Assembly (NCBI GenBank): GCA_017856115.1
Contig: JAFMFM010000004.1
Span: 1 to 64,000 of the forward strand
DNA: 64,000 nucleotides
DNA from: Actinomycetota bacterium
Lineage (GTDB): Bacteria > Actinomycetota > Acidimicrobiia > Acidimicrobiales > Ilumatobacteraceae
Direction of reading: 5' to 3'
The position numbers were made by a program, and so were the translations under genes. This document shows, one piece after another, positions 1 through 64,000 of this stretch. The notes beneath the pieces are model-generated. The model ran no database searches. It was given only the letters and a program-made list of their open reading frames with translations, and had not been told where the DNA came from. How positions within the stretch are numbered: position 1 is the stretch's first letter; every line of letters begins with the position of its first letter.

Positions 1-2
1 AC

Positions 3-68
3 ATCATCACTCAACCAGCCGAAATCAATATTGAAGAGCTGATCATTCGTCCACCCAAGGGCATGTAG
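3..68 (+). CDS. C-terminal end of a short-chain dehydrogenase (partial)
   Basis: Twenty-one codons and a TAG stop at 66-68 form the tail of a protein whose body lies before the window. The tail contains TQPAEINIEELIIRP. This resembles the closing strand of classical short-chain dehydrogenases/reductases of the YdfG type, which commonly end in a QPA-(x)-N-I-x-E motif. The cofactor-binding and catalytic YxxxK regions are outside the window, so the substrate cannot be judged. The gene converges with the TRIC-family gene that ends at 145. The family call rests on 21 residues only. Confidence 0.5.
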   Translation: MITQPAEINIEELIIRPPKGM

Positions 69-83
69 CAGAGCTAACTCCCC

Positions 84-96
84 GCCCCAACGGGGC
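84..96. terminator. Short GC hairpin between convergent genes
   Basis: GCCCC-AAC-GGGGC forms a 5-bp stem sixteen bases after the partial SDR stop and before the convergent TRIC gene. There is no T-run, so it is only a weak terminator candidate. Nothing else is evident in 69-144. Confidence 0.3.
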
Positions 97-144
97 CAAG
101 ACTCGCATGCCTCTCAACCACGTACGTTTCGCTGCTCGAGCGGT

Positions 145-801
145 TCAACCCCGCGTGAGTCGCGGCAAACGCCACGACCACCGCACAGCGGCCGCACGTA
201 TGGCGACCACCACGGCAAGTGGAATCCAGAGCGCTGCAACGGATCCGGCGTCCGCCTCAATGAGGGCGAGATGCGCCAACGTACCGAGCAGTGCAGCCAC
301 CGCATAGATCTCCCCCACGAACACGATTGGCATGCGTCGTGCAAACACATCCCGCAGCACGCCCCCACCGACTCCCGTAATCACTCCCATGAACGCTGCA
401 ATGAAGTACGACGCGCCCGACTCCACCGCAATCGACGTACCGACCACCGCGAAGGCACCGAGACCCACCGCATCACTCGCTGCGTACCACGTTGCGCGGC
501 GCGGATCCATCGAAGGACGCACCCGCAAGACCGCGATCACCACCACCGCCGTCAGCAGGGAGTACACGAGTGGCCACTCCTGCGAGACCCAAAAGACCTC
601 ATTGTCGATGAGAAGATCACGAATCGTTCCACCACCGATAGCCGTTAGCGCCGCGAGCACGACACCACCGAGCCAGTCCATGCCGGCCTCCATCGCCGCC
701 ATCACTCCCGAAACTGCAAACGCCACGGTGCCGATCACCGACACGATAAAGACGGCATCAGATGAGCCGACGAACAATGTTTCGGACATCATCAGCATCA
801 C
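145..801 (-). CDS. TRIC / UPF0126 family membrane channel or small-solute transporter
   Basis: The 218-residue protein is almost wholly hydrophobic. It has the internal duplication typical of UPF0126 (trimeric intracellular cation channel, TRIC) proteins: GGGTIRD at residues 56-62 and GGGVLRD at 145-151, each in a three-helix repeat. Bacterial members act as monovalent cation channels or, in some cases, glycine transporters; the substrate is not visible here. The start is ambiguous. GTG 801, ATG 798, ATG 792 and ATG 789 are all in frame, and an AAGAG-like Shine-Dalgarno best serves ATG 792. The gene begins just after the Na+/Ca2+ exchanger stop, so the two are probably co-transcribed. Confidence 0.85.
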   Translation of the reverse strand: MMLMMSETLFVGSSDAVFIVSVIGTVAFAVSGVMAAMEAGMDWLGGVVLAALTAIGGGTIRDLLIDNEVFWVSQEWPLVYSLLTAVVVIAVLRVRPSMDPRRATWYAASDAVGLGAFAVVGTSIAVESGASYFIAAFMGVITGVGGGVLRDVFARRMPIVFVGEIYAVAALLGTLAHLALIEADAGSVAALWIPLAVVVAIRAAAVRWSWRLPRLTRG

Positions 802-804
802 TCT

Positions 805-1905
805 TCAGGCTCGCTGTGCGGCACGATGTTTGCGCCAACCCTGGAACCCCGCCGCACCGTACACCACCATCACCAATGGCACAATGATCAGCATCGCAGT
901 CCGGTACAACTCGGGTGCCGAACTATCTCCGGCCTCCATCACGAGGTACGCCACGTAGGCGACGTAGAACGCCACCAGGACGGCACCCTCCCAGCGCTTG
1001 ACCATGAAGCCGTTCCAGCAGATTGGAAGCAACAGCACCGTGGCTGCCAACATGACGGGATAGTCGAGCCGAATCACTTCATCGTTCACGGAGATTCCGT
1101 TCGAGGAGATTGCCGCAGACGCACCAAGAACGCTCAGAAGATTGAAGATGTTCGAACCCACGGCGTTGCCCACCGCGATGTCACGCTGTCCGCGAACGGC
1201 CGCCATGACGGAGGTTGCAAGTTCTGGCAACGAGGTTCCAGCGGCGACCACCGTCAGTCCGATCACCAAGTCGCTCACACCGAGCGCCGAGGCGATTTCG
1301 GTCGCCGAATTCACGAGCAACTGCGAGCCGACGACCAACAACGACAACCCGACGATTACCAGACCGATTTGGAACGTGAGCGACATCGAAAACGTGCGCC
1401 CCTCCACCTCATCCACTGCCGACTGGTACTCGGTCTGCACCTGCGACGACTCCGTCTTGGTTGCACCCCGCAACAACCAGCCGATGTAAACGATCACCCC
1501 GACGAAGAGCCCCACCCCCTCGAGACGACCGACCGAGCCGTTGAGCGCAAGCAGGTACACCACCACGGTGATGAGCACAAGGACGGGGATGTCGAATCTG
1601 AGCAACCGCTGGTTGATCGACAGGCCACTCACTGCTGCGGACAATCCGAGGATCATGAGGACGTTGAAGGTGTTGCTCCCCACCACGTTGCCGAGCGCCA
1701 CGTCGGCATTGCCGGAGATCGCACCACTCACCGATACCGCCAACTCCGGCGCGCTGGTACCGAATGCAACCACGGTGAGTCCAACCACGATCGGGGCGAC
1801 GCCCAGTTTGGTGGCAATCGACGATGCACCCTTCACGAGCCATTCGGCTCCGAATACCAGGAGAATCACACCGACGATCAGCCACGCCAGCGTGAGCAAA
1901 TCCAT
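805..1905 (-). CDS. Calcium/sodium antiporter, CaCA superfamily (YrbG type)
   Basis: This 366-residue inner-membrane protein carries both alpha-repeats of the CaCA superfamily. Repeat one has GTSAPEL (49-55) and GNVVGSN (72-78); repeat two has GTSLPEL (223-229) and GNAVGSN (246-252). Their acidic residues form the ion-binding site. A polar loop near residues 148-172 separates the two halves. The likely activity is exchange of cytoplasmic Ca2+ for external Na+. The start is supported by a -10 hexamer TAGTCT six bases upstream (1912-1917), which implies a leaderless mRNA independent of the Mrp operon that ends at 1955. Proximity to Mrp suggests a shared sodium economy; that link is inference. 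Confidence 0.93.
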   Translation of the reverse strand: MDLLTLAWLIVGVILLVFGAEWLVKGASSIATKLGVAPIVVGLTVVAFGTSAPELAVSVSGAISGNADVALGNVVGSNTFNVLMILGLSAAVSGLSINQRLLRFDIPVLVLITVVVYLLALNGSVGRLEGVGLFVGVIVYIGWLLRGATKTESSQVQTEYQSAVDEVEGRTFSMSLTFQIGLVIVGLSLLVVGSQLLVNSATEIASALGVSDLVIGLTVVAAGTSLPELATSVMAAVRGQRDIAVGNAVGSNIFNLLSVLGASAAISSNGISVNDEVIRLDYPVMLAATVLLLPICWNGFMVKRWEGAVLVAFYVAYVAYLVMEAGDSSAPELYRTAMLIIVPLVMVVYGAAGFQGWRKHRAAQRA

Positions 1906-1911
1906 TAGAAG

Positions 1912-1917
1912 AGACTA
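1912..1917 (-). promoter_or_regulatory. -10 hexamer of leaderless promoter (Ca/Na antiporter)
   Basis: TAGTCT lies six bases before the ATG at 1905, which puts the predicted transcription start at or next to the start codon. No Shine-Dalgarno is present. It lies between the mrpG stop and the antiporter start. Confidence 0.5.
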
Positions 1918-1954
1918 GTTTCCGGCGCGGATCGATACGCCCTGATTGCGCGTG

Positions 1955-2248
1955 CTATTCGCCACCAACCGCACGCCCCAACATGTGCGCGCCGATAGGA
2001 GCGGTGACGAGTTGCAACACCACCACGACGACAATCTTGGTGATGTCGCCCAGGTCCGTGAACTGCAAGCTTGCTCCGATTGCAACCATCAAGACACCGA
2101 GTGTTGCGGGTTTGGTGGTGGCGTGCATGCGGGCACGTGTGGAACCCAGGCGGTACAGACCGATCGCCGACACCAGCGCCAAGAACGATCCCGAGAGCAT
2201 GAAGAACCCGGAGACCACGTCACGAACCGTTGACAGTTCGCTGATCAC
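1955..2248 (-). CDS. mrpG: Na+/H+ antiporter subunit G
   Basis: A 97-residue protein with three predicted membrane helices, matching MrpG/MnhG/PhaG in length. It has the family core in which helix one is followed by SAIGLYRLGSTRARMHATTK, with the conserved RMHA-K element around residues 39-46. It is the last gene of the Mrp operon and shares ATGA with the mrpF stop. MrpG is a small accessory subunit needed for assembly of the hetero-oligomeric antiporter and has no known catalytic role alone. Confidence 0.9.
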   Translation of the reverse strand: MISELSTVRDVVSGFFMLSGSFLALVSAIGLYRLGSTRARMHATTKPATLGVLMVAIGASLQFTDLGDITKIVVVVVLQLVTAPIGAHMLGRAVGGE

Positions 2249-2514
2249 GACTGCTCCTCACCGCGTGTCTCAATGAAGCGCGCAACCGTCACCGACGTAA
2301 CGAACCCCAATAGGCCGAGGATGACGGCCAGATCCAGATTGAGGCCATCCACTTTGGAAGCCGCCCATACAAGCAACGCACAGGTGATTGCGGAGGTCAG
2401 CATGTCGAAGACCACCGCCCGATCGCCGAGCGAGCGTCGGCTGGCAATCCGCACCACGCCGAGCACCCCGGCGAGCGCAAGAAACGCGAGCGAGATCGCG
2501 ACGACCACCGTCAT
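2245..2514 (-). CDS. mrpF: Na+/H+ antiporter subunit F
   Basis: An 89-residue, three-helix protein. The RxxxGPxxxDR-like element of MrpF appears here as SRRSLGDRAVVFDMLT (residues 28-43), where the charged pair lies between helices one and two. Length and operon position (between mrpE and mrpG, with four-base overlaps at both ends) fix the assignment better than sequence alone. In homologues MrpF supports complex assembly; some relatives also affect solute efflux. Confidence 0.88.
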   Translation of the reverse strand: MTVVVAISLAFLALAGVLGVVRIASRRSLGDRAVVFDMLTSAITCALLVWAASKVDGLNLDLAVILGLLGFVTSVTVARFIETRGEEQS

Positions 2515-2987
2515 GGCGTCCTCTCTCGCACCGCTCGTGCCACCAAATTCTCGAGTTGGAGCACGTCGCGCCGAAACTCGTCCGGATCCACTAGTCCCAA
2601 CACGTGGACGGAAAGCACGAGCGTCGACTCATCGAGGTCGAGGCTCATGGTGCCGGGCGTGAGCGTGATGGCGTTGGCCACCACCGCTCCGACGAACACC
2701 GAACCCTGCTGCAGTGCCACGGACTGAACCGACGTTGCGATCCGCTCCCGTGTCGGAAACAACACGGCGAACACCACCCGAACACTCGATCCGACGAGGC
2801 TCACCAACACGTGGAGGAGAAGTCGCAGGGCCGGTACCGGTCGCATCACGTATCGACGCGGGCGGTCGTGAGCGAAGAGCCAGCTCACGATCGCCACGAC
2901 CAGCACCCCGCTTAACACGTTCGCCACCGACACCTCGCCCCATAGGGCGATCCACAAGAGCAGGAGGGCCATCGAGCGTGTGATCAT
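2511..2987 (-). CDS. mrpE: Na+/H+ antiporter subunit E
   Basis: The 158-residue protein has two N-terminal membrane helices and a soluble C-terminal half, the usual MrpE/MnhE architecture. The segment VVANAITLTPGTMSLDLDE (about residues 102-120) is the family signature. The start ATG overlaps the mrpD stop by four bases, and the stop overlaps mrpF in the same way. MrpE is required for efficient antiport in characterised systems but is not the ion-translocating subunit. Confidence 0.9.
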   Translation of the reverse strand: MITRSMALLLLWIALWGEVSVANVLSGVLVVAIVSWLFAHDRPRRYVMRPVPALRLLLHVLVSLVGSSVRVVFAVLFPTRERIATSVQSVALQQGSVFVGAVVANAITLTPGTMSLDLDESTLVLSVHVLGLVDPDEFRRDVLQLENLVARAVRERTP

Positions 2988-4465
2988 GATCCTCGAACTC
3001 CGACGACGTACCCGCCGACATCCAGAACTTGACGTGCAGCATCTCCAGCGAATTCGTAGAGCGGTCCCGCACCAATCGCGATGGCGATTGAGAGCGCCAC
3101 CATCATCCCGGTTGCGACGCTCATCGACGGACTGGCGAGAAGGATGTTCGCCTGGGAGATGTCACGATCATTAGACGGCTCACCCCAGAAGGCCCCCACC
3201 CAGATCTTCACCATCGATACCAATGTGAGGAGGCTCACCACCAATGCCACCGTGACCACCACGTAATGCCCATCATCCAGTCCCGCTCGCACGATCGCGA
3301 ACTTGGCGAGGAAACCCGAGAGGGGCGGCAAGCCGGCAAGACTCAGCGCCGGCACCAGGAAGAGCATCGCAAGCATCGGTGATCGGCGTGCCAGGCCGCT
3401 GACCGATGCCAACGAACTTGAGCCCGAGTCGCGCTCGATGATGCCCTCAACCAGGAAGAGCGACGTCTTCACCGGTATGTGATGGATTAGATAAAAGATA
3501 GTTGCAGCGATCGCCGCGGTGCCACCAATCCCCAACCCGAACACCATGTAACCGATCTGCGAGACGATATGGAACGACAGGATTCTCTTCATGTCTTGTT
3601 GCGAAATTGCACCAATCACACCCACCAACATGGTGAGCGCGCCGACCACCAACACCAGACCCCTCATCTCGCCCGGGAACAACAACGTTTGTACGCGAAT
3701 CAAGCAATACACGCCCACTTTGGTGAGCAGTCCGGCGAACACCGCACTGGCCGAACTCGGCGCCGTTGGGTACGAGTCGGGCAACCAGAAGAACAGCGGG
3801 AACACGGCGGCTTTGATGCCGAACGCCACCAAGAGCAACAACTGCAAACCATTGCGAACGCCGTCGGGCAGCTCGGCGAGTCGCGCCGGTAACTCGGCAA
3901 AGTTCACGGTTCCGGTCGCGCCGAAGATCAGCCCCACCGCAACTACCAACACCAACGACTCAATCACGTTCAGTACCACGTATGTGGTACCCGAGCGAAT
4001 CTGCTCTCGAGTGCCCTCCAGCGTGAGCAATACGTAGCTCGCCATCAACAAGATCTCGAATGCCACGAAGAGATTGAAGAGATCACCGGCGAGGAAGGCC
4101 TGGACGATTCCAGCCGTCATCACCATGTACACGGGGTGGTAAAACGGTGATTGCTCGTCACGCGAGCGTTGCCCGATTGCAAAGATCAACACCGTGGAGG
4201 TGACGCCTAAGGCAACCACCACCAGCACGGCCGCGAGACGATCGGCAACCATCGAGATGGCAAATGAGCCCGGCCATCCACCAAGCCGCGTCACGAGGAT
4301 CTCGTCATCGGTCCACACCTCGACCAATACGGCGATAGCGACCGCGAGCGACGACAACAACGCCACGAAGCTGAGCACGCGCTGCCACATCGGGCTTCGC
4401 AAGATGAGCATCACCGCTGCCGCACAGAGGGGAATCAACACGGGGAGCACCACCAGCGACGTCAC
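2984..4465 (-). CDS. mrpD: Na+/H+ antiporter subunit D (proton-translocating)
   Basis: This 493-residue protein has about 14 helices and belongs to the proton-conducting transporter family shared with complex I NuoL/M/N. Key residues are visible: Glu137 in NLFVAFE, Lys218 in FGIKAAVFP and Lys249 in LLTKVGVY. These correspond to the glutamate-lysine-lysine relay of antiporter-like subunits. The amphipathic SYPTAPSSASA loop follows FWLPD as in the family. It lies between mrpC and mrpE with four-base overlaps. It is distinguished from MrpA by length and by lack of the long C-terminal extension. Confidence 0.95.
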   Translation of the reverse strand: MTSLVVLPVLIPLCAAAVMLILRSPMWQRVLSFVALLSSLAVAIAVLVEVWTDDEILVTRLGGWPGSFAISMVADRLAAVLVVVALGVTSTVLIFAIGQRSRDEQSPFYHPVYMVMTAGIVQAFLAGDLFNLFVAFEILLMASYVLLTLEGTREQIRSGTTYVVLNVIESLVLVVAVGLIFGATGTVNFAELPARLAELPDGVRNGLQLLLLVAFGIKAAVFPLFFWLPDSYPTAPSSASAVFAGLLTKVGVYCLIRVQTLLFPGEMRGLVLVVGALTMLVGVIGAISQQDMKRILSFHIVSQIGYMVFGLGIGGTAAIAATIFYLIHHIPVKTSLFLVEGIIERDSGSSSLASVSGLARRSPMLAMLFLVPALSLAGLPPLSGFLAKFAIVRAGLDDGHYVVVTVALVVSLLTLVSMVKIWVGAFWGEPSNDRDISQANILLASPSMSVATGMMVALSIAIAIGAGPLYEFAGDAARQVLDVGGYVVGVRGS

Positions 4466-4857
4466 GGAACTACGTCCTCATGGTGTGGCTGGTCGCCCGA
4501 CTTGTCCATTCGTTCGGCGCGCGAGGCGATCATTCGATCCTCCACATCGTCCTCCACCTCGTCGTCGTGTGTCAGCGTCCAATTGCGCCAGGCAAGCGTC
4601 ATCAGGAACGTGAGTAGGGCAAATCCGATGACGATTGCCGTCAGCACCAGCGCTTGGGGCAACGGATCGGTGAGGTCTCCCGTACGTCCCAGGATCGGTG
4701 CTTCACCGGTGTTGCTACCGGCGGTGATGATCACCACGTTCACACCGTTACCGAGTACGCCGACCCCCAGTGCTATGCGCGTGAGCGATCGCTCGGTCAC
4801 CATATATGCACCGACACCGAAGAGCACCGCGATGACCGCAAACTCCCAGACACTCAT
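4462..4857 (-). CDS. mrpC: Na+/H+ antiporter subunit C (NuoK-like)
   Basis: A 131-residue, three-helix protein related to NuoK. It has the glycine-rich first helix, GVLGNGVNVVIIT (about 33-45) and the motif DPLPQALVLTAIVIG (about 64-78), in which PLPQALVLT is the hallmark of MrpC/MnhC. The C-terminal 35 residues are polar and acidic and lie outside the membrane. It overlaps mrpB and mrpD by four bases each. Confidence 0.93.
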   Translation of the reverse strand: MSVWEFAVIAVLFGVGAYMVTERSLTRIALGVGVLGNGVNVVIITAGSNTGEAPILGRTGDLTDPLPQALVLTAIVIGFALLTFLMTLAWRNWTLTHDDEVEDDVEDRMIASRAERMDKSGDQPHHEDVVP

Positions 4858-5342
4858 CTCGGTGCTCCACCTTGATCGCGTGATGCTGCTCGCCCGCGAT
4901 GCGCAGAGACGCCTGCGCCCTCGGTACCGAGCGCCCGAAGAATCATCAATACCACGGCCACTACCACGGCGAATACCCCGAGATCGAACAGCGTCGACGA
5001 CACAAACTTCACCTCGCCGATTACCGGTACATCCAATTTCCAGATGTACGACTCGAGCGGCGACCCTCCTGCGATGAGTGGTGCCAACGTGGTGCCGAAT
5101 GCAGCGAGCAACCCCACACCGAGCAGCATCTCCGGATTGCGGATTGGTCGCCGACGAATGGAAGGCTCGTCACCGGCGAGGAACTGCAACACGAATGCGG
5201 CACCGAGGAGGAGCCCACCGGCGAAACCCCCACCGGGAGCATTGTGACCTCTGAACGTTACATATACGGCGATGAGCGTGGCCACCTTCGTAAGCCAACG
5301 ATCCACCAATTCACTGAGAATGGCCGACGATCGCATCTTCAT
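4854..5342 (-). CDS. mrpB: Na+/H+ antiporter subunit B
   Basis: The 162-residue protein has four predicted helices and carries the MrpB signature RGHNAPGGGFAGGLLLG at residues 31-47. The C-terminal 20 residues are polar. As a separate mrpB gene exists here, the operon is the seven-gene (Gram-positive) form and not the six-gene form with a fused A/B. It overlaps mrpA and mrpC by four bases each. Confidence 0.94.
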   Translation of the reverse strand: MKMRSSAILSELVDRWLTKVATLIAVYVTFRGHNAPGGGFAGGLLLGAAFVLQFLAGDEPSIRRRPIRNPEMLLGVGLLAAFGTTLAPLIAGGSPLESYIWKLDVPVIGEVKFVSSTLFDLGVFAVVVAVVLMILRALGTEGAGVSAHRGRAASRDQGGAPR

Positions 5343-7639
5343 CGAGCCGCCCTACGCACGAGATTGACGACGCCAAGTGCGGCAACGGCCAACACCACGA
5401 TTTCGCCCATGGTGTCGAATCCGCGGAAGTCGACGAGGATTACGTTCACCACGTTTCGACCACCAGCCTCATCCAACGATCGAGCGAAATACTCCTGCGC
5501 CGGAGACGGCCGGATGCGTGAGGCACGCGCAGCCAGCAAAAAGAGTGGAACTACGATTCCCACCCCCACCGCGATCCCGAGGCGAAGTACCCGGGGAGTC
5601 CAGCCAACGTGCGTGCCAGTTTTCTGCGTCATTGAGCGAAGTGCCAGAAGAAATACCACGATGGTGAGCGTCTCCACCAACAATTGGGTGGTCGCCAGAT
5701 CCGGGGCGCCACGCATTGCAAACAGCACGGCGATTGCATATCCCACGCCCCCGAGGAACAGTGCCCCTGCAAATCGCGGACGTGCCACTGCAACCCCGAC
5801 TGCAAGCACCATCGCCACGATCGAAACCAATGCCTCGAGCGGCGAACCCCACGACACACCACCCGTGAGCCGCGGTGCGTCAATCACCAGTCCTGCAACG
5901 AGCCCGCCCGCAGCCACCAACAAAGTTACGCCGACGTAGATCGGCAACGAGCCCGACTGCGTCACGGCGGTAATGCGCTTTGCGAGTCGCATGGTGGTGT
6001 CGTACAGCCCGTCGAAGACCCGCTCGCCGGTTGCCGCGGAAGTGGCTGATTGGGAGAGCGGGGCACGCCAGCCGATGACGGCTCCCACGGCAATGACGAT
6101 CGCGGAGGTGATCAGCGCATCGTTGATGCCGGGCCATAGCGCCAGTTTCGACACCGCATTGACGTCGAGCGACTTGGACGGTGCCACCAACCAACTACCG
6201 ACCGTTGCGGCCGTAAGGCCGGCTGCGAGTGATACGGCGGCCGCCACCACCACTGGTCCGGAGAGTGCGATACGAACCGCGACGGACGAGTGATGGTCGG
6301 CATCCACCGACGAGTGGGCCGCAACCTGCGAACGTTCGGGCGCAACATCGCTTCGTAGCACGGCTCGAAGCAGACGAATGCTGTAGGCGACCGAGAGCAC
6401 CGACCCGACGACCACTCCAGCGAGCGCCACCACGCCGACGGCATCACGTTCCAGATCGAGCAGAGCAACGAGCGCCTTCTCCTTCGTGGCGAAACCGAGG
6501 AGCGGAATGATTCCCGCCATCGAAAGGAGTGACAGCACCATCGCAAGCGTCGTGGTCGGCATCGCGCGACGCGCAGCGCCGATCTTCGACACATCGCGAG
6601 TGCCGATCTCGTGATCAATGACCCCGACACCGAGGAACAAACCAACCTTGAAGATTGCATGGGCCACGATGTGTGCTACGCCCGCATAGGTGGCGTATCG
6701 GTTACCGACGCCGAACAACACGGTAAGGAGTCCGAGCTGCGACACCGTGCTGTAGGCCAACACCAGCTTGGCATCGACTTCTCGAAGCGCACGCCAGCCA
6801 CCGAGCACCATCGTCACTACCCCGGCAACCACCACCCACCATCGCCACACGCCCACGTCGGCGAAAATCGGCGAGGTTCGCGCCAAAAGCACGATTCCCG
6901 CTTTCACCATGGTCGCCGAGTGCAAATACGCACTCACCGGTGTCGGTGCAGCCATCGCGCCGGGTAACCAGAAGTGGAAGGGAAACTGAGCCGACTTGGT
7001 GAACGCTCCGAGCAACAGCAAGATGGCGGCGGCGTGAGCGAAGTTGCCACTGGGACCGGCGGCGAGAAGCTCCGAAAACGACGTGGTGCCGTACTGCACC
7101 TGCAGGATTCCGACACCTGCCAGGAGACACAGCCCGCCCGCGCCGGTGGTGAGCAGCGCTCGCACGGCGGCCTGGCGAGCCGACGTCGACTTGTCGTTCA
7201 GGCCGATGAGTAGGAACGACCACACGGACGTAAGTTCCCAGAACACGAACATGGTGAACAAATCCTCGGCGAGCACCAAGCCGAACATCGACCCTGCAAA
7301 CGCCATGAACAAACCCACGAACCTGGCGTAGGTTCCGTCATGTTCGAAGTACGCGAGTGAGTAGACCAGCACGGCAGCACCGAGCACCGACACCAAGAGC
7401 GCCATCACCACCGCAAAACCGTCCAATTGCACGTTGAGGTTGAAGCCCAAGATCGGTAACCATCGCACCGAATACGACGACGTTTCGGCACCTCCAATGC
7501 CGCGCGCAGCCACCAACACCGCGGAACATGCCAGCACCACCACCCCGAGCGCCGCCGCCAGTGCAGGCCGACGACGCAGCCCAACCAGCGTGAGTCCGCC
7601 CACGGCGAACTGCGCGAAGATCGCCACGAACAACATCAT
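5339..7639 (-). CDS. mrpA: Na+/H+ antiporter subunit A (NuoL-like, with DUF4040 tail)
   Basis: The 766-residue first gene product of the Mrp operon is a NuoL-type antiporter subunit. Glu135 (FVFWELTSVW), Lys215 (GAFTKSAQFPFHFWLP), His240 and Lys246 mark the ion-translocation path. After about residue 600 comes the MrpA-specific extension, including APDLATTQLLVETLT (DUF4040). This part is NuoJ-like and helps form the sodium pathway. Start: tandem ATG at 7639 and 7636. A -10-like TAATTT lies at 7650-7655, leaving only a few bases of leader. The transcript probably runs through mrpG at 1955 without a gap. Confidence 0.95.
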   Translation of the reverse strand: MMLFVAIFAQFAVGGLTLVGLRRRPALAAALGVVVLACSAVLVAARGIGGAETSSYSVRWLPILGFNLNVQLDGFAVVMALLVSVLGAAVLVYSLAYFEHDGTYARFVGLFMAFAGSMFGLVLAEDLFTMFVFWELTSVWSFLLIGLNDKSTSARQAAVRALLTTGAGGLCLLAGVGILQVQYGTTSFSELLAAGPSGNFAHAAAILLLLGAFTKSAQFPFHFWLPGAMAAPTPVSAYLHSATMVKAGIVLLARTSPIFADVGVWRWWVVVAGVVTMVLGGWRALREVDAKLVLAYSTVSQLGLLTVLFGVGNRYATYAGVAHIVAHAIFKVGLFLGVGVIDHEIGTRDVSKIGAARRAMPTTTLAMVLSLLSMAGIIPLLGFATKEKALVALLDLERDAVGVVALAGVVVGSVLSVAYSIRLLRAVLRSDVAPERSQVAAHSSVDADHHSSVAVRIALSGPVVVAAAVSLAAGLTAATVGSWLVAPSKSLDVNAVSKLALWPGINDALITSAIVIAVGAVIGWRAPLSQSATSAATGERVFDGLYDTTMRLAKRITAVTQSGSLPIYVGVTLLVAAGGLVAGLVIDAPRLTGGVSWGSPLEALVSIVAMVLAVGVAVARPRFAGALFLGGVGYAIAVLFAMRGAPDLATTQLLVETLTIVVFLLALRSMTQKTGTHVGWTPRVLRLGIAVGVGIVVPLFLLAARASRIRPSPAQEYFARSLDEAGGRNVVNVILVDFRGFDTMGEIVVLAVAALGVVNLVRRAAR

Positions 7640-7649
7640 CGAATGCTCA

Positions 7650-7655
7650 AAATTA
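7650..7655 (-). promoter_or_regulatory. Candidate -10 of the mrp operon promoter
   Basis: TAATTT ends ten bases before the mrpA ATG. A start seven bases downstream would leave a leader of about three bases. No convincing -35 box was found. Confidence 0.4.
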
Positions 7656-7704
7656 CCATTGCAACGCGCTGACCGCGTACCACTGCGCGTACGTCACCGC
7701 GAAG

Positions 7705-7726
7705 GTAGAACCTCGCGTGGCTCTAC
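7705..7726 (-). terminator. Hairpin after yciI
   Basis: GTAGA ... TCTAC arms with an inner CC/GG pair and a six-base loop lie directly after the yciI stop and before the mrp promoter. There is no clear U-tract, so the terminator role is tentative. Confidence 0.35.
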
Positions 7727-7727
7727 T

Positions 7728-8057
7728 TCAACCACCGAGAAACTGACGCACCTCAACCGCACGATTACAGCACTTCGAACCCTCCGCTGCGAGCGCATGT
7801 GCGGTCGCAGTATCGGGCGCCTCGATGATCCAAAACCCGCTCATGTACACCTCGGTCTCGTTGAATGCGCCAGTCGTCACACGAGGCACATCACCGCGAT
7901 TGTCGATGACCGTGGCATTCTCCGGCGCTACGAGACCGGCTGCAAGGACCCAATGGCCGTTCTTTCTGAGCATGTCATTGAATGCATCGATGGCCTGCAT
8001 CTCACCCGGAACGGCGGTGGCGGTTCCGTTGTCGAGAACCGCAACGAGAAATCGCAC
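7728..8057 (-). CDS. YciI / YCII-related domain protein
   Basis: A 109-residue ferredoxin-like-fold protein. It has the YCII-type block ETEVYMSGFWIIEAPD (about residues 66-81), where homologues read EAKE--GGFWIIEA. I place the start at GTG 8057, one base after the TGA of the DUF4287 gene. An upstream in-frame ATG at 8129 lies inside the lysine/serine-rich tail of that gene and adds only low-complexity residues. YCII-domain proteins are small dimeric enzymes or sigma-factor-associated proteins; the substrate is unknown. It probably forms a two-gene operon with DUF4287. Confidence 0.75.
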   Translation of the reverse strand: MRFLVAVLDNGTATAVPGEMQAIDAFNDMLRKNGHWVLAAGLVAPENATVIDNRGDVPRVTTGAFNETEVYMSGFWIIEAPDTATAHALAAEGSKCCNRAVEVRQFLGG

Positions 8058-8058
8058 G

Positions 8059-8721
8059 TCAGCGGGTCGACTTTCGCGACGACTTCTTCGACTTCTTCTT
8101 CGACTTCGCTGCTCCCCGTGTGGCATCACCCGCGGCGAGTTGTGGACGAATCATCGCATCCAGCAGCGCCGCATCCACCTTCCAGTCGGTCGGCACCCTG
8201 ACGGTCTTCTTGTTCACCTCATAACCAGTCAGCCGTGGGGACAGCGATTTCAGGACCTTGGCATCGAACGGGGCGATCACTATGTGGTTGGTCGCAACGG
8301 AGACCCCAAAGACGTACCTGTCACCGTTCCGGAGCATTGGTTGGTTCCATGCCATCACCAATTCCAGTTGCGGATGCTTCGTTCGGATCACCCTGAGGAT
8401 TGCCCGAACGGTCCTGGCCTTGGCCGGATCCAGGCTGGCGAAGTACTGGGCCGGAGTCGCAAAGCGTTTGGACGTCGTCGACCCACGGGCATACATCACC
8501 AACGCGTTCGCATGCACCTGGGAAAACTCGTGTCGCTCGCGCAGGAATGCGATCTGTTCCGGATACTTCGCGTCGCCGAGGTCGGCAATGAGCTTCAGCC
8601 AGTGGCGCACGGGTTTGCCGTGTTTCTTCTCGATTGCCGGGAAGTGTGCGGAACGGTCACCCGGCTTCGGCTTGGCGTGTCGATCCGTGTTCGGCATCGC
8701 GCGATTACGTGTCTGCGGCAC
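8059..8721 (-). CDS. DUF4287 / DUF1801-like protein with basic tail
   Basis: The 220-residue soluble protein has two parts. Residues 25-85 match DUF4287 (KKHGKPVRHW, LREHHEFSQVHANALVMY-like). Residues about 90-200 resemble the YdhG/DUF1801 fold (VRAILRVIRTKHPQLELV, WNQPMLRNGDRYVFG). The last 15 residues are almost only K, S and R and may bind nucleic acid or be disordered. The start is GTG 8721, supported by a -10 hexamer TAGGTT six bases upstream. A later ATG at 8697 is possible. The function is unknown; DUF1801 relatives include iron-chaperone-like proteins. Confidence 0.75.
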   Translation of the reverse strand: MPQTRNRAMPNTDRHAKPKPGDRSAHFPAIEKKHGKPVRHWLKLIADLGDAKYPEQIAFLRERHEFSQVHANALVMYARGSTTSKRFATPAQYFASLDPAKARTVRAILRVIRTKHPQLELVMAWNQPMLRNGDRYVFGVSVATNHIVIAPFDAKVLKSLSPRLTGYEVNKKTVRVPTDWKVDAALLDAMIRPQLAAGDATRGAAKSKKKSKKSSRKSTR

Positions 8722-8727
8722 GTTTCC

Positions 8728-8733
8728 AACCTA
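8728..8733 (-). promoter_or_regulatory. -10 hexamer of leaderless promoter (DUF4287-yciI)
   Basis: TAGGTT lies six bases before the GTG at 8721 with no Shine-Dalgarno, a leaderless arrangement. Confidence 0.5.
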
Positions 8734-10140
8734 CGAGGCGGCGCGAACGACACCGTCGGCAACGGCCGCAGCGGTCACCGCAGGAGCAACGCGTTCGACA
8801 ACTGATCGATCAAATACCGACGGCACGATGAAACTTGGTGACAATTGCTCGGCAGTAACGGATTCGGCGATGGCAATTGCCGCAGCAAGCTTCATCTTTT
8901 CCGTGATGGTGGTTGCCTGGGCATCGAGCGCTCCGCGGAATATTCCGGGGAAGGCCAGCACGTTGTTGATCTGATTTGGATAGTCGCTTCGACCGGTTGC
9001 CACCACTGCCGCCAGCCCGTCGATTTGTTCGGGTCGGATCTCCGGGTTCGGGTTGGCCATGGCAAACACGATCGGATCCTTGGCCATCCTGCGCACGTCG
9101 GACGCCGTGATGAGGTCGGGGCCGCTGAGACCAATGAACACGTCCGCACCTTCGAGCACCTCGGAGACCATCCCCATCTTGCGCGATGGATTGGTGTGCT
9201 CGCCGAACCACTGTTTGGCTGAGTTCACTCCCGTGCGGCCGGAGTACATCGCTCCTTCACGGTCGCAACCAACGATTTCACCAACACCGGCGTCCATCAG
9301 AATCTTGCCCACCGCCATGCCGGCGGCTCCGACCCCGAGAATCACCACACTGATGTCCTCGATCTTCTTGCCAGTGATCTTGAGGGCGTTCCACAGCGCA
9401 GCCAACGTGACCACTGCCGTGCCGTGTTGATCGTCGTGGAACACCGGGATATCGAGCGAGGCTCGAAGCCGCTCCTCGATCTCGAAACACTCGGGGGCCT
9501 TGATGTCCTCCAAGTTGATCCCACCGAACGTTGGGGCGATTCGCTGAACGAATTCCACCACCTCATCGGCGGTGCGCGCATTGATGCACACCGGAAAACC
9601 ATCGACGCCGCCGAACTCCTTGAACAACAGCGCCTTGCCCTCCATCACCGGCATCGCGGCCTCGGGGCCGATATCCCCCAGGCCCAACACGGCAGTGCCG
9701 TTGCTCACGATGGCCACCGTGTTCTTTCGAATGGTGTACTTGTGCGACAGGTTCTTGTCGTGCTCGATCGCGGTACAAATACGGGCGACTCCCGGCGTGT
9801 ACGCCATGGAGAGGTCTTCGCGGTCGTTCACCGGTGCACTCGTCGACGTGAAGATCTTCCCCGACTCGTGCATGCGGAACGTACGATCCCACCATCCGCG
9901 CAGGGTGACGGTCGACAAATCCTGCACCGCCTTCACCACCTGCTGCTGGTGCGCTTCGTCCCGGCAATGCACCACGAGCACGCGTCGCAACACCGGACCG
10001 CGAACGTCGAAACCGTCGAGTGCCCCGATGTTTCCGCCTGCCTCGCCGATTGCCGTGCAGAGTTGGCCGAGTGACCCGGGCACGTTGGACAACTCACAGT
10101 CCAGGCTGATGGAAAACGCCGCTGTGGGAAGCGTTGGCAT
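8731..10140 (-). CDS. NAD(P)-dependent malic enzyme with N-terminal ACT domain
   Basis: A 469-residue cytosolic enzyme that decarboxylates malate to pyruvate. Residues about 9-85 form an ACT domain ([18 protein letters not shown]), which points to amino-acid or other small-ligand control. The malic enzyme core follows. It includes [12 protein letters not shown], the [20 protein letters not shown] block with the catalytic lysine in [10 protein letters not shown], the metal-binding region CFEIEERL...FHDDQHGTA, and the dinucleotide fold [12 protein letters not shown]. The start is ATG 10140; upstream in-frame codons give an unrelated extension. A TAGCCT hexamer at 10151-10156 probably provides the -10. 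It is divergent from menB. Confidence 0.92.
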
Positions 10141-10150
10141 AGGAGCACTC

Positions 10151-10156
10151 AGGCTA
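10151..10156 (-). promoter_or_regulatory. Candidate -10 of the malic enzyme gene
   Basis: TAGCCT ends ten bases before the ATG at 10140 in the 49-base divergent gap with menB. This would leave a leader of about three bases. Confidence 0.4.
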
Positions 10157-10189
10157 CGAGCGACCGTAAAGTGCTGACACACTGAAGGG

Positions 10190-11113
10190 GTGACTTCCCC
10201 GCAGGGCGACGCCGACATCTCCCCGCTGTTTCAGCCTGCGGAATGGAAACCGGTGTCGGGCTTCGCGTTCAGCGACATCACCTACCACCGCAGCGTGGAC
10301 TCCGGCACGGTGCGCGTCGCGTTCAACCGACCGGAGGTTCGCAACGCATTCCGCCCTCGAACGGTGGACGAACTCTTTACCGCACTCGACCACGCCCGCC
10401 AAACCCCCGATGTCGGGTGCGTACTGCTCACGGGCAATGGTCCGTCCCCGAAGGACGGTGGCTGGGCGTTCTGCAGTGGTGGCGACCAGCGCATTCGCGG
10501 CAAGGATGGCTACAAGTACGCCGAAGGCGATGACGAGTCCACCATCAACACGGCCCGTACCGGACGTCTGCACATCCTGGAAGTGCAGCGGCTGATTCGG
10601 TTCATGCCCAAGGTGGTCATCTGCGTGGTCCCCGGTTGGGCCGTCGGCGGTGGACACAGCCTGCACGTGGTGTGCGACCTCACCATCGCCAGCCGGCAAC
10701 ATGCAAAGTTCAAACAAACCGACGCCGATGTCGCCAGTTTCGACGGTGGCTACGGATCGGCGTACCTCGCCCGACAGGTCGGACAAAAGTTCGCGCGCGA
10801 GATCTTCTTTCTCGGGCGCGACTACTCCGCGGAAGAAGCACACCGTATGGGCATGGTGAACGCCGTCGTCGACCACGATCATCTCGAGGTGGCGGCCCTG
10901 GAGTGGGCACGAGAGATCAACGCCAAGAGCCCAACCGCCCAACGCATGTTGAAGTTCGCCTTCAATCTCATCGACGATGGCCTGGTCGGACAGCAACTGT
11001 TCGCCGGCGAGGCGACCCGACTCGCCTACATGACCGACGAGGCACAGGAAGGTCGCGATGCCTTCCTGCAGAAGCGCGAACCGGACTGGTCTGATTTCCC
11101 CTGGCACTTCTAG
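10190..11113 (+). CDS. menB: 1,4-dihydroxy-2-naphthoyl-CoA synthase
   Basis: A 307-residue crotonase-fold enzyme of menaquinone synthesis that cyclises o-succinylbenzoyl-CoA. MenB-specific features include the long acidic insert after the oxyanion segment (CSGGDQRIRGKDGYKYAEGD), the VPGWAVGGGHSLHVVCDLTIAS helix, the QTDADVASFDGGYGSAYLAR active-site region with the catalytic Asp-Ser area, and a C-terminal tail ending in FPWHF that caps the neighbouring subunit. The start is GTG 10190 after a near-adjacent GAAGGG. TAAAGT at 10167-10172 may be its -10. The gene implies a menaquinone-based respiratory chain. Confidence 0.95.
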   Translation: MTSPQGDADISPLFQPAEWKPVSGFAFSDITYHRSVDSGTVRVAFNRPEVRNAFRPRTVDELFTALDHARQTPDVGCVLLTGNGPSPKDGGWAFCSGGDQRIRGKDGYKYAEGDDESTINTARTGRLHILEVQRLIRFMPKVVICVVPGWAVGGGHSLHVVCDLTIASRQHAKFKQTDADVASFDGGYGSAYLARQVGQKFAREIFFLGRDYSAEEAHRMGMVNAVVDHDHLEVAALEWAREINAKSPTAQRMLKFAFNLIDDGLVGQQLFAGEATRLAYMTDEAQEGRDAFLQKREPDWSDFPWHF

Positions 11114-11172
11114 AGATCACCGACCTCCACGATCCACGGCTCGATCCGTTTCGCTTCCGCGAACGGCGACTG

Positions 11173-11898
11173 ATGGGCGTGATCCAGCGTCGCAACGGCG
11201 GTCCGCTCTTCATCGCCGAGGGCGACCTGGTCACCGAGCGCGCACTCGCCGCCGGGTGCGAACCCGTCGCCGTCTTGTGCAGCGAAAAGGGCGCGCGCCG
11301 GCTCGCGGAGTTCGCGCCGGACTACGAGCGCTATTCGTTCTTTGCCACGGAGGAACTACGCCGCAACGTCACCGGCCTTGGCGTGCCACTCGAGGTGATC
11401 TCGCTGTTCAAGCGACCCGAGCCCCGCGACGCCGACGACCTCCTACGTAGATTCCAATTCGGGGTGCTTGCCGACAACGTGGACAACCCCGTCAACGTCG
11501 GCTCGATCGCCCGAAACATGGCGGCCATGGGCTGGGATGCGATGTTCCTCGACAACAACAGCGCCGATCCACTCGCCCGCCGTGCCCTGCGCGTGTCGAT
11601 GGGCAATGCATTTCACGTGCCGCACGCACGGATCGCCGACACCGCTGAATTCGTTCGCACTGCCGCGGCGGCCGGTGTCGCCACCATCGCGCTAACACCG
11701 GGTGACGACGCGACGCCGTTGCGCAACGTGCACCTGCACGACCAGCGACGGCTCGTGGTGTTGGGTTCGGAGCGAGACGGACTGTCCGACGACGTGCTCG
11801 ATGCCTGCACAATGCGCGTGCGCATCGAGATGCAGGAGGGAATCGACTCGCTCAATGTCGCCGCGGCAAGTGCAATTGCTTGCTACACGCTGCGGTAA
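11173..11898 (+). CDS. SpoU/TrmH family RNA 2'-O-methyltransferase (N-terminus likely extends upstream)
   Basis: From ATG 11173 the protein has 241 residues. It contains the SpoU substrate-binding domain (LFIAEGDLVTERALAAG) and the SPOUT trefoil-knot motifs GSIARNMAAMG, VLGSERDGLSDDV and IEMQEGIDSLNVAAA, which bind SAM. The target RNA (23S or tRNA) is not decidable. The frame stays open upstream to a TGA at 11092-11094 and encodes EITDLHDPRLDPFRFRERRL. This looks like the usual N-terminus of actinobacterial SpoU proteins, yet no ATG, GTG or TTG precedes it. CTG 11101, inside the menB end, is the only near-standard start. Confidence 0.9.
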   Translation: MGVIQRRNGGPLFIAEGDLVTERALAAGCEPVAVLCSEKGARRLAEFAPDYERYSFFATEELRRNVTGLGVPLEVISLFKRPEPRDADDLLRRFQFGVLADNVDNPVNVGSIARNMAAMGWDAMFLDNNSADPLARRALRVSMGNAFHVPHARIADTAEFVRTAAAAGVATIALTPGDDATPLRNVHLHDQRRLVVLGSERDGLSDDVLDACTMRVRIEMQEGIDSLNVAAASAIACYTLR

Positions 11899-11916
11899 GC
11901 GTCGGCGACACCGTGC

Positions 11917-11934
11917 GGCCGGCGTCGACCGGCC
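11917..11934. terminator. Bidirectional hairpin between the SpoU gene and glbO
   Basis: GGCCGG-CGTCGA-CCGGCC is a perfect 6-bp GC stem in the 35-base gap between two convergent stops. It could serve both strands; there is no T-run. Confidence 0.5.
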
Positions 11935-12380
11935 TAAACGTTGCGTAAGTGGTCGGCTGCGCGCACGAAGTAGTCGCGCATCTCCCCCACGAGTTCCGTC
12001 GCCGACGCCCGGCGTACGGCGTCGTCCCCGCGCCATGCTGCAACCGCAACCTCGAGGGCGGTGTTCATATGTTTGAGCCAACGATCACGCATCGAGTCGT
12101 CGATGGGAAACGTTGCGTGACGCATCCGCAAGCGCGGATGACCCCGTTCGTCGGAATAGTCGGTCGGACCACCCCAATACTGCGCCAGGAACAACGCCAA
12201 GCGACGTTGTGCACCGGTCAGATCATCGGGCTGCGGATACAACGCCAGCAGTACCGGATCCGTGCGCACGCCCACGTAGAACTCCGCGGCCAAACGCTCG
12301 AAGAATGCGAGCCCGCCGACGCGCTCGAACAGTGTTGCGGCAACGTTTTGCGACGCCGGACTCGACGCGTCGGTGTTCAC
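11934..12380 (-). CDS. glbO: Group II truncated haemoglobin
   Basis: A 148-residue 2-on-2 globin. Signatures include GGLAFFERLAAEFY near the B/C helices and QYWGGPTDYSDERGHPRLRMRH, in which the HPRLRMRH stretch carries the proximal F8 histidine region of trHbO. The start is GTG 12380, whose bases overlap the preceding enoyl-CoA hydratase stop as GTGA; a further ATG at 12401 would extend it by seven residues. Group II proteins bind O2, NO or peroxide and are tied to oxidative or nitrosative protection and to respiration. It probably shares a transcript with the upstream hydratase. Confidence 0.92.
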   Translation of the reverse strand: MNTDASSPASQNVAATLFERVGGLAFFERLAAEFYVGVRTDPVLLALYPQPDDLTGAQRRLALFLAQYWGGPTDYSDERGHPRLRMRHATFPIDDSMRDRWLKHMNTALEVAVAAWRGDDAVRRASATELVGEMRDYFVRAADHLRNV

Positions 12381-13240
12381 GAAAACTGCGGATCTTCCCA
12401 CTCGGGAAAGATGTCGGGTAGCGCATCGACCACCGAGTCGCTGAATCGCGCCGGTCGCTTCTCCAGGAAACTGGTGACGCCTTCATGGGCGTCCGCACTC
12501 CGACCTCGCATCTGAATGCCGCGCGAATCGGCGCGATGGGCATCCATCGGATGCGATGCTCCGAGCATTCGCCACAACATCTGACGCGACAGCGCCACCG
12601 ACACACCCGAGGTATTGTCGGCGATCTCGCGCGCCAACGACCGTGCCGCGGCTAATAGCTCGTCTGGTGCATGAACCGAGCGCACGAGTCCTCCGGCCAG
12701 GGCTTCCTGCGCCGGGAGGATGCGCCCGGTGTACACCCACTCGGCCGCCCGAGAAATTCCAACGACACGCGGCAGGAACCACGACGAGCAGGCTTCGGGC
12801 ACGATGCCTCGTCGCGTGAACACGAAACCGATGCGCGCCGAGTCCGACGCGAGGCGAACGTCCATCGGCAGGGTCATGGTGGCACCGATGCCCACGGCCG
12901 CCCCGTTGATCGCCGCGATCACCGGCTTCTTGCACGCAAAGATCCGAAGCGTCACTTGCCCGCCACCATCGCGTCGAACGTGCTCGTCGCTAGGGCTCGA
13001 CCAATCGCCGTCGTCGAAGGTTCGCGCCCCACTCGACAAATCGGCACCTGCGCAGAACGCCTTGCCCTCCCCCGTAACGATGACCGCACGAACGGCGTCG
13101 TCGGCATCGATGATGTCGAACACCTCCAACAACTCGCGCATCATCACACCCGTGAAGGCGTTCATCTTCTCGGGCCGATGCAACGTGATGGTGGCGATCG
13201 ACTCGCTCACCTCGTAACGAATCTGCGAGAACTCGGGCAT
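12377..13240 (-). CDS. Enoyl-CoA hydratase/isomerase family protein
   Basis: A 287-residue crotonase-superfamily enzyme. The oxyanion-hole regions are KAFCAGADLSSGA and KPVIAAINGAAVGIGATMTL, and MDVRLASDSARIGFVFTRRGIVPEACSSW gives the catalytic segment with Glu in GIVPEA. The start is ATG 13240; the ORF runs 30 codons further upstream but with non-conserved sequence. The terminal FLEKRPARFSD matches the crotonase C-terminus. The substrate is likely an acyl-CoA; no pathway neighbours narrow it. A TAGACA element seven bases upstream is a weak -10. Confidence 0.9.
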   Translation of the reverse strand: MPEFSQIRYEVSESIATITLHRPEKMNAFTGVMMRELLEVFDIIDADDAVRAVIVTGEGKAFCAGADLSSGARTFDDGDWSSPSDEHVRRDGGGQVTLRIFACKKPVIAAINGAAVGIGATMTLPMDVRLASDSARIGFVFTRRGIVPEACSSWFLPRVVGISRAAEWVYTGRILPAQEALAGGLVRSVHAPDELLAAARSLAREIADNTSGVSVALSRQMLWRMLGASHPMDAHRADSRGIQMRGRSADAHEGVTSFLEKRPARFSDSVVDALPDIFPEWEDPQFS

Positions 13241-13271
13241 GACCACGTGTCTATCAGCCTCGGCCGCGCAA

Positions 13272-14177
13272 CTACACGTCGAGGAATCGCGACGCAGCGA
13301 TCGCCGAACCAATCGCGCCGATGGCCGCACCGAGCACCAAGAGCACCAACATCACGCCCGAGAGGTAACCCCCCGGAACGACGAGGCTCGAGATTCCGGT
13401 GCCTGGCTTGAACGCCGCAACTCCGCCGGACCACGCGCTGTTCAGCGCCCACACGCCGGCACACGACACCACGCCGCCGATCAGTCCCTGCAGCAAACCC
13501 TCGAGCATGAACGGAATCCGGATGAACCAATTGGTTGCCCCCACCAACTTCATCACTTCGATCTCCCTGCGGCGCGCGAACATCGCCGTGCGAATGGTGT
13601 TCCAAATCAACCCCACCGCAACCGCGAGCAGCACCAACGACATGATGAGCGTGACGTTGCGCACGAATCCGGACAGCGTTGAGATGACCTCGAATTCGTC
13701 CTCGGCCAATGCCACCGCCTCGACTCCGGGCAACGTTCGGTACTGGTCGGCCAGACTTCGCACCAAGTCCGTGTCCTGCGTGATTGGAACCACCTTGAAC
13801 TGCGTGGGAATGGATTCCGGGGTCAACAAACTGAGCGTCACCGGATCCCCCACGAAGATTCGCTGTGCTTCGGCATAGCTCTCGGCCTTGTCCAGGTAGC
13901 GGAGCTTGTCGACGTCGATCACGCTGGGGGCCGCGCGCAGCGTGCCGTCGATCAGGGCAACCTGCTCGGGCGATGCATCGCTTCGAACGAACACGATCAT
14001 CGCTACGTCGCCACGCCACTGCACCAGCAGGTTTTCGAACGCGCGCTGAATGAGGAACGTCGCACCGACGAGCAACAGGGCAATCGCCGACGTGAGTACC
14101 GCCGCCAGGGTGAGCGTGAGATTGCGGCGGAAACTCGCCCACGTTTCTCGCAGTGCGTATTCGATGCGGGCGAGCAT
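13272..14177 (-). CDS. ftsX: Cell division ABC transporter permease FtsX
   Basis: A 301-residue membrane protein with the FtsX topology: one helix near residues 20-45, a periplasmic/extracellular domain to about 170, then three more helices. The domain holds the SPEQV and DKAESYAEAQRIF segments, typical of the region that activates peptidoglycan hydrolases. ARRREIEVMKLVGATNWFIRIPFMLEG is the FtsX/MacB-like coupling region that contacts the ATPase. ATG 14177 overlaps the ftsE stop by one base (TAATG), which indicates translational coupling. Confidence 0.95.
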   Translation of the reverse strand: MLARIEYALRETWASFRRNLTLTLAAVLTSAIALLLVGATFLIQRAFENLLVQWRGDVAMIVFVRSDASPEQVALIDGTLRAAPSVIDVDKLRYLDKAESYAEAQRIFVGDPVTLSLLTPESIPTQFKVVPITQDTDLVRSLADQYRTLPGVEAVALAEDEFEVISTLSGFVRNVTLIMSLVLLAVAVGLIWNTIRTAMFARRREIEVMKLVGATNWFIRIPFMLEGLLQGLIGGVVSCAGVWALNSAWSGGVAAFKPGTGISSLVVPGGYLSGVMLVLLVLGAAIGAIGSAIAASRFLDV

Positions 14178-14854
14178 TATTCGTACACTCCCCGCTCTTG
14201 GTCGCGCACGACGAGACCACGATCCAGTTGGATCACCCGTCGACGCATGGCATTGACCACCCGGTGGTCGTGCGTCGCCATCACGACGGTGGTACCCGTC
14301 TCGTTGATCTCCTGCAACAACGACATGATGCCCTCGCTGGTTGCCGGGTCGAGGTTGCCGGTGGGTTCGTCGGCAAGCATGATGAGCGGGCGGTTCACGA
14401 ACGCCCGTGCGATCGACACGCGTTGCTGTTCGCCACCCGAGAGTTGATTGGGGAATCGCTCGCTCTTGTCGGCGAGCCCCACGAGTTCGAGCACGAACGG
14501 CACCTGCTCACGAATCACGTGGCGCGGCTTGCCGATGACCTCCAACGCGAACGCCACGTTCTCGAACACCGTTTTGTTGAGGAGCAACTTGTAGTCCTGG
14601 AAGATGTTGCCCAACGAACGCCGCAGGTACGGTACCCGCGAGGGTGGCATCTCGCATACGTTTCGTCCGGCTACCCACACGTCACCCTGCGTGGCGACTT
14701 CCTCCCTGCTCATCAGTCGTAACAGCGTGGACTTTCCGGACCCGGACGGGCCGACCAGGAACACGAAATCGCCCTTGGCCACGTCGAACGACACGTCGTC
14801 CACGGCGAGCGTGTCGTGCCCGTAGATCTTGGTGACGCCGTCGAGTTTGATCAT
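14177..14854 (-). CDS. ftsE: Cell division ATP-binding protein FtsE
   Basis: The 225-residue ABC ATPase has Walker A GPSGSGKS (35-42), signature LSGGEQQR (138-145) and Walker B LIMLADEP (157-164) followed by the D-loop and the H-loop in MATHDHRVV. FtsE pairs with FtsX to transmit ATP-driven signals to cell-wall hydrolases at the septum. ATG 14854 overlaps the prfB stop by one base. The prfB-ftsE-ftsX order is common in actinobacteria. Confidence 0.96.
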   Translation of the reverse strand: MIKLDGVTKIYGHDTLAVDDVSFDVAKGDFVFLVGPSGSGKSTLLRLMSREEVATQGDVWVAGRNVCEMPPSRVPYLRRSLGNIFQDYKLLLNKTVFENVAFALEVIGKPRHVIREQVPFVLELVGLADKSERFPNQLSGGEQQRVSIARAFVNRPLIMLADEPTGNLDPATSEGIMSLLQEINETGTTVVMATHDHRVVNAMRRRVIQLDRGLVVRDQERGVYE

Positions 14855-15957
14855 TACCGACCGGCCTCGGTGCGACGCCAGCGCAAGTAGCCCTCCATGA
14901 ACTCATCCAGGTCGCCGTCGAGCACTGCGGTGACATTACCCGACTCCACATCGGTGCGGAGATCCTTCACCATTTGGTACGGCTGCAACACGTAGGAGCG
15001 AATCTGGGTACCCCAACCAACCGTTGCCTGCTTGCCGGCGATGCGCGCCAGTTCCGCCTCGCGTTCCTCGATGATGCGAGCCGCCACCATCGTCTTCAAC
15101 TTCTTCAACGCGTTCTCGCGGTTCTGCAACTGGCTGCGTTCCTGCTGCGACGCCGCAACGAGTCCCGTCGGACGGTGAATGAGGCGAACCGCCGACGAGG
15201 TCTTGTTCACGTGCTGACCGCCGGCACCCGATGCTCGGTACACCTCCATGTCGATGTCGGCGTCGTTGATCTCCACGTCCACTTCCTTCAGTACCGGCCA
15301 AACCTGCACGGTGGCGAAGCTCGTCTGGCGACGACCTTGGTTGTCGAACGGACTGATGCGCACGAGCCGGTGGGTACCGCGCTCACTCGTGAGGAGTCCG
15401 TAGGCGAATCGGCCCCGCACTGTGAAGTCGGCCGACAGGATGCCGGCTTCGGTGCCGTCGGAGACGTCGCCCATCTCCACCGAGAAATTCCTGCGCTCCG
15501 CCCAACGCGTGTACATGCGCAACAACATCGCGCTCCAGTCCTGGGCGTCGATGCCGCCGTCCTTGGCGTTGATCTGGACGATGGCATCGGTTTCGTCGTG
15601 CTCACCGATGAAGAGACTGCGCAGTTCCACCTCGTCGAGTGCCGCCCGCGCACGCACGAGACCTTCTTCGATTTCCGGCTCCTGCGAGGCGTCGTCGGCC
15701 TCGCGAGCCATCTCGTGCAGCACCTGCACGTCGTCGAGCGTGCGAGCGATGCGATCGAACTCGGTGAGGTCGCCCTTCAGCGCGGCGTACTCGGCATTCA
15801 CGCGCTTGGCGTGATCCTGGTCGTTCCACAAATCCGGCTTTGCCACCTCGACCTCGAGCTCCACCAGTCGCTCGCGCAACTGGTCGATCTTCAGGTACGC
15901 CTTGGCCTCGGAAACGCGACGGGCAACCTCGGAGATGTCGGTCGTGAAATCACGCAT
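14854..15957 (-). CDS. prfB: Peptide chain release factor 2
   Basis: A 367-residue class I release factor. The SPF tripeptide (residues 202-204, in VRISPFDNQG) marks RF2 recognition of UGA/UAA, and GGQ (246-248, in SGAGGQHVNKT) is the peptidyl-tRNA hydrolysis motif. The start at ATG 15957 gives MRDFTTDISEV; the open frame upstream is compositionally unlike RF2. The reading frame is continuous, so the autoregulatory UGA frameshift known from many RF2 genes is absent. It lies 19 bases downstream of secA. Confidence 0.96.
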   Translation of the reverse strand: MRDFTTDISEVARRVSEAKAYLKIDQLRERLVELEVEVAKPDLWNDQDHAKRVNAEYAALKGDLTEFDRIARTLDDVQVLHEMAREADDASQEPEIEEGLVRARAALDEVELRSLFIGEHDETDAIVQINAKDGGIDAQDWSAMLLRMYTRWAERRNFSVEMGDVSDGTEAGILSADFTVRGRFAYGLLTSERGTHRLVRISPFDNQGRRQTSFATVQVWPVLKEVDVEINDADIDMEVYRASGAGGQHVNKTSSAVRLIHRPTGLVAASQQERSQLQNRENALKKLKTMVAARIIEEREAELARIAGKQATVGWGTQIRSYVLQPYQMVKDLRTDVESGNVTAVLDGDLDEFMEGYLRWRRTEAGR

Positions 15958-15976
15958 GGGTTGCCGCCGTGACGGC

Positions 15977-18778
15977 CTACGCCACCTTGCCGTGGCACTG
16001 CTTGTACTTCTTGCCCGAGCCGCACGGGCACGGCGCATTTCGTGGCGTCGTCGACCAATCATCGGCACGCTTCACGACCGTTCCTTGCTTCGCCGGCGCG
16101 CTACCCGCACCGGTCGGCGTCGATGCACCCGGCACCGCAGTTCGAGCGGCGCCGGCCTGTGGCGCCGAACCGGTCTCGTCGGAGGTCCGTACGTTCTGCA
16201 CAGTTTGCACCTGTGCAGCAGATACGTCGTTGCGCACCACTTGGACGTGCATCACGTACTTGACGAAGTCCTGGGCGACACCCTTCATGAGGGCACCGAA
16301 CATCTCGAAGCCCTCGCGTTGCCACTCGGTGAGCGGATCCTTCTGGCCCATCGCCCGCAGGTTGATGCCCTCCTGTAGGTAGTCCATCTCCTCCAGGTGC
16401 TCGCGCCAACGCTGATCGATGATCCGCAGCATTACCTGTCGCTCGATCTCTCTCATCGTGTCGGCGCCGAGTTCGGCTTCGCGCTGGCCGTAATACGCCG
16501 ACGCATCGGCCATGACCGCGTCGTACATTTCGTCGGTCGACCCGCACGCCGACAACTGCTCCACCGTGAGGGTGTGCGGCCAGAACGACCGAAGTTCGGT
16601 GACCAGACCCGACACGTCCCACTCGTCGTCGGCCTCCGATACGCAGTGCGTTTCGATGAGCGAATCCACCGCGTCGGCCAGGTACTCCATCGCCTCGGCC
16701 TTGAGATCGCTCCCGGCGAGGATCTGGTCGCGGCGCTGGTAGATGATCTTGCGCTGCTGGTTCATCACCTCGTCGTACTTGAGGACGTTCTTGCGAATCT
16801 CGGCGTTGCGCTGCTCCACCGTGTTCTGGGCGCGTTCGATGGCCTTCGTGACCATCTTCGCCTCGATTGCCTCGTCGTCGGGTAGCGCCCGACCCATCAC
16901 CCACGACAACGCGCCGGTGGCGAACAGCCGCATCAACTCGTCGTCCAGGCTCAGATAGAACCGACTCGCTCCCGGATCGCCCTGACGACCGGCGCGACCT
17001 CGCAACTGATTGTCGATACGGCGACTCTCGTGACGCTCGGTACCCAACACGTACAAGCCACCGAGTTCGCGAACCTTGGCGCCATCGGCTTCGCACGTTG
17101 CGGTGTACTCGCGCACCAGTTCTGCCAGTCGTTCGTGCGCCTTTCGTCGCGCGGTGATGTAGTCGAGCGGCATGTCCTCCAATGCCACGGGCAACGCAAA
17201 TTCGTCCAGCAACGTGTCGGGGTGATGGCCTTCCTTCAAGACCTGGGCTCGTGCCATCCCCTCGGGATTGCCTCCCAACAGGATGTCGACGCCACGACCC
17301 GCCATGTTGGTGGCCACGGTTACCGATCCAATGCGACCCGCCTGCGCAACGATGGATGCCTCGCGCGTGTGCTGCTTGGCATTCAGCACTTCGTGCTTCA
17401 CCCCGCGTTGCTGCAACTTGCGAGACAACAACTCGCTCTTTTCCACGCTCACGGTGCCGACGAGAACCGGCTGACCGGTCTCGTGACGCACCACGATGTC
17501 GTCGACGACCGCCTTGAACTTGGCCTCCTCGGACTTGTAGATGAGGTCGGCTTCGTCAACTCGCACCATCCGGCGATTGGTGGGAATGGGAACCACGTTG
17601 AGGCCGTAGGTGTTCATCAGTTCCGCGGCCTCCGTCTGTGCCGTACCAGTCATGCCGGACAACTTCTCGTACATACGGAAGTAGTTCTGCAGCGTGATGG
17701 TGGCGAGTGTCTGGTTCTCCTCCTTGATCTTCACGCCTTCCTTCGCCTCGACCGCCTGGTGGATGCCTTCGCTCCAGCGTCGCCCTTCAAGGATTCGGCC
17801 CGTGAACTCGTCGACGATCTTCACCTCGCCTTCCTGGACGATGTAGTCCTTGTCGCGGTGGTACAACACCGCCGCACGCAACGCAACCTGCAGTTGGTGC
17901 ACCAGGTTGCGCTGCACCTCGTCGTACAAGTTCTCGATGCCGAGTTGCTGCTCCACCTTGGCGATGCCCGCCTCGGTGGGCACGACGATTCGCTTGTCCT
18001 CCTCGACGTCGAAGTCGACCCCACGCACGAGCGTGCGAACGATGGAGGCGAATTTGTAGTACAGCGTCGCGGCGTCGGCGATGCGACCCGAGATGATGAG
18101 CGGCGTACGCGCTTCGTCGATGAGGATGGAGTCGACCTCGTCGACGATGGCATAGTGATGTCCGCGCTGCACCTTGTCGGCGACGGTGGCAGCCATGTTG
18201 TCGCGCAGGTAGTCGAATCCGAATTCGTTGTTGGTGCCGTAGGTGATGTCGCAGCCGTAGTCGGCGCGCTTTTCCTCCGGGGAGGTACGAACACCCGGCA
18301 CCACGAGGCCGACGGTGAGTCCGAGCCACCGGTGGATCTGTCCCATCCACACCGCATCGCGTCGCGCGAGATAATCGTTCACCGTGATGAGGTGAACGCC
18401 CTTGCCGGAAAGTGCGTTCAAGTACACCGGCAGCGTCGACACCAGCGTCTTGCCTTCACCGGTTCGCATTTCGGCGACCCATCCGGCGTGCAGGGCGGCA
18501 CCACCCATGAGCTGGACGTCGTAGTGGCGCTGTCCGATCACCCGCTTGGAGGTCTCACGCACGACCGCGAACGCCTCCACCATGAGATCATCGAGATCCT
18601 CCCCACGCGCCAGTCGAGACTTGAACTCCGGCGTCTTGCCACGCAACTCGTCGTCGCTGAGCGCGGCGATGTGGGGCTCGAGCGCGTTGACCTCCGGCAC
18701 CACGGCAGCGAGTGCCTTGACCTTTTTGCCTTCTCCAGCGCGCAGAATTCGATCGAGCACCGCCATGAGAGAGTTCAT
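15977..18778 (-). CDS. secA: Preprotein translocase ATPase SecA
   Basis: A 933-residue SecA1-type motor. Walker A MRTGEGKT lies at 104-111, with the DEAD-like motor, preprotein-binding and helical scaffold domains in order. The extreme C-terminus has the SEC-C zinc motif CPCGSGKKYKQCH. It drives unfolded preproteins through SecYEG at the membrane. The start is ATG 18778, which overlaps the comF stop (ATGA). A much longer in-frame extension to 19186 overlies comF and is not plausible SecA sequence. SecA, prfB, ftsE and ftsX appear to form one transcript. Confidence 0.97.
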   Translation of the reverse strand: MNSLMAVLDRILRAGEGKKVKALAAVVPEVNALEPHIAALSDDELRGKTPEFKSRLARGEDLDDLMVEAFAVVRETSKRVIGQRHYDVQLMGGAALHAGWVAEMRTGEGKTLVSTLPVYLNALSGKGVHLITVNDYLARRDAVWMGQIHRWLGLTVGLVVPGVRTSPEEKRADYGCDITYGTNNEFGFDYLRDNMAATVADKVQRGHHYAIVDEVDSILIDEARTPLIISGRIADAATLYYKFASIVRTLVRGVDFDVEEDKRIVVPTEAGIAKVEQQLGIENLYDEVQRNLVHQLQVALRAAVLYHRDKDYIVQEGEVKIVDEFTGRILEGRRWSEGIHQAVEAKEGVKIKEENQTLATITLQNYFRMYEKLSGMTGTAQTEAAELMNTYGLNVVPIPTNRRMVRVDEADLIYKSEEAKFKAVVDDIVVRHETGQPVLVGTVSVEKSELLSRKLQQRGVKHEVLNAKQHTREASIVAQAGRIGSVTVATNMAGRGVDILLGGNPEGMARAQVLKEGHHPDTLLDEFALPVALEDMPLDYITARRKAHERLAELVREYTATCEADGAKVRELGGLYVLGTERHESRRIDNQLRGRAGRQGDPGASRFYLSLDDELMRLFATGALSWVMGRALPDDEAIEAKMVTKAIERAQNTVEQRNAEIRKNVLKYDEVMNQQRKIIYQRRDQILAGSDLKAEAMEYLADAVDSLIETHCVSEADDEWDVSGLVTELRSFWPHTLTVEQLSACGSTDEMYDAVMADASAYYGQREAELGADTMREIERQVMLRIIDQRWREHLEEMDYLQEGINLRAMGQKDPLTEWQREGFEMFGALMKGVAQDFVKYVMHVQVVRNDVSAAQVQTVQNVRTSDETGSAPQAGAARTAVPGASTPTGAGSAPAKQGTVVKRADDWSTTPRNAPCPCGSGKKYKQCHGKVA

Positions 18779-19353
18779 TCTACCCGTGTCAGTGGTGGCG
18801 CTTTCACGTACGCAACGACCACGCAGCGCACCTCGGCAGCCCCCGCTCGCAACAGCGCCGACCGCGCACGGCGCAACGTGGAACCCGTGGTCAACACGTC
18901 GTCCACCAGCAACACGTTGCGGCCACGTACCGCACGAGCGTGCGCGACGAATCGCGGGCCGTGCAGTCGTTGGGCGCGCGACGAACCGGTTTGCACCCGC
19001 GAGTCGATTCGACGAAGCGTGCGCACGAAACGAACCCGCATGGTGCGTGCAACGCCGGATGCAACGAGTGCCGACTGGTCGTGGCCGCGCAGAGATCGTC
19101 GTCGTGTCGTCGTCGGAACGAACGTAACCACGTCCACCGCATCGATCGCCCGTGCCAGGTGTCGGCCGAAGCGCACCGCGATCCATCGGGCATTGCGAAA
19201 CTTCATCCAGTGGATCGCCCGTCGAAGTTCACCGCGATACTCGCCCAGCGCAACCACCAGTGCGGCACCGACGTCGACCGAACGATGCAACGCCGCTTCG
19301 GATTCATCGACGATGTGTGGTGCACGAACCACGTGCGGTGTCGCGCCGAGCAC
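18775..19353 (-). CDS. ComF family phosphoribosyltransferase-like protein (start uncertain)
   Basis: The protein carries a type I phosphoribosyltransferase core. The PRPP-binding loop NVLLVDDVLTTGSTL lies near residues 147-160, and YRGELRRAIHWMKF is the ComF-type entry helix. Unlike classical ComF it shows no N-terminal CxxC zinc finger. GTG 19353 gives 192 residues. ATG 19416 or the ORF limit at 19503 would overlap the divergent yczE-like start at 19388, which I regard as less likely. ComF proteins assist DNA uptake in competent species; elsewhere the role is unclear. It leads the secA operon. Confidence 0.75.
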   Translation of the reverse strand: MLGATPHVVRAPHIVDESEAALHRSVDVGAALVVALGEYRGELRRAIHWMKFRNARWIAVRFGRHLARAIDAVDVVTFVPTTTRRRSLRGHDQSALVASGVARTMRVRFVRTLRRIDSRVQTGSSRAQRLHGPRFVAHARAVRGRNVLLVDDVLTTGSTLRRARSALLRAGAAEVRCVVVAYVKAPPLTRVE

Positions 19354-19375
19354 GTCGATGTCGCGTCGCGTGAAG

Positions 19376-19381
19376 TACGGT
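19376..19381 (+). promoter_or_regulatory. -10 hexamer of leaderless promoter (YczE-like gene)
   Basis: TACGGT lies six bases before GTG 19388, in the short divergent gap with comF. Confidence 0.5.
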
Positions 19382-19387
19382 GGCTCG

Positions 19388-19979
19388 GTGACAACCGACC
19401 GATTGTTGGAACGCATCACCCGCTGTGTGACGGGCCTGGCGCTGTTCGGCGTGGGAATCTCGCTGCAGATCGAATCCCGACTGGGGAATCCCCCGTGGGA
19501 CACGTTCCATCAGGGTGTGGCAAACCAAGTCGGACTCGGTATCGGCACCGTGATCATCCTCACGGGCATCGCACTCCTGGTGTTGTTCTGGATTCCACTG
19601 CGACAAAAACCCGGACTCGGCACGGTGCTCAATGCGCTGGAAATCGGTCTCGTCGCCAACGTGGCACTCGATGCGATTCCGCGCGTCGAGTCGATGGCGG
19701 TCCGTACGTCGATGCTCGTCGGCGGAATCCTGCTCGTTGCACTCGGGTCGGCGCTCTACATCGGGAGCGGTCTCGGACCCGGGCCACGTGACGGCATCAT
19801 GACGGGCCTCGCTGAGCGCGGGGTAAAGATACGGGTCGCGCGCACCATCATTGAGGTGACGGTGCTCGTCGTGGGCTGGCTGTTGGGCGGTCAGGTCGGC
19901 GTTGGCACGGTGCTCTTTGCCGTGGCGATCGGGCCGCTGGTGCAACCCCTGCTGCCACGCCTCACGGTGCGGCCACGCA

Positions 19980-20005
<26 letters not shown>
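19388..20005 (+). CDS. YczE/YitT-like integral membrane protein
   Basis: A 205-residue protein with about five membrane helices. It has the YczE/YyaS features: an N-terminal [12 protein letters not shown] helix, then [12 protein letters not shown], and a second repeat [20 protein letters not shown]. The start is GTG 19388, chosen because the homologous first helix begins a few residues later and a -10 hexamer sits six bases upstream. Family members are uncharacterised transporters or regulators. Its 3' end overlaps the convergent ahcY gene by 26 bases. Confidence 0.82.
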
Positions 20006-21434
<1,429 letters not shown>

Positions 21435-21596
21435 GGCTGACCCCATTTCCTTGACGACGTGTGGTGTTCGTTGCTGACAGCATTCGATGGCAGCGTTGGA
21501 TTGCGATGTCGGACTGGGGCCTGCTGGCTCCGAATCGGGTCAGCCGACGACCCCAGTCTATGCGACCACGAGGTGCACCGCCGACCACGCGACATC
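21435..21596 (-). promoter_or_regulatory. Structured ahcY leader with candidate anti-start element
   Basis: On the mRNA strand an outer stem GATGTCG/CGACATC (21590-21596 with 21505-21511) encloses a perfect 8-bp stem GACTGGGG/CCCCAGTC (21551-21558 with 21512-21519). The 3' arms of the two stems are contiguous. The apical region of the inner stem contains GGCTGACCC (21537-21545). This is perfectly complementary to GGGTCAGCC immediately before the ahcY ATG (21435-21443). The element could switch between a local hairpin and initiation-site masking. It does not match the SAH riboswitch core (GAGGAGCGCUGC) as I remember it. Caution: a TAGACT hexamer at 21556-21561 could instead be a promoter -10. 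Confidence 0.45.
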
Positions 21597-21619
21597 CACG
21601 TGTAGTCCCGCCGGTCTCC

Positions 21620-21859
21620 TCAGGCGGTGAAGGTTGGTGTGATTCCTTGCGACGCCACCTTGGCCATGATCCGGTCGTGCTCGGCATCGGTCACGGTGGT
21701 GGCCTCGTCCACCAACATCACGGGAATGCCGTCGCGTACGTCGTAACGACGCTTCAAACGCGGGTTGTAGAGCGCCTCCTCATCGGAGATGAAATAGAGC
21801 GGGCCCTTGTCTTGCGGACACGCGAGGATCGCCAGAAGGCGGGCGTCGATGGTGCTCAT
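21620..21859 (-). CDS. Trm112 family protein
   Basis: A 79-residue protein of the Trm112 family, homologous to the small activator of eukaryotic methyltransferases. It shows ILACPQDKGPLYF (residues 11-23) and RRYDVRDGIPVMLVDEA (37-53), the standard bacterial pattern. Only one cysteine is seen, so zinc binding is doubtful. The start is ATG 21859 with a TAGCCT -10 seven bases upstream. In actinobacteria it is commonly found between the phosphomannomutase and ahcY genes, as here. Confidence 0.88.
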   Translation of the reverse strand: MSTIDARLLAILACPQDKGPLYFISDEEALYNPRLKRRYDVRDGIPVMLVDEATTVTDAEHDRIMAKVASQGITPTFTA

Positions 21860-21866
21860 GGTGCTC

Positions 21867-21872
21867 AGGCTA
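21867..21872 (-). promoter_or_regulatory. -10 hexamer of leaderless promoter (Trm112)
   Basis: TAGCCT lies seven bases before ATG 21859, between the phosphomannomutase stop and Trm112. Confidence 0.5.
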
Positions 21873-21898
21873 TGCGAATCCGCAGGTATGTCCTGGTG

Positions 21899-23242
21899 TC
21901 ACGCGGTGATCAGCTGAAGCAACTCGGCCACGTGCGTGTCACACTGCTCGCGTGTCGCCGCTTCGAGGTTGAGGCGCAGCAACGGTTCGGTGTTCGACGG
22001 CCGAACGTTGAACCACCAGTCACCACAATCGACGGTGAGACCGTCGAGGCGGTCCTGGGGGTAAGCGGAGTACTTCTCCGCGACTCGCGCGATCACCGCG
22101 GCGATGTCCTTCACCTGGGTGTTGATCTCGCCGCTGTTGGCGTAACGTTCGACCGACTCACGCAACTTGGAGAGCGGCAGACCAGTGCGACTCATCTCCT
22201 CCAACACCACCAATGCGGCAATCAGACCGCTATCGGCGCGGTAGTTGTCGGCGAAGTAGTAGTGGCCGCTGTGTTCACCGGCGAACACCGCACCGGTTTC
22301 GGCCATGACGCCCTTCATGTAACTGTGGCCGTTCTTGGTGCGCATTCCGGTGCCGCCGTTCTCGGCGATCACCTCGCGCACCGAACGCGAGGATATGAGG
22401 TTGTACAAGATCGTGGCACCCGGATGGCGACGCAAGAACACCTTGGCGAGGATCGCCGTGGTCGTGCTACCCGACATGGTGCGCCCGAGTTCATCGACGA
22501 GGAAGACGCGATCGGCATCACCATCGAATGCGAGCCCGACGTCGAAGCCGCCGGAAACGACTCGTGCCTGGAGGTCGCGTTGGTTGGCCGGCTGGATGGG
22601 ATCGGCGGGATGGTTCGGGAACGTCCCGTCGAGTTCGCCGTACATGATCTCCAGGTCGATCATGTTCAGCCGATCGAACACCGCGGGCACCACCAACCCG
22701 CCCATGCCGTTGGCGGTGTCGGCCACCACCTTCAGCGGCCGTAGCGATGCGACATCGATGAACGACAACACGTGGTCGGCGAAGTCGGCCAACATGTTCC
22801 GCTTGGTCACCTTGCCCTCGTCCCCCACCACGTTGGTGGCGAGTGCGGCGCGAGCCAGTTCGCGCACCTCGGCAAGGCCGCTGTCGATGCCGATCGAGCG
22901 GGCACCGGCGGTGCACATCTTGATGCCGTTGTACTGCGCCGGGTTGTGCGAGGCAGTGAACATCGCGCCCGGCAGATTCAGGATTCCGCTGGCGTAGTAC
23001 AGCAAGTCGGTGCTGGCGAGACCCAAGTTCACCACCGAGGCGCCACACGACGTCGCGCCATCCTGGAACGCCGATACCAGACCCGGGCCCGACGGGCGCA
23101 TGTCGTGGGCCACCACCACCGACGTGGCGTTCGTGAACTGCACGAACGCCACTCCGAGTGCGCGGGCAAGCGATTCGTCGAACTGATCGGGCACCGTGCC
23201 TCGAACGTCGTACGCCTTCACGACGGCGTCAAGATCCGGCAT
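21899..23242 (-). CDS. manB: Phosphomannomutase/phosphoglucomutase
   Basis: A 447-residue alpha-D-phosphohexomutase. The phosphoserine loop TASHNP has Ser99, the Mg2+ loop DGDADR lies at 240-245, GEHSGHYYF is the sugar-binding loop and RPSNTEPLLR is the phosphate-binding loop near the C-terminus. It interconverts hexose 6- and 1-phosphates; mannose is favoured here because GDP-mannose genes lie in the window. The start is ATG 23242, seven bases after a TAGTCT -10 that overlaps the stop codon of the upstream membrane-protein gene. A longer ORF to 23311 has a non-homologous prefix. Confidence 0.93.
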   Translation of the reverse strand: MPDLDAVVKAYDVRGTVPDQFDESLARALGVAFVQFTNATSVVVAHDMRPSGPGLVSAFQDGATSCGASVVNLGLASTDLLYYASGILNLPGAMFTASHNPAQYNGIKMCTAGARSIGIDSGLAEVRELARAALATNVVGDEGKVTKRNMLADFADHVLSFIDVASLRPLKVVADTANGMGGLVVPAVFDRLNMIDLEIMYGELDGTFPNHPADPIQPANQRDLQARVVSGGFDVGLAFDGDADRVFLVDELGRTMSGSTTTAILAKVFLRRHPGATILYNLISSRSVREVIAENGGTGMRTKNGHSYMKGVMAETGAVFAGEHSGHYYFADNYRADSGLIAALVVLEEMSRTGLPLSKLRESVERYANSGEINTQVKDIAAVIARVAEKYSAYPQDRLDGLTVDCGDWWFNVRPSNTEPLLRLNLEAATREQCDTHVAELLQLITA

Positions 23243-23249
23243 CGGAGAA

Positions 23250-23255
23250 AGACTA
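23250..23255 (-). promoter_or_regulatory. -10 hexamer of leaderless promoter (manB)
   Basis: TAGTCT lies seven bases before ATG 23242. Its TAG is also the stop codon of the preceding gene (23253-23255). Confidence 0.45.
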
Positions 23256-25775
23256 GGTGGTCGCGGAGCGATTCGCGCGGCGCCAGCGCACCAACACCAC
23301 CACTCCCGCAATCGTGAGCAGATACGCCAGCACGTCGAGGAACGACCAACCGAAACTCAGCTTCACCTCGTTGTTGGTCGGCACCACCACCATCATGTTC
23401 GGCGCAACCCGATACGGGCCCTTCGCGCCCGACACCCCCCAGTTGGGGAAGTAACTCGTTCGAACCAACACCGGTGTACCAATCTTGTCCACGCGGAACG
23501 AAACGCTGCTTCGCCCCTGAACCACGTCGCTGACCACCGCCACGTCGGTGTTCACGACCGTGATCGGCTCGCGCGGTGTCACCACATCCACGCGACGCGA
23601 CGCGTCGTCGGGCTCACCGATTCGACGGTCGAAATCGATACCGACGGGGATGCGCTGCCACTCCTTCGGACCGTCCGCTGCCGGCAGCGCCACCCAGTCG
23701 TTGGGGTTCTGAAACCAACTCGTTCCGATCTCGAGCCAACGTTCCTTGGCATCGTCCTCGTGTGCCATCGTCGAGTCGGCGTCGACGCGAGAGTCCACCA
23801 CCACGGGCTGTATCGAGAGTGGCACCACGAGGTCGCTCGATTCCACTTGATAGATCACCCACGGGCCGCTGCGCGCAATCTCACGCAGGGCCGGCTGAGC
23901 CGACGCCTCACGAACCGCCTCGGGAGTGAAACCCATGTAGTAGCGAACGCCGAGTTCCTGGAGGTAGCGAACGCCGAGCGCGGCGTTGTTGTCGTCGTAC
24001 CGCAATTCGCGAACCGGATTGCTGCTCTGTTTGGACATCGCAGCCGCGGCGATGAAGTGGTACGGCGTGGTACCCGAAGCCTCGAAGAAGAGGCCCTCCA
24101 TGCTGCCGATACAACCATCGGTCCAGTGCGGCAACAGCATGAGCCCCATCGTCGTGCCGTACTTGTTGAGCTCGCCGTTGTTCTCCCAGAGCGCGCGCCC
24201 ACAGCCATAGCGCGGGTCCTCGCCGATCTGCTTCATGGTTTCCACGAGCGTTCGGTATTCGCCGTAGGCGCTCTTGCCCTCGTAGCCGGTGAAGTTCCAG
24301 CGGGCCCAGCCGTCGACGAAGCCGTCGTTGGACGCCGGAACGCTGAACGGCCCCACGCCGTAACGCAGGCTGCCGTCCTGTGCGGTTCTCGTCGTGCCGA
24401 AGGGCAATTCCTGGAATCGAAACCCGATGATGCCGATGCACAGCAGCGAAACGACGACCGCGGTGGTCATGTTGAAGTTCAGTCGTCCTCGTGGTGACGG
24501 TGCCAGGAACTGTTCCTCGCCCGTGCGTGCCACGCGAGCGGCCGCGAACTCGAGATTGGCGAAGCGCGCCACCGCCACCACCACCTCGTAGATGCCCACC
24601 ATCATCAGCAGGTAGCGCAACAAATAGAAGAACGGCAGGATGCGTGGATTCCACAACAGACCGATGACCGGCAGGCTCTCGCGGGCGACGAACACGCCGA
24701 TCGCCAGCACCACACCGTAGATGCCGATCCAGGAACCAACGCCGTTGCGGCGCCACAATGCCGACAGGAAACCGATCACGGCGAACCCGGTGACGAGCAC
24801 GTCGAACACGGTGTGCAACGGGAAGAACATGTCCACGAACGACTCGCCGTACCCGGTCGGTTGGGGCTCGTACTTCATGTCCGTCATGTACGCATGGTTG
24901 AGCACGAACGGCACCACCCAGAACGCCGACAGCAGCACCGCCGTGCCGATCACCGAGGCTCCGTACCTCCACTTGGCGGGCTCACGATGCATCGCCACGA
25001 CGAGCAGGTACCCGAGGAACACGAACAACAGCACGATGCCGTGACACAGCGCCGCGAGTGCCAGCAGCACGGTGGACGCGATGCGATACCGACCAGTTTC
25101 GATTCCACGGATGAACACCCCGAATCCGAGAACGGAGAAGGCGAGTGCTATCGAAAACGAGAACTCCCCGGCCATCGTCGATGCGATGTTTCCGCCGTAG
25201 ATCGTGAAACTCTCGTCGAAGAGGAAGAGCGTGCTCGCGACCACGAACAACTCGGGAATCGGGAACACGAATCGTGCCAACTTGGCGAACAGCCACGTGC
25301 ACAGCGGTAGCGCAACGAGTCCGGCGATGGCCACCAGTTTCAGTGCGATGCCGTACGGCAACACCACGTCGAGCGCCAGGATGAACAACGCCGGCACCAC
25401 CATGTAGAAGCGGTACATCGGCAAACCCGAGTACCAGTCGTTGCTCCAACCCGACAAGCGGAACGATGTGAGCAGGTGATCGCGCAAGTAGGCGGGCCCG
25501 TACACGTGGGCCCCCATGTCGCCACCGGTCGGCGTGTTGTTGCGGAAGATCAACGAGGGTTGCAGCGTGAAGAACACCATCGCGGTGGTGACGAGGATGA
25601 TGACGGCGGCGAATATCAGGGTGATTCGGCGCTCGAAGAAGATCGCCTCCCGCGGCGACAACGACCGGCGTTCGGCGCCCCGACTCGTGTCACCGACGGA
25701 ATCCTCCACGGGTACGTCGTCAACGACACCGTCGGTGCGCGAATTCTCGGCGATGTCGTCGGTGGGTGTGGTCAT
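23253..25775 (-). CDS. PTPS-related multi-pass membrane protein, probable GT-C-type glycosyltransferase
   Basis: The 840-residue protein has a polar N-terminus, a first helix near residues 50-70, an extracytoplasmic loop with TPTGGDMGAHVYGPAYLRDHLL, and about twelve further helices to residue 450. A large extracytoplasmic domain follows, then one last helix near 815-835. The gGD-H....W..G.P.Y.FY.V pattern (about 82-125) is like the 6-pyruvoyl-tetrahydropterin-synthase-related membrane family (Pfam PTPS_related), which looks like lipid-linked-sugar GT-C enzymes. The acidic residue in the first loop would then be catalytic. The neighbouring manB fits a mannose-related role. Donor and acceptor are unknown. 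Confidence 0.7.
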   Translation of the reverse strand: MTTPTDDIAENSRTDGVVDDVPVEDSVGDTSRGAERRSLSPREAIFFERRITLIFAAVIILVTTAMVFFTLQPSLIFRNNTPTGGDMGAHVYGPAYLRDHLLTSFRLSGWSNDWYSGLPMYRFYMVVPALFILALDVVLPYGIALKLVAIAGLVALPLCTWLFAKLARFVFPIPELFVVASTLFLFDESFTIYGGNIASTMAGEFSFSIALAFSVLGFGVFIRGIETGRYRIASTVLLALAALCHGIVLLFVFLGYLLVVAMHREPAKWRYGASVIGTAVLLSAFWVVPFVLNHAYMTDMKYEPQPTGYGESFVDMFFPLHTVFDVLVTGFAVIGFLSALWRRNGVGSWIGIYGVVLAIGVFVARESLPVIGLLWNPRILPFFYLLRYLLMMVGIYEVVVAVARFANLEFAAARVARTGEEQFLAPSPRGRLNFNMTTAVVVSLLCIGIIGFRFQELPFGTTRTAQDGSLRYGVGPFSVPASNDGFVDGWARWNFTGYEGKSAYGEYRTLVETMKQIGEDPRYGCGRALWENNGELNKYGTTMGLMLLPHWTDGCIGSMEGLFFEASGTTPYHFIAAAAMSKQSSNPVRELRYDDNNAALGVRYLQELGVRYYMGFTPEAVREASAQPALREIARSGPWVIYQVESSDLVVPLSIQPVVVDSRVDADSTMAHEDDAKERWLEIGTSWFQNPNDWVALPAADGPKEWQRIPVGIDFDRRIGEPDDASRRVDVVTPREPITVVNTDVAVVSDVVQGRSSVSFRVDKIGTPVLVRTSYFPNWGVSGAKGPYRVAPNMMVVVPTNNEVKLSFGWSFLDVLAYLLTIAGVVVLVRWRRANRSATT

Positions 25776-25793
25776 GGGGGTTTCGGGTGATGT

Positions 25794-26576
25794 TCAGGTG
25801 AGGGCGAGAAACGCCAGTCCGGTGGCATTGAACGCTAGGTGGGCGATCACCGACATGCCAAGACGTCTCGTCATGTGAAAGGCAATTCCCAACACCAATG
25901 CAAAGGCAAAAAGGCCGGGAAGTTCGGCGACTCGACCGTGGATTCCCGCGAACCACGCCGCGGTGACGACGATGGCGACCACGTCGTTGATTCGGCTCTG
26001 GAGTCCTCGTTGCAGGAACCCTCGGTACACCAGCTCCTCCACCAGCGGTGCGCCCAGCACCACGATGAGTGCGAGCACCACCAACCAGGGCCCCTGCGCC
26101 GAGTCGTACAGGGACCGCGCGCGATCCTCGACGTTGTCCACGTTGAACGTGTCGGGGAACCAGGTTCGAAACGGCCACGTAACCAGCCCCACCAGCAGCA
26201 CCTGCGACAACACGCCGATGGGTACGCCCCAGAGATCCACCATTCGAAACCGAAACGAGAGATCGTCGCGGAACAGGCCGGTTCCCGCACGGCGCGTAAA
26301 GAGGAAGAGCAATACCAATTGCGGTACCCACAAGGACAACGCTCCGGCCAGAAGGAACCAATCCGGCTGACGACCAACGTCCTCGGGAACGTCGAATGCC
26401 GAGACGAGGAACACCTGCACTGCAGTGGCCGCGGCGTACGCCGAGATCCAGCCGAGGATGAGCCATGCGAAGGTGTAGCGCACCCTGGGCGTGGGAGCGT
26501 GAGGCACTTCGTGGGCAAAGATCCGTTGACCGTACGGACGTTCTCCGAAGGGTGGGTCCCACGGGGGGCGCGACAC
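25794..26576 (-). CDS. CPBP family intramembrane metalloprotease
   Basis: A 260-residue multi-pass protein of the CAAX-protease/bacteriocin-processing (Abi) family. The three catalytic motifs are present: EELVYRGFL (Glu180-Glu181, Arg185), FAGIHG (His213) and AHLAFN (His246, Asn250). The substrate in bacteria is generally unknown. The start is GTG 26576, five bases after the DUF3499 stop, so the two are likely co-transcribed. An 18-base gap separates it from the downstream membrane-protein gene. Confidence 0.9.
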   Translation of the reverse strand: MSRPPWDPPFGERPYGQRIFAHEVPHAPTPRVRYTFAWLILGWISAYAAATAVQVFLVSAFDVPEDVGRQPDWFLLAGALSLWVPQLVLLFLFTRRAGTGLFRDDLSFRFRMVDLWGVPIGVLSQVLLVGLVTWPFRTWFPDTFNVDNVEDRARSLYDSAQGPWLVVLALIVVLGAPLVEELVYRGFLQRGLQSRINDVVAIVVTAAWFAGIHGRVAELPGLFAFALVLGIAFHMTRRLGMSVIAHLAFNATGLAFLALT

Positions 26577-26581
26577 GACGC

Positions 26582-26812
26582 TCAGCCAGCGAGTTGGCTG
26601 GGCAACACCACGCGAAAACGATTGCGCCGATCCTCAAGGCGCCAGCCACTCGGCGCAGCGAAGCGCTGACCGTGCTTCTCGCACAGGTCGTATGCATGGG
26701 GATCGTTGCCATCGCCGAGGTCGTCGATCCACACCGTGGCCGTTGCGTATTGGTACGTGAGCGTCATCGTGGCAGTGTCGTTACAACACGCACGCGAGCA
26801 ATGACGACGCAT
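26582..26812 (-). CDS. DUF3499 family small cysteine protein
   Basis: A 76-residue protein of an actinobacterial family. It begins MRRHCSRACC and carries YDLCEKHGQRFAAPSGW near residues 41-57. Cys5, Cys9 (or Cys10), Cys44 and His47 could bind one zinc ion. The start is ATG 26812, supported by a TACTTT -10 six bases upstream; the ORF continues to 27058 but through ftsH sequence on the other strand. The function is unknown, but DUF3499 is a recurrent neighbour of manB and glycosyltransferase genes in actinobacteria. Confidence 0.85.
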   Translation of the reverse strand: MRRHCSRACCNDTATMTLTYQYATATVWIDDLGDGNDPHAYDLCEKHGQRFAAPSGWRLEDRRNRFRVVLPSQLAG

Positions 26813-26818
26813 GTGACC

Positions 26819-26824
26819 AAAGTA
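26819..26824 (-). promoter_or_regulatory. -10 hexamer of leaderless promoter (DUF3499)
   Basis: TACTTT lies six bases before ATG 26812, in a 71-base divergent promoter region shared with ftsH. Confidence 0.5.
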
Positions 26825-26871
26825 CCGATTTCGTGGCACGGTTCGGTGGATACCTCGTGCGCACCACGCCT

Positions 26872-26877
26872 TAGCAT
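26872..26877 (+). promoter_or_regulatory. -10 hexamer of leaderless promoter (ftsH)
   Basis: TAGCAT lies six bases before ATG 26884. No Shine-Dalgarno is present in GACCCC. Confidence 0.5.
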
Positions 26878-26883
26878 GACCCC

Positions 26884-28824
26884 ATGGCGAACCTCCCTCC
26901 ACCACCCCCGCCACCGCCGTCGCGACGTCCGAAGTTCTCGCGCGACAAATTCCGCCCGTCCAGTGACGGAGAAAAGTCGGGCATGCCGAAATGGGCGATC
27001 TGGGCGCTGATCGCCTTTGCGGCGGTGCTGTTCGTCGGACCCCGATTGGTGCCGTCACCCGAACGCACTCGACTGTCGTACACCGAATTCCTCGAATTGG
27101 TGGAACGTGGCGAAGTCCGTCAGGTCACCATCAACAACCTCAACAATCAGATCACCGGCACGCTCGACGATGCCCGTGAATTCGTGACGACCGGCTCCAA
27201 CACACTGTCCGACGCCGACGAACAGCTGCTCAAGGCCAAGGGGGTCGACTACGACTTCTCCACTCCGCAGGGCAACTTCTTCACCAACCTCATTCCCATC
27301 CTGTTGCCGTTCTTCCTCATCATGGGCTTCTTCATCTGGATGCAGCGCCGCGCCATGGGACAAGCAGGCAACATCATGTCGATCGGACGAAGTCGCGCCA
27401 AGCCGTACCAGGCCGACAAGCCATCGACCACGTTTGCCGACATCGCCGGCTACGACGGGGTGAAACAGGAGATCCGCGAGGTCGTCGACTTCCTCAAGAT
27501 GCCCGAGCGCTTCAAGGAAATCGGCGCGCGCGTACCCAAGGGCGTGCTGTTGGTTGGTCCTCCCGGCACCGGCAAGACCCTGTTCGCCAGGGCCGTCGCC
27601 GGCGAAGCCGGTGTGGGATTCCTCTCGGTGACCGGCTCGGACTTCATGGAGATGTTCGTGGGCGTTGGTGCATCGCGCGTTCGCGATTTGTTCCAGCAAG
27701 CGCGCAAGATGGGTCGCGCCATCATCTTCATCGACGAAATCGACTCCATCGGTCGCAAGCGCGGTGCGGGCTTGGGCGGCGGCCACGACGAGCGCGAGCA
27801 GACCCTCAACCAGATGCTGTCCGAGATGGACGGTTTCGAGTCATCCGAAGGCATTGTCGTGATGGCGGCAACGAACCGCCCCGACATCCTGGATGCCGCA
27901 CTCCTGCGGCCGGGACGGTTCGACCGTCAGATCATCGTTCCTCTACCCGAGGCCGAGGAACGCCTCGCCATCCTGAAGGTGCACTCCGCCGGAAAGAAGA
28001 TGGGCGCCGACGTGGATCTCGACACCATGTCGAAGGCAACGCCCGGTATGAGCGGTGCCGACCTCAGCAATTTGGTGAACGAGGCCGCCCTCATCGCGGT
28101 TCGACGTGGTTCCACCCAGATCGAACGAATCGACTTCGAGAACGCCCGTGACCGGGTGGTGATGGGTGCGCGACGCGAGAGCCTGGCGCTCAACGCCGAG
28201 GAGAAGCGCGCAGTTGCCTACCACGAAGGTGGCCATGCGGTGCTCTCCACCGTGCTCCCCAACAGCGATCCGCTCCACAAGGTAACGATCCTGCCGCGGG
28301 GCATGGCGCTCGGTGTCACGTGGAGTCTTCCCGAAGAACGCCACACCTACTCGCGCGAGTACTTCGAGGACATGATCTGCAAGGCGATGGGTGGTCGCGT
28401 GGCGGAGTCGATCGTGTTCGGCAGCCTCAACAGCGGGGCGGCGAACGATCTCGAACAGGCCACGTCGATCGCGCGACGAATGGTGCGCGAATGGGGCATG
28501 AGTGACGCGGTGGGTCCGATGGCGTGGTCGGGACAGCAACAAGTGTTCCTCGGCGAGGATCTCATGACGTCTGGACGCGAGTACAGCGACGAAACCGCGA
28601 GGAAGATCGACGACGAAATCGCACGAATTTTGCGCGAGCAGGAACAGCGTGCACGCACCACCCTGATGAAGCATCGCCGTGGCCTTGATCTCGTTGCCGC
28701 ATCGCTGCTCGAGCACGAAACCATCGACGGCGCAGCCGTGGCCAAACTGATTCAGGAAGGCCTCGGAGCGCCGCACATCCACGAAAAGACCCTCGAGAAG
28801 TCACCCGACAACACCGACAAGTAG
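26884..28824 (+). CDS. ftsH: ATP-dependent zinc metalloprotease FtsH
   Basis: A 646-residue AAA+ membrane protease. Two helices (about 35-53 and 135-153) flank an extracytoplasmic domain. Walker A GPPGTGKT lies at 225-232, Walker B IIFIDEID at 280-287 and the second region of homology around [18 protein letters not shown]. The zinc site is HEGGH at 447-451, where most FtsH proteins have HEAGH; both His and the Glu are intact. Residues 5-12 are eight consecutive prolines. It degrades misfolded membrane proteins and short-lived regulators. It converges with the thioredoxin-like gene. Confidence 0.97.
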
Positions 28825-28825
28825 T

Positions 28826-28840
28826 CCGGCCTGACGCCGG
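28826..28840. terminator. Hairpin between convergent ftsH and thioredoxin-like gene
   Basis: CCGGC-CTGAC-GCCGG forms a 5-bp GC stem in the 22-base space between the two stop codons; it may act on both strands. Confidence 0.45.
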
Positions 28841-28846
28841 CGGCAA

Positions 28847-29368
28847 CTATTGCCCGTACTGGCCGTGTACCGGCCGTTCGTCGTGCTGGTCGCACTGGGT
28901 GATCGGTAGCCGCGGATCTCGGCAGCGAGCCATCGCCGCCCACAAATCCGTCGCACTCACGGGCCCGAGATGTCCGTATCGCACGACGCCGGACCGATCG
29001 GCGATGACCAGCGTCGGTACCGCATCGATGCGGTACCGATCGTGCAACGGTCGGTCGCGTGCATACTCCACCTCCTGCACCACCACTTCCCTGCTGGTCA
29101 ACACGGCCGCTTTCCTCGCGACGTCCGAACACGTGTTGCACGTTGCTGAGGTGAACGTCACCACGATCCACGGTGCATCCGGCGAGGCGAAGTCGGCACG
29201 ATCCAACTGGGCGGGTACCGCACCTCGCGGTTGCGTCGGTGCCGCCGTCGATCGGCGTCGGCGCCACGCCACGAGCGACGCAATCACGACCACCACCACG
29301 ATCGCGCCGATACGCAGGAGCAGTTCGACGCCGTCGGCGAGGGCGAGCACCACCATCGTGTCGATCAT
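28847..29368 (-). CDS. Membrane-anchored thioredoxin-fold protein (CNTC motif)
   Basis: The 173-residue protein has one N-terminal helix (residues 15-35), an RRRR stop-transfer stretch and a thioredoxin-like domain. The active-site pair is Cys77 and Cys80 in SATCNTC, and the cis-proline is in AVPTL (117-120). The sequence of the CxxC differs from classical CGPC. By the positive-inside rule the basic run after the helix puts the domain in the cytoplasm, but this is not certain. ATG 29368 overlaps the DUF5719 stop (ATGA). It may reduce or isomerise a partner of the GT2-DUF5719 pair; that is inference. Confidence 0.8.
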   Translation of the reverse strand: MIDTMVVLALADGVELLLRIGAIVVVVVIASLVAWRRRRSTAAPTQPRGAVPAQLDRADFASPDAPWIVVTFTSATCNTCSDVARKAAVLTSREVVVQEVEYARDRPLHDRYRIDAVPTLVIADRSGVVRYGHLGPVSATDLWAAMARCRDPRLPITQCDQHDERPVHGQYGQ

Positions 29369-30843
29369 GGTGCGCTCGAGGTCACCGCGACGAGGGGAGC
29401 CACCCCGTTGATCGGCTGGCGGTCGCCGCGCGACACGCGACGTTGCACGACGACGGGTTCGTTGGCCAACACCGACACCGACCTCGCGAGGGTCTCGGCA
29501 CCGAGCTGCACGCTCGCGCTCGCGCCGGGCGCCAGCGACACCTCCTCGTAGCCCGTTACCGACACCTCTCCCGCCGGTCCGAGGTAGGCGACACGAAACG
29601 TTGCGGGTTGTGACCCGGGATTGAACACGCGAAGCGAGTCGTTCACGTCGATGGCGACTCCGCCCGGTGCAACCCAGGCGCGGGATGCGAACGGGGCTCC
29701 GAGCAATGCCGCCGTTGCCGTCGACCTCCCCTGCTCTCGTGTCGCGATGCGTTCGATCACCACGCCTACATCGGAGGAACCCGAAGCCGATGACACCGCC
29801 GAAACGATCACCGAGTACCTCCCTTCCGGCAGGGCGCTCAGACCGGCCGGGGCGAACTTGGTGACTCGTCGTGACGACGCCGTCACCACGACGGGATCGA
29901 TTGCCGACCCGTCGTCGCTGGCGACGATGAACGTGAGCTGCTGGTCGCTCATCGACGGGTTGAAGATGACGAACTCCTCGTTCACGCCCGTGGTCTTGTC
30001 ACCGTCGGCGAAGTACCAACGGTTGCTGGCGAGGGACGAGGCCAGGGTCATCGTGTAGCCAAGACGTCCACGCCCCAGGTAGTGCTGGGAGCGACCAACC
30101 ACCACCCGACCCACCGTCGCACGAACCGACACGGCCGCGATCGCTTCGTTCCGGGCATCGAGCGAGGCAAGATTGAACACCCGCACGGACTCGGGCGGGA
30201 TGACCACACCCTTCAGCGACTGCGGACTGCGTTCACCAAGCGAGGTTACGAACGTGACGTCGAGAATCGCCGAATCCAGCGATGGATTCGTGACCACCAC
30301 GTTGTCGATGCTGTCGGACCCCGTGAAACCGTCCGCCAGATACCACGTACCCGCCGGAGCGGAAGCGCACGACGCCACCGCGTCCCCCGCCCGATGCGTG
30401 GTGCGCTGTTCCACCGCCACCGCTGCCCCCTGCGACTCCACCAGCGCCGACACGAACGGCGACGACAGGTCGCCGAGTGCGTCGACTTCGAGACGAGAAC
30501 GCGCCGGCACGGCGAATCGTTGCTTGCGTGCCGCCCCATCCACGAGGAACCTCGTGATGGTTCCACCGACCGGCGTCTCCCCCGCATTGGCGATGACCAA
30601 CGAACCGCCGACCGAAGCATCGTTGCCGATCACACCCGGACAGAACCACGTCGATGCCTTGGCATCACGACGAAACTCGGGAACCGATGAAAGCTGGCCG
30701 CTCGCCGGGTTCAGCTCGCCGAAGGCACGACGATCTACCACCACCAGGCCGACCACGATCACGAGCGCAAACACCACCACGACGACCTGCCTCGTGCGCC
30801 CGACCGCGCCACGGGCGATGGAAGCAACGCGACGCTGCACCAC
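29365..30843 (-). CDS. DUF5719 family secreted/anchored protein
   Basis: A 492-residue protein with one N-terminal helix (about 18-36). The remainder is beta-rich and extracytoplasmic, with repeated WY.ADG-type blocks (GTWYLADGFTGSDS near 180, NRWYFADGDKTTG near 290) and NPS/FNPS turns, consistent with several immunoglobulin-like modules. DUF5719 is usually encoded directly after a large GT2 membrane protein, as here (one-base TAGTG overlap with GTG start 30843). Its biochemical role is unknown; a cell-envelope assembly function is likely. Confidence 0.85.
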   Translation of the reverse strand: MVQRRVASIARGAVGRTRQVVVVVFALVIVVGLVVVDRRAFGELNPASGQLSSVPEFRRDAKASTWFCPGVIGNDASVGGSLVIANAGETPVGGTITRFLVDGAARKQRFAVPARSRLEVDALGDLSSPFVSALVESQGAAVAVEQRTTHRAGDAVASCASAPAGTWYLADGFTGSDSIDNVVVTNPSLDSAILDVTFVTSLGERSPQSLKGVVIPPESVRVFNLASLDARNEAIAAVSVRATVGRVVVGRSQHYLGRGRLGYTMTLASSLASNRWYFADGDKTTGVNEEFVIFNPSMSDQQLTFIVASDDGSAIDPVVVTASSRRVTKFAPAGLSALPEGRYSVIVSAVSSASGSSDVGVVIERIATREQGRSTATAALLGAPFASRAWVAPGGVAIDVNDSLRVFNPGSQPATFRVAYLGPAGEVSVTGYEEVSLAPGASASVQLGAETLARSVSVLANEPVVVQRRVSRGDRQPINGVAPLVAVTSSAP

Positions 30844-33800
30844 TACAACACCATCCTTCGATCATCGTCACCGCGCAACGACACCTCCACCACTTCGCGC
30901 GCTGCACGCACGCGACCGCGGAACCGGCTCGGATTGAAGGTGACTGCGAGCACCGCGAGCCAGAGCGCCAACTGCACGACCAGCAGTGCCAGGTGCGTGG
31001 TCGACGAACGCAAACGAATCTCACCGGACCCGGTGACCGGCGCATCGAACGCCGTCGTCGCCCCGAACGCAACTCGCGGCGCGACCCGTGCACCGTCCAC
31101 CGACAGCGTCCAGCGGTCCGAGAACGGCACGGCGAGATGCAACGTGCCCGAGAGCGAACTCCCCTCGAGCGGGCGATCCGCGCCGAATCCCGTCGCAAAC
31201 GTGGCTCGACTCACGAGTGGTTCGGCCAACAGGTTCGCCTCGAGCGCCTGACGGCTGGCAACCGCCGACTTTTCGTTCAGGATGCTCGTGGCGGGTAGCG
31301 CGGCCATGTTCTCGAAGATGACCAGATCGGTGGCGGAGTACACGCGCCGAAAATCCAACTGGTCGGCGAGGTGTGCCACCACCACGTCGCCGACGGGTCC
31401 CGATCGCGGATTGGAACGCGAGTGCCAGGTTGAGTCGCGCAACGGTACGACCACGTACCGCACCGCCAACGGCGACAGCAGTCGTCCGGCACGCAGCGAT
31501 TCTCCGGTGAGCAACACGTCCACGGCCCGCGCCAACGCATCGGACATCGCCGACGACGTCGGGGCAAGGAGATCGACCCCCGTCGCACCTCCGTCTCGCA
31601 GCACGCCATATGCAGCGCCGGCCAACGTCGAACGTGACCCCGCGACGGGAAGCATTCGTGAATCACCGATGTACATCACGTAGTAGTCACCGTCGGCATC
31701 GTCCGGCAACTGCGTCACCAACTGACTGAGCGTGGCATCGGGCTGCGACCACCGACCGTTCGCGGCAACCACCAGCGAGGGTACGACAGCCACGGCGACC
31801 GCGACCATCGAAATGCTCGAGAGCAGCTGTCGCCACGTGAATGCGCCGAGTCGACCCTCCACGAACGTGGAGAATGCGACTGCCGACGAGATGCACACGC
31901 CGAGCGACATCACCGTGGCAAGAATCAAGGGTTCCGGTAGAGCAACGTCGACGAGTCCGTGCTCCCTGGCGAGACTCAACGCGAGCGGTACGGCAACCAG
32001 CAACATTGCGCGCGTGCTCCAGCCCGATCGCGCGCCTCGCACCGACAGCAGCATCAGCGCCACGGGAACGTACGCGGCGAATAGAACGCCCCGCCACGCA
32101 ACATTGTCGACACCCAGCGTCATCACGTCCGCCAATGTGCGTGCGGTGAGCGGCGCGGGTGGACCGACGAGCGACTCCCACCAGTCGGAGTCAACGAAAC
32201 GGACCGACCAGGGAAGATGCAGCACCGTCACACCGATCAGTGACCCAACGAGCGAGGCGAATAGCCAACCATTCGCACGTGCCGGCGTTGCGGTGAACGG
32301 CATCGACAGCGCCAACACCCCGGCGACGAGTGCCACCAGCACCATCATCACCGGTGCGAACGTGGCGGCAACTGCAACCACGAGCAAGAGTGATGCGAGC
32401 AACTGGGATCGCCGTCCGCCGGTTGGTCGAACGGAGGTTTCGCGCGGGGTTCCAACCTCGTCACGACCCAAACCCGCGAGTCGTCGCGCAAAATCCAGCA
32501 CCCAGGGGGCAAGTGCCCACACGATCAATGCATCCCGACGTCCATCACGCACCGCAAGTACCCCAACCGGGAACGCCGCGTACACCAGCGCGGCGAACAT
32601 CCGAACACGCGCACCGCCAACGGCTCCGCCCAGTCGCCACGCACCGATCGGTCCGACGATGAGCGAGCCGACCACCAACACCGTGAGCAATCCTCCCCAC
32701 GATCCGAGCCACACGGCACCGAACATCGCGAGAACCCCGATGAACGTCGGCGCAGCACCCGGTGCACCAAACCATCCGGGCGCCCAACCCGCGGCGTAGG
32801 CACGAATCGAATCGAACACGCCGACGTCGTCGGACGCCAACGGAACGAACTGTCCGACGTTGGCCACCCCTCCGAAGATGAAGTTGCGACTTCCAAAGAG
32901 CACCACGAAGAGCGCAGCGATTCCCACCAGCGATACCCCGCGAGACGTCGGAGCAGCGGGTCGAGCAACCGCCGGAATCTCCGAGGTGGTGAGCTCACGA
33001 AGTGCGCGGCGATGCCTCGCGAACGACGCCAACCGGGCGCTGGACTTCAATTGGAGGCTCGTCACCTCGGCGCTCGGCACTCGCCGCAACGCTCGAACTT
33101 CCTTGCGCCGTGCAATCACGGCAGGAACATCGAGTGCCGCATAGCCGAGCGCCCGCAGTGCGGCGAGACCGCGACGATATTGCCCGTTGAACACACCAAG
33201 CGCCGTGTCGGCGAGCGCCTGCACCACGAGTCGCAGGGCGACCAGCGGCAACCGTGGGAGCGAGGTGCAGGTCACCACGGTCCGCACACGGTGCCGCTCG
33301 GCACGGACCTCACCACCGATCACGTTCGCACGCAGGGAAAACCCGCCACGGTGGCGGGCCACCGCGGCTGGATTCACCACGACGCGGGCACCGAGCAGAT
33401 GGACCCGCCAGCACAGATCGAGTTCCTCGCCGAGGAAGGGAACGTTCGGTGCGAATCCACCGATGTCGCGAAACACGTCGTTGCGTACCAACATGCATGC
33501 CGACGGCAGGGCGAAAATGTCCCGCACCGCGTCGTGCTGTTCCTGGTCTCGCTCGCCCGGGTCGACTACGTCGACCAGGTAGCCGGCACGATCGGCATCG
33601 AGACCGACATGTTGGAGCACCTCTGGTGCGTCCCACTCCACCAACTTCGGTCCACTCACCGCAGCATTCGAACGAAACGCCTCTTCCACCAGTCGAGAGA
33701 CGCCGTCACTTCGCAATGCAACATCGTCGTGCAAGAACAAAAAGAACCCGTCACTACCCTCCACCACACGCATCACGTGATTCGCGACCGGGCCAAAGCC

Positions 33801-34034
33801 CGGGTTCCCCTCCACGTGGCGTACCAACGCCTCCGGGAGGACGTCGCTCACCCGTCGGCCCACCTCGGGGTCCGTGGTTCCGGTGAGAAAGGCCACCAGT
33901 CGCAGGTCGGGGTAATCCTGGGCAGCGAGGCCGGCAAGCACCTCGGCGAACCACTCTCCAGGCTCATGGACGACCATGACCGCCACCACGGGTGGGGCGG
34001 TATCGGTCGGGCGCTCCTCAGCAGGGGTCGTCAC
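30843..34034 (-). CDS. GT2 glycosyltransferase fused to a large multi-pass membrane domain
   Basis: The 1063-residue protein begins with a GT-A family 2 domain (about 15-270): VAVMVVHEPGEWFAEVL, the metal-binding FLHDDVAL and the acceptor-side FLGEELDLCWR. About twelve helices follow from residue 365 on, with an extracytoplasmic segment between residues 780 and 1000. The architecture resembles actinobacterial envelope glycosyltransferases found near whiB and manB. The start is GTG 34034; TAGGCT at 34044-34049 is a candidate -10 nine bases upstream. It leads the three-gene operon with DUF5719 and the thioredoxin-like gene. Donor and product are unknown. Confidence 0.88.
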   Translation of the reverse strand: MTTPAEERPTDTAPPVVAVMVVHEPGEWFAEVLAGLAAQDYPDLRLVAFLTGTTDPEVGRRVSDVLPEALVRHVEGNPGFGPVANHVMRVVEGSDGFFLFLHDDVALRSDGVSRLVEEAFRSNAAVSGPKLVEWDAPEVLQHVGLDADRAGYLVDVVDPGERDQEQHDAVRDIFALPSACMLVRNDVFRDIGGFAPNVPFLGEELDLCWRVHLLGARVVVNPAAVARHRGGFSLRANVIGGEVRAERHRVRTVVTCTSLPRLPLVALRLVVQALADTALGVFNGQYRRGLAALRALGYAALDVPAVIARRKEVRALRRVPSAEVTSLQLKSSARLASFARHRRALRELTTSEIPAVARPAAPTSRGVSLVGIAALFVVLFGSRNFIFGGVANVGQFVPLASDDVGVFDSIRAYAAGWAPGWFGAPGAAPTFIGVLAMFGAVWLGSWGGLLTVLVVGSLIVGPIGAWRLGGAVGGARVRMFAALVYAAFPVGVLAVRDGRRDALIVWALAPWVLDFARRLAGLGRDEVGTPRETSVRPTGGRRSQLLASLLLVVAVAATFAPVMMVLVALVAGVLALSMPFTATPARANGWLFASLVGSLIGVTVLHLPWSVRFVDSDWWESLVGPPAPLTARTLADVMTLGVDNVAWRGVLFAAYVPVALMLLSVRGARSGWSTRAMLLVAVPLALSLAREHGLVDVALPEPLILATVMSLGVCISSAVAFSTFVEGRLGAFTWRQLLSSISMVAVAVAVVPSLVVAANGRWSQPDATLSQLVTQLPDDADGDYYVMYIGDSRMLPVAGSRSTLAGAAYGVLRDGGATGVDLLAPTSSAMSDALARAVDVLLTGESLRAGRLLSPLAVRYVVVPLRDSTWHSRSNPRSGPVGDVVVAHLADQLDFRRVYSATDLVIFENMAALPATSILNEKSAVASRQALEANLLAEPLVSRATFATGFGADRPLEGSSLSGTLHLAVPFSDRWTLSVDGARVAPRVAFGATTAFDAPVTGSGEIRLRSSTTHLALLVVQLALWLAVLAVTFNPSRFRGRVRAAREVVEVSLRGDDDRRMVL

Positions 34035-34043
34035 GACGTACCG

Positions 34044-34049
34044 AGCCTA
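34044..34049 (-). promoter_or_regulatory. -10 hexamer before the GT2 operon
   Basis: TAGGCT ends nine bases before GTG 34034, giving a leader of about two bases. Confidence 0.4.
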
Positions 34050-34087
34050 CCGATGACGCATGCCACATACCTTCGCACGCAATGTGC

Positions 34088-34116
34088 TTGCAAAAGTTAG
34101 CACTCGGGATTACGCT
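34088..34116 (+). promoter_or_regulatory. Sigma-70-type promoter, leaderless, with CIRCE-like half-site
   Basis: TTGCAA (34088-34093), a 17-base spacer and TACGCT (34111-34116) precede ATG 34123 by six bases, so transcription should begin at the A of ATG. TTAGCACTC at 34097-34105, inside the spacer, equals the left arm of the CIRCE operator; the matching right arm at the usual 9-base distance is absent. Confidence 0.6.
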
Positions 34117-34122
34117 AAGTGC

Positions 34123-34467
34123 ATGCCAAAAATCCAGTTCACCAACCCCCTCTCGTCCCTCGATCTCACCAGCGTGGATCTCCGCAAGCAACTCGCCCCG
34201 GCCGCCAAGGTTGCGCGCGATGCCGCGTACGTTGCCGTGGGTGTCGGCGTCATCGCCGCTCAACGAGTGAACGCTCGTCGCTACGACCTGCAGCAGCGTG
34301 CGAACAAACTCCAGGAACGAGTCAACGACGTGGTGCCACGTGTGCGCGATGAAGCGCAGGCAACCGCTCAGCGAGTCATCGACGAAGCCACCAGCAAGGT
34401 GCGAAGCGTGGTGGAGCGTCGCAAGAACGTCGCCACTGCCGCGAACGAGACGACCACCGTCGCCTAA
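34123..34467 (+). CDS. Small helical protein of unknown function
   Basis: The 114-residue protein has a short N-terminal segment with LSSLDLTSVDLRKQLAPAAKVA, a weakly hydrophobic stretch AAYVAVGVGVIAAQRV (about 36-51), and then a long, highly charged amphipathic helix with many Q, R, E and A residues (52-105). It has no cysteine and I recognise no enzymatic motif. The pattern recalls heparin-binding-haemagglutinin-like or phasin-like actinobacterial proteins, but this is a resemblance only. ATG 34123 is fixed by the promoter: the ORF limit at 34060 lies upstream of the -35 box. Confidence 0.75.
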   Translation: MPKIQFTNPLSSLDLTSVDLRKQLAPAAKVARDAAYVAVGVGVIAAQRVNARRYDLQQRANKLQERVNDVVPRVRDEAQATAQRVIDEATSKVRSVVERRKNVATAANETTTVA

Positions 34468-34510
34468 GTCGCATCCGCCGCGCTCCGGTCGCGGCCACAC
34501 GGTAGCCAAC

Positions 34511-34516
34511 TAGCCT
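34511..34516 (+). promoter_or_regulatory. -10 hexamer before the flippase gene
   Basis: TAGCCT ends eight bases before TTG 34525, consistent with a leaderless or near-leaderless transcript. Confidence 0.45.
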
Positions 34517-34524
34517 CGGCTCAC

Positions 34525-35811
34525 TTGGATACTGCGTCGTCATCGTCGGCCGATCGTGGCCATGCACTGCCCAAGGGCAGCTTCACCATCGGCACCGGAC
34601 TGCTCATCGGTGGCGTCTCGATCTACGTCTTCTTCCGACTCGGGCAGGAAGCACTGGGCCAGGACGGATTCAAGCCGATCGTCTCACTGTGGTTCGTGAT
34701 GTTCGCGCTCGTTCCGGGGTTCTTCCTGCCACTCGAGCAGGAGGTGAGTCGTGCAGTGGCCCACCGACGTGCGCTCGGAGACGGCGTGCGCCCCGTCGTA
34801 CGCAAGGTGGCACCGGTCGCCGCTGCGATCACCATCGTGCTCGTGCTTGTGGTAACCATCGCACGAAATCGCCTCACGAGTGATCTCTTCGAAGGTTCGG
34901 GCGTGGTCACGCTGGCATTGGTTTTGGCACTCGTCGGCTATGCGCCATTCCATATCGCACGGGGAATCTGTTCGGGTCTCGGACACTTCCGCGTCTACAG
35001 CACGATGATCGCACTCGACGGCCTTCTGCGGGTGATTGCGTGCTCGGTGTTCCTGCTCGTTGGTCTCGATCGAGTCGGCCCCTACGCGCTCATGGTGGCG
35101 GTGGTGCCGATGTCGATTGCCGCCGGCGTGTTCGGATCGGGGCGCTTGCGCACGCACGCCGGAACTCCCGCGTCATGGGGCGAACTGGCCCCGAACCTCG
35201 GATGGCTGCTCCTTGGAACCCTGTGCTCGGGGGCACTCATCAATGCTGGACCCCTCACCGTCGACCTGCTCGGTGAGGGCACCCCACCAGAAGTGGTGAC
35301 GCGCTTCGGCAACGCGGTGTTACTGGCGCGCGTACCGCTCTTTTTGTTCCAAGCGGTGAGTGCCGCAATGTTGCCGCGCCTCACCCAGCTGGCTGCGCTC
35401 GGTGACGCCCGCGAATTTCGCGATGTACTTCGACGGCTCTTCGCGCTGGTTGGCGGGGTCGGCATCATCGGCGTGGGCGGCGCATTCGTTGCCGGACCAT
35501 GGGTACTCGAGTTGGTCTACGAGGGTGGCATCGATCGTCGCACCATCACGCTGTTGGCCTTCGCCAGCGCGGTGTACATGCTGGCACAGGCATGCGCACA
35601 ATCCGTCCTGTCGATGTCGGGTCACATCCTGGTGGCCGGCGGATGGGTGGCGAGCTTCCTCACGTTCGTGGCGGTTGCACTGTGGTCGAGCGACGATCTG
35701 TTCTTGCGCGTGGAACTGGCGCTGATCGCCAGTTCGGTGGTGGCGTTCACAATCTTCGGCGCAGCGCTGCGCCGTTACTTCGCCCGCCTGGCCTCCATGT
35801 CGAGGTCGTGA
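34525..35811 (+). CDS. Polysaccharide flippase-like membrane protein (MOP superfamily)
   Basis: A 428-residue protein with about twelve helices arranged as in Wzx/MATE-type lipid-linked oligosaccharide flippases. Supporting features are an [17 protein letters not shown] segment after helix two and the C-terminal-half [23 protein letters not shown], a pattern frequent in actinobacterial O-antigen exporters. The start is TTG 34525, unusual but supported by the -10 position. It probably exports a glycan assembled by the nearby GT4 enzymes. Its end overlaps the convergent gmd gene by 37 bases. Confidence 0.75.
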
Positions 35812-36758
35812 CGCACCATCATCTCCACGAGTGACGGAAAATCCACCTCGCGCTTCCACCCGAGCTTCTGTTCGGCCTTCGACGCGTCACCCACCAACAG
35901 ATCGACTTCCGCAGGTCGGAAGTACTGCTTGTCGATCCCCACGTATTTCTTCCAGTCGCCGAGACCCGCGCACTCGAAGGCGAGCTGCAAGAACTCGGTG
36001 ATCTCGTGGGTTTCGCCCGTGGCAATGACGTAGTCGTCGGGCTGGTCCTGCTGCAGCATGAGCCACATCGCTTTCACGTAATCCCCGGCGTAGCCCCAGT
36101 CACGCTTGGCGGCCAGATTGCCGAGGAGCAACGTGTCCTGCAATCCCAACTTGATGCGGGCAACGGAGTGGCTGATCTTGCGGGTGACGAACTCGTACCC
36201 GCGGCGGGGACCCTCGTGGTTGAAGAGAATTCCCGAGGATGCGTGCAACCCGTATGACTCGCGATAGTTCACCGTCATGTGGTGTCCGAACACTTTTGCC
36301 ACACCGTACGGCGAGCGCGGATGAAACGCCGTGAGTTCCGACTGTGGGATCTCGCGTACCTGACCGTACATCTCCGATGACGACGCCTGATAGAAGCGAA
36401 TCGGGTTGTTGTTCGGGCCACCAACGAGACGAATCGCTTCGAGCATGCGCAGCACGCCCACACCGGTGACGTTCGAGGTGAGCTCGGCTTGGTTGAACGA
36501 CATCGCCACGAAGGAGATGGCACCCAGGTTGTACACCTCGGTGGGCTCCACCACACGAAGCGCCGCCACGAGACTGGAAAAATCGGTGAGATCTCCGCTC
36601 ACCAATCGGATGAAGGGAAACTCGGCGAGCAACGACTCGGCCTTCGGATTGTTCTGGCCCTTCATCAAACCGAACACCTCGTAGCCCTTTTCGTGCAGGA
36701 ACTCCGAGAGGTGCTGGCCATCCTGACCCGTGATCCCGGTGATGAGGGCGCGTGGCAC
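35775..36758 (-). CDS. gmd: GDP-mannose 4,6-dehydratase
   Basis: A 327-residue extended SDR that converts GDP-D-mannose to GDP-4-keto-6-deoxymannose. It has the NAD(P) motif GITGQDG (8-14), SSSEMYG with Ser/Glu of the active site, and Tyr151-xxx-Lys155 in [26 protein letters not shown] is the substrate-binding block of GMD. I choose GTG 36758, which gives the canonical [14 protein letters not shown], because TAGCCT lies seven bases upstream; ATG 36776 would add MSSLHL. It is divergent from cofD. Confidence 0.94.
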
Positions 36759-36765
36759 CAGATGA

Positions 36766-36781
36766 AGGCTACTCATACGCT
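36766..36781. promoter_or_regulatory. Back-to-back -10 hexamers of gmd and cofD
   Basis: The minus-strand TAGCCT (36766-36771) lies seven bases before gmd GTG 36758. The plus-strand TACGCT (36776-36781) lies seven bases before cofD ATG 36789. Only 30 bases separate the two start codons, so each -35 region must fall inside the other gene. Confidence 0.5.
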
Positions 36782-36788
36782 CAATGAG

Positions 36789-37811
36789 ATGGCGGCCGCA
36801 CCCGAAATCGTCGTGCTCGCCGGTGGTGTCGGCGCAGCGCGCTTCCTGCGAGCGTTGCACCTCGCACGCCCACGAGCAGACGTATTGGCGATCGTGAACA
36901 CCGGCGACGACACCGTCGTGAATGGACTCAACGTGTCACCCGACCTCGACACCGTGACGTACACGCTCGCCGACGCCATCGATCCAGGACGCGGCTGGGG
37001 ATTGCAGGACGAAACCTGGACGGCGATGGACTCGCTCGCCAGATACGCCACCGTTCGCCCGCCCGAGTCGAGCGCGCCGAACGATTGGTTCAACCTCGGT
37101 GATCGCGATCTGGCGACGCACCTGTATCGAACCGCACGACGTGGCGAGGGTGCCACCCTGCAGACGGTCACCGATGAAATCGCCCGTGCTTGGAACGTTC
37201 CGTACCGCATGTCGCCGATGACCAACGAGCCGGTGGAAACCCACGTGACGCTGGCAGCGGAAGTCACGACCGCCGACGGACACCGTTATTCACACGGTGA
37301 AGTGGTTTCGTTCCAGGAATACTTCGTGCGGCTGCGCCACGGAGTGGCGATATCGAACGTTTCCTTCGTCGGAGCCGATACCGCAACGCCGCTCTGCACA
37401 GACGAACTTGCCGCCGCAACCGGAGTGGTCATCGCACCATCGAATCCCGTGGTATCCATCGGTCCGATTCGGGCCCTGCGCGGTGTCGAGGCCACGCTGG
37501 CCGAGCGGCGCGAGTCGGTGGTGGCCATCTCCCCCATCATCGGTGGCGCGGCTCTGAAAGGGCCTGCGGATCGAATGTTGCGCGAACTGGGACACGAGAC
37601 CAGTGCCCTCGGTGTTGCCCGCATGTACGCAGCCATCTGCGGCACCCTGGTGATCGACACGGTCGACGCGCCACTTCGTGACGCGATCGAGGCCCTCGGA
37701 ATGCGATGTATCGTCACCGACACCATCATGAAGTCACCCGAGGTCGCACGAGCTCTGGCCGACGTGGTAATTGCCGCCATGGCGGCACCGACGAATCGGA
37801 CACGGTTATGA
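36789..37811 (+). CDS. cofD: 2-phospho-L-lactate transferase (F420 biosynthesis)
   Basis: The 340-residue enzyme (FbiA/CofD) joins the lactyl- or enolpyruvyl-phosphate moiety to Fo to form F420-0 or its dehydro form. Motifs are [16 protein letters not shown] (9-24), [21 protein letters not shown], and [12 protein letters not shown] near residue 217. The start is ATG 36789; the open frame extends upstream over gmd. The TGA stop overlaps the cofE start (ATGA). No fbiC was found in the window. Confidence 0.95.
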
Positions 37812-38524
37812 CCGCTCGACTCAGCGTCTGGGCAGTCACCGGTATCCCGGAGATTCACCCGAACGATCAACTGGGCGACATCATCGCCGAGGCCTGCCGC
37901 GGCGAGCCGAACGGCCCACTGCACGATGGTGACGTGCTGGTAGTGACGCAGAAGATCGTCAGCAAGGCAGAAGGACGATTGGTGGCGGTCGACGCCGACG
38001 ACCCACTCAGCCACAAGAAACTGGTGGAGGATGAAGCCGTTCGCATCGTACGACGACGAGGCGACCTCGTCATCACCGAAACGTCGCATGGTTTCGTATG
38101 CGCCAACAGTGGTGTGGACCTCTCCAACGTTGAGCGGGGGCAGGCCGCCCTACTTCCGAAGGATTCCGATCGCTCCGCACGACGCATACGCGACATCGTC
38201 CGTGCCCGACTCGGAGTGGACGTGGGCGTGATCGTGAGCGACACCTTCGGTCGCGCATGGCGAAAAGGTCTGACCGACGTCGCCATCGGTGTTGCGGGCA
38301 TTGCGGGCGTCGTCGACTTGCGAGGTACACCCGACGCGTTGGGCCGAGTGATGCAGGTGACCGAGGTCGCCGTGGCGGATGAATTGGCGAGTGCGGCCGA
38401 ACTCGTGATGGGTAAATCGTCGGGCATCCCCGTTGCGGTCATTCGCGGCGTGGATGCATCGTGGTTGCGCGAATCATCGGTACGCGAACTGATTCGTCCA
38501 CCGCAGGAGGATCTCTTCCGTTAG
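37808..38524 (+). CDS. cofE: Coenzyme F420-0:L-glutamate ligase
   Basis: A 238-residue CofE/FbiB N-domain protein that adds glutamates to F420-0. Visible motifs are DVLVVTQKIVSKAEGR (about 39-54), ETSHGFVCANSGVDLSN (around 97-113), VIVSDTFGRAWRKGLTDVAIGVAG (about 144-167) and the closing VRELIRPPQEDLFR. It ends where the nitroreductase-like C-domain of mycobacterial FbiB would begin, so it is the single-domain form. It is translationally coupled to cofD. Confidence 0.95.
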   Translation: MTARLSVWAVTGIPEIHPNDQLGDIIAEACRGEPNGPLHDGDVLVVTQKIVSKAEGRLVAVDADDPLSHKKLVEDEAVRIVRRRGDLVITETSHGFVCANSGVDLSNVERGQAALLPKDSDRSARRIRDIVRARLGVDVGVIVSDTFGRAWRKGLTDVAIGVAGIAGVVDLRGTPDALGRVMQVTEVAVADELASAAELVMGKSSGIPVAVIRGVDASWLRESSVRELIRPPQEDLFR

Positions 38525-38540
38525 CGGTGGGATGTTCGCG

Positions 38541-39521
38541 CTACACGCCCTCCGAACCCACCAGCGTGTCGCGCACCACCGCCCCGTCCGGCACATTGCC
38601 GAGCACCGCACATCCATGCACCTGCGCACGTGCGCCCACCGTGGCATTGGGGAACACGATCGAGTTCGACACTCGGGCACCATCGGCAACGGTGGCGCCG
38701 GCTCCCACCACACTGTCGTTCACCGCAGCATGAACATGAACCTGCGCCGACGGATGTATCGCCACGTCGCGTTCCCGTCGAACACCACCGACGACATCCA
38801 GGTTGGCCCGTACGTACGTATCCGGACGACCGGCATCAAGCCAGTAGTCGTCGGTGGGATGGGCGAACAGCTCACCGCGTTCCACCAACAAGGGAAACGT
38901 GACGCGCTCCACCGAGAGCGGCGCATCACCCGGGAGATGCTGCAACACCGACGACTCGAACACGTAGGTGCCGGCGTTCACGTAGCGGCTCGTTGCGGTT
39001 CCGGATGAGGGTTTCTCCACGAAACCACCCACCCTGCCGCCTGGTCGACTCTCCGACGCCTCGAAGTGCACAACGCCATATTGCGACGGATCATCCACCG
39101 GTGTGAGGTGAATGGTGGCCTGCGCGCCGCCTTGCACATTGACACGATGCTGATCGATCAATTCCCGTATGGAGAGATCGCAAACGATGTCACCGTTGGC
39201 AACGACGAAAGCCTCCGACTGCTCGTGCAGACCCACGAAGCGCGCCGCAAAGCCGATTGCGCCGGCGGTATCCAAGGGTGTCGACTCGATTGCATAATGC
39301 AAACGAACACCAGCGCAACGCGCGTCGGGATACGCGGCCAAAAACGGCTCCGGCTTGAACCCGAGTGCGAGCACCGCGTCGGTAACCCCTCCTCGTGACA
39401 ACTGGTCCATCAGACATTCCAGGATGGTGCGCTGACCAAGCGGCAGGAGAGGTTTGGGAATGTCGTTGGTCAGGGGTCGCAGTCGGGTTCCGAAGCCCCC
39501 GACGAGAACGACGGCGAACAT
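38541..39521 (-). CDS. Mannose-1-phosphate guanylyltransferase-like NDP-sugar pyrophosphorylase
   Basis: A 326-residue nucleotidyltransferase. The N-terminal Rossmann-like domain has GGFGTRLRPLT (8-18), PKPLLPLG and NGDIVCD. A left-handed beta-helix C-terminus has hexapeptide-like repeats (IHPSAQVHVHAAVND, VVGAGATVADGARV). This two-domain form is typical of actinobacterial GDP-mannose pyrophosphorylases, though glucose-1-phosphate enzymes look similar. The mannose assignment rests mainly on gmd and fcl nearby. It lies 12 bases downstream of the hypothetical membrane protein and converges with cofE. Confidence 0.82.
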   Translation of the reverse strand: MFAVVLVGGFGTRLRPLTNDIPKPLLPLGQRTILECLMDQLSRGGVTDAVLALGFKPEPFLAAYPDARCAGVRLHYAIESTPLDTAGAIGFAARFVGLHEQSEAFVVANGDIVCDLSIRELIDQHRVNVQGGAQATIHLTPVDDPSQYGVVHFEASESRPGGRVGGFVEKPSSGTATSRYVNAGTYVFESSVLQHLPGDAPLSVERVTFPLLVERGELFAHPTDDYWLDAGRPDTYVRANLDVVGGVRRERDVAIHPSAQVHVHAAVNDSVVGAGATVADGARVSNSIVFPNATVGARAQVHGCAVLGNVPDGAVVRDTLVGSEGV

Positions 39522-39533
39522 GCCGCGGATTAC

Positions 39534-40202
39534 CTACTCGCCCGAGTTGACGAACTGGTCGACGTCGCTGGCTGCGGTCGGTTGCTCGACTTCTGCGTCG
39601 TCGGGTGCAAAGACCAGTGCAACGGCGAGACCATCGTTGGCGAGGCGAACGGAGCCGAGTTCGGCGATGGACACCTTGCGCGATGGGTCGGCACCGTAGT
39701 TGTCCCAGGTCGACACCGAGAGGGTTCCTCCCTTGCCGTCACAGGCATCCCTACCTTCGGTGAGCGTGGTACCGCCGTTGATGGCGTCCGGAAACTCGAG
39801 TTCGGTGTTGGAAACCTTGATGGAGTACAGATCGAGCACGGCCGACAATTTGGCGCGGCGCTGTCCGCTCAGTACTTGCGGCTGCCACTCCACGACACCC
39901 GGGGAGCCCGAGACAAGTTTGGCGCCATCGGGAAGATCGACGTTCACCGGCGTGTCGGGCAGAGCGATCCATTGATCGCACACGTACACACCGAAGCCCA
40001 GGTAGTACGTGTCATTGGTGATGTCGGCGGCGGTTCGGTCTTCGAGCGTTTGACGGGAATATGCAATCAACGCCGCACCGAGTGCCAGTACCACGATGAT
40101 GACGGTGGGGAACACGGATCCCCCACGCATGCGGATACCGCGAGGAGTGCGTGTCTTGCTCTTCTCGGCGAGACGGGCGATTTTCTTGGCGGACGACGTC
40201 AC
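39534..40202 (-). CDS. Single-pass membrane protein of unknown function
   Basis: The 222-residue protein has a basic N-terminus, one hydrophobic helix near residues 31-47 and an extracytoplasmic domain of about 170 residues. Two cysteines (in YVCDQW and RDACDG) could form a disulphide. I recognise no family. GTG 40202 overlaps the GT4 stop as GTGA, so it is translated with the glycan cluster and probably contributes to envelope assembly; that role is inferred only from position. Confidence 0.75.
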   Translation of the reverse strand: MTSSAKKIARLAEKSKTRTPRGIRMRGGSVFPTVIIVVLALGAALIAYSRQTLEDRTAADITNDTYYLGFGVYVCDQWIALPDTPVNVDLPDGAKLVSGSPGVVEWQPQVLSGQRRAKLSAVLDLYSIKVSNTELEFPDAINGGTTLTEGRDACDGKGGTLSVSTWDNYGADPSRKVSIAELGSVRLANDGLAVALVFAPDDAEVEQPTAASDVDQFVNSGE

Positions 40203-41452
40203 GAGTTGCTCAGGCTATCGGGAAGCAATCGCACGTACGCCTCCGCGGCCTCGCGTGCCGTCGCGTGGCGCTCGACGGCGTTGCGCCCACGTGCACCGAG
40301 CGTCTCACGACGAGACTCGTCGGCCACCAACGACGACAGCGCCGCGCACAGTGCCTCGACGTCGTCGGGTGGAACGCCGACTCCGGCACCGGCTCGCTCG
40401 ACGAGGCGGGCGATCTCGGTCCCCGAGTCGACTGCGGCCACCACAGGACGACCGGCCGCCAGGATCGAATACGTCTTGGACGGCACACTGACTGCCGCCA
40501 GCCCGGCACGTAGCGGTACCACATGAATGTCACCAGTTGCCAATACTTCGGCGAGTCGATCCTCGGGCTGGTAACCGCCAAAGCGCACGTTGGGCATGTT
40601 GGCGGCCGCGTCACGCAGCGACGACAGTGCCGCACCATCGCCGTTGATGAGCACGGTCACCGACGGGGTGCGTCGGGCGAACTCCACGAGGTTCTCGAGG
40701 GACTGTGAGAAACCGACGTTCCCGGCGTACATCACCACCACCTCCGACCCGATTCCGAGTTCGCTGCGGTACGCGGTCATCCGATCGCGGGGTGTGATTC
40801 CTTGCGTGTCGACGAAGTTCTCGATCACGTGCACTCGCGACGCGTGACGTAGCGGCAATTTTGTGCGAATGTTGCGCTGCAGATCCTCCGAGAGCACCAC
40901 CACCGCGTGCGAGCGACGATACGTGAAGCGTTCCAATAGTGAAGCAAGCGCGATGACCGCTCGATTCGTGATTGCGCCGGTTGCAACCACCGCGTCGGGA
41001 AACACGTCCTGCACGTTGAAGATCAGGCGCGTGCGGCGAACTCGCGCGGCGAGCCAACCGACGATTCCCAAGGTGAGTGGTGGCGACATGGCGATCACCG
41101 CATCGACCCGCCGGGATGAGGACCGTCCACCAACCATCACCGCACAGACCCCGGCAACGATGCTGAACGCGACGAACGACACTGCTCGGCCGAAGAGATT
41201 TGCCTTGGACCGCGCTGCGAACGGATTCACGCGGGTGATGGACCCCCACGGCGTGGTCTCCGTGCGCACGAGCCTGCCACCCCAACCCCGTTCGACGCGG
41301 TGCTCGCGGTACCACGGCAAGGACGTGACGACGTGGATCTCGTGCCCACCTTGGGACCATTGCTCCACGATGCTGGTCATCACCCTGCCGGTGGGTGCGA
41401 TGTCGGGCGCAAAGTGCGGACACAACACGACGATGCGACGACGCCTGCTCAT
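40199..41452 (-). CDS. GT4 family glycosyltransferase (WbuB-like)
   Basis: A 417-residue GT-B enzyme. The N-terminal half has PHFAPDIAPTGRV and a WYREHRVERGWGG segment, as in WbuB-like GT4 proteins. A hydrophobic stretch near 98-120 suggests membrane association. The C-terminal nucleotide-sugar domain shows VVVMYAGNVGFSQSLENLVEFA and VPLRAGLAAVSVPSKTYSILAAGRPVVA. The start is ATG 41452; the long upstream frame overlies the next gene. The sugar donor is unknown. It is part of a run of three GT4 genes on this strand. Confidence 0.88.
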   Translation of the reverse strand: MSRRRRIVVLCPHFAPDIAPTGRVMTSIVEQWSQGGHEIHVVTSLPWYREHRVERGWGGRLVRTETTPWGSITRVNPFAARSKANLFGRAVSFVAFSIVAGVCAVMVGGRSSSRRVDAVIAMSPPLTLGIVGWLAARVRRTRLIFNVQDVFPDAVVATGAITNRAVIALASLLERFTYRRSHAVVVLSEDLQRNIRTKLPLRHASRVHVIENFVDTQGITPRDRMTAYRSELGIGSEVVVMYAGNVGFSQSLENLVEFARRTPSVTVLINGDGAALSSLRDAAANMPNVRFGGYQPEDRLAEVLATGDIHVVPLRAGLAAVSVPSKTYSILAAGRPVVAAVDSGTEIARLVERAGAGVGVPPDDVEALCAALSSLVADESRRETLGARGRNAVERHATAREAAEAYVRLLPDSLSNS

Positions 41453-41477
41453 GCCAAACACACCGTAGAGGTCATCG

Positions 41478-42587
41478 TCACTCGGACGCCCTCCGATACA
41501 CCGCGGCGAGGTCGCTTCCCGAATCGACGGCACGGTACGTCGCCGCCCGCAGTCGACCCCGTCCTTGCCACATCTCGCGCCGCTCGATGGCATCGGAGAT
41601 TGCGTCGGCCCACGCCTGCACATCGAGGTCGATGGCGTAGCCGGCGTCACCCACCACCTCGGGAAGCGCCGTGAGATTGCTGGCAACGACCGGCGCCCCC
41701 AACGCCATGGCTTCGATCACCGGTGCACCGAACCCTTCGTAGGAGCTGGGAAACACCAGTGCGGCAGCCATCGCGAGCAGCCCGTCTCGGTCGCGATCGC
41801 CGAGACGTCCCACGAGTTTCACGCGATCCGTCAGCCGCAGTGCCGCGACCGACCGACGAACATCGTCCTCTGCCCGACCAGCCCCACCAGCGAACACCAG
41901 TTGAGTGCGGGTGTCCCGCAGCGGTCCGGCCATTACGTCGAGCAAGAACCGATGATTCTTGTGCGGATGCGTGATCGCGGGATACACCAACACGTGATCG
42001 GCCGACAGTTCGAGACGGGCGCGCAACTCACGTTCCGACGTGCAGTTGGTGCCGAGTGACGGTTCGATACCGTGACGCACCACGCTGACGTCGTTCAGCG
42101 GAACCCCGAGACGCTCCACCACCGTGCGCTGCACGTACGCACTCGGAACCGCAATGTGTCGGGCGCGGCGCACCGATGCCGGCATTCGTGCCGTGAGATA
42201 ACGCAGTTTGATGCGGGAAAAATATTGCGGATACACCAGGTATTGCAGATCGTGAATGGTGAGCACCGATGGGTGGGGGCTTCGTGGTGGCACCGTTCCC
42301 CCGCCGTGGTGCACTACATCGGCGCCACGTGCCCGCGATGCGAACCATGTTGCTTCGTGCCACACACGACGCGGTCTGCTGCGTTCGTCGGACCTCGACT
42401 CGTGAATGGCGGCGATGCGCGCCAACTCGGGATGCGCGCGGGAAAAACCGCGCGGTGCGAATACCTCGAGGGAGAACTCCCCACCGACGGCTTCGTGCAA
42501 CCCCAACAGTTGTCGAACCAGGTACTGCTCGGATCCGCCGACCTCGCCCGGCACACACCACAAGACGTTGACTGCGATACGGGTCAT
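41478..42587 (-). CDS. GT4 family glycosyltransferase
   Basis: A 369-residue GT-B enzyme beginning MTRIAVNVLWCVPGEVGGSE (start ATG 42587). The GG after the first strand contacts the acceptor/donor. The C-terminal domain has VYPAITHPHKNHRFLL, LVGRLGDRDRDGLLAMAAAL and FPSSYEGFGAPVIEAMALG, the E-x7-E retaining-GT motif with both glutamates. Mannosyl- or fucosyl-transfer is plausible given the neighbouring nucleotide-sugar genes but cannot be decided. Confidence 0.9.
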   Translation of the reverse strand: MTRIAVNVLWCVPGEVGGSEQYLVRQLLGLHEAVGGEFSLEVFAPRGFSRAHPELARIAAIHESRSDERSRPRRVWHEATWFASRARGADVVHHGGGTVPPRSPHPSVLTIHDLQYLVYPQYFSRIKLRYLTARMPASVRRARHIAVPSAYVQRTVVERLGVPLNDVSVVRHGIEPSLGTNCTSERELRARLELSADHVLVYPAITHPHKNHRFLLDVMAGPLRDTRTQLVFAGGAGRAEDDVRRSVAALRLTDRVKLVGRLGDRDRDGLLAMAAALVFPSSYEGFGAPVIEAMALGAPVVASNLTALPEVVGDAGYAIDLDVQAWADAISDAIERREMWQGRGRLRAATYRAVDSGSDLAAVYRRASE

Positions 42588-42612
42588 CGATGCCTCACCG
42601 ACACGGAGCGAA

Positions 42613-43722
42613 TCATCGCGCACCCATCGCGACTGCATCGTCATAGGCGCGCGCCACCAATTCCGCCGTGGCATCCCACGTGGCGGCACTGGCACGCTCG
42701 ATGCCGCGCTGTGACAACTCGCGGCGGCGCACAAGGGCATCACGTATGCCGTCGGCGATCGAGCCGGTGTCACGAGGATCCACCAGCACCGCCGCTCCGC
42801 CCGCGACCTCCTCGGTGGACGTGCCGATGCTGGTCACCACCGCGGTGCCCTGCGACATGGCCTCGAGAATCGGTAAACCGAAACCCTCCATGAGCGAGGG
42901 ATAACACATCACACTCGCGCCCGCATACACGGCGGGTAGGTCCGCATCCGCCACATGACCGACGAACCGTACGTTCGGCGAACCGACCAGTCGTGCCGCA
43001 AGGTCGTCGCTACCCCACCCCACACCACCGGCAACCACGAGCGGCGGCACCGACGAGCCGAGTTGCGCGTGGGCATCGAGGAGTCGGGGCAGGTTCTTGC
43101 GAGGTTCCAGCGTTCCGACGAACAATAGATACTCGTCCGGCAACGCGTACGTGGCACGAACCCGAGCCACGTCGTTCGGAGACGTCGCGCGAGAACGCAC
43201 GCCGAGGGGCACCAGCCGCAATCGCCGTTCGTCGAAGCCATTCGCAACACAGTCGTCGAGGGTGGATCGAGACGAACACAGCACCAGGGTGGCTCGGCGT
43301 CGCACGACCGCGAGCGAACGGGCGAACACACTGCGACCGCGGGCCGTGAAGTAGTGCGGGTGATGCAGGAACGCCACGTCGTGCACCGTCACCACCAGGG
43401 GCACCGACGACGATGTTGCGAACGGAATGATGCTCGTTGCATGCAGCACGTCGATCGCCCCGGTTGCGCGCTCCACGCGCGGCCAACCGAAACGAAGCGA
43501 CGACTCGATCAACGCGGGTCCGCCCACGGGCAATTGCCGGACGTCGACGGTTGGCTCGTAGCCCGCCGTTGCGGGTCGACGATGCCGACCGACGACTCCG
43601 ACCACGTCGACGTCGTCGCGGGCCGACAGGGCGCGACCGAGTTCCACGGCGGCGACGCCCGTACCGCCCGGCGACCGCCGCCAGCACTGCTCGAAGGTGA
43701 GCGCCACGCGCACTCGACTCAT
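42613..43722 (-). CDS. GT4 family glycosyltransferase
   Basis: A 369-residue GT-B enzyme from ATG 43722 (ATG 43731 is a possible earlier start). Motifs are RRSPGGTGVAAVELGRAL near the N-terminus, YLLFVGTLEPRKNLPRLLDA and YPSLMEGFGLPILEAMSQG with the E-x7-E pair. It resembles mannosyltransferases of capsule and exopolysaccharide clusters. It is divergent from fcl with a 65-base gap. Confidence 0.9.
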   Translation of the reverse strand: MSRVRVALTFEQCWRRSPGGTGVAAVELGRALSARDDVDVVGVVGRHRRPATAGYEPTVDVRQLPVGGPALIESSLRFGWPRVERATGAIDVLHATSIIPFATSSSVPLVVTVHDVAFLHHPHYFTARGRSVFARSLAVVRRRATLVLCSSRSTLDDCVANGFDERRLRLVPLGVRSRATSPNDVARVRATYALPDEYLLFVGTLEPRKNLPRLLDAHAQLGSSVPPLVVAGGVGWGSDDLAARLVGSPNVRFVGHVADADLPAVYAGASVMCYPSLMEGFGLPILEAMSQGTAVVTSIGTSTEEVAGGAAVLVDPRDTGSIADGIRDALVRRRELSQRGIERASAATWDATAELVARAYDDAVAMGAR

Positions 43723-43772
43723 TGCACCCATTCTGTCGGCGTATGAGCGTCATCTCCGCGAGTGGGTGCGAA

Positions 43773-43778
43773 TAGCCT
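43773..43778 (+). promoter_or_regulatory. -10 hexamer before fcl
   Basis: TAGCCT ends nine bases before GTG 43788. Confidence 0.45.
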
Positions 43779-43787
43779 GAGGGCATC

Positions 43788-44783
43788 GTGGCTGCAACAC
43801 CGAACACCACCGTGCCCTCGCGCGATTCATCGTTCTGGCGTGGCCGTTGCGTGGTGGTGACTGGTGGCGCAGGATTCCTCGGCAGTCACGTCGTGCGACG
43901 CCTGCAGACTGCGGGAGCCACCGTCGTGGTGCCCCGCCATGCAGAGCACGACCTCACCCAACCAGGCGTCGCCGCAGCATTCTTCGACCACCACCAACCG
44001 AGTCACGTGATCCATTTGGCCGCCCGCGTGGGCGGCATCGGCTACAACCAAGTCGCCCCGGCTCCCCTCTTCCTCGACAATCTGCAGATGGGCGTGAACG
44101 TGATCGAAGCAGCGCGTAGCGCCGGCGTGGAGAAAACCGTGGTGCTCGGCACCGTCTGCAGTTACCCGAAGTTCACGCCGGTACCGTTTCGCGAGGAGTC
44201 GATCTGGGACGGCTACCCCGAGGAAACCAACGCCCCGTACGGCATCGCAAAGAAGGCGCTGCTCGTGCATGCCCAGGTCAACCGCCAGCAGTACGGACAG
44301 CGCTTTGCGTTCGTGATTCCCACCAACCTGTACGGGCCCGGCGACAAGTTCCACGAATCGGTGTCCCACGTGATTCCCGCCCTCATCAAGAAATGCGTCG
44401 ACGCCACGGAGCACGGTGTCGACAAGGTGCACGTATGGGGTACCGGCTCGGCCAGTCGCGACTACCTCTTCGTCGGCGATGCCGCCGACGCAATCGTGCT
44501 GGCAGCCGAGTTGCACGATGGCACCGAGCCGTTGAACCTGGGCAACAACCGGGAAATCACCATCCGCGAAACCGCGGAAACCATCGCTCGTATCGTCGGT
44601 TTCGACGGCGATCTGGTGTGGGACTCCACCAGGCCCGACGGTCAGCCACGGCGACGCGTCGATGCGTCGCGCGCCGAGGCGGCACTCGGCTGGCACGCCA
44701 GCACCACGTTCGAACACGGGCTGCGCGAGACGGTGGAGTGGTACCTCGCCAACCGCGCCGTTGCCGAGGCCGCACCACGTTGA
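43788..44783 (+). CDS. fcl: GDP-L-fucose synthase
   Basis: A 331-residue SDR (WcaG/Fcl) that epimerises and reduces the Gmd product to GDP-L-fucose. It has the dinucleotide motif TGGAGFLGSH (about 25-34), HLAARVGGIGYN, LGTVCSYPK with the catalytic Ser/Cys region, and Tyr-xxx-Lys in APYGIAKK. NLYGPGDKFHESVSHVIPALI is characteristic of GDP-fucose synthases. The start is GTG 43788. It is followed by rhomboid with a TTGA overlap. Confidence 0.93.
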   Translation: MAATPNTTVPSRDSSFWRGRCVVVTGGAGFLGSHVVRRLQTAGATVVVPRHAEHDLTQPGVAAAFFDHHQPSHVIHLAARVGGIGYNQVAPAPLFLDNLQMGVNVIEAARSAGVEKTVVLGTVCSYPKFTPVPFREESIWDGYPEETNAPYGIAKKALLVHAQVNRQQYGQRFAFVIPTNLYGPGDKFHESVSHVIPALIKKCVDATEHGVDKVHVWGTGSASRDYLFVGDAADAIVLAAELHDGTEPLNLGNNREITIRETAETIARIVGFDGDLVWDSTRPDGQPRRRVDASRAEAALGWHASTTFEHGLRETVEWYLANRAVAEAAPR

Positions 44784-45538
44784 GCCTTCCCCCGCCGCCA
44801 CTGCCGCCGCCGCTCCCACCCGAGCCTCGTCGCGAATCGAGGGTGCCGTTCGAGTTTCGTCGCCCCAACCCGAGATTCCGGTCGACTCCCCCGTTCGTGG
44901 TGAGCAATGCACTGATTGCCATCAACGTGGGTCTCTTCATCTGGATGACCCTCGGCGCCGTCGGCTCGGACATCCTCGGCACCACCTCCACCGATCGGTC
45001 CATGGACTTCGTCATCGCGCGAATCTTCCTCGAGCAAGGAGAGTGGTACCGCTTGGTGTCGTGCGGGTTCGTGCACTTCGGTGTGATCCACGTCGGTTTC
45101 AACATGCTGCTCTTGTACCAACTCGGTCGGCTGATCGAGCCGGTCGTCGGGTCGCTCCGCTTCGCACTGCTGTACTTCGCTGCGTTGTTGGGCGGGTCAC
45201 TCGGCGCACTTCTGCTCTCACCGGATGCAGCCACGGGCGGTGCATCCGGAGCGGTGTTCGGACTCATGGCGGCGAGCGTGGTGGGCGTCGGCCAGCGCGG
45301 TGTCAATCCCCTGCGTACGGGGCTGGGCGTCACCTTCGCCATCAACGTGTTGTTCACGCTCGCCGTACCCGGGGTGTCGGTGGGCGGACATTTCGGTGGC
45401 GCGGCAATCGGTGCTCTCGTCGGCGCGTTGTCGCTTGCGCCACGTTCGTGGCACGTTCCCGCGTGGGCCGGTGTCGTCGTGCCGATTGTGGCAAGCATCG
45501 CGTGCGTCGCAGCGGCGGTCGCCTTCGTGGTGGGTTGA
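44780..45538 (+). CDS. Rhomboid family intramembrane serine protease
   Basis: A 252-residue protein with a proline-rich cytoplasmic start, then about six helices. The catalytic dyad is Ser156 (GGASGAVFGL) and His204 (GGHFGG). HVGFNML (about 104-110) provides the HxxxN oxyanion element. I place the start at TTG 44780, which overlaps the fcl TGA; no ATG or GTG precedes the first conserved residues. Substrates are unknown. A one-base overlap links it to DUF3039. Confidence 0.9.
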   Translation: MSLPPPPLPPPLPPEPRRESRVPFEFRRPNPRFRSTPPFVVSNALIAINVGLFIWMTLGAVGSDILGTTSTDRSMDFVIARIFLEQGEWYRLVSCGFVHFGVIHVGFNMLLLYQLGRLIEPVVGSLRFALLYFAALLGGSLGALLLSPDAATGGASGAVFGLMAASVVGVGQRGVNPLRTGLGVTFAINVLFTLAVPGVSVGGHFGGAAIGALVGALSLAPRSWHVPAWAGVVVPIVASIACVAAAVAFVVG

Positions 45539-45843
45539 TGGCGATGCAGCCGTTTACCCGCATGAGCACACAACCCGGCGGTGCCACCGAAACGCTGCTC
45601 GATCACACGCCGCAAACCGGCGAGCCAGAGTGCGCGCACATCGTGAAGACCGATGGCGATGAGTCGGCGGCGGCAAAGGTATTGCAGGCGCGCATCGATG
45701 GCACGCCATTGGAGGCGCTCTGTGGTCATCGATGGATTCCGTCACGCGACCCCAAGCAGCTCCCACTGTGCACCAAGTGCAAGGACATCTACGACACGTA
45801 CCGCGTGTTCAACGACGGTCTGCACGAAACACCCGGCGATTAG
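45538..45843 (+). CDS. DUF3039 family protein
   Basis: A 101-residue actinobacterial protein. It has the family block ECAHIVK, then ALCGHRWIPSRDPKQLPLCTKCKDIYD. Cys, His, Cys and CxxC residues in this block could bind zinc. The start is ATG 45538 (TGATG overlap with rhomboid); ATG 45562 is an alternative. The function is unknown. It converges with dnaE2, with no clear terminator in the 26-base gap. Confidence 0.85.
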   Translation: MAMQPFTRMSTQPGGATETLLDHTPQTGEPECAHIVKTDGDESAAAKVLQARIDGTPLEALCGHRWIPSRDPKQLPLCTKCKDIYDTYRVFNDGLHETPGD

Positions 45844-45869
45844 CTGCGGCGCAGTTGGCGCCCCGCCGA

Positions 45870-48800
45870 CTAGCGAAAATCGCGGGCCGCCATACGAATC
45901 GGCACGCGCAACTCGGTGAACCGTTCGCCGATCACGTTCACCACACCTTCTGCGTACTGCACACGACCGTGCACGAGCAGTGCGCTCGCTCGACGCAACA
46001 CCTCGGCATGACGAACCCAGCACCCGCGTGAACACAACACGTTGATGAGCCCCGTTTCGTCCTCCAGGCTGAAGAACGTGGTGCCCTTGGCGGTCATGGG
46101 GCGTTGTCGATGCGTCACCACGCCGGCTACCAGTACTCGTGTTCCCGATTCGTGCACTTCGCCGGCAGGATTGCGTGCCAGATCATCGAGTTCGGTTGCG
46201 GTGAGCACGCCCAGTTCGCGCAACGAATCGCGGAGGAACACCGTCGGATGACCGTCGGGCGAAACTCCCGTCGCCCACAAATCCGCCACCGACTCCTCCA
46301 CCGGTTGCATGCCGGGCAGGTGCGGCGTGGACACCGTGGCAGTACCTGCAAGTCGATCTGCGGACGACTCCACGACGGCACCCGCATTCCACAACGCCGT
46401 TCGTCGTGACACATCGAACGACTCACCGAACACGCCGGCGGTGGCGAGCGCCTCGAGTTGCTTCACCGAAACACCCGGTACGCGACGCACGAGATCCTCG
46501 ATGTCGACGAACGGCCGTGCCGCCTCGATACGGGCGGCAAGTTCGATGCCGATACCGCGCACCGAGCCGATGCCGAGACGAACGGCGAGACCCCCGGTGG
46601 AACGCGGATCGGTCTCCAACCATGCACCGGCGCGTGATGCATTGATATCGGGAGTGCGCACCACCACCCCGTGACGACGCGCATCCTGCACCAACGTGTG
46701 GGGCGACCAAAATCCCATCGGTTGCGAGTTGATCAACGCCGCACAAAAAATCGCCGGCTCGTGCAGTTTGATCCACGCCGAGGAATACACGAGATAGGCG
46801 AAGCTCACCGAATGACTCTCGGGAAAGCCGTAGTTGGCGAAGGCCGCCATCTTGTCGTAGATCTCATCGGCGATGGCACCGGTGATGCCGCGTTGCGCCA
46901 TTCCCGCATACAAACGATCGCGTAGTCGGGTCATTCGGGCACGCGAACGTTTCGAGCCCATTGCTTGTCGCAACTCATCGGCCTGCGTGGGAGTGAAACC
47001 CGCAACGTCGATCGCCATTTGCATGAGTTGCTCCTGGAACAACGGCACGCCGAGTGTTTTCCCGAGACTGTTCTCCAGTAGCGGGTGCAGGTATGTGACG
47101 GGCTCGAGTCCGTTTCGGCGACGGATGTACGGGTGCACCGAACCACCCTGGATGGGTCCCGGTCGAATGAGTGCAACCTCCACCACGAGGTCGTAGAACC
47201 GGCGCGGCTTCAGCCGCGGCAACGTGGACATTTGCGCGCGGGACTCCACCTGGAACACCCCCACGCTGTCGGCGCGGCACAACATCGCGTACACCTCGTC
47301 TTCTTGCGGAATCTCCGCCAGGTCGATGTGCTTGCCGCGAAACTCGGCGATGTAGTCGGTGGCCCGGTGCAGCGCCGACAACATGCCGAGCCCCAGGAGG
47401 TCGAACTTCACCAGATCGATCGCCGCGCAGTCGTCCTTGTCCCACTGCAACACGCTGCGCCCCGGCATGGTGGCCCACTCCACCGGACACACCTCGCTGA
47501 CGGGACGATCGCAAATCACCATGCCACCGGAGTGGATGCCGAGGTGACGCGGTGCATCCTGTACTCGCCCGGCCAATTCCACCACCAAATCCGGAACCGT
47601 TACTTCACGCTGACCCTTGACGGAGCTCCATGAGTCGAACCGCCGGCTGAATGCATCCTGTTCGGCACCCGAGTAGCCGAGCGCGCGCGCCATGTCGCGT
47701 ACGGCGGAACGGGCACGGTACGTGATGACGTTGGCCACCTGTGCCGCATGCGTCCGCCCGTAGCGCTCGTACACGTACTGGATGACTTCCTCGCGGCGAT
47801 CACTTTCGATGTCGAGATCGATGTCCGGCGGACCATCACGTTCGGTGGAAAGGAACCGCTCGAACAACAACCCGAGCGATACCGCGTCGGCCTTGGTGAT
47901 GCCGAGCGAAAAACACACCGCGCTGTTGGCTGCGCTACCCCGACCCTGGCACAGAATGTCGTTGCGTTCGCAGAACTGCACGATGTCCCACACCACGAGG
48001 AAGTAGCCGGCGAACCCCAACCGGTCGATCACCTCCAACTCGTGGTCGATGGTGCGCCACGCACGCGAACGCAACGACAGGTCCTCGTGCGTACCCAGCG
48101 GACGCTCGCCGTAGCGACGCCTGCCTCCCGCTTCGGCGAGTTGTCGCAAAAACCGAATCTCGCTCAGCCCACCAGGACACGGGTACGGCGGCAACTTCGG
48201 CGCAATCAGCGACAGATCGAACGCCACATGATGCGCGATGTCGGCGGCGCGCGACACCACACCCGGGTACCGCGCGAATCGTCGCTCCTGTTCCGCCGCG
48301 CTACGCAAACACGCGGTGGCGGCCGGCGGAAGCTGCGGGTCGAGCTCATCCAAACTGCAACGATGGCGCACGGCGGCAAGCGCACATGCCACCACATGGT
48401 CGCCCGGCACGGCGTACGACACGTCGTTGGTGGCCACCGACTCCACCCCGCATGCCGCCGCAATGCCCACCAGCGCATCGTTGCGCCACGCATCCAGCGG
48501 GTCGCCGTGATTCCACACCTCCACCAACACGCGATCGCGACCGAATGCATCGATCAACAACTCGAGTGATCGTCGTGCGGCACGCGGACCATCGGCGTGC
48601 AACGCCCGCGCGAGTGGACCATCGGTGGCGCCGGTGAGCACGAAGCAGCGATGGCGCACACGCTCGGCCAGCGACGGCACGTCGAACACCGGCTGCGACT
48701 TCGTCCCGCGCATTTGACCATCGGTGAGCGCCTGCGACAATGCGACGTACCCCGTCGGGCCATCGGCGATGAACACCAGGTCGCCATGGGGTTGAACGGT

Positions 48801-49043
48801 CGTGCCGTGTGCATCCCCGGAACGGCACGACACCTCGGCACCGAACACGGTGCGTATTCCCACCTCGCGTGCGGCCTGGGCGAACCGCACCACGCCGTAC
48901 AAGCCGTGGCGATCCGTGAGCGCCAGTGCGCTCAACCCGAGTTCGTGCGCCACCTCCACGAGGCGTTCGGGTGATGAGGCCCCGTGCAGGAACGAAAACT
49001 GCGAACGACAGTGCAATTCGGCATACTCATCGCACAGCGACAC
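45870..49043 (-). CDS. dnaE2: Error-prone DNA polymerase DnaE2
   Basis: A 1057-residue C-family polymerase. The PHP domain covers about 1-280 (ELHCRSQFSFLHGASSPERLV, LTDRHGLYG). The catalytic palm has GRGSAANSAVCFSLGIT and PDIDLDIESDRREEV with its aspartates. A helix-hairpin-helix and an OB fold (VLVAGVVTHRQRPMTAKGT) follow. It performs translesion and mutagenic synthesis with ImuA' and ImuB. The start is GTG 49043. A perfect LexA box and a -10 abut it, so it has its own SOS promoter inside the cassette. Confidence 0.96.
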   Translation of the reverse strand: MSLCDEYAELHCRSQFSFLHGASSPERLVEVAHELGLSALALTDRHGLYGVVRFAQAAREVGIRTVFGAEVSCRSGDAHGTTVQPHGDLVFIADGPTGYVALSQALTDGQMRGTKSQPVFDVPSLAERVRHRCFVLTGATDGPLARALHADGPRAARRSLELLIDAFGRDRVLVEVWNHGDPLDAWRNDALVGIAAACGVESVATNDVSYAVPGDHVVACALAAVRHRCSLDELDPQLPPAATACLRSAAEQERRFARYPGVVSRAADIAHHVAFDLSLIAPKLPPYPCPGGLSEIRFLRQLAEAGGRRRYGERPLGTHEDLSLRSRAWRTIDHELEVIDRLGFAGYFLVVWDIVQFCERNDILCQGRGSAANSAVCFSLGITKADAVSLGLLFERFLSTERDGPPDIDLDIESDRREEVIQYVYERYGRTHAAQVANVITYRARSAVRDMARALGYSGAEQDAFSRRFDSWSSVKGQREVTVPDLVVELAGRVQDAPRHLGIHSGGMVICDRPVSEVCPVEWATMPGRSVLQWDKDDCAAIDLVKFDLLGLGMLSALHRATDYIAEFRGKHIDLAEIPQEDEVYAMLCRADSVGVFQVESRAQMSTLPRLKPRRFYDLVVEVALIRPGPIQGGSVHPYIRRRNGLEPVTYLHPLLENSLGKTLGVPLFQEQLMQMAIDVAGFTPTQADELRQAMGSKRSRARMTRLRDRLYAGMAQRGITGAIADEIYDKMAAFANYGFPESHSVSFAYLVYSSAWIKLHEPAIFCAALINSQPMGFWSPHTLVQDARRHGVVVRTPDINASRAGAWLETDPRSTGGLAVRLGIGSVRGIGIELAARIEAARPFVDIEDLVRRVPGVSVKQLEALATAGVFGESFDVSRRTALWNAGAVVESSADRLAGTATVSTPHLPGMQPVEESVADLWATGVSPDGHPTVFLRDSLRELGVLTATELDDLARNPAGEVHESGTRVLVAGVVTHRQRPMTAKGTTFFSLEDETGLINVLCSRGCWVRHAEVLRRASALLVHGRVQYAEGVVNVIGERFTELRVPIRMAARDFR

Positions 49044-49658
49044 TCACTCACGATAGCGAACATATGTTCGCAAGGCGACCGCAAGGCCGCCCCGAACCCC
49101 CGCGTCGGCAACGTCGTACGCCTCCTCGGGAGTGAACCAGCGCGCATACGGACTCTCGCCCTCGCCGGGTCGCGGATCCTCGTCACCTGCGAACAACACG
49201 TACCGCACGTCGAAGTGCCGATGACCCCGCGGACCCGGGTGCACATCCAGATGAATGAGGAGTGGACCATCCGGCGGATGCGTCACCGACATACCCAACT
49301 CCTCCCGTGATTCACGTACCGCGGCATCGGCGGGATGTTCGCCGTCATCGATGTGGCCACCCGGCTGCAACCACAGGCCCAAGCGCTTGTGCAGGTGCAA
49401 CACCACACCTCGTCGTCCCACCACCAGCGCCGACGCAGTGACATGCCGAATGTCCGCCTGCTCGCTGAAAGGTGCCTCGAGCCCTGGCACCACCGACAAG
49501 AACTCGTCGATGGATCCTCGTTCACGCTCGTCGACCGGTGTTGCAGCACGAAAGTGTGCACACAATGCGGCAACGACGTGCGCATCGTGCGGCGACATGG
49601 TGGGCACGCAGACACCGTAGTGCTCGTGTGCGTCGCGTACGTCGTGTTCGTCAGGCAT
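49044..49658 (-). CDS. NUDIX hydrolase in the mutasome cassette
   Basis: A 204-residue protein with a complete Nudix box: GGHIDDGEHPADAAVRESRE followed by ELGM, the GX5EX7REUXEEXGU pattern. The substrate is not visible; nucleotide-pool cleaning or nucleotide-sugar hydrolysis are both possible. The start is ATG 49658, eight bases inside the imuB end; ATG 49598 is an alternative. The stop codon directly precedes dnaE2. Its last codons overlap the dnaE2 LexA box, so box and protein tail share the same bases. Confidence 0.88.
   Translation of the reverse strand: MPDEHDVRDAHEHYGVCVPTMSPHDAHVVAALCAHFRAATPVDERERGSIDEFLSVVPGLEAPFSEQADIRHVTASALVVGRRGVVLHLHKRLGLWLQPGGHIDDGEHPADAAVRESREELGMSVTHPPDGPLLIHLDVHPGPRGHRHFDVRYVLFAGDEDPRPGEGESPYARWFTPEEAYDVADAGVRGGLAVALRTYVRYRE
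49050..49071 (-). promoter_or_regulatory. LexA (SOS) box and -10 of dnaE2
   Basis: GCGAACATATGTTCGC (49056-49071) is a perfect palindrome matching the Gram-positive LexA consensus CGAAC-N4-GTTCG. It abuts the -10 hexamer TATCGT (49050-49055), followed by six bases and GTG 49043. Bound LexA would cover the -10 region. Confidence 0.85.
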
Positions 49659-51189
49659 ACCATGCCGCACGTCGCCACACGTGGTGTTCGAGCACGGCGA
49701 TCATCGCACGCGTTTGCTCCGTGCCGCGTTCGCGCAACAACAGTTGCAAACGTACGGCCCGACGCGCCCGCTGCGCATCCCACCAGCGCTCCTCGACCGG
49801 CCACGGACCCGCCCACGCCAACACGTCGTAGGTGGCCGAACCCATTCGCACGACGGCCGGCTCGTCGCTCATCGCATGTCGGGAGGTCACGCCGACGGAT
49901 CGACCATCGGTGCCGTGCACGTCGATGTGCGCGTCCGGCGCGGCATCGAACACCAACGATGGCGCCGGTGACGGCAACGAGCCGCGCCACGTCACCGGCA
50001 TCGCCACCTCGCGCACAACGCGACGCTCGAGATCCACCGCGTCACTACGCACGAACTCGAACCACCGCGCCGGATCACGGCCACCACGCCACGTCGGAAT
50101 GGTGACCGACTCGGCCCCGTGCATATCTACGACACGACGAATCGCGCGTTGCGCATGGCGGTCGCCGTCGCGTTCCCCACCCCACAGCGAGGCCTGACGT
50201 CCGACATCGACCACCATCTGCTCGGGCGACAACCGCACACCCACCACCCCGCTGGTGGGTGCATCGTGTTGAACCCATGCATCGAGTTGCCAGCGAACGC
50301 TCTCGACGATTGCGCCCGCGCTCCAACCATCGGCGCGGTACCACATGCGTTCGCTTCGCTCACCGTGGTCGGACTCCAACGACACGTGCAGCCGAACCAC
50401 CGACAAACCGTGTGCCACCAGATGTCCCACCACGGCGGTGGCAAGTTGATCGACGATTGCCAGCACCGCGTCGCGTGATTCGACGGGCGAATCGAACTGG
50501 TGCGAGCACACCCGATCGGGTGGCGGTGCAACCGTGAGCGGTGGGTGACGGTCCATTCCGTGCGCCAGCCGGAACAAATCGCGACCGAATGCGCCGAGTC
50601 GGGCGATGAGGTCGGCTTCGCTCAGCGTTGCAACATCGCCGAATCGGTACAACCCGAGTCGCTGCAGGAGCGACACCACCTCTCGATACGACGCAACGTC
50701 GTCGGCACCCGGAACCCCCGCCCCCACCGCACCGATGACCTCCACGCACTGCACCAATGCATGCACCGGCGTGTCGGAGAGAACGTTGCGTGATGCACCG
50801 GGAGCAACGACGTGCGGTGTGCCCGTGTGCAAGGAGTGCTGTGCGGCGATTGCCGCGGCAAGGCGACCGTCGGCGATACCGATGCCGAAGCGAGGTCGTG
50901 CCGTACCCGTGCCATGCACCGCGCCGGTGTCATGCGCCGCGCCTAGCTGTCGTTGAATTGCCGCACGCACCAATGCCGCCAACGCATCGTCCCCACCGGC
51001 ATGACGCGACGGCCCTCGCGTGGCAAACACGATGATGCCCGGTGCAGTGACCTCAACCAACGGCACATGGGCCACCACCGCACGAACGACGGGTTCGAAG
51101 GCACTGCGCGCACTGCACCCCAACGCATCGGCATACGCCGACCAGTGCGGGAACTGGACGACTACGACACGCGTTGGCTGGTCACGCAT
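49651..51189 (-). CDS. imuB: ImuB, Y-family polymerase-like mutasome hub
   Basis: A 512-residue DinB/Y-family homologue. It starts MRDQPTRVVVVQFPHWSAYA; the first catalytic aspartate of active Y-family enzymes is replaced within VVQFPHW, the known ImuB pattern of an inactive polymerase. The thumb and little-finger regions follow (FGDVATLSEADLIARLGAFG at about 215). A C-terminal extension after residue 300 probably carries the beta-clamp-binding and partner-binding functions. The start is ATG 51189, overlapping imuA' by 28 bases. It bridges DnaE2 to the sliding clamp. Confidence 0.9.
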   Translation of the reverse strand: MRDQPTRVVVVQFPHWSAYADALGCSARSAFEPVVRAVVAHVPLVEVTAPGIIVFATRGPSRHAGGDDALAALVRAAIQRQLGAAHDTGAVHGTGTARPRFGIGIADGRLAAAIAAQHSLHTGTPHVVAPGASRNVLSDTPVHALVQCVEVIGAVGAGVPGADDVASYREVVSLLQRLGLYRFGDVATLSEADLIARLGAFGRDLFRLAHGMDRHPPLTVAPPPDRVCSHQFDSPVESRDAVLAIVDQLATAVVGHLVAHGLSVVRLHVSLESDHGERSERMWYRADGWSAGAIVESVRWQLDAWVQHDAPTSGVVGVRLSPEQMVVDVGRQASLWGGERDGDRHAQRAIRRVVDMHGAESVTIPTWRGGRDPARWFEFVRSDAVDLERRVVREVAMPVTWRGSLPSPAPSLVFDAAPDAHIDVHGTDGRSVGVTSRHAMSDEPAVVRMGSATYDVLAWAGPWPVEERWWDAQRARRAVRLQLLLRERGTEQTRAMIAVLEHHVWRRAAWYA

Positions 51190-51818
51190 GACAAATCGAG
51201 CGTTGCCTCGCGCGGCACCGGGCAGCGCCGACCGCCCACACGCAGCTGCACGAGCCGCTGCGTGATGTGCGAGCCACCACGCTCGATACCCGCCCACGAA
51301 ACGGTGTTTGCCTGCACGTCGAGATCGGCGACGAAGGCGCGCGATGCATTGCCGCTCGTGCGCGACGTCGGCAACGCACCAGGAACGTCCACCACCAACA
51401 ACACCGACTGACGCGCAACGATGCGGGACTGCAACCGTCGCGCGTCGTGCCCGGTGAGTGACGCCGGCGGCGCAACGATGAGCACGTCGAACCCCTCCAC
51501 GAGTGCCGCCACCGTGGTCACCCACTCACGACTTGCCGACGGGGGTTGCGCAAGAATGAGGCGCTCGATCGCCACACCTGCCTCCACCGCCGCACCCACA
51601 CCGAGGTGCGGCACACCGACCACCGCCAACCATGAGCCGACCCGAGTTGCTGCCGCCGAGACCGCCAGTGCCGCACTCAGCGCAGCATCGCCCGTGCACG
51701 CCACCGTGCGACCACGCACCACCCCACCATCGGTAAACAGCGACAACAACGATGAGGCAACAGGCAACGGGGCACGCACGGCTGGCATGCCGAGACGAGA
51801 ACGTAGGTCAGTAGCCAT
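51162..51818 (-). CDS. imuA': ImuA'-like RecA-fold mutasome protein
   Basis: A 218-residue protein with a RecA-like fold but a degenerate P-loop (VACTGDAALSAALAV in place of GxxxxGKT), as in mycobacterial ImuA'. VDVLIV/LLVVDVP-type strands and a basic C-terminus fit the family. The start is ATG 51818. LexA box, -10 and start codon are contiguous upstream. It is the first gene of the imuA'-imuB-nudix-dnaE2 cassette. Confidence 0.8.
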   Translation of the reverse strand: MATDLRSRLGMPAVRAPLPVASSLLSLFTDGGVVRGRTVACTGDAALSAALAVSAAATRVGSWLAVVGVPHLGVGAAVEAGVAIERLILAQPPSASREWVTTVAALVEGFDVLIVAPPASLTGHDARRLQSRIVARQSVLLVVDVPGALPTSRTSGNASRAFVADLDVQANTVSWAGIERGGSHITQRLVQLRVGGRRCPVPREATLDLSCVTSQRVS

Positions 51819-51824
51819 CCCCAC

Positions 51825-51846
51825 ACCATAGCGAACAGGTGTTCGC
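51825..51846 (-). promoter_or_regulatory. LexA (SOS) box and -10 of imuA'
   Basis: GCGAACACCTGTTCGC (mRNA strand, 51831-51846) matches CGAAC-N4-GTTCG exactly. It abuts -10 TATGGT (51825-51830), then six bases and ATG 51818. The geometry is identical to the dnaE2 promoter. Confidence 0.88.
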
Positions 51847-51881
51847 CCCACTCCGAGCAGCAAGAACCCCCTCGTGAGGGA

Positions 51882-53471
51882 TTACGCGAGGTGCAACAAG
51901 CCGTAAACGATCGACTCTTCGAGGGCCCGCCACGATGCCTCGATGATGTTGGACGACACACCGATGGTGGTCCAGGTGCGATCGCCGTCCGTCGCGTCGA
52001 TCAACACACGAGTGACGGCGCCCGTCGCCGATGACGAGTCCAGGATACGCACCTTGTAGTCGGTGAGATGCACACGGGACAACTGCGGGTACTTCTGTGC
52101 CAAGCACGCGCGCAACGCGGTGTCGATGGCGTTCACCGGACCGTTTCCTTCCGCGGTGTGCACTTCACGATGGTCGCCGATCCACACCTTCACCGTGGCT
52201 TCGGTGGTGAACGAGCCGCTGGTGGATTCGTCGGTGATGACGCGCATCGACTCCACGTTGAAGAAGTTCTGCTCCCAACCCGTGGCGCGACGCATCAACA
52301 ACTCGAGCGATGCATCGGCCGCCTCGAAGTGGTAGCCCTCGAATTCCAACCGCTTCAGCTCGTCGAGAATCGAGTTGATCACGGCACCGTCGGCATCGAG
52401 TCCGAGCTCCTGCGCCTTCATCGAGATGGTGGCCCGTCCCGCCATCTCCGACACGAGAAATCGCGTGCCGTTCCCCACCAGATCCGGTGATACGTGCTCG
52501 TAGGCATCCTTGGCGCGTGCAATCGCCGATACGTGCAAGCCTGCCTTGTGCGCGAACGCCGACGTGCCGACGTACGGTGCCTGCGGGTTCAACGGGCGGT
52601 TCAACACCTCGGCAACGTGGTTGCTCACCGATGTGAGGTGCTCCAGGCGCCCCGCCGGCAGACAATCCAAGCCCATCTTCAGCTGAAGGTTCGGGATGAT
52701 GGTGGTGAGGTTGGTGTTGCCCGTGCGCTCGCCCAAGCCGTTGAGCGTTCCCTGCACATGACGTGCACCCGCGCGAACCGCTGCGAGTGAATTGGCGACG
52801 GCGCAACCGGTGTCGTCGTGGCAGTGGATACCGATGATGGCGTCATTCCCCACGTGTCGCGCCACATCGGCGACGATCGATTCGATCTCGTGCGGCAACG
52901 ATCCACCGTTGGTGTCGCACAACACCAAGTGCGAAGCGCCATTCACCACCGCTGCTTCGAGCACGCGCAGGGAGAACTCCGGGTTGTTCTTGTAGCCGTC
53001 GAAGAAGTGCTCGAGATCCACCAACACCAATCGATCATGACTGCCGAGGTATTTCACCGAGTCGGCGACCATCGCCACACCCTCGTCGAGCGTGGTTTGA
53101 AGCGCGGTTTCCACGTGGTAGTCCCAGGCCTTTGCCACGATGCATACCCCGGTCGTTTGCGCGTTGATCAGGTTGCGCAAGGTCGCGTCGTCATCGACCT
53201 TGCCCGACGGACGCCGCGTACTACCGAACGCCACCAGCGTCGACGTCGCGAGCGTCAGTTCACGCTTGGCGCGCGCGAAGAACTCCTCGTCCTTGGGGTT
53301 TGCGCCCGGCCAGCCACCCTCGATGTAGTGCACACCGAGCAAATCCAGCTGCTCGGCAATGCGCAACTTGTCGTTGACGCTCGCCGACACGCCCTCCACT
53401 TGCATGCCGTCACGCAGTGTGGTGTCGAACACCTCCACCGTGTTGGCGGGCAGCGCGAGACGAGCCGGCAT
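51882..53471 (-). CDS. cimA: Citramalate synthase
   Basis: A 529-residue HMGL-like enzyme with LeuA-type C-terminal allosteric domain. VEVFDTTLRDGMQVEGVS (about 10-27) opens the TIM barrel; GIHCHDDTGCAVANSLAAV and VQGTLNGLGERTGNTNL supply metal and substrate residues. The domain order and the YIEGGWPGANPKD segment are those of CimA (pyruvate plus acetyl-CoA to citramalate) and not of 2-isopropylmalate synthase. The start is ATG 53471, two bases after ilvE. It supports isoleucine synthesis without threonine. Confidence 0.92.
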   Translation of the reverse strand: MPARLALPANTVEVFDTTLRDGMQVEGVSASVNDKLRIAEQLDLLGVHYIEGGWPGANPKDEEFFARAKRELTLATSTLVAFGSTRRPSGKVDDDATLRNLINAQTTGVCIVAKAWDYHVETALQTTLDEGVAMVADSVKYLGSHDRLVLVDLEHFFDGYKNNPEFSLRVLEAAVVNGASHLVLCDTNGGSLPHEIESIVADVARHVGNDAIIGIHCHDDTGCAVANSLAAVRAGARHVQGTLNGLGERTGNTNLTTIIPNLQLKMGLDCLPAGRLEHLTSVSNHVAEVLNRPLNPQAPYVGTSAFAHKAGLHVSAIARAKDAYEHVSPDLVGNGTRFLVSEMAGRATISMKAQELGLDADGAVINSILDELKRLEFEGYHFEAADASLELLMRRATGWEQNFFNVESMRVITDESTSGSFTTEATVKVWIGDHREVHTAEGNGPVNAIDTALRACLAQKYPQLSRVHLTDYKVRILDSSSATGAVTRVLIDATDGDRTWTTIGVSSNIIEASWRALEESIVYGLLHLA

Positions 53472-53473
53472 GA

Positions 53474-54391
53474 CTACTTGGCGAGCTCGCACCAATGCGA
53501 GTACTTCTTCTCCTGGCCTCGAACCGCGCGGGCGTACATTGCGGCGATCGCACGGGTCTTGGGACCCGGGCACGGAATCTCGCGCTCATCCACCGAACGC
53601 ACCGAGCCAACCTCGGCGGCGGTACCGCAGGCGAACACTTCTTCGGCGACGTACAGGTCGCTGCGTGCGATGTTGTCGACACGAATCTCGTAGCCGAGAT
53701 CCCGCGCAATGGTCATAACGCTGTTCTGCGTGATGCCTTCGAGCGCACCCGCCGATAGTGGCGGCGTCAGGATCACGTCGTTGCGCACCACGAAGATGTT
53801 CTCGCCCGTGCACTCGGCCACCAGCCCGTTCGGCGCAAGCATGATTGCCTCGTCGTAGCCGGCCTTCAAGGCCTCCACCTTCGCCAACGATGAGTTCACG
53901 TAATTGCCCACCGTCTTTGCGGCGGGTGGCATCGTGTTGTGGTCGTGGCGAGTCCAGGACGAGATCTTCATCCGCACGCCCTTTTCCACCGCGTCGTCGC
54001 CGAGGTACGCACCCCACGGCCAGCACGCGATGGCAACGTCCACCTTGCACGGCATGGTGTTGAGACCCATCTCGCCGTAGCCGTAGTACGCGAGCGGTCG
54101 CACGTAGCAGGACGGCAGCCCGGTCGATGCAACGGTGTCCTTGGTCGCCTGCACCAGCTCCTCCACCGAGTACGGCATCGGCATTCCCATGATCTTGGCG
54201 CTGTTGTGCAGGCGAACGATGTGGTCGGTCAATCGGAAGATCGCGGGGCCCTTGTCGGTTTCATAGGCGCGAATGCCCTCGAACACACCGGTTCCGTAGT
54301 GCAGGGTGTGGGTGAGCACGTGCACGTTTGCATCGGCCCAGTCCACGAGCGATCCGTTCATCCAGATCTTTGGTGTCGTCGTGATTGGCAT
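53474..54391 (-). CDS. ilvE: Branched-chain amino acid aminotransferase
   Basis: A 305-residue fold-type IV PLP enzyme. It has HYGTGVFEGIRAYET (about 31-45), the PLP lysine in PPAAKTVGNYVNSSLAK (near 160), and ECTGENIFVVRND. It transaminates leucine, isoleucine and valine. The start is ATG 54391 with a real Shine-Dalgarno (AAGGGG, spacing 7), unlike the many leaderless genes here, which fits an internal operon position after leuB. Confidence 0.94.
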   Translation of the reverse strand: MPITTTPKIWMNGSLVDWADANVHVLTHTLHYGTGVFEGIRAYETDKGPAIFRLTDHIVRLHNSAKIMGMPMPYSVEELVQATKDTVASTGLPSCYVRPLAYYGYGEMGLNTMPCKVDVAIACWPWGAYLGDDAVEKGVRMKISSWTRHDHNTMPPAAKTVGNYVNSSLAKVEALKAGYDEAIMLAPNGLVAECTGENIFVVRNDVILTPPLSAGALEGITQNSVMTIARDLGYEIRVDNIARSDLYVAEEVFACGTAAEVGSVRSVDEREIPCPGPKTRAIAAMYARAVRGQEKKYSHWCELAK

Positions 54392-54421
54392 CGTGACCCC
54401 TTTTCGTGCGCCGTATTGACG

Positions 54422-55435
54422 CTATCCGTGGAGTCTTCGACAGATCTCGTCGCCGACCGCCACCGTGGTACCACTCGTTGGCTGCGCGCATGCGTCGCGA
54501 ATCGCACCTGCGGCTCGCGACTCGCCGAGATGATCCAACATGAGCGCGGCCGACAAGATCGCCGCCACCGGATTGGCCACGCCCTTGCCCGCGATGTCGG
54601 GAGCCGAGCCGTGTACCGGCTCGAACAACGACGGACCGGTGCGGGCCGGATTCAAGTTGGCCGACGACGCCAGGCCGATTCCGCCACTGACGGCGCCACC
54701 AAGATCGGTGAGGATGTCACCGAACAAGTTGTCGGTCACGATCACGTCGTATCGGTGGGGATCCTGCACGAAGTAAATACACGCTGCGTCGACATGGTTG
54801 TATGCCGTGCCAACACCGGGGAACTGCGCCGCAACCGACTCGAACGCGCGCTGCCAGAGGTCCCCCGCGAAGGTCAGCACGTTGGTTTTGTGTACGAGGG
54901 TCACGTGCTTGCGCTCACGCGACGAGGCAAGCTCGAACGCGTACCGAATGCAGCGCTCGACCCCGAAACGAGTGTTCACGCTTCCCTGCGTGGCAACTTC
55001 ATGCTCGGTACCGTGCCGCAACACGCCACCTTCCCCCACGTACGAGCCCTCGGTGTTCTCGCGAATCACCACGAAGTCGTGCGGTGCGGAGTGACCCGGA
55101 CCCGTACCAACGAAGGGTCGCTGGTTGATGTATAGATCGAGACTGAAACGCAACTTGAGGAGGAGCCCGCGCTCGATCACGCCGGGTGGCACCCCCGGTG
55201 TGCCCACCGCGCCGAGCAAGATCGCGTCGAATCCGCGCAACGCCTCGAGCGTGTCGTCGCTCAGTATCTCTCCGTCGCGCAAGAAGCGTGCACCACCGAG
55301 ATCGAAGAACGTGGTGTCGAGTTCCACTCCGCTCGCGCGCACCACCTTGAGTGCTTCGGCGGTGACTTCGGGACCGATCCCATCGCCGCCGATCACCGCA
55401 ACACGATGCACGGAGCGAGTCGAGGCCGCATTCAC
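54422..55435 (-). CDS. leuB: 3-isopropylmalate dehydrogenase
   Basis: A 337-residue NAD-dependent beta-decarboxylating dehydrogenase. [13 protein letters not shown] (about 13-25), the substrate-binding [18 protein letters not shown], and [28 protein letters not shown] are family hallmarks. With CimA present it may also act on methylmalate. The start is GTG 55435, seven bases after a TAGCCT -10; the ORF extends to 55552 across greA's promoter. It leads the leuB-ilvE-cimA operon and is divergent from greA. Confidence 0.94.
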
Positions 55436-55442
55436 CCCAATC

Positions 55443-55466
55443 AGGCTAGGGAGGTATGGGTATCCT
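55443..55466. promoter_or_regulatory. Divergent leaderless -10 hexamers of leuB and greA
   Basis: The minus-strand TAGCCT (55443-55448) precedes leuB GTG 55435 by seven bases. The plus-strand TATCCT (55461-55466) precedes greA ATG 55473 by six bases. The start codons are 37 bases apart. Confidence 0.55.
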
Positions 55467-55472
55467 GACGAT

Positions 55473-55955
55473 ATGCCGACACACCGTTTATCGCGTGTTG
55501 CCCTCGAACGCTTGCAGGCCGAACACCTCGACCTCACGACTCGCGGTCGCATCGAGGTTGCCGCGCGAATCGGGCGGGCCCGTGAGATGGGTGATCTGAA
55601 GGAAAACGGTGACTACCACGCCGCAAAGGACGAACAGGGCCATATGGAGGGTCGCATTCGTCAGATCGAAGCCATCCTGGAGAACCACGAGATCGTCGAG
55701 GTCCTCGACAACGGCAGGATCGATCACGGCTGCATCGTCACCATCCTCTACGAAGGTGACGCCCCGTCACAGGCAGAGAAGTACCTCATCGGCCACATGG
55801 AGGAGCGCCCGGACGACCCGAGCATCAGCGTGATGAGCGCCACGTCGCCCCTGGGTGCGGCGCTACTCGGCGCAAAGGAAGGTGACTCCGTCACCTACGA
55901 CGCTCCCAACGGCTCGCTCACCGTTACTGTCGTACGCGTGGAGGCATGCCCTTAA
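55473..55955 (+). CDS. greA: GreA/GreB family transcription elongation factor
   Basis: A 160-residue protein with the N-terminal coiled coil ([32 protein letters not shown]). The acidic tip residues Asp and Glu in GDLKENGDY act in RNA polymerase to promote transcript cleavage. The C-terminal FKBP-like domain ends [19 protein letters not shown]. The start is ATG 55473. One base separates its stop from the following hydrolase gene. Confidence 0.94.
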
Positions 55956-55956
55956 C

Positions 55957-56823
55957 GTGATCCGCCGCACGCACGCTGCGCGAGACGGATTCCCCGCAGG
56001 TCACGACGTTGAACTTCCCGGGCGTGGTCGCACGTTCGTGCGCGAGGTCGCGGGCCCGCCCGGTGCGCCGACGGTCGTTCTGTTGCACGGCTGGACCGCC
56101 ACGGCCGACCTCAATTGGTTCACGTGTTTCGAGCCACTCGGTGAACACTTTCGCGTCCTGGCGCCCGATCACCGCGGACACGGACGCGGTATTCGCCCGC
56201 GCGGCAGCTTTCGTCTGCACGACTGTGCCGACGACGTCGCTGCGATCGCCGACGCCTTCGGGGTGAGCACGTTCATCCCCGTCGGTTACTCGATGGGTGG
56301 CGCGATCGCGCAGCTCGTCGCATCTCGTCACGAACAACGAACTCGCGGACTCGTGCTGGCCGCCACCGCCGGCTACTTTTCCTCGTCACGCGACGAGCGC
56401 CTCAACTTCCTCGGTCTCACCGGTCTGGCGCGACTCTCCAAGCTCACCAGCGCTCAAGCGCGGGCATGGATCACCGAACAGGTCTACCTGCAACGCAAGA
56501 CACACCAGTTGGCCGACTGGGCCGCTCGCCAAATCGCCAGCCACGACTGGCGCCACGTGTTGGAGGCAGGAAGCGAGATCGGCGCGTTCGATTCGCGGCC
56601 GTGGCTCGGCGAGGTTGCAGTGCCATCGGCGATGATCATCACCACCAACGACAAGGTCGTGCCACCTCGACGCCAGGAGGAGTTGGCCGCGTCGCTGCTG
56701 CTGGCCACCGCCACGCATCGGGTCGATGCGGGTCACGATGCCGTGTTCGCCGCGCGAGAGCGCTTCGTGCCGCTGCTCGTCGATGCGTGCCAACGGGTTG
56801 TGCAGCACAGCCGCGTCGCCTAG
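55957..56823 (+). CDS. Alpha/beta hydrolase
   Basis: A 288-residue alpha/beta-hydrolase. The oxyanion strand-turn is LLHGWTATADLNW, the nucleophile elbow GYSMGG has Ser (about residue 113), and the catalytic histidine is in DAGHDAVF near the C-terminus. The candidate acid is Asp in ITTNDKVVPP. The substrate is unknown. The start is GTG 55957, directly after greA. It converges with the next gene, eight bases apart. Confidence 0.9.
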   Translation: MIRRTHAARDGFPAGHDVELPGRGRTFVREVAGPPGAPTVVLLHGWTATADLNWFTCFEPLGEHFRVLAPDHRGHGRGIRPRGSFRLHDCADDVAAIADAFGVSTFIPVGYSMGGAIAQLVASRHEQRTRGLVLAATAGYFSSSRDERLNFLGLTGLARLSKLTSAQARAWITEQVYLQRKTHQLADWAARQIASHDWRHVLEAGSEIGAFDSRPWLGEVAVPSAMIITTNDKVVPPRRQEELAASLLLATATHRVDAGHDAVFAARERFVPLLVDACQRVVQHSRVA

Positions 56824-56831
56824 CCGCGACG

Positions 56832-57368
56832 TCACCGCGGGCTCTTTCGCCCGGATTTCTTCCTGATGACGGGTGGCGACACTTCGGGCTCGCAGTCCGC
56901 ATCGCGCCACAAGCGCTCGACGGCGTCGGCCAACGAGCCCTTGGCGTTGCCCGGATCGGTGACGATTTCGTCGGGTGTGTCGGCGAAGCGCAACACCGAA
57001 CCGACACCGTCGTCGCCAACCACGACCACCAGCCGCACCCGGCGACGCCGTGGGTGCACGCTCGGTGGCACGTCGCTTTCGTTCTCGTCGTCCACGGGCG
57101 CAGCCCACCCACACGTGAGAACCGCTGCGGCATCGAACATGCGGGCAATCGAGCTGCCGCGGGATTCCAGCAGTTCGTACACGTCGCCGTGTTCCGCGAG
57201 AAACGAGATGCGTAGCGCCCCATCGGCATTGGCGTCGATACCCGCGGGGTCGACCACGCTGATGCCGTAGAGACGGGCCCGCTTCAGGTCGAAACCCGAG
57301 AGTGAAAGGTTGAGGCTGTGCTCGACGCAGGTCGCCAGGGCGACCGGGGAAATGGTGTTGGTGTTCAT
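56832..57368 (-). CDS. Hypothetical protein, unknown family
   Basis: A 178-residue soluble protein from ATG 57368, preceded by an AAGAGAG purine tract. The N-terminal 75 residues are mixed alpha/beta with SLNLSLSGFDLKRARLYG. The middle has an arginine run (HPRRRRVRLVVVVGDDG). The C-terminus is basic (RKKSGRKSPR). I see no enzymatic or membrane motif. Codon use agrees with the neighbours, which argues for a real gene. Its own promoter is not evident. Confidence 0.6.
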   Translation of the reverse strand: MNTNTISPVALATCVEHSLNLSLSGFDLKRARLYGISVVDPAGIDANADGALRISFLAEHGDVYELLESRGSSIARMFDAAAVLTCGWAAPVDDENESDVPPSVHPRRRRVRLVVVVGDDGVGSVLRFADTPDEIVTDPGNAKGSLADAVERLWRDADCEPEVSPPVIRKKSGRKSPR

Positions 57369-57439
57369 GCTCTCTTGTGTGCATGACCACGGGCAAATCG
57401 GCAATGTTTCCTCGAACGCGTCTAGCGTCTGCATCCGGC

Positions 57440-58873
57440 ATGTCCACTTCGTCCGTGCGTTCGGCCATGTCGCTGTTCGGCGCGTTCATTGCGCTCGCCA
57501 TCGCCTGGATGACGGTGCTTCCGCTCTTTGCCGGACCGGACGAGCCGGCCAATTTCATCAAGTCGGCGGCGGTGGTGCGCGGCCAATTCGTTGGCGAACC
57601 GATTCCCGCGAGCGTTACCACGTCGTTCTGGTCGACGTACGTCGACATCGATCCGCAATTCGGCACCGCACAACTCGTCCCGTGGTGCTTCGTCGGACAA
57701 CCCCAGACCCCGGCGTGTTCCGCCCCGCTGCAGTCACTGGCGCCGGTCGAACCCGCACGAACCGACATGGGGCGCTATCCGCCGCTTGGTTTCGTCCCCG
57801 CGGGCATCGGGACATTGCTCGGTCCGAGCGACACCGGAGTGAGGGCGGCCCGACTCACCGCGGCGGTCGTCTGCTGTGCGATGCTCACCGTGGCGGCACA
57901 ACTCCTGCGCCGACGACGACGATCACTCGTACCACTGTTGGTCGCCGCCACCCCGGGAGTCGTCTTTTTGTCCTCGGTGTCGAGCCCGAGCGGCGTCGAG
58001 ATTGTCTCGGCAATCGCGGCGTGGACCGCGCTGTGGATCGGTATCCACGAGCGGTGGTCGTTGCCCTCCACGATTGCCGTCTTCGTCGGTGCGTCGGCTC
58101 TGCTCATCGTCGCCCGACCGGCAGGAATCGTCGCCGTCATCGTCATGGTCGCATGCGCGGCCATCGCCGATCACGATGCGCTCCGCCGCGCCGCGCTTCG
58201 ACACCCCCGAGAGCTCGGCGTCATGGCGGCGGCGGTGACGGCCAGCATCGCATGGTACGTCACCACGTACGACCACAACTTCGGCGTGCGACTCGACGTG
58301 GAGCGGCGCGTCACCTCACTCACCACCATCGCCTCGCGATCGCTCATCGACCTTCCGCGTTTGGTCGCAGAGTCGGTCGGAAACTTCGGATGGCTCGATA
58401 CGCCGAGCCCCACGTTCGCCGTGTGGATCATCGTGGGTCTCACAGCAACACTTGCGATACGGGCCGCTCAACGGGTATCCGTGCGCCATCGGCTCGCGCT
58501 GGGTGCCCTTGCACTCTGCGTTCCCGTGTGGCACATCGCCTTGAACGCCAACTATCAGGACCTCCTCGGTAGCTATGGTTCGCAAGGACGTCACCTCACA
58601 CCACTCATCGTTGGGCTTCCGCTGGCGGCCGTGATGCGCCGTGCACATCACCCATCGGACTCGTCGGTGGCCGGTCTCGTGTTGTGCGTGCACGCGTGGT
58701 GCGTCCTGGTGGCGCTGCGGCGTTATTCGAGCGGAGCGGGTGGCGACGACCTGCTCGGTTTCGTCACGAACCCCGCATGGACTCCTCCGCTCGGCATGGC
58801 GACCACGTTGCTCGTCGTTGCGCTCGCGCACATCGCTGCCTGGTGGGCACTCCGCGGTCCACGTCGGTCGTGA
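57440..58873 (+). CDS. DUF2142 family multi-pass membrane protein
   Basis: A 477-residue protein with about eleven helices. The first helix is followed by [22 protein letters not shown], which carries the PDEP-H/N-F signature of DUF2142 membrane proteins. These proteins resemble GT-C glycosyltransferases, with acidic residues of this first loop at the active site. The start is ATG 57440; TAGCGT at 57423-57428 is a possible -10. ATG 57377/57383 are earlier options. A role in envelope glycan synthesis is likely but unproven. Confidence 0.8.
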
Positions 58874-58910
58874 CGACCCAAACACATCGCCCGGCAGGCA
58901 GAATGGAACG

Positions 58911-60311
58911 GTGACGCCTCTCACCCTCCCGCAGAAGGTATGGGACCGTCACGTGGTGCACCGCGACGACAACGGCAACGAACTGCTCTACATCGACCTG
59001 CATCTCGTGCACGAGGTGACGAGCCCGCAGGCATTCGATGGACTGCGCCTGAACGGCCGGCGGGTACGCCGACCCGACCTCACCGTGGCAACGGAAGACC
59101 ACAACGTGCCGACCAAGGACATCCATCTTCCCGTCGCCGATCCGATCTCGGCCAAGCAACTCGACGTCATGCGGAGGAACGCGGCCGAATTCGGCATCAC
59201 GCTGTACAAGATGGGTGACGCCGGTCAAGGCATCGTGCACGTGATCGGTCCGGAACAAGGTCGCACCCTGCCGGGCATGACCATCGTGTGCGGCGACAGC
59301 CATACGGCCACCCACGGCGCGTTCGGGGCGCTTGCATTCGGCATCGGCACGTCCGAGGTGGAGCACGTGCTCGCCACGCAGACGCTCCCCCAATCCCGAC
59401 CCAAATGGATGAGTGTGTCGGTGGACGGCGAACTGCCGCCCGGCGTCACCGCAAAGGACATCATCCTGGCCATCATCGGTCGCATCGGCACCGGTGGCGG
59501 CATCGGCCACGTGATCGAGTACCGCGGCTCGGCGATTCGATCGCTGTCGATGGAAGGTCGCATGACCATCTGCAACATGTCGATCGAGGCGGGCGCTCGC
59601 GCCGGCTTGGTGGCACCCGATGACACCACGTTTTCGTACCTCGAGGGTCGCACCTATGCACCGAGTGGTGCGTCGTGGGAAGCCGCACTCGACGATTGGC
59701 GCACACTGCGCACCGATGCCGGCGCAACGTTCGACAAGAGCGTGGAGATCGATGCGTCGACGCTCACGCCGCACGTCACCTGGGGCACCAACCCCGCACA
59801 AGTCGCATCCATCGACGGAGTCGTTCCGTCGCCCGACCAGTTCGACGATGCCACCACCCGCGACAACGTGGCGCGGGCACTCGACTACATGGGTCTCACC
59901 GCCGGCGCGCGAATTCGCGACATCACCGTCGACACGGTCTTCATCGGCTCGTGCACGAACAGCCGAATCGAGGATCTCCGTGCAGCAGCCGACGTCGCCA
60001 AGGGCCGGAAGGTGAAGGTCAAGCGGGCCATGGTGGTACCGGGTAGCCACGCCGTCAAACAACAGGCCGAGCGCGAGGGTCTCGATCGAGTGTTCATCGA
60101 CGCGGGCTTTGACTGGCGCGAGCCCGGATGCTCCATGTGTCTGGCGATGAATCCCGACAAACTTGCCCCACAGGAGCGTGCCGCCAGCACCAGCAACCGC
60201 AACTTCGAGGGTCGCCAGGGTCGTGGCGGTCGAACCCACCTCGTCTCCCCCGCCGTTGCCGCAGCCACCGCCCTCTGCGGGCACTTCGCCACACCGAAGG
60301 ATCTCTCGTGA
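58911..60311 (+). CDS. leuC: 3-isopropylmalate dehydratase large subunit
   Basis: A 466-residue aconitase-family protein. It has [24 protein letters not shown], the iron-sulphur cysteines in FIGSCTNSR and [12 protein letters not shown], and the closing [17 protein letters not shown]. It isomerises 2- to 3-isopropylmalate (and citramalate to methylmalate in the CimA route). The start is GTG 58911 without a Shine-Dalgarno. It is translationally coupled to leuD (GTGA overlap). Confidence 0.96.
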
Positions 60312-60898
60312 AACAGGTTCGAGTGGTTTCCGGTCGGGCGGTGCCGCTCAAACGCAGCGATGTCGACACCGATCAGATCATTCCCGCCGAATGGCTGAAG
60401 CGAGTCGAACGAACGGGTTTCGAGAAGGGCCTCTTTTCCACCTGGCGTGACGATCGAAACTTCGTCCTCAACGACGAGCGGTACGCGGGTGCCAGCATCC
60501 TCGTTGCCGGACCCAGTTTCGGCGTCGGCTCGTCGCGTGAGCACGCGGTGTGGGCGCTGCAGCAGTACGGCTTCGACGTGGTGATTGCGCCGAGTTTCAG
60601 CGACATCTTCCGCAACAATTGCACCAAGAACGGTCTGGTTCCCGTGGTGCTCGATGCCCAGGTCGTGGAATCGCTCTGGGCAGTGATCGAAGCCGACCCC
60701 ACCACCGAGATAACGGTGGACGTGGAACGACTCCTCGTGGAAGTTCCCGCGCACGGACTACGTCACTCGTTCGTCTTGGACGCCTCCACCCAGGAACGCT
60801 TCCTTCTGGGCCTGGACGACATCGGCATCACGATGTCGCACGACGCGCGCATCAGCGACTACGAGCGCCGTCGCCCGATGTGGCTCGCTCAACGCTGA
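60308..60898 (+). CDS. leuD: 3-isopropylmalate dehydratase small subunit
   Basis: A 196-residue swivel-domain subunit. It has [14 protein letters not shown] (about 17-30), the [17 protein letters not shown] substrate-recognition loop and [20 protein letters not shown] 60308 overlaps the leuC stop. It converges with the helicase gene across a repeat-containing gap. Confidence 0.96.
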
Positions 60899-60921
60899 GG
60901 CCGACCTTCGCGGACACTCGC

Positions 60922-60940
60922 TTCGCCTGGCGCTACGCGC
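60922..60940 (+). repeat. 19-bp direct repeat, copy 1
   Basis: TTCGCCTGGCGCTACGCGC occurs here and again exactly 50 bases downstream. The core GCGC-TAC-GCGC is self-complementary. Confidence 0.7.
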
Positions 60941-60971
60941 GCTGTGTGCTCCCGGCGCTCTGCGCGGTGTG

Positions 60972-60990
60972 TTCGCCTGGCGCTACGCGC
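60972..60990 (+). repeat. 19-bp direct repeat, copy 2
   Basis: An exact second copy of the 19-mer. Its 3' part overlaps the end of the convergent helicase gene and includes that gene's TAG stop on the minus strand. Confidence 0.7.
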
Positions 60991-60991
60991 C
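60979..60991. terminator. Repeat-borne hairpin between leuD and the helicase gene
   Basis: GGCGC-TAC-GCGCC forms a short GC hairpin at the convergence of two transcripts; copy 1 has a similar 4-bp version. There is no U-tract. Confidence 0.4.
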
Positions 60992-62158
60992 GTGTGGCGT
61001 GATGAAACTCTCCAGATGTGCAAGGCGCTTGTCGTTGGAAAATACCTCGATCGGCGGTTGAGGCTGCAGGCGAAGGCCTCGCTGGATGATCCTGCACGTG
61101 GTGTGCTGGTTGTATTCGGCGAGGGAGATGGCCCAGCCGTCGCGCCCTGCTCGAGCGGTGCGACCCGAGCGATGCAGATACGTCTTCACATCGATGGGCG
61201 GTTCGTAGTGGATGACTGCCGCCACGTCGTCGATGTCGATTCCCCGGGCGGCGACATCGGTGGCCACCAGCACGTTGAGGGTTCCGTCGGTGAACTTTGC
61301 GAGTGATTTTTCGCGAGCAGCCTGCGACATGTCGCCGTGCAGCGCCGACGCCCGCACGTTGAGTTTCTGCAGGGCTTCCTCCACCTTGTCGCACAGGCGC
61401 TTGGTGTCACAAAAGACGACGGTCTTTCCGGCACCGGCGGCAATCGCCGCAATCACCCGGTCCTTGTCCATTCGATGCACCGCCAAGAACAGGTGTCGCA
61501 TGGTTCCCACCGTGGCCGTTGGCGCATCAATGGACACCTCCTTGGGGTCCTTCATGTAGCGCCGTACCAGGTTGCCAACCTGACCGTCGAGCGTGGCCGA
61601 AAACAGCATGGTCTGATGCACCCCGGTCACGTGGCGCAACACCCACTCCACTTGCGGCATGAAGCCCTCGTCGGCCATGCGGTCGGCTTCGTCGATCACC
61701 ACCACCTGCACATCCGCAAGCGTGAGCTCCTCTGCCTTCAGGAGGTCGATCAGCCGAAGGGGGGTGGCCACGACGATCTCGACTCCCGTGGCAAGGCTGG
61801 CGATCTGGTCGTCTCGCGACGCGCCGCCGTACACCGCCAAAACGCGTCGGGCGCAATGCGCACCGATGGGCTCAAGCACCTCGGCAACCTGGAGCGCCAA
61901 TTCTCGTGTCGGAACCAGCACCAATCCACGGGGTGCGCGAGGGCGAGCAGCGGCATCCACCCGTGAGAGCATCGGAACACCGAAGGCCAGGGTTTTGCCC
62001 GATCCGGTGCGAGCGCGACCGCACACGTCGGCGCCGGTGAGCGCAACCGGAATCGCCTCGGTTTGAATCGCGAACGGCGCGGTGAAGCCCGCCGCGGCGA
62101 GGCCGGCATCCACATGGCTCGGAACGCCGAGTGCGGCGAACTCTGTGGACTGCAACAT
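60983..62158 (-). CDS. DEAD-box ATP-dependent RNA helicase
   Basis: A 391-residue core helicase with little extension. The Q motif is FTAPFAIQTEAIPVAL, motif I ARTGSGKT (about 49-56), motif II DEAD in VVIDEADRMADEG, motif III SAT, motif V DVAARGIDID and motif VI HRSGRTARAG. The short length and lack of a basic tail resemble RhlE-type enzymes. It probably acts in RNA remodelling or decay. The start is ATG 62158, with TAGCGT at 62170-62175 as a possible -10. It is divergent from the homospermidine operon. Confidence 0.95.
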   Translation of the reverse strand: MLQSTEFAALGVPSHVDAGLAAAGFTAPFAIQTEAIPVALTGADVCGRARTGSGKTLAFGVPMLSRVDAAARPRAPRGLVLVPTRELALQVAEVLEPIGAHCARRVLAVYGGASRDDQIASLATGVEIVVATPLRLIDLLKAEELTLADVQVVVIDEADRMADEGFMPQVEWVLRHVTGVHQTMLFSATLDGQVGNLVRRYMKDPKEVSIDAPTATVGTMRHLFLAVHRMDKDRVIAAIAAGAGKTVVFCDTKRLCDKVEEALQKLNVRASALHGDMSQAAREKSLAKFTDGTLNVLVATDVAARGIDIDDVAAVIHYEPPIDVKTYLHRSGRTARAGRDGWAISLAEYNQHTTCRIIQRGLRLQPQPPIEVFSNDKRLAHLESFITPHGA

Positions 62159-62202
62159 GGACTCGGTTCACGCTACTTGCCGGGTGTCGCACCATCCCCT
62201 CG

Positions 62203-62237
62203 ACTGACTCGTGAGTCAGTATCGGCTGACAAGTCAG
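62203..62237. promoter_or_regulatory. Two palindromes 20 bp apart, candidate operator pair
   Basis: ACTGACTC-GT-GAGTCAGT (62203-62220) is an 18-bp near-perfect palindrome and CTGAC-AA-GTCAG (62226-62237) a 12-bp one. They share CTGAC/GTCAG half-sites and their centres are 20 bases apart, two helical turns. They lie between the divergent promoters of the helicase and homospermidine genes, as expected for a dimeric regulator of TetR or GntR type. Confidence 0.55.
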
Positions 62238-62241
62238 ACAG

Positions 62242-62270
62242 TAGACGCCGCCTAGGTTTCTCGCTATGGT
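62242..62270 (+). promoter_or_regulatory. Candidate promoter of the homospermidine operon
   Basis: TAGACG (62242-62247), 17 bases, then TATGGT (62265-62270). This leaves a leader of about 28 bases with the strong Shine-Dalgarno AAGGAGG before ATG 62305, an exception to the leaderless pattern. Confidence 0.4.
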
Positions 62271-62304
62271 GCTTCTTCGGTATTGACACTAAGGAGGTGC
62301 ACTC

Positions 62305-62508
62305 ATGACACACGCTGCGACAACTCAACACATCACCGGCGATGGTCGCGTGGTTCTTCATGACGTGCGCACCGGTCGCAAGGGTCCGGCCTACGACTGG
62401 CAAGCGGTGCTCATTCCGAGTGACACGGTGTTCGAGGCGTCATTGCAGATGATGCTCGCCACACCGGCGGTAGCTGGTCGCTCCCGCAAGTCGCGACGTC
62501 GTTCATGA
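62305..62508 (+). CDS. Small protein coupled to homospermidine synthase
   Basis: A 67-residue ORF with the best Shine-Dalgarno in the window (AAGGAGG, suitable spacing). Its TGA overlaps the ATG of homospermidine synthase. The sequence has a polar core (HITGDGRVVLHDVRTGRKGP, PSDTVFEASLQMML) and a basic tail RSRKSRRRS. I recognise no family. It could be a subunit, a regulator or a translated leader that controls the next gene. Strong initiation and exact coupling make it a credible gene. Confidence 0.65.
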   Translation: MTHAATTQHITGDGRVVLHDVRTGRKGPAYDWQAVLIPSDTVFEASLQMMLATPAVAGRSRKSRRRS

Positions 62509-64000
62509 TCAACGATCTCTCCAAGGTTGGTGCCCACCGACCCAACCGACTGTTGATGCTCGGCTGCGGGTCGGTCGCTCAAGCCACCATTCCGCTCCTC
62601 ATTCGTGATGTGAGGCTCGCGCCGTCGAGCATCACCGTCGTCGACTTCGTCGACAATCGCAATCGCATCTCCGAGGCCATTGCCGCGGGCGTCAACTACG
62701 AACAAGGACGGGTCACGCAGGAGAATCTCGACGAATTCCTCTCGGCACGCGTGGGCAACGGCGACATGATCCTGGATCTGGCCTGGAACATCGATTGTCC
62801 GACCATCCTCACCTGGTGTCGCGAACACGGCGTGCGGTACCTCAATACCAGCGTGGAACTCTGGGACCCCTACTACGACATGCACAACACGCACCCGTTG
62901 GAGCGAACCCTCTACGTGCGGCACCAGAGCATTCGTCGCATGATCGATTCCTGGCCCGACAACGATGGTCCGTCGGCCGTGCTCGAACACGGTGCCAACC
63001 CCGGTCTGGTGAGCCATTTCGCCAAGCGGGCCCTGGGCGAGATCGCCACCGCGTTGCTGAGGGACAAGAAGGCGGGCGATCGTGCGAAGTTCATCGAGGG
63101 TGCCCTTGCCGAGGGTCGCTACAACACGTTGGCAATGCTCACCGGCACCAAGGTCATCCACATCAGCGAGCGCGACACGCAAATCACCAGCGCCCCCAAG
63201 CGCGTGGATGAATTCGTCAATACGTGGTCGATCGAGGGCTTCTACGAGGAGGGTGTGGCACCCGCCGAGCTCGGCTGGGGAACGCACGAACGTTGGTTGC
63301 CGCACAACGCCCACGTGCACGACGACGATGGTCCGTGCAACCAGATTGCACTGGCCCAGCCCGGCATGGAGACCTGGGTTCGTTCCTGGGTGCCCTGCGG
63401 TGAGATCCTCGGCATGATCATCCGCCACGGCGAGGCCTACACCATGAGCGACCACCTCACGGTGTGGAACGACGACGGCACCGCCAAGTACCGGCCGACC
63501 GTGCACTACTCCTACTGCCCGACCGACGCGGCCATCATGAGCGTGCAGGAACTGCGCATGCGCAATTGGAAGATGCAGAAGGATCAACGAATTCTCAACA
63601 ACGAGATCGAATCCGGTCGTGACGAACTCGGCGTGCTCCTCATGGGGCACGACTACAAGTCGTGGTGGACCGGCTCGCTCCTCAGCATCGACGAAGCCCG
63701 TGCCATCCTGCCCAATCAGAGCGCCACCACCCTGCAAGTGGCGGCATCGGTCGTTGCCGCAACGTGCTGGATGTTCGACAACCCCAACGGCGGCGTGCGA
63801 GTACCCGACGACCTCCCCCACGACCAGGTGTTGAAGGTGGCGTACCCGTACCTCGGCTCGTTCCAATCGGCAGCCGTCGACTGGGATCCGCTGCAGAACC
63901 GCAACGACCTGTTCCCGGGCTTCGGCAACGGGCCCACTCGACTGGATCCCGCGGACCCCTGGCAGTTCGCAAACTTCCTCGTGCCCACCCCGCGCGCCGT
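62505..64000 (+). CDS. Homospermidine synthase (partial, runs off the window)
   Basis: From ATG 62505 at least 498 residues are readable. LLMLGCGSVAQATIPLL (about 18-34) is the NAD-binding motif of the saccharopine-dehydrogenase-like fold. WNIDCPTILTWCREHGVRYLN, HGANPGLVSHFAKRAL (around 163-178), TVHYSYCPTDAAIMSVQELR and GSLLSIDEAR are typical of bacterial homospermidine synthase. The enzyme forms sym-homospermidine from putrescine (or putrescine plus spermidine) using NAD+ as a prosthetic group. The C-terminus lies beyond the window. The full-length protein therefore exceeds 498 residues. Confidence 0.9.
   Translation, partial: MINDLSKVGAHRPNRLLMLGCGSVAQATIPLLIRDVRLAPSSITVVDFVDNRNRISEAIAAGVNYEQGRVTQENLDEFLSARVGNGDMILDLAWNIDCPTILTWCREHGVRYLNTSVELWDPYYDMHNTHPLERTLYVRHQSIRRMIDSWPDNDGPSAVLEHGANPGLVSHFAKRALGEIATALLRDKKAGDRAKFIEGALAEGRYNTLAMLTGTKVIHISERDTQITSAPKRVDEFVNTWSIEGFYEEGVAPAELGWGTHERWLPHNAHVHDDDGPCNQIALAQPGMETWVRSWVPCGEILGMIIRHGEAYTMSDHLTVWNDDGTAKYRPTVHYSYCPTDAAIMSVQELRMRNWKMQKDQRILNNEIESGRDELGVLLMGHDYKSWWTGSLLSIDEARAILPNQSATTLQVAASVVAATCWMFDNPNGGVRVPDDLPHDQVLKVAYPYLGSFQSAAVDWDPLQNRNDLFPGFGNGPTRLDPADPWQFANFLVPTPRA

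Follow-up and report, generated by a model that had tools for sequence, protein, structure and literature searches.

A complete NUDIX hydrolase gene lies between imuB and dnaE2 in the mutasome cassette studied here, and this NUDIX-bearing cassette is real, conserved and, as far as our searches reach, undescribed. In the window, by which we mean the whole stretch of 64,000 nucleotides that was analysed, the open reading frames run head to tail on the minus strand in the order imuA', imuB, NUDIX and dnaE2 (Table 1). The reading that we prefer, with a probability of about 0.6, is that a functional NUDIX pyrophosphohydrolase gene has joined a LexA-controlled mutasome cassette. As parts of this reading we infer co-transcription with the cassette, a history of capture and hydrolysis of a nucleotide pyrophosphate.

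Table 1. Positions in the window of the cassette genes and their sequence features.
Feature	Position	Strand	Basis
imuA' (RecA-like mutasome accessory factor)	51162..51818	-	NF058630, 91.1 bits (cut-off 65)
imuB (Y-family polymerase-like mutasome subunit)	49651..51189	-	ten-homologue profile and position between imuA' and dnaE2
NUDIX hydrolase gene	49044..49613, start uncertain	-	PF00293, 57.3 bits (cut-off 21.1); start judged from relatives
Nudix box, GX5EX7RE-S-X-EE-X-G-M	49290..49358	-	alignment of 18 homologues
dnaE2 (error-prone DNA polymerase)	45870..49043	-	NF004225, 1370 bits (cut-off 939)
LexA box CGAACAGGTGTTCG, palindromic, 13 nt before imuA' ATG	51832..51845	.	exact match
LexA box CGAACATATGTTCG in last NUDIX codons, 13 nt before dnaE2 GTG	49057..49070	.	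exact match
Putative -10 TATGGT, 6 nt before imuA' ATG	51825..51830	-	predicted from aligned upstream regions
Putative -10 TATCGT in NUDIX codons, 6 nt before dnaE2 GTG	49050..49055	-	predicted from aligned upstream regions

All three genes of an ImuA'-ImuB-DnaE2 mutasome cassette are present together in the window. ImuB had no Pfam match and no dedicated model matched it; a profile of 10 ImuB homologues matched Y-family polymerases (DNA polymerase IV, E 6.9e-15). The sequence-only reading had placed a full NUDIX gene between imuB and dnaE2, with no gap before the latter. Both points are confirmed by gene order, strand, the PF00293 match and the abutment of the two genes, the NUDIX stop codon (49046-49044) being followed directly by the GTG start of dnaE2 (49043). 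In two further loci (L061 and L062, from genomes G153 and G091) NUDIX and dnaE2 occupy one reading frame with a single stop codon between them (1230 aa open frame). The cassette of the window is preceded, at 51882-55552, by genes for an HMGL-like/LeuA-type synthase, a class IV aminotransferase and an isopropylmalate-type dehydrogenase, and the same neighbours are found at L078 and L083. The latter locus comes from a record titled Bifidobacterium breve (CAMAWR010000001.1) that carries an Ilumatobacteraceae-type cassette, its proteins 70-87% identical to those of the window, and looks mislabelled.

An 8-base overlap between imuB and the NUDIX gene, which followed from a start at 49658, had also been proposed and is probably wrong. 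The upstream start alternatives are 49658 and 49670. The reading frame of four relatives (L080-L083) closes immediately before the residue that corresponds to window position 49613, and of the seven other genus members with a match, five (G360, G348, G371, G301 and G315) have one TGA within the upstream-extended NUDIX match. Because close relatives carry stop codons there, the overlap is doubtful; the likelier starts are 49607 (GTG) and 49598 (ATG), either of which would leave about 40-50 nt between imuB and NUDIX.

LexA boxes were sought as exact matches to CGAACN4GTTCG, with the reversed pattern as control. The window holds two such sites. In the 1.67 Mb genome as a whole there are six, and the control pattern occurs once. 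The two sites in the window lie before imuA' and dnaE2 at an identical spacing from the start codon, and the second falls within the eight codons that close the NUDIX gene (R T Y V R Y R E); as had been noticed from the sequence, the end of this gene doubles as the dnaE2 LexA box. Additionally, the genome carries lexA with its own exact box upstream, and one genomic box precedes a RecA-like reading frame (identified by eye). Two further exact boxes (L098, G000:C7:47513, and L099, G000:C35:3603) have no clear SOS target. Across the family, 43 of the 47 loci with a readable stretch have an exact box before imuA', and two more have one with a single mismatch; for dnaE2 the figure is 43 of 44 with an exact box. 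Judged by its sequence, with exact boxes before imuA' and dnaE2 and a lexA gene bearing its own, the ImuA'-ImuB-DnaE2 cassette is predicted to be under LexA control.

The regions upstream of imuA' and dnaE2 share a layout in which the LexA box is immediately followed by a TANNNT-like motif, which we take to be a -10 element, and then, a few nucleotides on, by the start codon. This closeness of the start codons to the putative -10 suggests leaderless mRNAs for both genes. The dnaE2 box and -10 of genus g1 fall within the final eight codons of NUDIX; elsewhere, in several genera, NUDIX stops before the dnaE2 LexA box. Under our preferred reading, DNA damage would lead to cleavage of LexA, and a single transcript starting at the imuA' promoter would then cover imuA', imuB and NUDIX; dnaE2 would have a LexA-box promoter to itself, located in genus g1 within those NUDIX codons. 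A consensus scan of the imuB-NUDIX interval found no minus-strand promoter-like or terminator-like site there, which is weak evidence. Co-induction of NUDIX with the mutasome genes is likely on these predictions. The proposal that NUDIX belongs to the SOS unit stands in part: the gene lies downstream of the predicted LexA-box promoter of imuA'-imuB, but the arrangement in larger genomes would leave it outside the SOS transcript.

A one-strain oddity was rejected by a census of 121 genomes of the Ilumatobacteraceae, a family of aquatic actinobacteria; of these genomes, 104 had a match to NUDIX, 109 to imuB and 113 to dnaE2. NUDIX lies downstream of imuB on the same strand and contig in 96 of the 100 genomes with both matches, and on a contig other than that of imuB in the remaining four (G354, G376, G299 and G308). 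Measured between alignment edges rather than gene ends, the imuB-NUDIX distance in the 96 is within 200 bp in 52, 213-437 bp in three and about 0.9-6.5 kb in 41. In 43 genomes the order imuB-NUDIX-dnaE2 is compact, with no more than 200 bp between imuB and NUDIX and no more than 350 bp from there to dnaE2; thus the conservation that the sequence-only reading proposed to look for in related genomes is found. Nine loci from named records (L077-L085) are all compact, although in L085 dnaE2 falls beyond the sequence end. In genus g8, NUDIX had no match in any of the eight genomes, though imuB was matched in all eight and dnaE2 in six. In two loci of genus g4 (L064:8955-9950 and L066:8049-9065, in G051 and G019) the NUDIX protein carries a fused GNAT acetyltransferase domain.

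In a class-wide sample of 296 genomes, close NUDIX matches grouped in the family of the window, with some in other families. The 17 orthologue stretches from outside the family (L037-L053) had no ImuA', ImuB or DnaE2 match. There the NUDIX relative is fused to a HAD (L038:7629-8957, G193) or inositol-monophosphatase domain (L044:9837-11147, G281), or stands beside zinc-ribbon and histidine-phosphatase genes or folB (L042, L039 and L050). A link to phosphatases recurs among these relatives. Inference of a substrate from such neighbours was dropped, as the contexts (folB, histidine phosphatase, HAD, inositol phosphatase) disagree.

In nine split loci an opposite-strand OmpR-type response regulator gene (PF00486, PF00072) stands between imuB and NUDIX, and the same placement is seen in four further split loci (G302, G303, G319 and G340). 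The regulator also follows imuB in all five g8 loci read (L056, L075, L076, L142 and L143). No such gene turned up in the compact loci examined or in six loci of other genera with a short imuB-NUDIX distance (G327, G300, G307, G318, G298 and G297). No exact LexA box lies within 350 nt of NUDIX in the nine split loci, two of which have a site with one mismatch; a separate LexA promoter for NUDIX in split loci (0/9 with an exact box) was rejected. In a tree of DnaE2 and ImuB, some deep nodes of which are weak, the compact loci fall into two clades apart from each other, one of them genus g3, which groups with split genomes (support 95), and the second made up of the other compact loci. The NUDIX tree, built on a short alignment with weak support, repeats the two compact groups and does not set the NUDIX proteins of the family apart from other families as one clade. 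Because compact forms occur in two separate clades of the mutasome tree, it looks as if the SOS unit took in NUDIX more than once, for the most part in streamlined genomes. Our preferred reading would thus have NUDIX separated from imuB upstream of it, in the family ancestor, by a divergent response-regulator gene; loss of that regulator in several lineages, mostly streamlined, would then have brought NUDIX into the SOS transcript.

This history also bears on the main rival explanation, in which NUDIX is a passenger, a general metabolic hydrolase that stands beside imuB by descent and was pulled into the SOS transcript by streamlining, with no role in mutagenesis. Compact genomes have a median size of 1.85 Mb, against 3.9 Mb in the set compared with them (52 and 41 genomes), a comparison of species that are not independent and for which kinship is uncorrected. 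Since the compact order goes with small genome size, it could have arisen by passive loss of spacer DNA without selection. The divergent regulator and missing exact box in larger genomes, the unrelated settings of orthologues in other families and the retention of imuB without NUDIX in genus g8 all fit a passenger. The missing box, the outside settings and genus g8 also count against our preferred reading, as does the link with genome size. Against it, regulator loss left NUDIX adjoining imuB several times, including in some larger genomes (G327, 4.3 Mb; G300, 3.8 Mb; G307, 2.8 Mb), and the gene stayed downstream of imuB in nearly every genome of the census that has both. We regard a passenger as a serious contender whose chances fall somewhat short of even.

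The NUDIX protein itself appears to be a maintained enzyme. Its catalytic RE..EE box and PF00293 domain place it in the Nudix hydrolase superfamily; R100, E101, E104, E105 and G107 are invariant in 18 homologues, and the residue after RE in the box is Ser instead of a hydrophobic one. Between close relatives dN/dS is 0.06-0.13 for NUDIX, 0.08-0.20 for ImuB and 0.05-0.08 for DnaE2, values that indicate purifying selection on the NUDIX protein. A decaying gene was rejected on these values and the intact catalytic residues. The solved structures closest to the AlphaFold2 model (mean pLDDT 93.3), by Foldseek and VIA-align, are NUDIX enzymes, nucleotide hydrolases among them. The best Foldseek match is the Ap6A hydrolase Ndx1 of T. 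thermophilus (TM 0.88 by target length, rmsd 1.3, 30% identity). VIA-align Z scores are 19.1 for an uncharacterised Clostridium NUDIX protein, 17.7 for Ndx1, 16.8 for an Aquifex Ap4A hydrolase and about 16 for M. smegmatis MutT1. Assignment of a substrate from structure was dropped, as the scores of several substrate classes differ by no more than a few Z units. The preferred reading would have the enzyme hydrolyse, during mutasome activity, a nucleotide pyrophosphate of either the damaged (d)NTP or the ApnA type; this is its least certain step.

The NUDIX protein reaches no NCBIfam equivalog cut-off. ADP-ribose pyrophosphatases are marked by a proline 15-16 residues after the Nudix box; in an alignment of 18 homologues this proline is absent, the protein having D123 and V124 there. 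Diadenosine polyphosphate hydrolases carry a tyrosine 16-18 residues after the box. Although the fold is close to Ndx1 and the Ap4A hydrolases, V, H and P stand at the places of this ApnA tyrosine. The lack of either signature weighs against the preferred reading, and the missing tyrosine tells against alarmone control, in which the enzyme would degrade diadenosine polyphosphates (Ap4A, Ap6A) that build up under stress and its SOS induction would end or tune the stress signal; the structural match to Ndx1 speaks for such control, yet fold similarity does not fix the substrate, and we consider this the least probable of the readings weighed here.

Cleansing of damaged dNTPs, as first proposed for this gene, would be a MutT-like removal of oxidised dNTPs before error-prone DnaE2 could insert them, which would shape the spectrum of SOS mutations. 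The idea is reasonable because translesion polymerases in mycobacteria have been proposed to incorporate 8-oxoguanine if the MutT system is not active (PMC10159617). In its favour are the likely co-regulation with the mutasome and the place of MutT1 among the nearest solved folds. The genome contains mutM, a mutY match below cut-off and six NUDIX proteins, none of which reaches the MutT cut-off; below cut-off, one resembles CoA pyrophosphatases, one hydrolases of ADP compounds and one the NtrR regulator. With mutM present and no NUDIX protein at the MutT cut-off, the MutT role in this genome therefore looks vacant, which allows a cleansing role, though only as a possibility. Against cleansing, the protein scores 25.4 bits with the MutT 8-oxo-dGTP diphosphatase model (TIGR00586), below the curated cut-off of 97.9; its likeness to Ap4A/Ap6A hydrolases and uncharacterised NUDIX proteins is equal or greater, and genus g8 has the mutasome without NUDIX. 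Cleansing is possible, though we hold it rather unlikely.

As known so far, SOS mutagenesis cassettes consist of a polymerase and its helper proteins. That a nucleotide-type hydrolase has become linked to them repeatedly, and throughout a family, suggests a possible connection of mutagenic synthesis with either the upkeep of the nucleotide pool or a nucleotide signal. In its strongest form, NUDIX would be a true fourth component of the mutasome programme, induced with ImuA'-ImuB-DnaE2, altering the nucleotide pool just as error-prone synthesis takes place, so as to tune SOS mutations, and recruited independently in several streamlined lineages; we think this quite unlikely. Genus g8, without NUDIX, and the compact and split genera offer natural comparisons with and without the gene.

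Among characterised enzymes, Ndx1 of T. thermophilus is the closest in structure (30-31% identity over the NUDIX domain) but lacks the N-terminal helical part present in our model (residues 1-55). Mycobacterial MutT1, of which 8-oxo-dGTP structures exist, has the NUDIX fold in common at about 20% identity. MutT1 carries a histidine-phosphatase domain, and in two other families the cassette-NUDIX orthologue lies near a histidine-phosphatase gene; unlike MutT1, the cassette protein has no phosphatase domain that a domain search could find.

We found no description of a NUDIX gene in an imu cassette in open-licence papers, and the word 'nudix' is absent from the main text of PMC12926913, PMC6511836, PMC3919608, PMC3765255 and PMC10421592. 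Other mutasome neighbourhoods, described in PMC3765255 and PMC6511836, include lexA, SRAP, standalone ImuB-C, YolD, Ku/ligase and photolyase genes, and they likewise attach extra genes to mutagenic polymerase operons. The mycobacterial 'split' cassette of imuA'-imuB and dnaE2, as described in PMC10421592, resembles the present one in its ImuA', ImuB and DnaE2 proteins, its LexA control and its two-gene imuA'-imuB unit. Unlike in that cassette, here NUDIX follows imuB and dnaE2 lies directly downstream.
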